A stretch of 35,529 nt of DNA from Acidobacteriaceae bacterium (GTDB taxonomy: Bacteria; Acidobacteriota; Terriglobia; Terriglobales; Acidobacteriaceae), in the NCBI GenBank assembly GCA_025449575.1, contig JANWJB010000016.1:1-35529 (forward strand). Direction: 5' to 3'. Below the pieces are notes generated by a model. That model was not told the origin of the DNA, ran no database searches, and saw only the letters and a list, made by a program, of their open reading frames with translations. Both the position numbers and the translations under genes were made by a program. This document shows positions 1-35,529 of the stretch, piece after piece; position 1 is the stretch's first letter; each line of letters opens with the position of its first letter.

Positions 1-560
1 CGATTAGCAGCAATATCGCAGTTGTTCTTGCGCAGCGGGGGGCGCGCGTACTTCTGGTGGATGCCGATCTTCGCCGGGGCGAGATGGCGCGAATGCTGGG
101 AATCGAGGGCAACATCGGGTTGAGCGGCGCGCTCACCTCGTCCAGTTCCTGGCGCGATGCAATTGAGCCGGTGGCCGGGGTGGAGTCGCTTTCTGTGTTA
201 CCGAGTGGGCCGCGGCCGCCGAACCCGGCGGATCTTCTGGGCTCGGAAACAATGGATCAACTGCTTGGCGAATGGCAGCAGGAATTCGACCAGGTGATCA
301 TCGATAGCCCACCCTGCCTCATCGTCACCGACAGCGTAATTTTGGCGCCGAAGATGGATGCGGTGCTTCTGGTGGCGCGCGCCGGCTACACCTCCAGACC
401 GGGACTGCGCCGGGCTGCGGAGCTGTTTGAATCAGTGGATGCAAGGGTCGCCGGCATCGTGGTCAACGATTTCAGCACGCCGGGCACATATTACGGATAC
501 GGATATTCGAATTATTCGAAGTACTACGAAGATCCCAGGACGGCCGCTCAGGAGACATAG
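1..560 (+). CDS. Tyrosine autokinase (BY-kinase, CpsD/CapB-like), C-terminal part
   Basis: This is the cytoplasmic ATPase domain of a bacterial tyrosine kinase that controls polysaccharide chain length. The reading frame is open from base 3, before the first ATG of the track, and reads ISSNIAVVLAQRGARVLLVDADLRR. That is the end of the Walker A helix followed by the Walker A-prime motif (LLVDADLRR). A Walker B-like strand (QVIIDSPP) follows near the middle. The tail is tyrosine-rich (TYYGYGYSNYSKYYEDP, seven Tyr), as expected for the autophosphorylation cluster. The N-terminus, probably with a Wzz-type membrane domain, lies outside the window. The gene heads the polysaccharide locus and would act with the Wzx/Wzy-like genes downstream. 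Confidence 0.9.
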   Translation, partial: ISSNIAVVLAQRGARVLLVDADLRRGEMARMLGIEGNIGLSGALTSSSSWRDAIEPVAGVESLSVLPSGPRPPNPADLLGSETMDQLLGEWQQEFDQVIIDSPPCLIVTDSVILAPKMDAVLLVARAGYTSRPGLRRAAELFESVDARVAGIVVNDFSTPGTYYGYGYSNYSKYYEDPRTAAQET

Positions 561-561
561 G

Positions 562-590
562 GGCAGGCCGGCTTTCAAGTCTGCCTTTTC
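562..590 (+). terminator. Possible weak intrinsic terminator after the BY-kinase gene
   Basis: GGCAG and CTGCC can pair around a 14-nt loop and are followed by TTTTC. The stem is only 5 bp, so this is a weak candidate. It lies 2 nt after the kinase stop codon, within a 281-nt gap in which no gene was seen. A second short hairpin (CAGGCC/GGCCTG, 593-608) follows without a T-run. Confidence 0.3.
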
Positions 591-841
591 TCCAGGCCCT
601 GGGGCCTGAGACCCGCCACCGCCCGGCGCCGGCAATGCCGAGGTTAGAGCCCCGGCCTACCCGATCTCGGAGTTGCCGATTGTGCCGGGGGAGAGGGCAA
701 AGCAGATTCCCTGCCGGAAATGACAGAAAGAAACAAACGCAGAGACAGCCCTTCTAGGAAGACAAAAGCGAGGCGCCTGCGCGCTCCGCGTGGTGTAGCA
801 CCCATCGCAGGATCCATAAACAGAGGAGAAAATCTACGGCT

Positions 842-1585
842 ATGGCAAACGAAGTAACAATTGTGGTGGGCATGGGCGAGGTAGGCGGCCCGCTCTATGA
901 CATTCTTCAGAAACGCTATGAATGCGTTGGCGTCGATCTGGAGCCTGTCGATGTGACGGCGCCCTGCTCGGTGCTGCATCTCTGCATTCCCTTCCAGATT
1001 GCCGACTTTGTCGGTACGGCGGCGGATTACATCGCCAAATACAAGCCGCGCCTCACCATCATCAACAGTACGGTTGCGCCTGGAACAACACAGGCCGTAG
1101 CGGCGTGGAGTGGATCCCGTGTCGCCTATAGCCCGGTTCGGGGCAAGCACGCGCGCATGCATAGCGAAATGATGCGCTACCGGAAGTTCGTCGGCGCCGA
1201 CGACCCGGCGGCCCGGGATGCTGCACTCGATCACTTTTCCGGAGCAGGGTTCAAAACTGCGGCATTTCCGAATGCAGCGGTGGGGGAAGTATCCAAGCTG
1301 TTGGAGACAACCTGGCTTGGCGTGCTCGTAGGCTGGGCGCAGGAGGCGGAGCGCATCGCAGGCGAATGCGGCGGCACTTATGAACAGGTCAATGCCTTTA
1401 TCCAAGAGATCGATTTTCTGCCCCACCACATTACCCCCGGCGTGATCGGAGGTCACTGCGTGATGCCGAACATCGAGATTCTGCGCAGCATTTACCGCTC
1501 CCCGCACCTTGACGCGATTGTGCGCTCCAATGAGCGCAAGAAGCAAAAAGAGCAGGCTGCCGAACCAGTCGAGGTGCATCAGTGA
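842..1585 (+). CDS. Compact UDP-sugar 6-dehydrogenase-like protein (WbpA/UgdH family, no C-terminal domain)
   Basis: The N-terminus has a Rossmann dinucleotide motif (VVGMGEVGG) and the aspartate strand VGVDLEP. The strand LTIINSTVAPGTT, the helix SKLLETTW and the late motif GVIGGHCVMPN match the NAD domain, the central helix and the catalytic-cysteine loop of UDP-glucose/UDP-HexNAc dehydrogenases (GxGGHCxPxDP). The family is usually 400-450 aa. This protein is 247 aa and stops soon after the cysteine loop, so it lacks the C-terminal UDP-sugar-binding domain, and its first Rossmann half also looks shortened. A SD (AGAGGAG) lies 13 nt before the ATG. The stop overlaps the next start (GTGA), so it is coupled to the Gfo/Idh oxidoreductase, which fits a role in making a uronic acid sugar. 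Whether it still oxidises a UDP-sugar is not clear. Confidence 0.75.
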   Translation: MANEVTIVVGMGEVGGPLYDILQKRYECVGVDLEPVDVTAPCSVLHLCIPFQIADFVGTAADYIAKYKPRLTIINSTVAPGTTQAVAAWSGSRVAYSPVRGKHARMHSEMMRYRKFVGADDPAARDAALDHFSGAGFKTAAFPNAAVGEVSKLLETTWLGVLVGWAQEAERIAGECGGTYEQVNAFIQEIDFLPHHITPGVIGGHCVMPNIEILRSIYRSPHLDAIVRSNERKKQKEQAAEPVEVHQ

Positions 1586-2598
1586 TCAAAGTGGGACTTA
1601 CAGGGATGGGATATTGGGGGCCCAATCTGGCCCGCGTCATTAACCAGCACCCTGGCAGCGAATTTAGCGCGGCCTGCGATCTTCGCCCGGAGAATCTCGA
1701 GCGGATTACAGGGCAATATCCGGCCGTAAAGGGCTATTCAAACTTCGATGAGTTCCTGGCGAGCGACGTCGAGGCGGTGATGATTGCAACACCGATTTCG
1801 ACGCATTATGAACTGGCGAAGCGGGCGCTTCTGGCGGGCAAGCATGTTTTCGTCGAAAAGCCTCTCGCCCATTCCAGCGCGTTGGCCCGCGATCTAACAT
1901 CGATCGCGGCAAAGCAGAAGAAGATCCTCTTTGCCGGATTCACGTTCATTTACAGCCCCCCTGTGATCAAGGTAAAAGAGCTCATCGATTCGGGCGAGCT
2001 TGGCGATTTGCATTACCTCAGCCTTTCCCGCGTGAACCTCGGGCTTTACCAGAAGGACGTCGACGTTGTCTGGGATCTTGCGGTTCACGACATCTCGATC
2101 CTCCTCTACTGGCTCGGAGAGATGCCATTCCGTGGCAGCTCCTTCGGCAGGGCATGTGTCCAGGAGGCGAAGCGGGATGTGGCGTTTCTGTGGCTGGAGT
2201 TTCCGAGCGGAGTGGTTGCTTCGAATGAGGTGAGCTGGCTTTCCCCGCAGAAGATGCGCCGCACCTGCATCGTCGGGTCAAAGCGCATGGTGGTCTACGA
2301 TGATACCGAGCCGGTCGAGAAGCTGAAGATCTATGATCGCGGGGTCGACTTCAAGCTGCCCAGCACTTTTGGCGAATTCCAGCTTTCCTATCGCATGGGT
2401 GACATGTACGCCCCGCATCTTGAAAATGAGGAACCTTTGCTGAAAGAGATGACGCATTTTCTTTCCTCGATTGAGACCGGAACCCAGCCGCTCACGTCCG
2501 GGGAGTTCGGGACCAAGGTCGTCGAAGTGCTCGAACTGCTTGACCGAACGGCGCAAGCACATCAGCGCGCGGAATTGGATGAGGTGATTGCCCGATGA
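1582..2598 (+). CDS. Gfo/Idh/MocA family oxidoreductase (WbpB-like)
   Basis: A 338-aa NAD-dependent sugar oxidoreductase. Residues 5-14 carry the Rossmann motif ([10 protein letters not shown]), and residues 92-95 give the EKPL motif typical of Gfo/Idh/MocA enzymes. The second half is the alpha/beta substrate domain, including [16 protein letters not shown], where the HD pair matches the family's active-site histidine region. The GTG start overlaps the previous TGA (GTGA) and the stop overlaps the next start (ATGA). Set between a UDP-sugar dehydrogenase-like gene and a WbpD-like acetyltransferase, it probably oxidises C3 of a UDP-HexNAc uronate ahead of transamination, like WbpB/WlbA. The exact substrate is inferred from context. 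Confidence 0.85.
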
Positions 2599-3215
2599 CC
2601 GCAGCCGCCAAGGATGCGCAAGCAACGCAGCGCGGCTTTTTCGCTCACCCGCAGGCGTTGGTCGATACCGGCGAGATAGGGGCGCAAACGCGTATCTGGG
2701 CGTTTGCGCATGTCATGCAGGGTGCCCGCATCGGCGCCCATTGCAATATAGGCGAGCACGCGTTTATCGAGGGGGGCGCCCGCCTGGGGGATGGGGTCAC
2801 CGTCAAGAATGGAGTATCGGTGTGGAGCGGGGTCGTAGTTGAAGATGACTGCTTCCTGGGGCCGCACTGTGTCTTCACAAATGACATGAACCCGCGCGCC
2901 TATATCAAAAAAGGTCCGGAAGCACTGCTGCCGACGCTGGTGAAAAATCATGCCACCATCGGAGCCAACGCCACGATCGTCTGCGGAAACACCATCGGCG
3001 CCTATGCCTTTGTAGGCGCCGGCTCAGTGGTCATCCGGGATGTTCCGGCATACGGCCTGGTGGTCGGCAACCCGGCAAGGCAGATCGGGTGGATGTGCGC
3101 CTGCGCTCAAAAGCTGCCGCTCCAGGCCGAAGCCGCCATTGGAGGACATACTCGCTGCGGTAGCTGCGCCGCGGAATTCTCCCGCACGGCGGAAGGGCTT
3201 GCCCGGCGAAATTAG
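2595..3215 (+). CDS. Left-handed beta-helix N-acetyltransferase (WbpD/WlbB-like)
   Basis: A 206-aa acyltransferase made of hexapeptide turns ([20 protein letters not shown] and [20 protein letters not shown]), the WxcM-N/WbpD-like fold. The early histidine-containing strand [10 protein letters not shown] starts the helix. The C-terminus carries CAC and CGSC pairs (WMCACAQKL and RCGSCAAEF), which look like a small zinc ribbon; similar Cys pairs occur in some WbpD relatives. The start overlaps the previous stop (ATGA). With the preceding oxidoreductase and the following aminotransferase it would acetylate the 3-amino group of a UDP-2-acetamido-3-amino uronic acid using acetyl-CoA. The reaction is assigned from family and context. 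Confidence 0.85.
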
Positions 3216-3216
3216 A

Positions 3217-3296
3217 CCCGCATTTCTCACATGCGGGGTGCCTCGCAAATGTGCGCCGGGTGCCCCATTCAAGCCCCGCCTTTGGGCTTGAGTGGG
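3217..3296. repeat. Intergenic palindromic (REP-like) element
   Basis: Two strong stem-loops lie in the 143-nt gap between the acetyltransferase and aminotransferase genes. The first is CCCGCAT-7 nt-ATGCGGG (3217-3237, perfect). The second is CCCATTCAAGCCC-7 nt-GGGCTTGAGTGGG (3264-3296, 13-bp arms with one G-T type mismatch). Between them is CGCA-AATG-TGCG and a repeated GGGTGCC. No T-run follows, so it does not look like an ordinary terminator. The style resembles dispersed extragenic palindromes of acidobacterial genomes. Confidence 0.7.
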
Positions 3297-3358
3297 AGGG
3301 TTGCAATCCAATAACTGCTGAGAAATACAGGCAAACTTCAAAGAAAAAGAAGAGTGTG

Positions 3359-4516
3359 ATGGAAACAATCGTTCCTTTTATCGATCTGCGCGCCCAGTAT
3401 GCATTCCTGCGCGAAGAAGTGAATGAGGCGATCCGCGGTGTTGTGGAGAGCGCTCATTTCGTCGGCGGCCACGCGCTGGAGCAGTTTGAGAATGAGTACG
3501 CTGGCTTTGTCGGGGCGGACTACTGTGTTGGGGTGGGTAACGGCACCGACGCCATTACATTGGCGCTCAAAGCGGCGGGCATCGGCAGCGGAGACGAAGT
3601 ACTGGTTCCGGCCAACAGCTTCTTCGCCACGGCGGAAGCAGTCAGCAACGCCAATGCCTCGCCGGTATTTGTCGATGTCGATCCGGCTACGTTCCACATG
3701 AGCCTCCGTCGGGCGGAAGCGGCGATTACCCCGCGCACGCGCGCGATTATCCCGGTGCATCTCTATGGCCGGGCCATGGACTTGAAGGGATTCGAAGCTC
3801 TGGCCGCGAGGCGCAACCTGACCATCATTGAGGACTGCGCCCAGGCGCATGGCGCGGAAATCCATGGCAAAGTTATTGGCTCCTCCGGAAGGTTGACTTG
3901 CTACAGCTTCTATCCGGGAAAAAATCTGGGCGCCTATGGAGATGGCGGCGCCGTGACGACCAGCGATGTTGAAATCGCGGCACGGCTGCGCATGCTCCGC
4001 GATCACGGCAGCCCACAAAAATACGAGCATCAGGTCATCGGCGTAAATTCCCGCCTGGATGGGCTGCAGGCGGCGGTTCTTTCCGTCAAGCTTCGCTATC
4101 TGCCGCAGTGGAATGAGGCCCGGCGCGGCCATGCGAAAAGGCTCGCAGCGGCTCTCGATGGCTCGGGACTGCTACCGCCGGAGATTCCTGGCGGGAAGGA
4201 ACATGTCTTTCACCTATTCGTGGTGCGCACGAGCCGGCGCGAAGAGTTGAAGCACTCGCTGGCGGCAAAGGGCATCCAGACCGGAATTCACTATCCGACC
4301 CCGCTTCACCTAACCTCCGCATATCAGGCGTTAGGCGCGCCCGGCCCGGGCTCCTGCCCCGTTGCCGAGCAGCTTTCTTCCGAAATTCTGTCTCTGCCCA
4401 TGTACCCCGAGATGTCAGCGGAGCAGATCGACTATTTGGCGGAGGCAGCGAGAGAGTTTAGCTCCGACAACTGCCTGGAGCCGGAGCTCGTCCATCTCTC
4501 CATGGCGAAGGGATAG
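3359..4516 (+). CDS. DegT/DnrJ/EryC1 sugar aminotransferase (WbpE-like)
   Basis: A PLP-dependent aminotransferase that puts an amino group on a keto-sugar nucleotide. The ATG at 3359 was chosen over the track start at 3251, because the family N-terminus (VPFIDLRAQY) begins right after it, a purine-rich AAGAAGAG lies just upstream, and the extra 36 residues read through the intergenic repeat. Visible motifs are GNGTDAI (about 61-67), the PLP-aspartate region IIEDCAQAHG (157-166) and the Schiff-base lysine K188 in SFYPGKNLG. At 385 aa it has the usual family length. In this operon the likely substrate is the UDP-3-keto-HexNAc uronate made by the preceding oxidoreductase, as in WbpE, with the product going to the WbpD-like enzyme. 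Confidence 0.9.
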   Translation: METIVPFIDLRAQYAFLREEVNEAIRGVVESAHFVGGHALEQFENEYAGFVGADYCVGVGNGTDAITLALKAAGIGSGDEVLVPANSFFATAEAVSNANASPVFVDVDPATFHMSLRRAEAAITPRTRAIIPVHLYGRAMDLKGFEALAARRNLTIIEDCAQAHGAEIHGKVIGSSGRLTCYSFYPGKNLGAYGDGGAVTTSDVEIAARLRMLRDHGSPQKYEHQVIGVNSRLDGLQAAVLSVKLRYLPQWNEARRGHAKRLAAALDGSGLLPPEIPGGKEHVFHLFVVRTSRREELKHSLAAKGIQTGIHYPTPLHLTSAYQALGAPGPGSCPVAEQLSSEILSLPMYPEMSAEQIDYLAEAAREFSSDNCLEPELVHLSMAKG

Positions 4517-4537
4517 GCAGGCGCCGCCGATCTCATT

Positions 4538-5875
4538 ATGAAGGGATGGACCTCCAGATTAATCAACCGCTGCCTCCCCCGCAGCAAGTTTGTCCGGAAT
4601 GTCTCCGTTCTGGCGGGCGGAACGGCCGCCGCGCAAGCTCTCGCCGTAGCTGCCTCGCCGATTCTGACGCGAATTTATAGACCGGCGGATTTCGGAGCAT
4701 TCCAGGTATTTATCTCGATCATGGCTCTTGCCTTGGTGGCGGCCCCAGCACGTTATGAAGTCGCGTTGTTGCTCCCGGAAGATGAGCAAAGCGCGCTCGA
4801 TCTTCTCGCTGTGGCGTTGCTATGTGTTTGCACTGTGACGGTGCTGTTGGCCGGCATCGTGCTGGTATGTCATTTCCATTGGTTTCTCCCTGCCGGCGTG
4901 GCGATTTTAAAAGGCCACCTGTGGCTGGTTCCTGTCAGCGTTTTCGCCGGCGGCTTCTACCAGGCCCTCACATACTGGGCCATGCGCCGCGATGGCTACA
5001 AGCAGATTGCCCTTTCGAAGTTCACAAAGGTCGGTTCGCAAGTCGCCACGCAGCTTGGCGTCGGAATGGCCATCCACGGCTCGCTCGGGCTGCTGCTGGG
5101 CGATGCAGTGGGCCGCATCGCGGGAACCGGCCGATTCCTGCGAGAGTTGTGGCGCGGTTACCAGTCTCAACTTCGCGCCATTCGCCCGGCGCGAATGATG
5201 CAGCTCGCAGCCCGCTATCGAGACTACCCGCTGGTTTCCATGTGGGGCGCGCTGATCAACTGCTCGGGTTTGGCTCTGCCGGCCCTTTTCCTTGCCCAAT
5301 ACTATGGCGCTCGCGAAACCGGTTGGTTTGCTCTTGTCAACCAGGTTCTCGGGGTGCCGGGTGCCTTGATCGGGGCCAGCATCGCTCAGGTCTATACGTC
5401 GGAGGCGGCGAAGCTCTCGCGCTCGGATCCCGAGCGCCTCATGCAGATTTTCCGGAAAACGACTCGGCGGATGCTCGCCCTCGGCATCGCTCCATGCGCG
5501 CTGTTTACGATCCTGGCGCCGTGGCTCTTCCAAATCATCTTCGGCCCGAAATGGCGGGAGGCGGGCGAGTATGCGCGGTGCCTGGCCTTCATGTTCTATG
5601 CCGGGTTCATCAACTCGCCGGTTACGATGACGTTGAATATTCTCGAACGGCAGAAGTCGCAATTGGCCTGGGATGCCTCCAGGTTGGTGCTCACCGTACT
5701 GGCCATGGTTCTGCCCGAATACCTCGGATATGGCGCGCGAACCACAATCCTTGCCTACTCGGTCGTGATGACCCTGATGTATGCAGTGCATTGGACGCTT
5801 TCGTACTCGGCCATTCGGGACGTTGTGGAACGCTTCTGCGCACCTCGACCCGTTGTTCATGCCTCAGGTATATGA
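4538..5875 (+). CDS. Polysaccharide flippase (Wzx/MATE-like, MOP superfamily)
   Basis: A 445-aa inner-membrane protein with roughly 12 hydrophobic segments. It begins with the characteristic FVRNVSVLAGGTAAAQALAVAASPILTRIY, in which the RIY is followed by PADFGAFQVF; this pattern is typical of Wzx-like oligosaccharide translocases. It would move the lipid-linked repeat unit across the inner membrane. The ATG at 4538 lies 21 nt after the aminotransferase stop. Its own stop overlaps the ATG of the next membrane protein (ATGA). The family is clear; the sugar substrate cannot be read from sequence. Confidence 0.88.
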   Translation: MKGWTSRLINRCLPRSKFVRNVSVLAGGTAAAQALAVAASPILTRIYRPADFGAFQVFISIMALALVAAPARYEVALLLPEDEQSALDLLAVALLCVCTVTVLLAGIVLVCHFHWFLPAGVAILKGHLWLVPVSVFAGGFYQALTYWAMRRDGYKQIALSKFTKVGSQVATQLGVGMAIHGSLGLLLGDAVGRIAGTGRFLRELWRGYQSQLRAIRPARMMQLAARYRDYPLVSMWGALINCSGLALPALFLAQYYGARETGWFALVNQVLGVPGALIGASIAQVYTSEAAKLSRSDPERLMQIFRKTTRRMLALGIAPCALFTILAPWLFQIIFGPKWREAGEYARCLAFMFYAGFINSPVTMTLNILERQKSQLAWDASRLVLTVLAMVLPEYLGYGARTTILAYSVVMTLMYAVHWTLSYSAIRDVVERFCAPRPVVHASGI

Positions 5876-7236
5876 AAAAGCTCACAAGCAACGAAGGCGT
5901 CGAAGCCAGCACGTCGGGGTCGGCGGACCGTCCTCGCCATCTTGAGCGGATAGCATGCCTGCTCCTGCCGCTAAATGTCGGCGGGTTTGTGCTCGCCAGC
6001 TATCTGCCGGGATTGCTTTCAATGAACAATCGTCCGGTGTCTGTGGCATTCAGGGCTCTTTTCGCTGGGTTGTGCGTTTACTTAGTGTGGTCTGCGCTTC
6101 GCCTGGGCCGCATGCGTAAGCCTCGCGCCGTTGATCTTCTCGCTATCGTGTTCTGGTCGCTCTATCTCACCCGCTTCGCGATTGACACCGTAATCAACCC
6201 GGTCTCTCTTGGGATGAGTGATTCCGACTTTTTCCAATTTCTGATCGGTACGTCGTTTTTGACATTTATCGCATTCAGTGCGGTTTCTGATATGAGGATC
6301 TATCGGAATGCGCTTCATTGGATCGCGATTGTTCTGGCGTGCGACTGCTTATTTTCGTATTTCTCCAATTCTTACGATTTAACAGCTGGAACTGCTCGTG
6401 ACCGCCTCGGAGCCAACGCAATCATTAACCCGATAACCTATGGGCATATCGGCGTCACCGCCGCGATCATTGGGTTGTTTCTATTTCTCGGCATCTCCAA
6501 GAGATATAAGACGTTCCGCTTCTCGCTGTTTGGCCTCATTCTTATGCTCCTCGGAATGTTTGCGTTGCTCTCGTCGGCAGCCCGAGGGCCGCTTGTCGCG
6601 GGTGTTGTGTTGCTGCTCCTGCTATTGATCGTAGCGTTCCGACATGGGGCCGGTGGGCGCATGGTGGCGGCATCACTGTTCATGGCAATCGTCGTACCCA
6701 TTCTAATTGGCATCGTTGTTGCCGCGGGTGTGCCGATTCAGCGATATTTTGGATCGGCCTCTGCGTTTTTGGAGAGCAATTCCACTGCACACCGTGAATC
6801 GCTGGAGTCCCTCGGTTGGAAAGAGTTTGTAGAACACCCAATCCTTGGAAGTTCGATGGTGGAAAGAGAGTCTTTGACCTATCCGCATAACTTCCTGATC
6901 GAGTCCTTTATGGCGACTGGTCTGGTGGGTGGAACAGCCTTTTCTTTGCTCCTGTTAATAGGGCTCTGGCGATCTCTCACCCTCCTGTATCGGCATCCGG
7001 AAGACTGTTGGATCTCCTTGCTCTTCCTGCACAGTATGATTGCCGGAATGTTTTCTGGAGGTCTATTTTGCGCTCCATGGTTTTGGGGCATGCTGGCAAT
7101 AATGCTCTCTGCAAGCCATCGTGACCAGCATGATGCGCTGCCCGTCGCCATGCGCAGGCGGCCTCAATCGGAGCCGGGGGGGCACTGGACCGTTCCTGTC
7201 GGGGCTGGCCTGGAGTCAGACGCAATCACTGCGTGA
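5872..7236 (+). CDS. O-antigen ligase/polymerase family membrane protein (Wzy/WaaL-like)
   Basis: The track shows an 804-aa frame from 4822, but its first 350 residues are an out-of-frame shadow of the flippase. The real start is the ATG at 5872, which overlaps the flippase stop (ATGA) and gives a 454-aa protein. It has about ten membrane segments, a large periplasmic loop with SSAARGPLVAGVVLLL, and the Wzy_C-type pattern HRESLESLGWKEFVEHPILG followed by YPHNFLIESFMATGLVGG. This is the signature of O-antigen ligases and polymerases. Ligase and polymerase cannot be separated from sequence alone. Beside a Wzx-like gene and with a BY-kinase in the locus, a repeat-unit polymerase is the more likely role. 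Confidence 0.85.
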   Translation: MKKLTSNEGVEASTSGSADRPRHLERIACLLLPLNVGGFVLASYLPGLLSMNNRPVSVAFRALFAGLCVYLVWSALRLGRMRKPRAVDLLAIVFWSLYLTRFAIDTVINPVSLGMSDSDFFQFLIGTSFLTFIAFSAVSDMRIYRNALHWIAIVLACDCLFSYFSNSYDLTAGTARDRLGANAIINPITYGHIGVTAAIIGLFLFLGISKRYKTFRFSLFGLILMLLGMFALLSSAARGPLVAGVVLLLLLLIVAFRHGAGGRMVAASLFMAIVVPILIGIVVAAGVPIQRYFGSASAFLESNSTAHRESLESLGWKEFVEHPILGSSMVERESLTYPHNFLIESFMATGLVGGTAFSLLLLIGLWRSLTLLYRHPEDCWISLLFLHSMIAGMFSGGLFCAPWFWGMLAIMLSASHRDQHDALPVAMRRRPQSEPGGHWTVPVGAGLESDAITA

Positions 7237-7346
7237 GGCTGGCACGCGCAGTTGTCTCGAAACCAGCCTGCGAGGTGGGGGGGAAGGTCAACTCGCTGTC
7301 TAGGAGAAGGCCCCTCTTCTTGCAATCTATCGTCATTATTTATTAG

Positions 7347-8444
7347 GTGCTTCAGATGAGAGTATTCCAGAATTCAGGCGTCGCCTCCGATTACCTCGCC
7401 GCCCACCAGCGAGAATGCAATGGCGCCACTTTTGCGGCCAGAATCGCACGCTTCCTTGATGATTGCTATGGGGCAGTTCACATTTTAGGGCCGGTGCTCG
7501 ATCGAGAGGAATTTGCCTTCTTCACCAACGGAGATGATGAAGCATTGCAGCGCACCTGGGCGCGCGAAATGGGAATGCCGCCTGAGTCGGACATGACCGA
7601 GATTCTGCTGGCGCAAATTGAACATCATCGCACGGAGGTGTTCTATAACCTCGACCCGGTGCGCTATGGGAGTGACTTTGTCCGGAAACTGCCGGGTTGC
7701 GTGCGAAGGAGCATTGCCTGGCGGGCAGCGCCCTCCACCGGAGCCGACTTCGGAGAGTACGATTCAGTCGTGTGCAACTTTCCGGGAATTTTGAAGAGCT
7801 ATGAGGCATGTGGCTGGAAAGCCGCGTATTTCTTCCCTTCATACGATCCGAGAATGGGTGAATACGCTATCAATGATGATCGGCCGATTGATGTGCTCTT
7901 CATCGGCGGGTATTCGCGGCACCACAGCAAGCGCGCCGCGATCTTGCAAGCTGTCGCCAGCCTGAGAAGCCGCTATCGCATCGAATTCCGCCTAGCCCCC
8001 TCCCGGTTTACAAAACTTGCCGAGTCGCCCCTTGGGCGCCTCGCGCCGTTGGGGAAATACCGACGTCCCAAGGACATTCGCGCCGTTTCTCGCGGCCCGG
8101 TATTTGGCCGCGATTTGTATGGGCTTATCGCAAAGTCAAAGATCGTATTGAACGGCTCCGTCGACATGGCAGGGGAAGACCGAGGAAATATGCGCTGCTT
8201 TGAAGCCCTTGGATGCCGGGCTTTGATGGTCTCTGATTCGGGGCAATATCCGGACGGCATGCAGCCGGATAGAACCATGAAAACCTATCACAATGGAGCT
8301 GAGGCTATTTCCACCATCGAGTCCAGCTTGGAGGGCTACGAACAGGCACGCCTGATCGCCGACCGCGGCTACTCGATGATCCGCAGCCTATACAGCAAAG
8401 CGGCGCAGTGGAGCGCTTTCCAAAACCTGGTGGGTGCACTGTGA
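7347..8444 (+). CDS. Glycosyltransferase, CgeB-like (group 1, PF13524 type)
   Basis: A 365-aa soluble protein. The N-terminal half is unremarkable. The C-terminal half has the short GT-B nucleotide-binding half seen in CgeB-type transferases: the strand [17 protein letters not shown], then [16 protein letters not shown] and the pattern [18 protein letters not shown], which corresponds to the acidic sugar-nucleotide loop. The start is a GTG at 7347, with an in-frame ATG three codons later. The stop overlaps the GTG of the next gene (GTGA). It presumably adds one residue of the repeat unit. Donor and acceptor are unknown. Confidence 0.7.
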
Positions 8445-9007
8445 TTCAACGCGTCAAGGCGCTGCTCAATGACCTCGCCGGTATTTTATTTCTCCTAAAA
8501 GCCGGCATTACGGTCGGGAGAGACAGCAAAGTAGTGTGGAGCCGGCTCAGGTTACCGAGGGGCGCCCAGATCAGGATCGGCGACAACTCGCTTGTTCATT
8601 GCAGGATCAGGTTTGATTCCCGTGAAGGGCAAGTTCTAATCGGAGACCGCTCTTTCATTGGGCTTAGCGATCTGGTATGTCACAGCAAGATCGAGATTGG
8701 CAACGATGTCATGATCTCGTGGGGGGTTACGATCGTCGATCATAATTCTCATAGCTTATTTTGGGAACAACGCAAGGATGACGTGACCAATTGGGCGCAG
8801 GGCATCAAACGCTGGGATGACGTGCGGCGCGCGCCCGTCAAGATACAAGACAAGGTTTGGATAGGCTTCAACGCTATCATTTTGAAAGGGGTAACGATTG
8901 GCGAAGGCGCAGTGGTAGCTGCGGGCGCCGCCGTGACAAAAGATGTGCCGCCGTTTACGTTAGTCGCCGGTAATCCAGCGGCCGTTGTGCGGCAACTGAC
9001 AACATAA
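8441..9007 (+). CDS. Hexapeptide-repeat acetyltransferase (WcaF/CysE-like)
   Basis: A left-handed beta-helix acyltransferase of about 188 aa. The GTG at 8441 overlaps the preceding stop (GTGA) and was preferred to the track ATG at 8408, which would overlap the previous gene by 37 nt. Hexapeptide turns are visible ([36 protein letters not shown]), with a histidine in VDHNSH as expected for catalysis. The C-terminal coil [32 protein letters not shown] and the AGNPA motif are typical. It probably O- or N-acetylates a sugar of the polymer. Confidence 0.85.
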
Positions 9008-9064
9008 CTCTCGAACCGGTCTCATAAATCCTCTCCTGCTGGCGCGCCCACGTACGAGAGTCGT

Positions 9065-9087
9065 CACCACCAGACGAGAACGTGGTG
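9065..9087. other. Short inverted repeat between the two acetyltransferase genes
   Basis: CACCAC and GTGGTG are separated by 11 nt in the 103-nt gap between the two hexapeptide acetyltransferase genes. No T-run follows. The function is unknown; it could be a small hairpin in the mRNA. Confidence 0.25.
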
Positions 9088-9110
9088 GTAATACGATTCC
9101 AATTAGTTAT

Positions 9111-9683
9111 ATGAACATACACTATCTAGCGCAGCGCCTTCTGCGGCGCCCGACCTGTAGCCTCGCCGAGGGAGCCAAGCTGTACAGAACGGCCCGAATC
9201 AGCAATAAGTCAGGCGACGACAGCCGTATACGAATAGGCAACAACTCTGTAGTTTTAGGCGAGTTGTGGACCTTTGCCAGCGGCGGGCGGATACAGATTG
9301 GGGAGTGGTGCTACGTCGGAGCAGGCACGAGGATATGGTCAGGAGTGAATATCATGATTGGAGATAGGGTGCTGATTTCCCACAACGTGAACATCTTCGA
9401 CAGTCTTACGCATCCGGTAAACGCTCGGGGGCGGCACGATCAGTTCCGCGCGATTTTGACATCGGGTCATCCCAAGAAGATTGATCTTGGTGAACAGGCG
9501 GTCACCATAGGTGCGGATGCCTGGATAGGAGCGAACTCCATTATTTTGCGTGGGGTCACGGTTGGGACGGGTGGCATCGTTGGCGCCGGATCAGTGGTGA
9601 CGAAAGATGTTCCTGCCTATACCATCGTCGCGGGAAATCCCGCGCGGCCAATCCGCGAGCTTACGCCGTCGGAGAGAGACTAG
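9111..9683 (+). CDS. Second hexapeptide-repeat acetyltransferase
   Basis: A 190-aa left-handed beta-helix acyltransferase. Turns such as IRIGNNSVVLGELWTF and IQIGEWCYVGAGTRIW lead to ISHNVNIFDSLTHPVN, whose histidines match the active-site region. The end is VTIGADAWIGANSIILRGVTVGTGGIVGAGSVVTKDVP with AGNPARPI, the standard C-terminal coil. It is similar in plan to the gene before it but not a recent duplicate, because the N-terminal third differs. The role is acetylation of a sugar in the repeat unit, or on a lipid-linked or nucleotide-linked intermediate. The target is unknown. Confidence 0.85.
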   Translation: MNIHYLAQRLLRRPTCSLAEGAKLYRTARISNKSGDDSRIRIGNNSVVLGELWTFASGGRIQIGEWCYVGAGTRIWSGVNIMIGDRVLISHNVNIFDSLTHPVNARGRHDQFRAILTSGHPKKIDLGEQAVTIGADAWIGANSIILRGVTVGTGGIVGAGSVVTKDVPAYTIVAGNPARPIRELTPSERD

Positions 9684-9786
9684 CCCCAACGCATGATTTT
9701 CCTATCGAAATGAAGATTTCGCGGCCAGTCCAGCCGCTTTCTCGGCGATATTGTTTAATCCACCAATCCCGCCTCTGGAAACCAAC

Positions 9787-10725
9787 GTGAAAAAACTTAT
9801 CTGGATCACCGGTGCCCATGGCTTTATTGGCCGGCATTTGGCGAAGTGGCTCACGAGCCGCGGGCATACAGTCATGGGCCTTGGACATGGCGCCTGGCCT
9901 CATTCTGAGGCTGCGGAATGGGGTGTTCATCGATGGCTCAACGGCGGCATTCATTCTGGTAACCTTCAGCAGCTTCTTCGGGAGGACGGTCTTCCCGATT
10001 GTATCTATCACCTGGCGGGAGGCTCTTCAGTCGGCACAGCGATTTCCAGCCCGCATGAGGATTTCGGGCGCACTGTCACGACTACGGCCGAACTGTTGGA
10101 CTGGATGCGGAGTGAGGCGTGCGGTACCCGGCTGGTTGCCGTATCCAGCGCGGCGGTTTACGGCGCCGGTCATTCCGGGCCGATCCCCGAGAATGGTCCT
10201 CATCAGCCGTTCTCGCCATATGGTTACCACAAACTGATGATGGAGTATGCGTGCAGATCGTATGCAGCCAGCTACGGTCTGCCGGCAGTGGTCGTTCGCC
10301 TATTTTCCGTATACGGCAATTGGCTGAAGAAGCAGTTGCTGTGGGATATGTGCACGAGACTGGCAGGTGGCAGTCGCGAGTTGCAGTTGGGAGGGACGGG
10401 GAAGGAACTGCGGGATTGGACGGATATCAGGGATGTCGTGCGGGTGCTTGAACTTGCGATGGGGCTACCTGTGGCGGAGAATTCAACACTCGTCCTCAAT
10501 GGGGGGTCAGGAAGAGCCATCAGCGTTTCCGAGGTTGCAGCTCTTGTTCTCCGATCCTGGCCTGAACCCGCGAAGGTAGAGTTCACGGCAAAGAGCCGGC
10601 CCGGGGATCCCTTCTCGCTCATCGCGGATGCGGAGATATTACGGAAGAGCGGATTTGAGTGGAAGATTCCTGTCGACAGGGGTATTGGAGAGTATGTGGA
10701 ATGGTTCAGAAAGCTCAGGGGGTAG
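9787..10725 (+). CDS. NAD-dependent epimerase/dehydratase (extended SDR)
   Basis: A 312-aa extended short-chain dehydrogenase. The GTG at 9787 was chosen over the TTG at 9751, because the Rossmann motif GAHGFIG then starts at residue 9, as usual. The serine and YxxxK elements are present (VSSAAVYGAG, then SPYGYHKLMMEY). The later segment VVVRLFSVYG and the substrate region with DWTDIRDVVR resemble UDP-glucose 4-epimerase and dTDP-sugar enzymes. It would epimerise, reduce or dehydrate a nucleotide sugar for the locus. The exact reaction cannot be assigned. The next gene starts 3 nt after its stop. Confidence 0.82.
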   Translation: MKKLIWITGAHGFIGRHLAKWLTSRGHTVMGLGHGAWPHSEAAEWGVHRWLNGGIHSGNLQQLLREDGLPDCIYHLAGGSSVGTAISSPHEDFGRTVTTTAELLDWMRSEACGTRLVAVSSAAVYGAGHSGPIPENGPHQPFSPYGYHKLMMEYACRSYAASYGLPAVVVRLFSVYGNWLKKQLLWDMCTRLAGGSRELQLGGTGKELRDWTDIRDVVRVLELAMGLPVAENSTLVLNGGSGRAISVSEVAALVLRSWPEPAKVEFTAKSRPGDPFSLIADAEILRKSGFEWKIPVDRGIGEYVEWFRKLRG

Positions 10726-10728
10726 GGA

Positions 10729-12009
10729 TTGATTCGCGTAGCGTTTACTGCCATAAGCGGGAAAGACTGGACCGGCACGGGGATCCACAACTACTACCTT
10801 AATCTGGTACGAGTGCTGCTCACGCATTCAAAACATCGAGTGCAGCCAGTGATCTTTGCCGGCGAAGATGCAATTGCGGCGAACCTTGAGTCGTTCTACC
10901 CCATGGATGGGGTTCAGATCATCCGCACAGCCGAGTTCAATGAAGCTTGGAGAGGCGAACGCCTGCGCCGGGCGGTCCTCTTCGGGCGGGATCGTTTGGC
11001 TGCATACGCCTTCAGTAGGCATGGAATTGACGTTGCATTCGAGTCCGCTCAGTTTCTTGGGTGGCGCTTTCCTCTTCCGACGATATCCTGGTTGCCGGAT
11101 TTCCAGCACAGGAATCTGAGACACCTGTTTTCCCTCGCGGGCTGCTGGAAGCGCGACCTAGGATTTCGGGTCCAGGTGCTAAGTGGTCGACAGATCATGC
11201 TAAGCAGCGAAGACAGCAGGCGCGATTGCGAGCGATTCTTCCCCAGATCGATCGGACGGACCTCCGTGGTCCGCTTTTCTGTTGCCGTCCCGTCCCTGGA
11301 CCCAAATACGCGTCCTCGAGCAGTTGCCGATAGCTATAGACTACCGGAATCATTTTTCTATTTACCCAATCAGTTCTGGAAACACAAAAATCACCGTCTC
11401 GTAATTGAGGCTTTGGCTATAGCCAAGCGTGAGGGGTACGACTTCGTCGTGGCTACTTCGGGAAGGAGCGACGATTACCGGCATCCCAATCACTTCAGCG
11501 GTCTTCAATCCCTTGTGAAATCATATGGCTTGTCGGACAACTTCCGCTTCCTCGGATTAATCCCTCGCGACCACGTTATCGGTTTGTTGCGCTCCTGCGC
11601 GGCCCTCATTAACCCCTCGTTGTCGGAGGGATGGAGCACGACGGTTGAAGAAGCTAAGATGCTCGGTGTTCCGATGTTGCTCTCCGATCTTCCGGTTCAC
11701 AGAGAGCAGGCGGGGGGCTCGGCAAGCTTTTTCGATCCGCGCGCGGCGCGCCAGTTAACAACGCTGATGGCGGAACACCGCGCTATCTCCGTCCTCGAAC
11801 GCCGGAACCTGGAAAGAGCGGCGATCGCAAGAGCTGACGATGGCGCAAAACGATTTGCAGAGGAATTTTCCGGTATGGTCGAACTCGCTGCGGGTGCTTG
11901 CAAGCGACCGCAGATTGCTCAACCGGCCCTGATCTGTGAATCGGTCAAACTGGAAACAAGAGCACGGGACGGTTCGATGGATCCGGCAAACCAGAAGTCC
12001 AGGGCCTGA
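10729..12009 (+). CDS. Glycosyltransferase family 4 (group 1)
   Basis: A 426-aa GT-B fold enzyme. The N-terminal strand IRVAFTAISGKDWTGTGIHNYYLNL has the GTGI acceptor loop. The middle has FFYLPNQFWKHKNH, a typical lead into the donor domain. The C-terminal NPSLSEGWSTTVEEAKMLG contains the E-x7-E signature that binds the sugar nucleotide. The start is a TTG preceded by a purine-rich GGGGGTAGGG. The stop lies one base from the stop of the opposite-strand gene. It should add one sugar to the lipid-linked repeat; the donor is unknown. Confidence 0.85.
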   Translation: MIRVAFTAISGKDWTGTGIHNYYLNLVRVLLTHSKHRVQPVIFAGEDAIAANLESFYPMDGVQIIRTAEFNEAWRGERLRRAVLFGRDRLAAYAFSRHGIDVAFESAQFLGWRFPLPTISWLPDFQHRNLRHLFSLAGCWKRDLGFRVQVLSGRQIMLSSEDSRRDCERFFPRSIGRTSVVRFSVAVPSLDPNTRPRAVADSYRLPESFFYLPNQFWKHKNHRLVIEALAIAKREGYDFVVATSGRSDDYRHPNHFSGLQSLVKSYGLSDNFRFLGLIPRDHVIGLLRSCAALINPSLSEGWSTTVEEAKMLGVPMLLSDLPVHREQAGGSASFFDPRAARQLTTLMAEHRAISVLERRNLERAAIARADDGAKRFAEEFSGMVELAAGACKRPQIAQPALICESVKLETRARDGSMDPANQKSRA

Positions 12010-12010
12010 T

Positions 12011-13405
12011 TTAGTCATGCATTGCAATACAGTCCACGGTTCCGGTCGAGGCTGCGCCGGTATCGGATGCGATTGTCACTTGAATGGAATCTGGAGATTT
12101 GGTGATGGAAACCAAATGAGGCTGCCCGTAAACCTTGGTTAAGCTACAAGCAACGGAGTAGTGGTTATCGCGAAAAGGTGCTTTCCAAAACAGAGGCTTG
12201 CTGGTACAAGCTGCGGCGATCCGTTGGGGGGTCAAACAGCCGAGGGTAAAGCTCTCATGCTGCAGGCCGGTTGATGCGCCTATTCCTTGGGTAACTTGAA
12301 GTCTGTCGCCTTGGATCATGCCGGAAACATCCAGCCCTCTTACGAGGGGATCTTTGTTGATTCCCACCATCATGTTGCGATAGAGGTTTGAAATTATGTC
12401 GTAAGAAGCATGACCTCCCCCGGCCGACATTTCAATCATGTTTTTGCCGCCTGACGAGTCAATAATGGGAGCAGCCCCGGGTACATTTCCAACATGGGGA
12501 TCGACGATCGTATTGTCAGTGGCTTGTGCTCCAATACGGATGTATGCAGCACCAGTTTGCCCTCGAATGCTGCTGGCGAAGGTCTCGCACCGTGTGGCCA
12601 CGAAACGGTTGTTGTTAGCATGAATGTCGTTTTCCAAGTCGATGCAACTGTGCTGCCACCCGTCTCCACCTCCTCCTATGACGATGGAGTTATTGGATTC
12701 GCCCAGATCATAGAACGTGCCGAGGCCCTCGATCGAACCTCCGTAGAAGTGATTGGAGTTCGCCAGGTTGATCCAGCGGACACCAACATGGCCGTTTTGC
12801 GGGCAAGGTGCTCGGAAGCATGTCGTTAGAACCGTTAGCCCGTAAAAGTCATTGAAGTAAGCTCCGATGCCATGGACGTAATCCTGGCCGTCGAGAAGGA
12901 CACCAACCATGGAGCCACTCTGAGGCAGGCGTACAGTGACACCGATAAACCTGCTGTTGGATATGGCCCGCAGATTAAGAGCACCAAGAGCGGAGGAATC
13001 CATGGAGATATCGAATGTGCAGTTAATAACCGTCAATCCGTTCAAATGGTAGCTTGTCGGATGATGGTTTTCGAGAGCCCACGGACCGGAGATCAAGCGA
13101 ATTTGCACTCCCGCCATCCCAACTGCTCCGCTGGCGCAATCCAAGGTCATACCAGCCCTGGGATAAAGAGGCGCACGAATCGTGTAGATACCCGGAGGTA
13201 CATACACTCGGCATCCAAATTGCGGGCACTGCTCGATGGCGGCCTGGAGGCTTTGGGAGCTGCTCGCGACGATGACTCCCGTGTCTGCAGCGGTGTTAGG
13301 AAGTGTGATCGGAGCTTGAGCTAACATATACGGGTTCGAACAGCATACTGCCGCCAAGAACCCGACCGCAGCATGGCAAATTAGCCGTGTCTCAAATATT
13401 CTCAC
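12011..13405 (-). CDS. Secreted right-handed beta-helix protein (pectate-lyase superfamily-like)
   Basis: A 464-aa protein starting at a GTG with GGAG 9 nt upstream. It has a signal peptide (ICHAAVGFLAAVCCSNPYMLAQA). Residues from about 50 read LQAAIEQCPQFGCRVYVPPGIYTI, the entry of a parallel beta-helix as in pectate-lyase-3 and phage tailspike folds. Asn/Gly-rich rungs follow (LNLRAISNSRFIGVTVR, INLANSNHFYGGSIEG, IDLENDIHANNNRFVA). A small Cys-containing C-terminal domain ends the protein. It is the only gene in the locus on the minus strand and ends 1 bp from the GT4 gene. A polysaccharide lyase or modifying enzyme for the locus product is plausible. No catalytic triad could be assigned, so a structural role is also possible. 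Confidence 0.72.
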   Translation of the reverse strand: MRIFETRLICHAAVGFLAAVCCSNPYMLAQAPITLPNTAADTGVIVASSSQSLQAAIEQCPQFGCRVYVPPGIYTIRAPLYPRAGMTLDCASGAVGMAGVQIRLISGPWALENHHPTSYHLNGLTVINCTFDISMDSSALGALNLRAISNSRFIGVTVRLPQSGSMVGVLLDGQDYVHGIGAYFNDFYGLTVLTTCFRAPCPQNGHVGVRWINLANSNHFYGGSIEGLGTFYDLGESNNSIVIGGGGDGWQHSCIDLENDIHANNNRFVATRCETFASSIRGQTGAAYIRIGAQATDNTIVDPHVGNVPGAAPIIDSSGGKNMIEMSAGGGHASYDIISNLYRNMMVGINKDPLVRGLDVSGMIQGDRLQVTQGIGASTGLQHESFTLGCLTPQRIAAACTSKPLFWKAPFRDNHYSVACSLTKVYGQPHLVSITKSPDSIQVTIASDTGAASTGTVDCIAMHD

Positions 13406-13755
13406 TGGTTATGACTCCCGCGCATAAGCTCCATAGAATGGAGCTCTAAATGCGAAATTTGTTACAAGCGATCGCGCATGTTACTAGCGATCTAACAGAA
13501 GATTATTCCTGTTCACATGGTGGTGTGCAATCTGTTAATGCCGAGAAGGCTAATAAAATATTGTCTGCAAGAGGTCACTCTGACGCTTTTCGCTGTGAAC
13601 ATGGATCTCTTCGCCCTGCGATGACGAAGGAGACGACGACCGATGAACGCGACTCTCTGTATTCCACCGAGATTCCCGGTTTGGAGTCGGCATCTCCGGT
13701 GACGCAGCAACCCTGATTTTCACCTCTCTTCCTCTTTCCGATTGAGCAAAAAAGA
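13406..13755. other. 350-nt divergent intergenic region without a supported gene
   Basis: This gap separates the minus-strand beta-helix gene from the plus-strand WbuB-like gene, so it should hold both promoters. An 88-aa plus-strand frame (13450-13716) has no recognisable domain, and I do not call it a gene. The visible structure is the 13-bp direct repeat at 13461-13492 and an 8-bp inverted pair TGTTCACA (about 13510) / TGTGAACA (about 13593). The region looks more AT-rich than the neighbouring genes. Confidence 0.5.
13461..13492. promoter_or_regulatory. Candidate operator: 13-bp direct repeat, 19-bp period
   Basis: GTTACAAGCGATC (13461-13473) and GTTACTAGCGATC (13480-13492) match at 12 of 13 bases and are separated by 6 bp. 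They lie 56-87 nt upstream of the GTG of the divergent beta-helix gene. The spacing of nearly two helical turns suits a dimeric DNA-binding protein. The regulator is unknown. Confidence 0.45.
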
Positions 13756-15036
13756 ATGAAAGTTTTGATTGTAAGTGCGGTATTTCCGCCTGAACCGGTG
13801 GTTTCGGCGCGGACCAGCTTCGAGGTCGCGAACGGGTTGGTGAGCGAAGGCCATCAGGTCACCGTGCTCGCTCCTTTCCCGAGCCGCCCCGATGGGGTGC
13901 TCTTTGCAGGATTTAGGCGGTCGCTCTACCGCAAAGAGAATATTGGATTTTGCCTGATTCGCTGCTTCTCGGTGATTTCGGAGAAGTCCACCATGGCGAG
14001 CCGAATGATAGAAAACATCAGCTTTGCCATTACTTCTTCCCTGGGGGTCTTATTCCAGCCGCGGGCAGACGTTCTCTATGTCAATTCGTGGGCAATTTTC
14101 GGGATGGGACTGGTATCGCTCGCGGCGTGGCTGCGGGGCATCCCCGCGGTGATCAGTATCCAAGACGTTTATCCCGAATCGCTGGCTCAACAGAAGCGGA
14201 TTTCTACTCATTCGGCCATTTACCGGATTCTACGATGGTTGGATGGAAAAGCGGTGCGTTCGGCAAAGGCAATCATTGTGCTTTCCGATCGATTTCGCGA
14301 GACGTATGCCAAAGATCGCGGGGTTGCGGCCGATCGGATTCATGTCGTGGAGAATTGGGGAGAAAACGATTCCCGGGAACTGGACGTTCGCGGCGCATAT
14401 GCCGTACGCCGGAGGTACAGAATTCCCGATCAGGCGATGCTGGCGGTGTACGGCGGTAACATCGGGGCGGCGGCCGGAGTGGAAACGGTGATTCACGCCT
14501 TCGAGTTTTTGTGGAACGAGGATAATCTTTACCTGCTGATTGCCGGGACGGGCTCTCGCCTGGCTGCGTGCCAGGCGCTCGTGAAAGAGAAAGGATTGCA
14601 GAATCGCGTCTTCTTCTACACGCCCTGGCCGAAAGAGCATACAGGAGTGGTATTAGGCGCGGCGGACTTTCTTCTGTTGCCGACACAGGGCAATCAATCC
14701 CTGGTATCGGTTCCCTCCAAACTGATCTCCTATATGCTGTCCGGGCATCCGGTACTGGCGATGGTGCACGAAGATTCCGATACCGCTGTACTGATCCGCA
14801 AGGCGCAAGCCGGCTGGATTATTCCGCCGGACGATCCGGTCCAGACCGCCGCGGCTTTGAAGGCAATTGCCAGCAGCGCTCCTGAAGAATTGCGCGCCTG
14901 TGGCGTCCGGGCTTTGGATTACGCACTTTCCAACCTCTCCCGGGAAGAAAATCTTTCCCGCATTCTCGGGCTTCTCTCGCAGATTGCGCGGCAAACGACG
15001 CCGCCGGCGGCAGTGGTTCACGAATTCAAAGCGTAG
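13756..15036 (+). CDS. Glycosyltransferase family 4, WbuB/WcaI-like
   Basis: A 426-aa GT4 enzyme. The N-terminus MKVLIVSAVFPPEPVVSART and the segment YVNSWAIFGMGL followed by SIQDVYPESLAQQKRI match WbuB/WcaI-type transferases, which often act on amino-sugar donors. The donor domain contains YGGNIGAAAGVETVIHAFEF and FLLLPTQGNQSLVSVPSKLISYMLSGHPVLA; the Gln/Ser-rich loop replaces the usual E-x7-E, as is common in this subgroup. It is followed after 2 nt by the initiating sugar transferase, which suggests it adds the second sugar of the repeat. Donor specificity is not known. Confidence 0.85.
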   Translation: MKVLIVSAVFPPEPVVSARTSFEVANGLVSEGHQVTVLAPFPSRPDGVLFAGFRRSLYRKENIGFCLIRCFSVISEKSTMASRMIENISFAITSSLGVLFQPRADVLYVNSWAIFGMGLVSLAAWLRGIPAVISIQDVYPESLAQQKRISTHSAIYRILRWLDGKAVRSAKAIIVLSDRFRETYAKDRGVAADRIHVVENWGENDSRELDVRGAYAVRRRYRIPDQAMLAVYGGNIGAAAGVETVIHAFEFLWNEDNLYLLIAGTGSRLAACQALVKEKGLQNRVFFYTPWPKEHTGVVLGAADFLLLPTQGNQSLVSVPSKLISYMLSGHPVLAMVHEDSDTAVLIRKAQAGWIIPPDDPVQTAAALKAIASSAPEELRACGVRALDYALSNLSREENLSRILGLLSQIARQTTPPAAVVHEFKA

Positions 15037-15038
15037 GT

Positions 15039-15713
15039 GTGGAAGTGCCAATCAGTAGAATGAACAGGCTGTGGAAGCGGTCTCTCGATTTGATAGCAGC
15101 GGGCATCATTCTGCTGCTTTCATCCCCGTTTCTTTTCCTCTGTGCGCTCGCGATCAAAATCACCTCGCGAGGGCCCATCTTCTTCCGGCAGGAACGTATC
15201 GGCAAGAATTGGAGGAGGTTCCGGATTGTGAAGTTCCGGACGATGGCCTGGAATGCGCCCGATCTGCGAAACGCGGACGGCAGCACATTCAATGCTGAGC
15301 ATGACCCGCGCGTGACCCGCATCGGCAGGGTACTTCGGAAAACCAGCTTCGACGAGCTGCCTCAGTTGTGGAATGTGCTGTGTGGCGAAATGAGCCTCGT
15401 CGGCCCGCGGCCGGAGCTGCCGGACGGGGTTACGGGCTATCTTCCAGGCCAGTTCAAGCGGCTGGATGTTCTCCCCGGGATGACCGGATGGGCGGTGGTC
15501 CACGGACGCAACAATGTGCCAGTTAGCCGGCGCCGGGATCTGGATGCCTGGTATGCACAACATGCAAGCTTCTGGCTTGATCTGAAGATCCTCGCAAAAA
15601 CGGTTGCGTTGGTAGTGCGGAGCAAGGGGATCAATCGCGGCACAAGTTCCCCATCCGCGGATGTTTCAGCGGGGGGTGCGGTGGAGGTCCAGCAATGTTC
15701 GACGGAAAGCTAG
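15039..15713 (+). CDS. Initiating phosphoglycosyl transferase (bacterial sugar transferase, PglC/WcaJ-C type)
   Basis: A 224-aa monotopic phosphoglycosyl transferase. It has one hydrophobic membrane hairpin (SLDLIAAGIILLLSSPFLFLCALAI), then SRGPIFFRQERIGKNWRRFRIVKFRTM, the core family motif. KTSFDELPQLWNVLCGEMSLVGPRPE carries the catalytic Asp-Glu pair and the PRP motif. It lacks the large N-terminal membrane region of WbaP, so it is the short PglC/EpsL-like form. It transfers a phospho-sugar to undecaprenyl phosphate and so starts repeat-unit assembly. The start is a GTG at 15039, with an ATG at 15060 as an alternative. It overlaps the next gene by 19 nt. Confidence 0.92.
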   Translation: MEVPISRMNRLWKRSLDLIAAGIILLLSSPFLFLCALAIKITSRGPIFFRQERIGKNWRRFRIVKFRTMAWNAPDLRNADGSTFNAEHDPRVTRIGRVLRKTSFDELPQLWNVLCGEMSLVGPRPELPDGVTGYLPGQFKRLDVLPGMTGWAVVHGRNNVPVSRRRDLDAWYAQHASFWLDLKILAKTVALVVRSKGINRGTSSPSADVSAGGAVEVQQCSTES

Positions 15714-16249
15714 GCGCGCTGCTTCCTTTCGATGAAGGGTCGCTTCCTCTGGTGCAGGCCTGGATGAACGATGAAGAGGTAAGGCGGGGCACCGGAACGG
15801 AGGGTCCGGTTTCAGATTTTGAGCACCAGCGATGGTACCGATCGCTGATGGAAGACCGTTCCCAGCGGGTCTTCCTGATCGGGCAGCGTTCCGACGGCAA
15901 GCTGAAGCCCGTGGGCGCGATTGGCCTGCGAGGTATTAACTGGCGATCGCGCAATGCCGAGTACTGGATCTATATAGGCGATCGCGCGGCCAGAGGCAGA
16001 GGCGTGGCGGATGAGGCCTCGAGGCTGCTGCTGCGCTTTGCCTTCAGCACCTTGGGATTGCACCGCGTTTTTCTTCAGGTCAACGCAACCAATCAACCGG
16101 CAGTTCGCCTGTACCGGCGTCTTGGGTTTGTAGAGGAAGGTACCCTGCGCGGGGCGGTATTCGCCGAAGGCCGATTCGTCGATCGGCTTCTGTTTTCAAT
16201 GCTGGAAGAAGAAGCCCGGCAGATCTGGCCGGAAAGGAGCGCATCGTGA
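15695..16249 (+). CDS. GNAT N-acetyltransferase (RimJ/PseH-like)
   Basis: A 184-aa GNAT protein. The order of elements is the usual one: the N-terminal strand-helix LGALLPFDEGSLPLVQAWMND, the central WRSRNAEYWIYIGDRAARGRGVADEASRLLLRFAF, which holds the RGxG acetyl-CoA loop, and the late VNATNQPAVRLYRRLGFVEEG. An ATG at 15695 with GGAGG 7 nt upstream supports the start. It is inside a block with a phosphoglycosyl transferase and a PglE/PseC-like aminotransferase. The likely role is acetylation of the new amino group on a UDP-4-amino sugar, like PseH. A role in ribosomal protein acetylation is the alternative. Confidence 0.8.
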   Translation: MFDGKLGALLPFDEGSLPLVQAWMNDEEVRRGTGTEGPVSDFEHQRWYRSLMEDRSQRVFLIGQRSDGKLKPVGAIGLRGINWRSRNAEYWIYIGDRAARGRGVADEASRLLLRFAFSTLGLHRVFLQVNATNQPAVRLYRRLGFVEEGTLRGAVFAEGRFVDRLLFSMLEEEARQIWPERSAS

Positions 16250-17526
16250 TTCCCAGTCTGCTGGTGTTAGGCGCGGGTCCCTTGCAGATACCTGCTCTGC
16301 ATGAAGCGCGCGCACTTGGAATTCGCAGTGTGGCCCTCGACGCCAACCCCGCCGCGGTAGGACTGGCGCTGTGCGATGCTCCGCATGTAGCGGATATTCT
16401 CAATCCCGATAAGGTGGAGGCGATCGCAAGGGAAGAGCGGGTCAACGGGATCATGACGCTCTGCACCGACGCGCCGGTGAGGACGGTCGCCGAAGTAGGC
16501 GAGCGCATGGGACTTACCGCCTTGACGCCGAAGGCGGCCGCGCGTGCGACCGACAAGCGCTTGATGCGCCAGGCTTTTGCAGATGCGGGTGCTCCCTCTC
16601 CGGAGACGCGCACGGTGGAGACTTTGAGCGAGGCCAAGGTTACTGCAGAAGCTTTTGGCTACCCCGTTGCCCTTAAGATCGGGTGCAGTTCAGGGAGCCG
16701 CGGCGTTTATCGCGTGGATCGCGGCGATGCTATGGCAGCCGCCTACGAGAGCTGCCGGAGTTACCAGAAAGAAGGAGCCCTGCTGCTGGAGGAGTGGGTG
16801 GATGGCGGGGAAGTCAGCGTAGAGGGCTATTGCACGGATACCGCACATGCCATCGTCGCAATTACCGATAAGTTCCTTTTTCCCGGCAGGTCTCCTGTCG
16901 AGGCTGGCCATTGCCAACCCTCGCACTTTGAACCGCACATCCAGGAGCAGATTCGCGAAGCGGTTCACGCTGGCCTGGCCGCTCTGGGCCTGACCTGGTG
17001 CGCCTTTCACGCCGAGGTCAAGGTCTCACCGGCAAAAGGAGCGCGTCTGATTGAAATTGGAGCTCGCCTCGGAGGGGATCGCATCTCTACGCATCTCACG
17101 CCGCTCTCAACCGGCGTCAATCTGGTGCGAGTCGCGGTCCTCCTGGCCTTAGGGGAACGCCCCGAAGCGTTTCCTATCCTGGATCGCGGCGCCTGCGTTC
17201 GATATTTTGACTTGAAGCGCTCCGGCGTTCTCAAACATCTCAGCGGCCTTCGCCGGCTTTATGGCATTCCGGGGGCGGAGATCATTTATCCGGCTTCGGA
17301 ACGCGATGGGCTGCTTCGCGAGGGATTCATTATTGGCGAAGTCCGCTCCAGCCTCGACCGTTATGGCCATGTTCTCTATTCCGGATCGACGCGGGAAGAG
17401 GCGATCCACCGCTGTCAGGCTGCCACCAGCATGCTGCAGTTTGAATTTGAAGACGGGGACTGCCGCAATGGCGACGGGCTGGCAGTGATGGAAACCCTGC
17501 CGCGCCGTCTTGAGAAGGTCCCGTAA
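16246..17526 (+). CDS. ATP-grasp ligase, carboxylate-amine type
   Basis: A 426-aa ATP-grasp enzyme starting at a GTG that overlaps the previous stop (GTGA). The N-terminus SLLVLGAGPLQIPALHEAR is the pre-ATP-grasp Rossmann-like domain. The grasp domain shows PVALKIGCSSGSRGV (glycine-rich loop), LLLEEWVDGGEVSVEGY (ATP-binding strand) and ARLIEIGARLGGD (metal-binding Glu region). About 120 residues follow as a C-terminal lid domain. ATP-grasp enzymes join a carboxylate to an amine through an acyl phosphate. Between an acetyltransferase and a sugar aminotransferase, it may attach an amino acid or other acid to an amino sugar. That role is an inference; a PurK/PylC/BioC-like metabolic role is not excluded. 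Confidence 0.82.
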   Translation: MIPSLLVLGAGPLQIPALHEARALGIRSVALDANPAAVGLALCDAPHVADILNPDKVEAIAREERVNGIMTLCTDAPVRTVAEVGERMGLTALTPKAAARATDKRLMRQAFADAGAPSPETRTVETLSEAKVTAEAFGYPVALKIGCSSGSRGVYRVDRGDAMAAAYESCRSYQKEGALLLEEWVDGGEVSVEGYCTDTAHAIVAITDKFLFPGRSPVEAGHCQPSHFEPHIQEQIREAVHAGLAALGLTWCAFHAEVKVSPAKGARLIEIGARLGGDRISTHLTPLSTGVNLVRVAVLLALGERPEAFPILDRGACVRYFDLKRSGVLKHLSGLRRLYGIPGAEIIYPASERDGLLREGFIIGEVRSSLDRYGHVLYSGSTREEAIHRCQAATSMLQFEFEDGDCRNGDGLAVMETLPRRLEKVP

Positions 17527-17705
17527 GCTTCCTCAATGCCCGGGTGTGCCCGCACCCAGCTCGGCGCTCGCGACGAGAGAAGCGCCCCAAATCACAGGTT
17601 TGAAGCCGGCGTTATAGAACCCGAGTGAGCCGGAAACGCGAATCTGCTCCGGCGCGCAATCCGGAAGCCAAAGTAGATCCCCAGTACCGAGGAGCGAATA
17701 AAAGT

Positions 17706-18872
17706 ATGGAAACGAAAACGCAGACGATCCCTTTTCATGTTGCGGACCTTGGAGAAGAAGAAGCGCAGGCGGCGGCGGATGTTGTCCGCTCCGGCTGGCT
17801 TACGATGGGTCCTAAGACAGTCGAATTTGAACGGGAATTTGCCTCCTATATAGGCGCCAAACACGCAATTGGCGTAAATTCCTGCACTGCCGCACTGCAC
17901 ATTGCGCTGGAAGCGATCGGACTATCCCAGGGGGATGAAGTCCTTGTGCCAACCACCACCTTTACAGCGACCGCCGAAGTCGTGGTGTATTTCAAAGCCA
18001 TCCCCGTGTTGGTCGATGTAGACCCTACAACGCTCTGCATCGATCCAATAGACGCGGAGAGACGCATCACAAGCAAAACCCGCGCCATCATTCCCGTTCA
18101 TTTTGCAGGTCAGCCTTGCGATATGGACAAGATCCAAGAACTCGCGGCGAGACACCATCTGGAAATTATCGAAGATGCGGCCCATTCGCTTCCTGCTTCC
18201 TATCGCGGTACGCCGGTGGGGGCCATCAGCAAACTAACCGCTTTCAGCTTCTATGCCACCAAAACGATGACCACCGGCGAGGGCGGAATGGTGACGACCA
18301 ACGATGACGATCTCGCCGCCAGGATGAAGATCATGCGGCTCCACGGCATTGGCCGTGATGCGTGGAAGCGCTATAGCAGCGAGGGATCGTGGTATTACGA
18401 GGTGCTGAGCGCTGGTTTCAAGTACAACCTCACGGATATTCAATCGGCAATTGGTCTGGTTCAGTTGACGAAGTGCACGCAGATGCGCAATCGCCGGGAA
18501 GAGATTGCGCTCAAATACAACGAGATATTTTCGCAGTGCGGGTTGCTACAGACACCGATCGTGCTCGACGATCGTGAATCGGCGTGGCATCTTTATGTGC
18601 TCCGCTTGAATCTCGATCGGCTCACGATTGGGCGGGCGGAAGTCATCGAGCGATTAAAGCAGCAGGGGATCGGCACAAGCGTCCACTTCATCCCTTTGCA
18701 CATGCATCCTTATTATAGGGATTCCTATGGCTACAGCGCCGAGGCTCTCCCGGTCGCAACGGCTGAGTATCAGCGGTCGATCTCACTGCCCATCTATCCT
18801 GGGATGTCACCAGATCAGGTCACATATGTGACCGAGCAGGTTCTCAGCATAGTTGGCAGCGCCCGCCGCTAA
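17706..18872 (+). CDS. DegT/DnrJ/EryC1 aminotransferase (PglE/PseC/ArnB-like)
   Basis: A 388-aa PLP enzyme. The ATG at 17706 has GGAG 11 nt upstream and was preferred to the track start at 17625, which would add 27 residues unlike the family. Motifs are GVNSCTAALHIAL (57-69), IIEDAAHSLPASY (155-167) and the Schiff-base lysine K186 in SFYATKTMTTGEGG, a wording typical of UDP-4-keto-6-deoxy sugar transaminases. The C-terminal HFIPLHMHPYY adds the usual active-site histidine loop. It probably makes a UDP-4-amino-4,6-dideoxy-HexNAc. The 4,6-dehydratase needed to supply the keto-sugar is not in the window. Confidence 0.9.
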   Translation: METKTQTIPFHVADLGEEEAQAAADVVRSGWLTMGPKTVEFEREFASYIGAKHAIGVNSCTAALHIALEAIGLSQGDEVLVPTTTFTATAEVVVYFKAIPVLVDVDPTTLCIDPIDAERRITSKTRAIIPVHFAGQPCDMDKIQELAARHHLEIIEDAAHSLPASYRGTPVGAISKLTAFSFYATKTMTTGEGGMVTTNDDDLAARMKIMRLHGIGRDAWKRYSSEGSWYYEVLSAGFKYNLTDIQSAIGLVQLTKCTQMRNRREEIALKYNEIFSQCGLLQTPIVLDDRESAWHLYVLRLNLDRLTIGRAEVIERLKQQGIGTSVHFIPLHMHPYYRDSYGYSAEALPVATAEYQRSISLPIYPGMSPDQVTYVTEQVLSIVGSARR

Positions 18873-19037
18873 TAGCGCATGCGCGACCATTTTGTTCGGG
18901 ATATCAGGGGACTTGCTCGATAGCATGCCGGTGGCGTGGAAGGTTGGTTGGATGCAACCCGCCGGCCCACCCTATCCCGAGATTTCCATCTTTGCCACAG
19001 ACATTCGGATGAAGGTCACCCCTCATTGACTCTAATG

Positions 19038-19976
19038 ATGAAAATAAACGATTCCCCCTGGATTCATAGGCTGCCTGTACTCGGAATCGCACTCCTCTGG
19101 GCTTCCACTCTGCCTCTTTCAGGGCAAAGCGGGCCCAACAACGACTCCCTAATTCCGTCGATGCAAGTCTCTAATACAGCGGTGGAAGGAGTAATTGTGC
19201 CGTCTGATGAAAGCTCGATCAGAGTGCAGGGGGCCGGATCCAATCCTCCAAGCCGCCGATCGGAAGCGATTGCCGGCGCTCTTCAAGGACGAGGAGTTGC
19301 CCCTCTCTCGCCCTTGTGCTTCGAAGCGGGGGTGGGGTGGAAGGAGCGGAATGCGCCAAGTGATGCCGGAGGTGCGTCGTCGACTACCCTAGCAGCCGGA
19401 TCGGGCAGCTCTCCCACTCTCTCACCCACAAAAGCAGCCTACAAGACGCTGCCTGGCGGTGAGAACTCTCTTTGCACTCGGGTGTCTGAACCGGATGCAG
19501 TTCGGGCCGCAAATTTAGCGGCGAGTCTGAACGTGGATGATGCGTCAGCTATGTCTGTAGATCGCTCAGCATTGGCGGACGTCCAGGCGACCCGGCTTCG
19601 GGGCTATGGAGCCGTGGCCAATCTCGGAGATCAAAGTTCCTCTACCGAGATGCCGAGTACCGGCAGTCGCGATCCAGGCTATCTGAGTTCGCTCCTTGCG
19701 CGCTCAAGAGCACAGCGGCGTGTTTCGTTATCGGACGCATCGCTGGCGCAGGGACAATCCGATGACCTCAATTTTCAACCCGGGCTCGGCGTTTCCACGG
19801 CGGGAGAGGGCGAAAAGCGGAAACAGCGACATGATTGCGCTAACGGGTCCAGTTTAGATCACCGCCCCGCCGGCCTGTTCCCTCCTGCGCAGGACAGCCG
19901 ATGCTCGCCGCGAACAGGGGATCGGAGAAACTCCGGCTCGCAACAGGGAAATTGGCTGGGTAAAGCAACGTTTTAG
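19038..19976 (+). CDS. Orphan secreted protein of unknown function
   Basis: The track frame begins at 18936, but the likely start is ATG ATG at 19035/19038. From there a good signal peptide is read (WIHRLPVLGIALLWASTLPLSGQSG), giving about 312 aa. The mature part is rich in Ser, Ala, Gly and Pro, with no domain or repeat I recognise. The last 60 residues (GEGEKRKQRHDCANGSS and on) look unlike folded protein. It may be a genuine secreted protein whose 3' end has decayed by frameshift, or an exported low-complexity protein linked to the polysaccharide locus. It opens the region of broken genes. The signal peptide is the only solid evidence. Confidence 0.4.
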   Translation: MKINDSPWIHRLPVLGIALLWASTLPLSGQSGPNNDSLIPSMQVSNTAVEGVIVPSDESSIRVQGAGSNPPSRRSEAIAGALQGRGVAPLSPLCFEAGVGWKERNAPSDAGGASSTTLAAGSGSSPTLSPTKAAYKTLPGGENSLCTRVSEPDAVRAANLAASLNVDDASAMSVDRSALADVQATRLRGYGAVANLGDQSSSTEMPSTGSRDPGYLSSLLARSRAQRRVSLSDASLAQGQSDDLNFQPGLGVSTAGEGEKRKQRHDCANGSSLDHRPAGLFPPAQDSRCSPRTGDRRNSGSQQGNWLGKATF

Positions 19977-20090
19977 GGCATTCTCAGGAACGGTGTGGAC
20001 CCGCATATCGGGTCGACGCGGCCACTTCATCAAGAAATAGCCGCACCGCGATGATCCCGGCCAAGAGGTCCCATGGCCAGCGACAATGCT

Positions 20091-20627
20091 CTAATAGCCG
20101 CAACCGGCAGCACTGAGGGCCTGAGAAAATCCGGCAGTCCCGAAGGTCACGTTTGTGTCAGAGCCGCCCAGACCGAAGCTGAGTTGGTCGGAAGCGGCCA
20201 ACCGGGCTGCCCACTTCCGGGTGAGCCGGTTCTGCATGACCTGAGCATACGGCGAGAGAGTGTGCCCATGATCGGAGATCGCCCAGGATGCGGATTCGGG
20301 CTTCTGGTCTCCGATCTGGTAGGACACGGGCATGGTGTACACCGGACCACTTTTATCGACAGCATCCTGGGGAATGGCTGATTCCATGTCTGCAACGATC
20401 GCAATGAGCTTGCCTTTCGCGCAGATCACATCCAGCTCAGCGTGAACTAGTTCTCCACGATTATTGGTGTATGTCTCTCTGGATGATGTTTGAAGGAGCG
20501 TTTGGGTATGGCTGGAGGGACCGTTGTCTGCGTAAACAGACCAGTCACCGGCCTTCTGTGCGTTTTGCGAGAAAGCAGATCCGGCAGAGAGTAGAGCAAA
20601 TATCAGGGCGGTTAAGGCAAGCTTCAA
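20091..20627 (-). CDS. Periplasmic TagO/VasI-like protein
   Basis: A 178-aa exported protein. The start is placed at the TTG at 20627, with TGAGGAT about 7 nt before it, because the signal peptide MKLALTALIFALLSAGSAFSQ then begins at residue 1; the track start at 20675 adds an unlikely charged leader. The order of elements resembles the VasI/TagO family: WSVYADNGP at the start of the mature part, a Cys in LDVICAKGKLIAIV, VSYQIGDQKPESASWAISD in the middle, and a final FSQALSAAGC. In other bacteria this family is often tied to type VI secretion or stands alone. No type VI gene is seen here. The family call is from pattern only. Confidence 0.5.
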   Translation of the reverse strand: MKLALTALIFALLSAGSAFSQNAQKAGDWSVYADNGPSSHTQTLLQTSSRETYTNNRGELVHAELDVICAKGKLIAIVADMESAIPQDAVDKSGPVYTMPVSYQIGDQKPESASWAISDHGHTLSPYAQVMQNRLTRKWAARLAASDQLSFGLGGSDTNVTFGTAGFSQALSAAGCGY

Positions 20628-20839
20628 GTGAATATCCTCACGTTCTTGCTGAACTGGAAAGCAGACTAGCAGCAAAGAGAGGCGCTTCTAAGACTTTTAG
20701 GTAACGAATCCAACGCACAGTGGTGATTACCTGATTGTATTCAAGTAATAAGGGTCATGGTTTGTTACGAAATCCAGGCTGTCGAGCGGGATCTCCGCGA
20801 TCCCAGGCGCATCCACAGTTGAATCTGCCTCAACTAGCT

Positions 20840-21031
20840 GTACCGTATCGGCCGGATGCCGAAACAGATACTGGAACCATTACAAAAGCCCGCAAGGAAC
20901 TCGGCCGGGAGCCGCAGACTGATTTCCATACTCTGGTCGGGGAAATGGTCGAGTCCGATCTAAAGGCTGCGCGCCGGGATGCACTGATCGAAAAACACGG
21001 CTTTCCCCCTCAACAACACCACGAATCGTAG
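20840..21031 (+). pseudogene. Relic: C-terminal end of GDP-mannose 4,6-dehydratase (gmd)
   Basis: The frame ending at 21031 reads PYRPDAETDTGTITKARKEL, then a stretch with GREPQTDFHTLVGEMVESDL and DALIEKHGF. This is the pattern of the last 60 residues of GDP-mannose 4,6-dehydratases (YFRPTEV-GDPTKARxxLGW-P-F-ELVxEMVxxDL). The catalytic parts of this roughly 330-360 aa enzyme are missing; upstream bases give no further match. It sits just before a relic of GDP-fucose synthase, the usual genomic partner. Together they are the remains of a gmd-fcl pair. Confidence 0.75.
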
Positions 21032-21054
21032 CCAGGGCACAATTACAGAGAAAA

Positions 21055-21220
21055 GTTGATCTGGACACGAACAGCCGCATTCATGTTGCCAGCCCCATAG
21101 GTTTAGTGGATCTGCGATTCTCGATCGCTTGAGCAAGCAGGGTTCACCCATCTTCTTCTGGGAACGCGTACGGAGTTGGATCTAACCGACCGCTCGGCGG
21201 CCAATCGCTTCGTCGAGCAG
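21055..21220 (+). pseudogene. Relic: N-terminal start of GDP-L-fucose synthase (fcl/wcaG), two frameshifts
   Basis: Three frames must be joined. The first gives NSRIHVASPIGLV (21070-21108). After the loss of one base the second gives GSAILDRLSKQG. After a second lost base the third gives FTHLLLGTRTELDLTDRSAA and then NRFVEQ. Read together this matches the start of GDP-fucose synthases (NSRIYVAGHRGLVGSAIVRxLxxxG-TNLLLRTRxELDLTD). In the first segment the NADP-binding GHRG is also damaged (SPIG). Everything after about residue 55 is lost. It follows the gmd relic after 23 nt, as expected for a broken gmd-fcl operon. Confidence 0.75.
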
Positions 21221-21379
21221 GGGTCGGTAGCCGAAAGCGGCGAAGAAGTCAGTTGCGGCGTAACCCTCAGCTAAACAAAACCCCTCTGCGGAGCCGGCAA
21301 GACCGGCTCCGCATTTTTGTACCTGCCCGCCGATCCCCGCCCGTGTCCGATGCTTCGGAAGAACGCCGGGGCGATATCT

Positions 21380-21700
21380 TCGGCCCACCCGGCGCGCGCC
21401 ACCGCCGCTCCCTCCGCTTGCGATCCCCCCGGCCCCTCCCCCGCCAACCCTGCTCCCTGCAAGGCAAGCTTGAGCAAACTGAACCCCAGCCCAATCCCGT
21501 GCTTCGCACATAGCTTCTCATGAAAATGGCGCACGTTCAGGGACCAGTGCGGCTGGCAAGCCCTCGCTCCGGCGGGTGCGGCTGGCGCAGGTGGGGTGGA
21601 GGACTTGCGAGTGAGCTGCCTGCTTTCGATCGGCATCTTCAGCGGCCCGCGCGCCAGCGAGGCGTTTGGCCTGCCCTGGAAGTCATGGACGGGGAAAGCT
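21380..21700 (-). mobile_element. Relic of an ISNCY-like transposase (helix-turn-helix part)
   Basis: On the minus strand, 21549-21448 reads HWSLNVRHFHEKLCAKHGIG and then LGFSLLKLALQGAGL. This resembles the second DNA-binding helix region of ISNCY-type transposases (GFNVRHFHEKLREEHGI-LSYTWVKxALQxAGL). After a frameshift, RKRRERRWRAPG (about 21422-21384) resembles the linker RRRRPRRPLPG that precedes the DDE domain. The DDE domain is gone, and no terminal inverted repeats were found. It is a dead insertion sequence beside the broken gmd-fcl pair. Confidence 0.6.
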
Positions 21701-21720
21701 CTACTGCGGCAAGGCACGGT

Positions 21721-22006
21721 CGCGAAGCCTTTGCGTCGCTAGATAATGAGGACCTCAAAGGCTAGCCAAAGAAGCAATTGTCAGCACAGTCGAGCGGTTC
21801 CGGGAGAAGCGTCTGAGGCGCGGAAAACGCTCTTGTTGTCGGCCTGCTCCAAGGCATTGGATGGTTTCTGACGGGAACGCGGCCATGCTCTGGCGAAAAT
21901 GATCTTTCGCCGTTTCTAGCCCGGGTCCTCTTCGGCTGATCTGGATCGAGGATACCCGTCCCAGTTTCGAAGACATTTCGTTGTCGGTCGTTCTTCGCCA
22001 TACACT
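21721..22006. other. Intergenic stretch without a supported gene
   Basis: About 290 nt between the transposase relic and the promoter of the TonB receptor. A minus-strand frame (21755-22027) has no recognisable domain. It may hold more of the decayed insertion sequence, but I see nothing that supports this. Confidence 0.4.
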
Positions 22007-22035
22007 TTGAGAACACGTCTGCACCATACTATGAA
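22007..22035 (+). promoter_or_regulatory. Candidate sigma-70-type promoter of the TonB receptor gene
   Basis: TTGAGA (22007-22012), a 17-nt spacer and TATGAA (22030-22035) give a plausible -35/-10 pair. It ends about 60 nt before the ATG at 22095. Confidence 0.4.
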
Positions 22036-22094
22036 ACTTGCACTCTTCCTAAACCTACACCGGCATTTAAACTAGGTAACTATAAAAGGGACAT

Positions 22095-25000
22095 ATGGAT
22101 GGGGCCGGCAGGCGTTTGTTGCAGAGGAGCATGAATCCGCGGAGGATGCGGAACTTTCGCGCAGTACTTTGGGGAGCCATGGGCTACTTGTTGTTGGCTC
22201 TCACGACCATGATTCCGCTCAGCGCGCAGCAGAACCCAGCACGCGGGCCGGCTTTAATCGGAGTGCTGCACACCTCCAGCGGGGAACCCGTCGCCGGTGC
22301 GACCATCACGACTGTCCCTGCGGTTGGACCGCTGGAGCGGTTCACTTCCATAACCGGAGCCGATGGACGGTTCTCCATTGCGGGCGTAATCCCAGGGCGA
22401 TACATCATCACGGCGCAGATCCCCGGCCGGCCGCCTATCCCACGGTTGGCAGTCAGCATTACGGACGCACCCATTCTCCTTACAGTTTCTGAAGGCGGCC
22501 TTGCGGTCGCATCGAAGGCGCCCCTCGCCATCCCTCCAAACAACCCAAGCGAGAACGTCAATGAGACCGGCGCTACCGGTGGCGAAAAACTATCGAGCCA
22601 GTCGGTGAGTGAGCTGCCTTTGAACGGACGCGACTTCAGCACATTGCTGTTGCTGGCCGCCGGCACCATGACCGACGTCAATGGCGCAACCAATTTTACG
22701 CAACAGTTTGCCATTAATGGACAGCGTGGCGTGGAGGCCGTTTTCGCGATGGACGGAGCCGACATCAGCGACCCGGAGATGGGCGGGAGCACTTTTACCA
22801 ATTTCAACGTCGACGCGATTCAGGAAATTCAGTCGAGCTCGGGCTGGATGCCTGCTGAAATCGGAAGGGGTGCGGCCGGATTTACAAACATCATCACGCG
22901 GTCCGGAAAGAACGGCTTTCACGGATCATTTTTTGAATTTGTGCGGAATTCCGCATTCGATGCGCGCAATTATTTCGACCATCCTTCAATCGCCGAGCCG
23001 GGCCGCATTCCGCCCTTCCGCAGAAACGAGTTTGGATTCACCAACGGCGGTCCGGTTCTGCTGCCCCACGTCTACGGCGGACGAGGTCGCACCTTCTACT
23101 TCGGGCAGTACCAAGGCTTTCGGCAGGTACTGGGAACGACCCAGGTCCTCGCGGTTCCAACTGCGGCGGAGCGCGCCGGGGAGGACACCGTAAGCTATCC
23201 CGATGGCACGACGGACACGCTGAGCGTCCCGGTCAATCCGCGCATTGCCGCGGTGCTTGCGCGGTATCCGCTGCCGAACAATCCTAGCGGAGCCTATGGC
23301 GCCCGGACTTATGCGGCGCCATCGAAGGTGGATACGGACGCGGATCAGTTTTCGATTCGCCTGGATCAGATGCTGAGCGGCAAGGGTCAGTTCCTTGCGC
23401 GATTCACTTACGACAACCTGACTGGCCCCGTAACCAACCCGGACCAGACCCTGCTCGATCCCAGTTTCGGGGTGCAGTATGTGGATCAGCAAAGGAACTT
23501 TCTTTTGACTTACACGCGCACCGCTTCGCCTCGATACTTGTGGTCGGCCTCGCTGAGCGCCACGCGCAGCACGCCGTCTTTTCCCACACCGAATCACACC
23601 GATCCTGCGCTCAAGTTTGTGGATGGTCTTTTCGAGCCGTTCAACGGAGCCGCTGGCTCAGTTATGTCCGCGTACGGCAACCTTTTCCAAGGGCAGCTCA
23701 ACTTCGCGTGGACTGCGGATAACCATGCGGTGAAGTGGGGAGTGGAAGCGCGCCTGAACCGAGATACAACCTACTTCGGCTCCAGTCCAAACGGGGAATA
23801 CGACTTTGGAGGCGGCACGGTGTATTCGCCGGCATTCATTCCGTCCGCCAGCGGCAATCACAATGTGCAGCCGGGCGAACCGCTGCCGGATACCTTGAGC
23901 AGTCTCTTGCTTGGCTATCCGTATGGCTACACAATTGCCGTGGCGCCGCCCTATTCTTCGGGCGGAGCACACATAGGACCGGCTGCCATCAATCGCAACA
24001 ACGTGAATGCTTACCTGCAGGATACCTGGAAAATCAATGGCCGCTGGACGCTGGATTATGGTCTGCGTTACGAGCTGTACACCCCCATCACCGAGCGCGC
24101 GCATCGCACAGCCGGCTTTTTGAATCCTTATCCGTCCGCCGGCGTAGGACAGCAGTACCTGATCAATCCGCAACCCGGATATCAGACCAACCGGAACGGC
24201 TGGGGGCCGCGAGTCCAGGTGAATTGGAATGCGCCCATGGGGCTGCGTGTACACGTCGGCGGAGCCATTACCGTAATTCCTCCGAATATCTGGCAGGACA
24301 ATTATCTTACCGGGTCAACACCATTCGCGGTTTATCCCAGGGTGAACGCGGCAAAGAACGGAGAGATTGCGTACGGCTTTCAGATCATGCCGGATGAACT
24401 GCCGCCCACCTACACGCCCGAGGGCGCCGACGTCTTCGCAAACGGCGACACGAAGAAAGTTCCGGCCAACACGGTTATGGATGTGGATCGCTATCAGCAG
24501 GACCTGGCTGCGCTTGCGCCTGGACATCAGCTATCGCTGCTGAATTTGAGCGCCATTGACCGCCGCTTCGGAAACGGAATTCTTCAAACCTGGGCCTTGG
24601 GACTTGAACGGACATTCGGCGGCTTGATTGCCGACGCGGCCTACGTCGGCACAACATCTTCCCAGCTCCCGCGCACTTCCTATCCCAATGCCTATCCCGG
24701 AGCTGACGCCGGTTTCGCGCCCTTCACAGACTTTGACAACTCAGGCGCGGTCACGGGAGGCTTCGGATTCGAGTCCGTCATTACCGATACGGCGCACTCG
24801 TCGTACAACGCCCTGCAAACATCGTTATCGGGACAGGTAGCGCATGGTGGGCCGGGATTACAGGCGAGCTACACCTGGGGCAGATCGATTGATGACGTCA
24901 GCGGCGTGAGCGGCGGCACAGGATCCGCGGGCGCCGTCGTCGTCTTCAGTCCTCAGGATCCGTTCGACAACCATCTCGAAAAGGGGCCGTCGAATTTCGA

Positions 25001-25604
25001 TGTGACCCACGCCTTTACGCTCAGCGTGGCGCAGGCTCTTCACCTCGAGCACGTGGCATTCCTGCCCAGGTCAACCCGTGTGCTCACACGCGGCTGGGAA
25101 TTGCTGAGTATTTCCACCATCAACAGCGGCTCGCCGTTCACCGTCTATTCCGGCATTCAGCAGACTGGCTTTGGAACGATTGGAGCCGACCGGCCAAATC
25201 AAATCCAAAAACCCAATTTGTCGACGGCGCACAGCGCAGCCCGTTCGCGTGAGGACTACTTCGGTCGCGGCGCAAACAACGCCAGCTTCTTTTCCATCCC
25301 CATCGGACTTTCCAACGGAACAGGGCCGAACTCCGGGCGTTTCGGAACCCTGGGCCGCAATTGCTTCCGCGGCCCAGCCTATTACGACTTCGATTACGCG
25401 CTCATTAAGACGACGCCGATCGGTCATCGCGCGAGCGGTCTCGAGCGCATGGACCTCCAGTTCCGCGGCGAATTCTTCAACTTATTCAACATCGTCAACA
25501 TGGGACTGCCCGCAAACACCATCAAGGGCTCAGGATTCGGCGTTATCAGCAAGACCGCCGGCGCCTCCCGGCAAATTCAGCTTTCGCTCAAGCTCATTTA
25601 TTGA
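22095..25604 (+). CDS. TonB-dependent receptor, Oar-like, with carboxypeptidase-regulatory domain
   Basis: A 1169-aa outer-membrane protein; AAAAGGG 5 nt before the ATG is a good SD. A long leader with a hydrophobic segment (AVLWGAMGYLLLALTTMIPLSAQ) exports it. Residues about 50-135 form a carboxypeptidase-regulatory/CNA-B-like domain (IGVLHTSSGEPVAGATITTV, then ITGADGRFSIAGVIPGRYII). The plug follows with SVSELPLNGRDFSTLLLLAAG and EIQSSSGWMPAEIGRGAAG. The barrel contains FEFVRNSAFDARNYFD and ends in QLSLKLIY. This Oar-like architecture is abundant in Acidobacteriota, where it probably takes up plant or microbial glycans or peptides. No substrate genes lie beside it, so its ligand is unknown. 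The gene appears complete in a region of decay. Confidence 0.93.
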   Translation: MDGAGRRLLQRSMNPRRMRNFRAVLWGAMGYLLLALTTMIPLSAQQNPARGPALIGVLHTSSGEPVAGATITTVPAVGPLERFTSITGADGRFSIAGVIPGRYIITAQIPGRPPIPRLAVSITDAPILLTVSEGGLAVASKAPLAIPPNNPSENVNETGATGGEKLSSQSVSELPLNGRDFSTLLLLAAGTMTDVNGATNFTQQFAINGQRGVEAVFAMDGADISDPEMGGSTFTNFNVDAIQEIQSSSGWMPAEIGRGAAGFTNIITRSGKNGFHGSFFEFVRNSAFDARNYFDHPSIAEPGRIPPFRRNEFGFTNGGPVLLPHVYGGRGRTFYFGQYQGFRQVLGTTQVLAVPTAAERAGEDTVSYPDGTTDTLSVPVNPRIAAVLARYPLPNNPSGAYGARTYAAPSKVDTDADQFSIRLDQMLSGKGQFLARFTYDNLTGPVTNPDQTLLDPSFGVQYVDQQRNFLLTYTRTASPRYLWSASLSATRSTPSFPTPNHTDPALKFVDGLFEPFNGAAGSVMSAYGNLFQGQLNFAWTADNHAVKWGVEARLNRDTTYFGSSPNGEYDFGGGTVYSPAFIPSASGNHNVQPGEPLPDTLSSLLLGYPYGYTIAVAPPYSSGGAHIGPAAINRNNVNAYLQDTWKINGRWTLDYGLRYELYTPITERAHRTAGFLNPYPSAGVGQQYLINPQPGYQTNRNGWGPRVQVNWNAPMGLRVHVGGAITVIPPNIWQDNYLTGSTPFAVYPRVNAAKNGEIAYGFQIMPDELPPTYTPEGADVFANGDTKKVPANTVMDVDRYQQDLAALAPGHQLSLLNLSAIDRRFGNGILQTWALGLERTFGGLIADAAYVGTTSSQLPRTSYPNAYPGADAGFAPFTDFDNSGAVTGGFGFESVITDTAHSSYNALQTSLSGQVAHGGPGLQASYTWGRSIDDVSGVSGGTGSAGAVVVFSPQDPFDNHLEKGPSNFDVTHAFTLSVAQALHLEHVAFLPRSTRVLTRGWELLSISTINSGSPFTVYSGIQQTGFGTIGADRPNQIQKPNLSTAHSAARSREDYFGRGANNASFFSIPIGLSNGTGPNSGRFGTLGRNCFRGPAYYDFDYALIKTTPIGHRASGLERMDLQFRGEFFNLFNIVNMGLPANTIKGSGFGVISKTAGASRQIQLSLKLIY

Positions 25605-25624
25605 GAAAAATGATTACCAAATCT

Positions 25625-26014
25625 CTAGTGCGAATCGCCAATGCGCTCATCGAAGCCGACAACTAATTGAAAGAAGTATCGCGGTTCCTTAAGCAGCTTC
25701 ATCTGAAGTTCATTTGCCTGTCTCCTGATGGGCGTGTGCTTTGCTGACTTGATGCCATTCGCCTTCCTGAAATGGCGGATCAGCACCGGCACTGCGGGAT
25801 GCTCCGCACAGACGGGATGCACCAGTGCCGTGTCCACTGTCCAAGTTACATTGGCGATCGGTCGCGTCGTGAGGCTTGGATCAAGCCGGGTCTTCTGATC
25901 GATCGACACCAGCCCGCCGCCACTTTGAACCATCCACTGAATATCCGCCGGAGTTGTCGCCAGACAGGACACCTCCGGCTGGGCTCCGATCTCGGCCGGC
26001 ATTTTCATCAGCCC
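25625..26014 (-). pseudogene. Relic: effector-binding end of a LysR-type regulator
   Basis: The minus-strand frame reads EVSCLATTPADIQWMVQSGG, then GLVSIDQKTRLDPSLTTRPI and a segment with VDTALVHPVCAEHPAVPVLI. This has the order of the LysR substrate-binding domain end: an effector strand, WMV-x-G-x-GL, TRPI and a final ALP-type helix. The N-terminal winged helix and most of the effector domain are missing; upstream residues (MLPFSHPEPGK) do not fit. It is a 3' fragment lying just after the TonB receptor gene on the opposite strand. Confidence 0.5.
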
Positions 26015-26101
26015 TGATGCGCCTCTGCAGCGGAGGCGGAATTGAAGCGGGGTCCCCGGTATTTTCCCCGGTTCCGGATGGGAGAACGGAAGCAAAGCGG
26101 C

Positions 26102-26245
26102 CTAACTGATTGAAAGCGAGACTAGCTTCGCCGCGGGGCCACGCGGCTGTTTTTCTCCACGCTCCCATTTGCTGACCACGCCAGTCGTCACATTCAGATG
26201 CGCGGCAAATACGGATTGGCTGATCGCCGCCTTGATCCATTTTTG
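26102..26245 (-). pseudogene. Relic: XRE/HigA-like helix-turn-helix fragment
   Basis: The frame contains SQSVFAAHLNVTTGVVSKWE followed by RGEKQPRGPAAKLVSLSIS and a stop. The pattern SQ-x-VFA-x-LNV-x-VSxWERGxKxPxGPALKLL is that of XRE-type antitoxins and regulators. The N-terminal part (ANNERNERLTGRGP) does not match, and the protein ends earlier than usual. The 5' end of the track frame overlaps the end of the methyltransferase gene by 17 nt. No toxin gene is seen beside it. I treat it as a remnant, though a tiny functional DNA-binding protein is not excluded. Confidence 0.5.
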
Positions 26246-26288
26246 CCCAGCCCCGATTGGTCCCCTCCCCGTCAGACGCTCATTCCTT

Positions 26289-27038
26289 TCATTGTTTGCG
26301 AGCAATCAGCAAAGTGAAACGCCCATCTAGCCCTTCAGACACAACGTGGAAACCAGCATTTTGCAATTCCTGTGAAACCCACCTCTGCGGAAGGCGGAGT
26401 TTGCGGTAGCAACTCTTCTCTAGAATCCAGCCGTCTGCTCCCTGAACATGAACAAGGTCATGGACCAAGGCCGATTCGGCATTGTCAAATTCAAGAAAAC
26501 AAATCATTATCTTTTCTCCATCGCTCCGAACCGGGATAAACCTATCCGTCCCCGTCAATTCACTCGTGAGGTCACGGTAGGTGATAACAAAGAGCCCACC
26601 TGTTGAGAGCCTGGCGAACACATCGGTGAAGAATTGGAGGACATCCCGCCTTGATGGAAGGTGAGTAAGAGTATCGCCCATACATAACGCCAGGCTTGCC
26701 GGCTCCTCTACTGGAAGCCTTGCAAGGGAAATCAAATCCATTTCGATTGTTTTTATGTCGTGGGCGCCCGAGCGAACCGTTAGCTCTTTGAGCAACTCGG
26801 TACTCGAATCAATAGCAATTACGGGCGTGAACCCCAACTGTGCCAAAGCTATCGACTGGAAACCAGGTCCACTTCCAAGATCGAGCGCAGGCCCAGGAGG
26901 AGTCGAGGCGCCAAATTCCTTGATGGTCCGCTCAATCAGAGCCTGCTGTTCTTTTACCTTCTCCTCGAATGGAATTCCAGTCATCCACAGGTAATGCTTC
27001 GCAAGGAAATGTTCATAGTGTTCTCGTGCACTCGACAT
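26289..27038 (-). CDS. Class I SAM-dependent methyltransferase
   Basis: A 249-aa methyltransferase. Motif I is clear (PALDLGSGPGFQSIALAQLG), the acidic end of strand 2 is VIAIDSS, and motif II/III is ASLALCMGDTLTHLP, followed by LSTGGLFVITYRD. The ATG at 27038 was preferred to the TTG at 27044. No SD is obvious for either. The substrate cannot be read from sequence, but the family includes small-molecule and lipid methyltransferases. It is an intact gene between fragments, with no operon partner. Confidence 0.8.
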   Translation of the reverse strand: MSSAREHYEHFLAKHYLWMTGIPFEEKVKEQQALIERTIKEFGASTPPGPALDLGSGPGFQSIALAQLGFTPVIAIDSSTELLKELTVRSGAHDIKTIEMDLISLARLPVEEPASLALCMGDTLTHLPSRRDVLQFFTDVFARLSTGGLFVITYRDLTSELTGTDRFIPVRSDGEKIMICFLEFDNAESALVHDLVHVQGADGWILEKSCYRKLRLPQRWVSQELQNAGFHVVSEGLDGRFTLLIARKQ

Positions 27039-27153
27039 GCGCAATCGACGGCCCCCTTAAGCGGTATTGCTGATCACCTCGGCCCTACATTATTCCTGGG
27101 CCGCTCAATGGATGGCAACAACTGCCCCAAGGCCGCCTCCGCGATCGCACAGC

Positions 27154-27535
27154 TCAGGAGCCTATTGTTCTGAAGTTCGCACCCTCGACTCGCGTCTCTA
27201 TTCCGACTTGACCCCAGCGGGCCAAATCGGAATCAAGCGCCGCCTTCTTTCTCTCCAATAGTTCGATCGCATCGGATCCAAGGATTAGGCGAAATGGAGG
27301 TTCACTGCTTTCTACCGCTACTACCATTGCCGCTGCAGCTTTCCTTGGGTCTCCCGGCTGTTGCCCGTCGCCTCCGTACAGATAGTTTTCGACAGGATCG
27401 ATCACAGCTCGATAAGCCTCAAGGCGCCGCTCTGGTCTCATGTTGTGTGGTCCTGCAAATTCCGTGCAAAACGCTCCAAGTTCGACAATGGTCACTTTGA
27501 TCCCGAGCGGGCTGACCTCCTCCCGGAGGACCTCG
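27154..27535 (-). pseudogene. Relic: C-terminal end of a short-chain dehydrogenase
   Basis: The track frame starts at the GTG at 27495, but the match runs further upstream in the same frame (SEVLREEVSPLGIK), so it is not a real start. The following VTIVELGAFCTEFAG, GQQPGDPRKAAAAMVVAVES and SEPPFRLILGSDAIELLERK have the order of the substrate loop and C-terminal tail of classical SDR oxidoreductases (VTIVEPGxFRTxFAG, QPGDPAKAAxAI, PPLRLPLGxDA). The NAD-binding domain and the YxxxK site are missing. It meets a headless membrane protein on the other strand near 27535. Confidence 0.7.
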
Positions 27536-28065
27536 CTCCAATTGGTGTCACCTTCGGGCTCGCACTGCAGATATTACTGGTTGCCCCGGCGTTAATCGCT
27601 TACGCGTCCAGCGTTCCCTTGGATTCTCCGTTTCATCCTCGCGCCACAATCGCAGCTCGCTGGATGTTGGGATTGCCAGCCATCGTCTTTGGTTCAGCCC
27701 ATCTAATCGGGATTCACGTGTTCGCAGGCATGGTCCCGCGGTGGATTCCATTTGGAAATGTTTGGGTGGTTGGGAGAGGAATCGCCTTTGTACTGTCGGG
27801 AGTTGCAATTTGCTCTGGGATTAAGGATGTTCTCGCCGCCAGGCTTCTTGCGCTGATGTTGCTGCTGTTTGAAGGTCTTGTAGAAGTTCCCCCTATCTTT
27901 GTCCATCTGCACAATCAGGCCGCTTGGGCGGCCGCCGTCTATATCCTCGCGGCGATCGGAGCATGCTGGATATTCGCCGCGTCTCTCGCACACCGCACAG
28001 TTCGACGGCGGGCCAATGCTGCGGGAAGTGCAGCGATGTCATACCAGGACCAGATGGCCGTGTGA
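27536..28065 (+). pseudogene. 5'-truncated DoxX-like membrane protein
   Basis: From about 27536 this frame is hydrophobic with roughly five membrane segments: GLALQILLVAPALIAYA, MLGLPAIVFGSAHLIGIHVF, GIAFVLSGVAICSGI, LLALMLLLFEGLVEVPPIF and AAWAAAVYILAAIGACWIFA. The segment FAGMVPRWIPFGNVWVVGRG resembles the MVPxWLP motif of DoxX-like proteins. Upstream, the frame is simply the antisense of the dehydrogenase relic, and no convincing start codon or SD is found. It has therefore lost its start, or starts at a poor codon such as the TTG at 27361. Confidence 0.5.
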
Positions 28066-28139
28066 TTGAGGAACATGCCCTCGTCGAAAGCCTTCGTCAA
28101 GAGCAAACGAAGGCTTCTCAAGATTGTTCGCCAATTTGC

Positions 28140-28335
28140 GGGCAGGAAGATTCTGCGAGGACACCTTCGTCATACATTCGGCACGCTGCAGAAGGCCAAT
28201 GGGGAAGATGGGAAGACTGTCCAGGAACTCCTAAGGCACGCGAACAGCAGGATTACGCTGGAGGTGTCCACGCAAGCCGTCACCTCGCACAAACCAGCCG
28301 CAGAGAGCAAGGTTCGCACGCATCGAACGCGAAGT
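28140..28335 (+). pseudogene. Relic: C-terminal end of a tyrosine recombinase (phage-type integrase)
   Basis: The frame reads GHLRHTFGTLQKANGEDGKT, then VQELLRHANSRITLEVSTQA and VTSHKPAAESKV. This matches the last part of site-specific tyrosine recombinases (FRHTFGTLLKANGEDVKTVQELLRHANSRITLEVYTQAVTSHK). The box-II arginine and the later histidine are present. The position of the catalytic tyrosine is serine (TCC at 28267-28269). Most of the catalytic domain and the arm-binding domain are missing. With the insertion-sequence relic it marks past mobile DNA in this region. Confidence 0.75.
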
Positions 28336-28583
28336 GATCTCCCGCGGCATCGTCCTTTCCGTTCGGGATCTGTCTCGCAAGTTGATGCGCCTTATCCGCG
28401 CCTACTCTAAAAATACCTGCTCCTTCAAATGGAAGTACTCTAACCTGAAACGTCGTATCGCCGTATAACAATGAATTCACTGCGACAGGCCACTAGATCT
28501 CTCCCGCTGCCAGGCGTCACTTGCATGGATCCGAAGCCAGACAGTTCCATTTAATTCTGTCTCTATGAAAGCGCCGATATCCC

Positions 28584-29798
28584 TTACGCGTGCGGCGCAT
28601 AGCTCGCTTCAACCAGAACGTCCTCTTCCGCCGAGACTAAGGTTGCGGTTCCTATAGCGGAAAGCGGGCAATGTTCGATAATTTCGATTCCATAGCCTTC
28701 GAGCGCGACGATCCTGCGAGGATGATCTGTCAATAGCCGGATGCGCCGAAGACCGAGGTCGAGCAGGATCTGAGCCCCTATTCCGACTTCACGTTGTACG
28801 CGCCGGCGGTGCTCCGGGCTGGTGAAATCGTTCTCCTCGCGATGGAATCGAAGCTTATCGGTGCCATGGACGTTCTCGAATGCAAGCCCAAGCGAGTTCT
28901 GGTGGAGATAGATGAGCGCTCCATAGCCCTCATCTGCAATTCGCTGTAAGGAGGCTCGAATATAAGAGGCGCACTCGCACGACGTGGCTCGGAACACGTC
29001 TCCAGCGAGGCAATGAGTGTGCATGCGAACCAGCACCGGCGCGTCTGAGCGGCTTAAGTCACCGCGTACGAGAGCCACATGTGACTCTGCGTCAAGGTCG
29101 GAGCCATAAGCGATCATCGAGAATTCACCAAACTCGGTCGGCAATGCAGCCTCGCCTTTGCGATGAACACAGCGTTCCTGAGCCATCCGATAGCGAACTA
29201 ATTCTGCCACCGTGATCATCTTCAGTTCATGCTCCATGCAAAAGCCAATGAGATCCGGCACTCGTGCCATGGTCCCGTCGTCGTTCATGATTTCGCAAAT
29301 CACGCCTGCAGGCGTTAAGCTGGCCAGCCTGGTCAGGTCCACGGATGCCTCTGTCTGTCCGGCCCTTACGAGCACCCCACCATTTTGCGCCCGTAGGGGA
29401 AATACATGGCCCGGGCGACCAAGATCGGAAGGGCGTGCCTGGGGATCAATTGCACAACGGATGGTCTCGGCACGGTCATAGGCCGAGATACCTGTAGTGA
29501 CTCCCCGACCCAGGGCATCGATTGATTCCGTAAATGCGGTGCCGAAGCGTGCCGTGTTTTGTGTGCTCATCGGCTGCAGACGAAGGTAATCCAAACGTTC
29601 GCCTGTCATGGCGAGGCAAATAAGCCCGCGGCCATACTTGGCCATAAAGTTGATTGCTTCGGGAGTAATCCGTTCCGCCGCCATAGTGAGGTCGCCCTCA
29701 TTCTCGCGGTCTTCATCATCGACAACCACAACCATGCGGCCAGCGCGAATCTCCTCGATGGCTGTCTGGACATCGGTAAACGGAGAGCTTCTGTCCAT
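28584..29798 (-). CDS. RibBA-like fusion protein with altered active sites (DHBP synthase + GTP cyclohydrolase II)
   Basis: A 404-aa protein; the ATG at 29798 has GAGG 8 nt upstream and gives the usual N-terminus, so the longer track start is not used. Residues 1-205 are a DHBP synthase domain with [29 protein letters not shown] and [10 protein letters not shown]. The metal-binding His of the RibB family (GGHTEA in E. coli) is Gln148 here (RAGQTEA). Residues about 215-390 are a GTP cyclohydrolase II domain. The zinc cysteines are kept (C263, C274, C276), but QEGRGIGL is replaced by QNSLGLAF, and the acceptor Asp aligned with E. coli D126 is Val334. A normal RibBA would feed riboflavin synthesis from ribulose 5-phosphate and GTP. 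This copy may be a divergent paralogue with another role. No riboflavin gene or FMN riboswitch is seen nearby. Confidence 0.85.
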
Positions 29799-30099
29799 GA
29801 GATGACCTCGTTGTAGACACAGGCTGACGACGCGCGGAGAACGCCTGCCCATATTTGCCGCACTCCCGACAGCTATTGGCGCTCTCGGGCACATCGAACA
29901 GCGCACTCATTCGTCAGCTAACGACAATGTAGTGCGGAGACGGCCCGCAGTTGTCAGCATGCTGTCATCGGATTGTCACGAGGTTGAGACGCGAGGTTGC
30001 AGCCACCAGCAATGATTTGCACGAAGGAGATATAGCAATTCTGGCCCAGACGCCTGAATGCCTCATGAAACCGAATACCCGTTCAACAAGGCATTGATG
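29799..30099. other. 300-nt intergenic region upstream of the RibBA-like gene
   Basis: This region holds the TGTCA triple repeat and a CGAGGTTG-5 nt-CGAGGTTG direct repeat (about 29979-29999). An SD-like AAGGAG near 30025 on the + strand is not followed by a convincing gene. The 62-aa + frame (30058-30246) overlaps the cupredoxin 3' end antisense and has no domain. No FMN riboswitch core was found. Confidence 0.5.
29951..29979 (+). promoter_or_regulatory. Pho-box-like triple direct repeat (OmpR-family binding site candidate)
   Basis: TTGTCAG-CATG-CTGTCAT-CGGA-TTGTCAC. The core TGTCA occurs at 29952, 29963 and 29974, an exact 11-bp period. PhoB and other OmpR-family regulators bind such head-to-tail repeats. 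It lies about 150-180 nt upstream of the RibBA-like start and just past the 3' end of the cupredoxin operon. As written it points along the + strand, away from the RibBA-like gene. Confidence 0.6.
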
Positions 30100-30831
30100 T
30101 CAGTGGAGGGAATAAGGCGATTCGCTGTCCAGGGGGTACTCCTGACCGTACATATCGCTATGAGGTATTGTTCCGGCGCCCGCTATCGGAGCCTTGAGCA
30201 CATTGAGGTTAACCGCGCGGTTCGAAAAATGCAGAGGACGGCTTAGGCCGTCGAGGAAGGACTGAGGCACGCCCTCGATCCAGACATGCAATTTGTAGTC
30301 GCCTGGAGGAATACCGCGAAGCAGGACTGAATCTTTTCCATCAGCTATCGCGTAGAGAGGCGTGCTGAGAGCGATGACGACAGCGCTCATTTCCGGATGG
30401 ATATTGCAGAATATGTAGGAAACGCCTGCCATCGAGAATCTTACCGACTTACTCGAGCCTGCCTCGTAAAGACCCAAATTAAATCGTTTTCCACCAAAGA
30501 GAGAAAAAACATTATGGAAGAAAGGATCTCTGTTAGGAAACTCAATGACACTTCCTACAGGGACTACTTGCAAATGGGGAATGAACGTGCGGTTCTTCTG
30601 GAGCAACGTGTAATGACCGTGAGGAGGGAACGAAAGAGCCGGTGTGCCTGTCTGCGGCTCCAGCCAAATCACGACCGGCACGGCGCGATGCTTTCCTGGC
30701 AGTGAGGAAACGATGCTAAGACGCAACTCCGCAGGCATGCCCGCTGCGCGAGGACTTTGAGTGTAGAGGATTCCAGGCGCCAACACCACAGCGTAGAGAA
30801 TCCACTCTCCGAATCTCCCTTTTCTCGTCAA
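30100..30831 (-). CDS. Periplasmic cupredoxin (plastocyanin-like, methylamine-utilisation type)
   Basis: A 243-aa exported protein with a signal peptide (WILYAVVLAPGILYTQSPRAAG). The mature part contains VIEFPNRDPFFHNVFSLFGG and, 35 residues later, GVSYIFCNIHPEMSAVVI. H106, C142, H145 and M148 form a complete type 1 copper site. A C-terminal Ig-like strand set with IPPGDYKLHVWIEG follows. This plan is that of plastocyanin/methylamine-utilisation-like proteins. The TTG start overlaps the stop of the outer-membrane protein gene (TTGA), so the two are coupled. It could carry electrons or bind copper in the periplasm; no redox partner gene is visible beside it. Confidence 0.82.
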   Translation of the reverse strand: MTRKGRFGEWILYAVVLAPGILYTQSPRAAGMPAELRLSIVSSLPGKHRAVPVVIWLEPQTGTPALSFPPHGHYTLLQKNRTFIPHLQVVPVGSVIEFPNRDPFFHNVFSLFGGKRFNLGLYEAGSSKSVRFSMAGVSYIFCNIHPEMSAVVIALSTPLYAIADGKDSVLLRGIPPGDYKLHVWIEGVPQSFLDGLSRPLHFSNRAVNLNVLKAPIAGAGTIPHSDMYGQEYPLDSESPYSLH

Positions 30832-32435
30832 AATTGATATCCCGCTCCCAGACCGATGATATTGCTGCGCGCCGGCGAGCCAATAACCGGGGAACTCGTG
30901 AGGTGCCGATATTCCAGAGAGAATTGCAAATAGGCGCTGGGACTGTAGATTACATTGCCGGTATAGGTGCGATTTCTAGAAAGATTCTGATAGACAGGGC
31001 CACGTGAAACCGCATATTGTCGCAGCTCATCGGCGAAAGCATTGTCGATTCCGAAGGCAGCATTCAATTCGAGTCGTTCGGAGAGCTTCTCTTTCAATTG
31101 AGCCCAACCTCCGACATCGTCCAGCGGGCGGAAATAATAGCCGCCTGAATCGGTATCGATGCGGTAGGCGAAATCCTTGTAAGCGCCCCCCCCGAGTCCC
31201 CCGAGCGCCTGTCCACGATAGAAGTTTCCGGTAAACTCCAGACGAGCCGGCAGAAAAAGATGGGCATCGAGGGTACCTGCCCAGGAATCAAAGCTATGTC
31301 CCAGCGGACTGGAGGAATGAGGAGCAAAATATCCACCTACGCCGAAATGACTATGGTCTTTGTGGTGATTTACGATGGGCCCTCGAAGCTCAACACGCGC
31401 TTCGACACCGGGCCACCGGCTTTCCTCGGCGCTGCTCGGGGGAATTGCCGTAAAGATCCCGGAAGGGGGTGCGGTCGGCGATAGGGGCGCATCGCCGACA
31501 TCGATCAAAGCAGCCTGCAGCCGGACGCCATGAGAATCGGCCTGGCCGAAATCCTGAATGATGCCCACCTGCGGGTTCCAGCTCCATAGGTTGCCGGACC
31601 ATGCTAGGGCTGGTATGGCCACGGCTGTCAGCGAAGTTGGCACGTCCGGACTGAAGATTGGACGATCGAGCGCGAAATAGGCTTCCGTATGTTCCCATCG
31701 CAGGCCCGCGTGAGCGGTGCGCAGGCGGAGCAGAGTCGTATTGCTGTTATAGTACCCAGAATAAACCGCCGGCGAATTGCTGGACGACGGATTGCCATCA
31801 AAATCGACGCGAAGATCGGCGTAACTGCGTGCGCCAAACAGATGAGGCCCGCGAGCGTCGATCCCGAGTATCGTCTGGCGAACGGTGGCCCCGGTGCTAC
31901 CGGAGCCCGGAAGGGCGACTGTCGGCGTCGCCGCCATATCAACTGCGCTCGTATTTACAAAACCGTTCAGCAAAAGCAGGCCGGTAACCTTTACCGGATA
32001 TTTGGATTCACTCTCCACTTTTGATTGTGCCTGGGTCGCAATCTGAGACTCCTGCATTGCCTGGCGGTCGCGAATATCCTGGATCGCCGTAGAGGTGGCT
32101 TCGGGCTTAGCCTTAGAGGAAGAAGTCGAAACCGGAACAGAAGGCGGTTGCGTACCAGCGCTCGATCCGCTCTGCGATATCTCACGCTGCAATTCACTCA
32201 ATTGCTTCCGCATTTCGTCCAACTGCCGCTGTGACTGTTCCAGTTGAGTTTGGGTGCGGGCCATGGCGGCCGTTAATTTCTGAATCTGCTGTGATACGTT
32301 CTCTTGACTGGTGGCTTGGGCACAGACAGAATTCGTTGCAGATCCGAAAGCCACTATGAGGAGGGGCAGGACTCTCCATAAGCCTCGAGGATCGAGACCG
32401 GTTCGCCGAGTTGGATTATGTCCGCACATTCTCAT
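30828..32435 (-). CDS. Outer-membrane beta-barrel protein with N-terminal coiled coil (porin-like)
   Basis: A 535-aa protein. It has a signal peptide (VLPLLIVAFGSATNSVCAQA), a heptad-rich coiled coil at about 48-88 (IQKLTAAMARTQTQLEQSQR and on), a Ser/Pro-rich linker and then a barrel of alternating strands from about 145 to the end. The C-terminus is NIIGLGAGYQF, with a final Phe for BAM recognition. The layout resembles DcaP-type trimeric porins (periplasmic coiled coil, then barrel). Strand segments such as FGARSYADLRVDFDGN and LRWEHTEAYFALDRPIFSP support a porin fold. It overlaps the sensor kinase gene by 20 nt and the cupredoxin by 4 nt. The solute is unknown. Confidence 0.78.
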   Translation of the reverse strand: MRMCGHNPTRRTGLDPRGLWRVLPLLIVAFGSATNSVCAQATSQENVSQQIQKLTAAMARTQTQLEQSQRQLDEMRKQLSELQREISQSGSSAGTQPPSVPVSTSSSKAKPEATSTAIQDIRDRQAMQESQIATQAQSKVESESKYPVKVTGLLLLNGFVNTSAVDMAATPTVALPGSGSTGATVRQTILGIDARGPHLFGARSYADLRVDFDGNPSSSNSPAVYSGYYNSNTTLLRLRTAHAGLRWEHTEAYFALDRPIFSPDVPTSLTAVAIPALAWSGNLWSWNPQVGIIQDFGQADSHGVRLQAALIDVGDAPLSPTAPPSGIFTAIPPSSAEESRWPGVEARVELRGPIVNHHKDHSHFGVGGYFAPHSSSPLGHSFDSWAGTLDAHLFLPARLEFTGNFYRGQALGGLGGGAYKDFAYRIDTDSGGYYFRPLDDVGGWAQLKEKLSERLELNAAFGIDNAFADELRQYAVSRGPVYQNLSRNRTYTGNVIYSPSAYLQFSLEYRHLTSSPVIGSPARSNIIGLGAGYQF

Positions 32436-34311
32436 CTGGCGTTACCTGATCGTGACGGTCATCGTCTGACGCATTCGAGTGATCCTGCACCGGAAGTTCG
32501 CGCGCCACCCTCATCTGGAAGATCGTCTCACCGGGGCGGCTGCTAAGCAAAATGACCTCCCCACCGTGCTCAACAGCAATGCAGTGCGCCAGCGTGAGCC
32601 CGAGTCCGGTGCCTTTCTGCTTCCCTTCGCTCACGAACGGATCGAAGAGACTCTCGCGAATTGTCTCCGGAACTCCTGGACCGTTGTCGATCACATTGAC
32701 GATTACCTGACCTTCCTGCGTCTCCAGAATGACCATGACTTTGGCTGACATTCCCATGCCACGGACAGCCTGGCAGGCGTTGAGCAGCAGATTAAAGATG
32801 GCGCTCTCGATCTGCTTCCTGTCAGCGACAACAGCGGTCTCCGTAGGTTCGCCATACTGCGTCGTCAGCGTTACCCCCTCCGCATCGGGGTGGGCCCGAA
32901 CCAGAGATGTCGCCCGTTCAAGCAGGGTTGCCATTAGCTCTGGCTGCCTCCTCATGCTGGCGCCAGTCCGGCTGAAGATCAGCAGCGATTCGATCATGTC
33001 CGTTGTACCGTTCACGGCTGCCCGGATATCACCAAAAATCTCGGCACGCTCCTTGGGAGAGAACCGATCCGAAGCGAGAAACTCCGCGTTCGCGAAGATC
33101 GCGGCGAGATAATGCCGGAGATCGTGAGAAACAGAACTCGCCATCCGGCCGATGGTCGCCAGCCGTTCGGATTCGAGCACCGCCTGATTCGCCTTCTGGA
33201 TCTCACCGCGCATGCTGGAAAAGGCAGCGCTCAAATGCCGCACTTCCCGCGTGCCATGGCGCGGCACACGGTGTTCCACGTCCCCAAGACCAAAAGCCCG
33301 AACACTCCGGGAGAGTTCTTCGAGCGGGTGTGTCACCAACCGCGAGATGACAATCATCAGCATCGTGCCCGAGAGAAGCACCAGAAAACCCGCGACAAAT
33401 ACCATGCGGTCGGTGCGGCTGATCGAACGCTCCGCAGGCTCGAAGGATTTCAGAACGACCAGCTGCAATGAAGATGTAGCTGTTGCGGAGAGATCCTCGG
33501 TGGCCGAGAGAAATTGAACATTTCCCAATTCGACCGTAGCAGGTGCCCGGGACATGCTGGAAAGCGCGCCAGATTGCCTTGCCAAACTTGCCTGCACATC
33601 TGGCGCAAGCGTGCTGGCTACAACTTGGCCACCGCTCAAAAAAGTCGCTTCAACTCCCGCGGGCTGACTGATTTGGCGGACCGTGCGCTCAATGGAAACA
33701 CCGCTCAAGACGTATCCCAACAGCGTCCCATCCCGGTCGCTACCGAAATAGAGGGGCCGTAGCGCACAGGCATAGAGCGATCCGCTATCGATCAGATAGT
33801 GCTTCGTCGGAGAAGCCAGCAGAGCCTTCATCCCCTGACGGAGGGTGTTGTCCGCAGGCGCTTTTTTGGCATAGGCCGCCACGACCCGGCCGCTCGGATC
33901 GGCCAGCATAAAAAGGTCTGTGCCACTGAGTTGCCAGAATTCGACGGCTCCATTCTGAATGGTGAGGTCGTCCCCGCTGGTCATCAGCGCCTTCAGCGTG
34001 GGCAGTTCGGCAAGAAGGGCATTCTGGCGCGCTAGGGCTTTGAGTCTGTCGGCCTGCAGGTTCTGGAAGGCAACGACCGAGCGATTCAAGTCCTGGGAAA
34101 AGTCGTTCGTCACCTGTTCCCTCAGTTGGTGGCGAACCAGCAAAACACTGGCGACAGTCACAAGGGCAATCACCAACGCCATACTGACGACAAGAAGCAC
34201 ATACGTTCGAAGACCCTGCTTCTCTTGTGTACCCGCTACCTGCCTGAGGGCTTCGCCTGCGGGACGCTGGACGGGATGAGCCTCATGGGACAAATTTGTA
34301 TCCTGCGCCAT
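32416..34311 (-). CDS. Sensor histidine kinase (dCACHE-like, HAMP, HisKA, HATPase)
   Basis: A 631-aa membrane kinase. TM1 is at about 37-59 and TM2 at about 302-325; the 240 residues between them form a periplasmic dCACHE-like sensor with FMLADPSGRVVAAYAKK and GYVLSGVSIERTV. HAMP is at about 323-375. The H-box is ASSVSHDLRHYLAAIFANAE, with the phosphorylated His396. The N-box is AIFNLLLNACQAV, followed by VIDNGPGVPE and the F/G2 boxes DPFVSEGKQKGTGLGL. It overlaps the response regulator gene by 29 nt and the outer-membrane protein gene by 20 nt. It would sense a periplasmic small molecule and phosphorylate the adjacent regulator. Confidence 0.92.
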   Translation of the reverse strand: MAQDTNLSHEAHPVQRPAGEALRQVAGTQEKQGLRTYVLLVVSMALVIALVTVASVLLVRHQLREQVTNDFSQDLNRSVVAFQNLQADRLKALARQNALLAELPTLKALMTSGDDLTIQNGAVEFWQLSGTDLFMLADPSGRVVAAYAKKAPADNTLRQGMKALLASPTKHYLIDSGSLYACALRPLYFGSDRDGTLLGYVLSGVSIERTVRQISQPAGVEATFLSGGQVVASTLAPDVQASLARQSGALSSMSRAPATVELGNVQFLSATEDLSATATSSLQLVVLKSFEPAERSISRTDRMVFVAGFLVLLSGTMLMIVISRLVTHPLEELSRSVRAFGLGDVEHRVPRHGTREVRHLSAAFSSMRGEIQKANQAVLESERLATIGRMASSVSHDLRHYLAAIFANAEFLASDRFSPKERAEIFGDIRAAVNGTTDMIESLLIFSRTGASMRRQPELMATLLERATSLVRAHPDAEGVTLTTQYGEPTETAVVADRKQIESAIFNLLLNACQAVRGMGMSAKVMVILETQEGQVIVNVIDNGPGVPETIRESLFDPFVSEGKQKGTGLGLTLAHCIAVEHGGEVILLSSRPGETIFQMRVARELPVQDHSNASDDDRHDQVTPDENVRT

Positions 34312-35020
34312 AGATTGTCAGCAGATGTTTCGGGTTTGCAGGATCGGACTCTAGCTTTTGACGCAATTTAAGGATCTGATTATCCACCGTGCGAGTGGTC
34401 GGATAAAGATTGTATCCCCAGACCTCGTTCAGCAGGACATCGCGTGTGAGCACTCGCTCAGCATTCTCGCTGAAAAACTTCAGGAGCTTGAACTCATGAG
34501 CGGTAAGCACGACAGAATTCCCGCCGCGACGGACCGTCATTTTCTTAAAGTCGACTTCGCAATCAGCGAAGCGATAGATCGTCGGCGGCGTGGGCTTACG
34601 CTGTCTGCGGATCGCTGCCTGAACGCGGGCCGTGAGCTCTCTTGGACTAAAGGGCTTGGTGACATAGTCGTCGGCCCCCAATTCAAGAAGTAACACCTTG
34701 TCCGCAACGTCCGTGATTGCGCTGAGCACCACAACCGGAGTCTCAGCAGACAACTGCTTGAATGTCTGACAGAGTTCTCGTCCGGAGATATTGGGAAGAA
34801 TCAAATCGAGTATGACCGCGAGCGGGTGTTCGCGGCGAAACAGATCGAGACCCGTCTGACCGTCGCCGGCGACAACGGCAGAGTAGCGCTCCTGACTAAA
34901 GACTCTGCGCAGAACCTTCTGCATACGTGGATCGTCTTCAATGATAAGGATGGCGCCCAGACTCACCACCGGTAGAATGTCGTTTTGGGCTTCTGTTGCC
35001 AATTGCATCTCTCGGATCAT
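34283..35020 (-). CDS. OmpR/PhoB-family response regulator
   Basis: A 245-aa protein. The receiver domain shows AILIIEDDPRMQKVL (acidic pair at 29-30), the phosphoacceptor D72 in VILDLILPNISG, S100 in VVVLSAITD and K122 in TKPFSP. The C-terminal winged helix (about 150-245) has VVLTAHEFKLLKFFSENAER and TVDNQILKLRQKLE, followed by IYGAGYKFVP. The ATG at 35020 has a GAGG 9 nt upstream. It is the first gene of the operon. The TTGTCAT-CTGA-TTGTAAT element 66-83 nt before its start is a likely autoregulatory site. Confidence 0.93.
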   Translation of the reverse strand: MIREMQLATEAQNDILPVVSLGAILIIEDDPRMQKVLRRVFSQERYSAVVAGDGQTGLDLFRREHPLAVILDLILPNISGRELCQTFKQLSAETPVVVLSAITDVADKVLLLELGADDYVTKPFSPRELTARVQAAIRRQRKPTPPTIYRFADCEVDFKKMTVRRGGNSVVLTAHEFKLLKFFSENAERVLTRDVLLNEVWGYNLYPTTRTVDNQILKLRQKLESDPANPKHLLTIYGAGYKFVP

Positions 35021-35335
35021 GATCTAGATCCTCACCAGTCTATTCTTGTCGAAACCGTCCCGTTTTCGCTTAAAATAAGCAAGAAATTACAATCAGATGA
35101 CAATTTGGGGCTTTGGCTCCTGTTCGAGCTGCTTGTGCTCTTCTCTGCCTCGCCGCTCCAACTACGGCAAAGCTGCCTGTATGAAACTCGTGCGCTCGTA
35201 TCCCCCATTCCGAGGGTCATCTGTGACAATCTTCCGGAGAGTAGTGTCGTAAGAGAGCCGTGCGATGAGCGACAGCGAAGATGCTCGTACATTCCGAAAG
35301 ACGCCGCAAACATTTTTGCTTCGGCGATGTCGCCA
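35021..35335. other. 315-nt intergenic region upstream of the response regulator
   Basis: This is the promoter region of the four-gene operon; it holds the 11-bp-period repeat and one extra TTGTCAC. The + strand frame 34985-35434 and the minus frame 35032-35313 have no recognisable domain, and I do not call them genes. Confidence 0.5.
35086..35103 (-). promoter_or_regulatory. TTGTCAT-CTGA-TTGTAAT direct repeat in the operon promoter
   Basis: Read on the minus strand, two 7-mers with an 11-bp period lie 66-83 nt before the response regulator ATG. They have the same design as the triple repeat at 29951-29979. TTGTCA with TTATTT about 19 nt later could also serve as a weak -35/-10. A single further TTGTCAC half-site lies at 35223-35229 on the same strand. 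Confidence 0.5.
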
Positions 35336-35529
35336 CTAGGATCGACAACTCTGTGGAAGGGTCGTCACGACGAGTGGCGTATCGGCTATAGCTTGAGGCG
35401 CGCTCTCTTCGGCTGTGTGCGCCTCTTCTATTAGGAGGCTGATCATTACGATTGACCACAATGGAAGCGAGAGATCTAACCGGTCGGTGTCCGCGATGCC
35501 GCGCACGAGAACGAACATCAAGAAGGCGA
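35336..35529 (-). CDS. Membrane protein, C-terminal end (possibly O-antigen ligase-like), partial
   Basis: The minus frame is open to the window edge, beyond the TTG at 35521 shown in the track. It reads AFLMFVLVRGIADTDRLDLS and then LPLWSIVMISLLIEE, followed by a polar tail of about 27 residues and a stop. A hydrophobic pair around RGIADTDRLDLSLPLW resembles the last membrane segments of O-antigen ligase family proteins. Most of the gene lies outside the window, so the family is a guess. It lies upstream of the two-component operon on the same strand, 315 nt away. Confidence 0.45.
   Translation of the reverse strand, partial: AFLMFVLVRGIADTDRLDLSLPLWSIVMISLLIEEAHTAEESAPQAIADTPLVVTTLPQSCRS

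Follow-up and report, generated by a model that had tools for sequence, protein, structure and literature searches.

A tandem TGTCA repeat before a second ribBA gene of an Acidobacteriaceae bacterium as probable operator of the neighbouring two-component regulator

Direct-repeat operators are general for response regulators of the OmpR/PhoB family. Among described systems, those closest to the locus considered here are PhoB with the Pho box of Escherichia coli, the regulators MtrA, RegX3 and KdpE, and duplicated riboflavin supply genes. PhoB sites are 22 bp long with two 11-bp repeats (PMC3978041), and PhoB recognises TGTCA(T/C) (PMC3264566). Extra copies of ribB or ribBA are found, e.g., in Vibrio and Aeromonas, and such duplications are discussed in PMC10012899. 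For Acidobacteria, a system of the kind described below was not found in a literature search in which articles were judged by title and the start of the abstract.

The locus lies in a 35,529-nt stretch of DNA (the window) from an Acidobacteriaceae bacterium. With the Pho box it shares tandem TGTCA(T/C) half-sites, an 11-bp period and, here as a prediction, a winged-helix response regulator bound head to tail near the −35 region. It differs in that the response regulator (RR) is a separate paralogue that is not linked to pst, in that pstS genes lack the site, and in that the target promoters have TGACA on their own strand, 20 bp before the −10 element; moreover, the predicted targets are envelope and ribB(A) genes and the sensor of the kinase is dCache-like. 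MtrA, RegX3 and KdpE are by sequence the closest family models and solved structures for RR, which, however, scores below all equivalog cut-offs and has its own helix type and other operon partners. As in Vibrio and Aeromonas, a second ribBA or ribB copy would be under its own control, but here operator and synteny link it to a two-component system, and several relatives keep only its RibB part.

The repeat and its surroundings

The genes flanking the repeat are all on the minus strand, in the order RR, histidine kinase (HK), porin-like gene, CupL gene, gap with the repeats, and ribBA. The features referred to below are:

35084–35103, minus: site before the RR gene, TTGTCATCTGATTGTAATTT, predicted to serve autoregulation; its repeats read TGTCA on the operon strand; common to 59 of 69 related operons
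34283–35020, minus: OmpR/PhoB-family response regulator RR, the predicted operator binder; the operon family conserves its recognition helix TVDNQILKLRQKLE
32416–34311, minus: sensor histidine kinase HK, by domain content (dCache-like periplasmic sensor, HAMP, HisKA, HATPase)
30828–32435, minus: porin-like operon protein, so assigned from its sequence (signal peptide, coiled coil, predicted outer-membrane beta-barrel)
30100–30831, minus: cupredoxin-like secreted protein, called CupL after its CNIHPEM motif; last gene of the RR operon
29951–29979, minus: predicted RR operator GTGACAATCCGATGACAGCATGCTGACAA, three TGACA in exact 11-bp phase, unique in the genome and conserved in five of five genomes
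29926–29931, minus: TACATT, predicted −10 element for ribBA; the last TGACA lies exactly 20 bp upstream
28584–29801, minus: second ribBA-like gene of the genome, starting with ATG at 29801 and encoding a DHBP synthase domain and a GTP-cyclohydrolase-II-like domain

The domains of RR and HK are those expected, and their catalytic motifs looked intact when inspected; the recognition helix of RR, TVDN[QH]ILKLRQKLE, is a conserved type of its own in the operon family. CupL has no Pfam or NCBIfam match.

The triple sits in the gap of about 300 bp between the end of the CupL gene at 30100 and the ATG of ribBA. On the plus strand 29951–29979 reads TTGTCAGCATGCTGTCATCGGATTGTCAC, with TGTCA at 29952–29956, 29963–29967 and 29974–29978, which on the minus (ribBA) strand is three TGACA. 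The exact 11-bp phase, pointed out in the original prediction together with an OmpR/PhoB-family regulator some 4 kb away, was confirmed on checking the coordinates, and the RR gene indeed lies about 4.3 kb from the repeats. By chance, only about 4e-5 TGTCA triples at such a phase are expected in the window (both strands), in which TGTCA is the sole pentamer present three times at this phase. In the whole 3.03-Mb assembly the triple has a single match, even when one mismatch is allowed, and the reversed pattern has none. The arrangement is that of an OmpR/PhoB-type direct-repeat operator, i.e., of at least two direct half-sites spaced by about one helical turn (10–11 bp).

The operon of RR, HK, porin and CupL is widespread in relatives within the Acidobacteriaceae: the porin is found at E ≤ 1e-60 in 101 of 200 family genomes, and the operons of 75 relatives were retrieved for comparison. 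The order RR-HK-porin-CupL-ribB(A) is present in five genomes, namely that of the window and those with loci L193, L194, L195 and L196. The original prediction had called for a search for the repeat in related genomes and had named a lack of conservation in close relatives as counting against it; all five genomes keep the triple, as TGACA-N6-TGACA-N6-TGACAA on the ribB(A) strand of the gap before ribB(A). It is the only well-aligned piece of this gap, which varies from 117 to 298 bp and is otherwise largely unalignable. Expectation, uniqueness and conservation together rule out a chance origin. A riboswitch or other RNA leader was also rejected, no Rfam family being matched in the window at gathering thresholds.

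Some further observations were made at these loci. The porin of G159 (locus L193), a genome of another genus, is 78% identical to that of the window versus only 42% for the porin of the same-genus genome G002; from these identities the RR operon locus may have moved horizontally. Just beyond ribBA, a short open reading frame on the plus strand (28066–28410) is similar to the C terminus of tyrosine recombinases, with a below-cut-off match to Phage_integrase, and is perhaps a remnant of island mobility. In one relative a group II intron directly follows the operon (L155:8189-8475). At L147, L148, L154 and L155, 40–160 bp downstream of the cupredoxin-like gene, the same TGACA repeats and promoter are followed by a conserved GC-rich hairpin (GAACGGGC...GCCCGTTC) and then by GATCCCGGGATC; the hairpin, for which there is no Rfam match at these loci, may belong to a leader or a small RNA under regulation.

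Promoter geometry and orientation

The Escherichia coli Pho box is read from the TGTCA strand, opposite to the TGACA-strand promoter predicted here. It had been supposed that the repeats point away from ribBA, and from this orientation repression, action from a distance or a plus-strand RNA had been proposed. The comparison of relatives indicates otherwise. At all five ribB(A) loci a TAnnnT element follows the last TGACA at exactly 20 bp on the ribB(A) strand; in the window it is TACATT (29931–29926). At 18 reverse-oriented sites downstream of CupL genes the same element stands at 20 bp in 12 and at 21 bp in 3, with just two further occurrences in the 45 bp scanned (binomial p ~1e-14 to 1e-20). 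Since the predicted promoter with TACATT faces ribBA, the operator is oriented toward this gene and not away from it. With TAnnnT taken as the −10 element, the predicted positions of the repeats are about −37, −48 and −59, the last repeat covering −37 to −33, and transcription of ribBA would start near 29919, leaving a leader of about 118 nt before the ATG.

This geometry bears on two other ways of reading the site. The repeats could drive an unseen plus-strand RNA, antisense to the operon end: read as TGTCA they do point that way, and the site of RR itself is read in the TGTCA direction by its operon. On the operon-end side, however, there is neither a conserved element nor a conserved −10 in the five genomes, the distance to the operon end varies from 28 to 125 bp, and the window has no Rfam match. 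A plus-strand antisense promoter was rejected for want of any conserved element on that side, and such an RNA is extremely improbable. The main alternative on the same site is that the same RR represses ribBA by covering the −35 region. The overlap of the site with the predicted promoter would fit repression too, but the repeats lie upstream of the −35 region and barely touch it, so that the −10 element and the start site are left free; the spacing is constant to within one base pair, as it is where a promoter depends on an activator; and these promoters lack a conserved TTGACA at the usual distance of 17 bp. Repression is thus unlikely, and activation of ribBA is the reading pursued below.

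The sites upstream of RR genes have the opposite orientation, with a conserved AATA/AATG at 42–43 bp or TAnnnT at 38–40 bp, which we read as a second, more distant geometry. It should be noted, as a point against a single regulator, that one activator must fit both kinds of site, in opposite orientations and at different spacings.

Phosphate regulator or neighbouring regulator

The original prediction had seen in the repeats the geometry of a Pho box. Taken in the strict sense, a Pho box means that the phosphate regulator PhoB of the bacterium binds them and that ribBA belongs to the phosphate regulon. The half-sites TGTCA(T/C) and the 11-bp period do match those of PhoB sites (PMC3264566; PMC3978041), so that the geometric likeness is real, and the genome encodes a PhoB-like response regulator (G000:C37, 236 bits on the PhoB model). 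Membership nonetheless fails. The adjacent RR reaches only 186.6 bits on the PhoB model, against a cut-off of 296.2, and in five relatives with pstS located a different response regulator with 236–248 bits is encoded within about 3 kb of it. An 11-bp repeat of TGTCA or TGACA was found in none of 17 regions upstream of pstS in relatives (700 bp each, up to one mismatch). Moreover, CTGTCAT does not read along the predicted transcription of ribBA: it is the TGACA strand that holds the conserved −10-like element, the reverse of the Escherichia coli arrangement; the site upstream of RR does read in the CTGTCAT direction, by orientation only. Finally, the sites drop to background in genomes without the RR operon (see below). 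Membership in the Pho regulon was rejected on the pstS-upstream and PhoB-model results, and we hold a canonical Pho box to be very unlikely.

What the comparison does support is a tie between the repeats and the neighbouring RR. Of 69 operons, 59 have TGTCA-N6-TGTCA, allowing one mismatch, in the 350 bp before the RR gene, where 0.003 sites per 350 bp are expected from the coding sequence of the same loci; the other 10 operons have no forward site at this threshold. The window has this site as TTGTCATCTGATTGTAATTT (35103–35084); as reverse complement it is closely similar to the first two repeats of the ribBA triple. Whole genomes were scanned for TGACA-N6-TGACA-N20-TAnnnT, with one mismatch tolerated and the reversed pattern as control, which gave 131 matches versus 21 in the control for 25 genomes with the operon, and 9 versus 12 for 25 family members without it. 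Many of the matches in operon-carrying genomes cluster near the operon. The nominal p for the difference between genomes with and without the operon is ~1e-22, which, the genomes being related and their independence therefore overstated, should be taken to mean "very unlikely" and not literally.

Of the original proposal, the OmpR/PhoB-type site thus stands, by geometry and by this comparative link to the adjacent RR, and the Pho box as a membership does not. It is conceivable that the motif is bound by some other regulator encoded in the same island. In the window's own assembly there is one exact target site only, that before ribBA, and a search by DNA for the rest of the island gave no match there, the assembly being 83% complete and the divergence of the DNA possibly too high. 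As the contig ends just upstream of RR, the remaining regulon is not visible in this organism, and its content has to be read from relatives.

The riboflavin gene, the putative regulon and its meaning

The ribBA of the window is 62% identical to the other copy in the genome, on contig C49. EGRG and DxR are motifs of importance to GTP cyclohydrolase II; both are missing from the GTP-cyclohydrolase (RibA) half of the window protein, which suggests that this half is inactive. Other RibBA copies in the family also lack the motifs, and a stand-alone RibA of the island keeps both. Several relatives have an island copy that consists of RibB alone. From the lack of motifs and these RibB-only copies, it is likely that the island copy supplies the RibB reaction. 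G159 has a stand-alone gene for GTP cyclohydrolase II (L306:9521-10183) within its regulated island, beside radical-SAM and methyltransferase genes, so that both first-step riboflavin enzymes are encoded there.

Directly downstream of matching promoters in relatives are genes for a nucleotidyltransferase (PF14907), an SLBB polysaccharide export protein, a small cupredoxin, RibB(A), a PhyH dioxygenase, B12-radical SAM enzymes, a glycosyltransferase (GT87), a secreted protein of about 355 amino acids of unknown family, and flippase-like membrane proteins (a label read from the sequence). With sites before glycan, export, cupredoxin and radical-SAM genes the regulon looks envelope-related, and we infer that the targets form an island for an envelope glycan or a secreted product.

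Most likely, then, the repeats are the site at which the neighbouring two-component regulator, not PhoB, switches on ribBA and envelope genes. In the window specifically, the triple is with high probability the operator of RR (34283–35020), which would bind its three half-sites and activate the second ribBA copy. A periplasmic signal would activate HK (32416–34311), HK would phosphorylate RR, and RR would dimerise on the tandem half-sites, head to tail over the three repeats. As the last half-site, at about −37 to −33, would overlap the −35 region of the minus-strand promoter with the −10 element TACATT, RR could recruit RNA polymerase next to this region and turn on the second ribBA copy in a class-II-like activation. 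The same RR would bind the oppositely oriented pair of repeats before its own operon (35103–35084) and, in relatives, would also serve genes near the operon for envelope glycans, export, cupredoxins and radical-SAM enzymes.

More broadly, and with somewhat less confidence, the sequences point to an undescribed two-component regulon that is widespread in this family of the Terriglobia: one RR would use the same tandem operator in two orientations and two fixed geometries (TGTCA-N~39–41-[−10] for its own operon and TGACA-N20-[−10] for its targets), and would connect an additional enzyme of riboflavin-precursor synthesis with genes for envelope glycans and redox functions (cupredoxin, radical-SAM). 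The case also cautions that look-alikes of the Pho box can belong to regulators other than PhoB. The repeat motif gives a putative regulon that is legible from sequence alone across a large and poorly studied soil family, for which a defined operator, a promoter geometry and a named regulator are now available, and in which an extra ribB(A) copy would be linked to envelope and redox functions.
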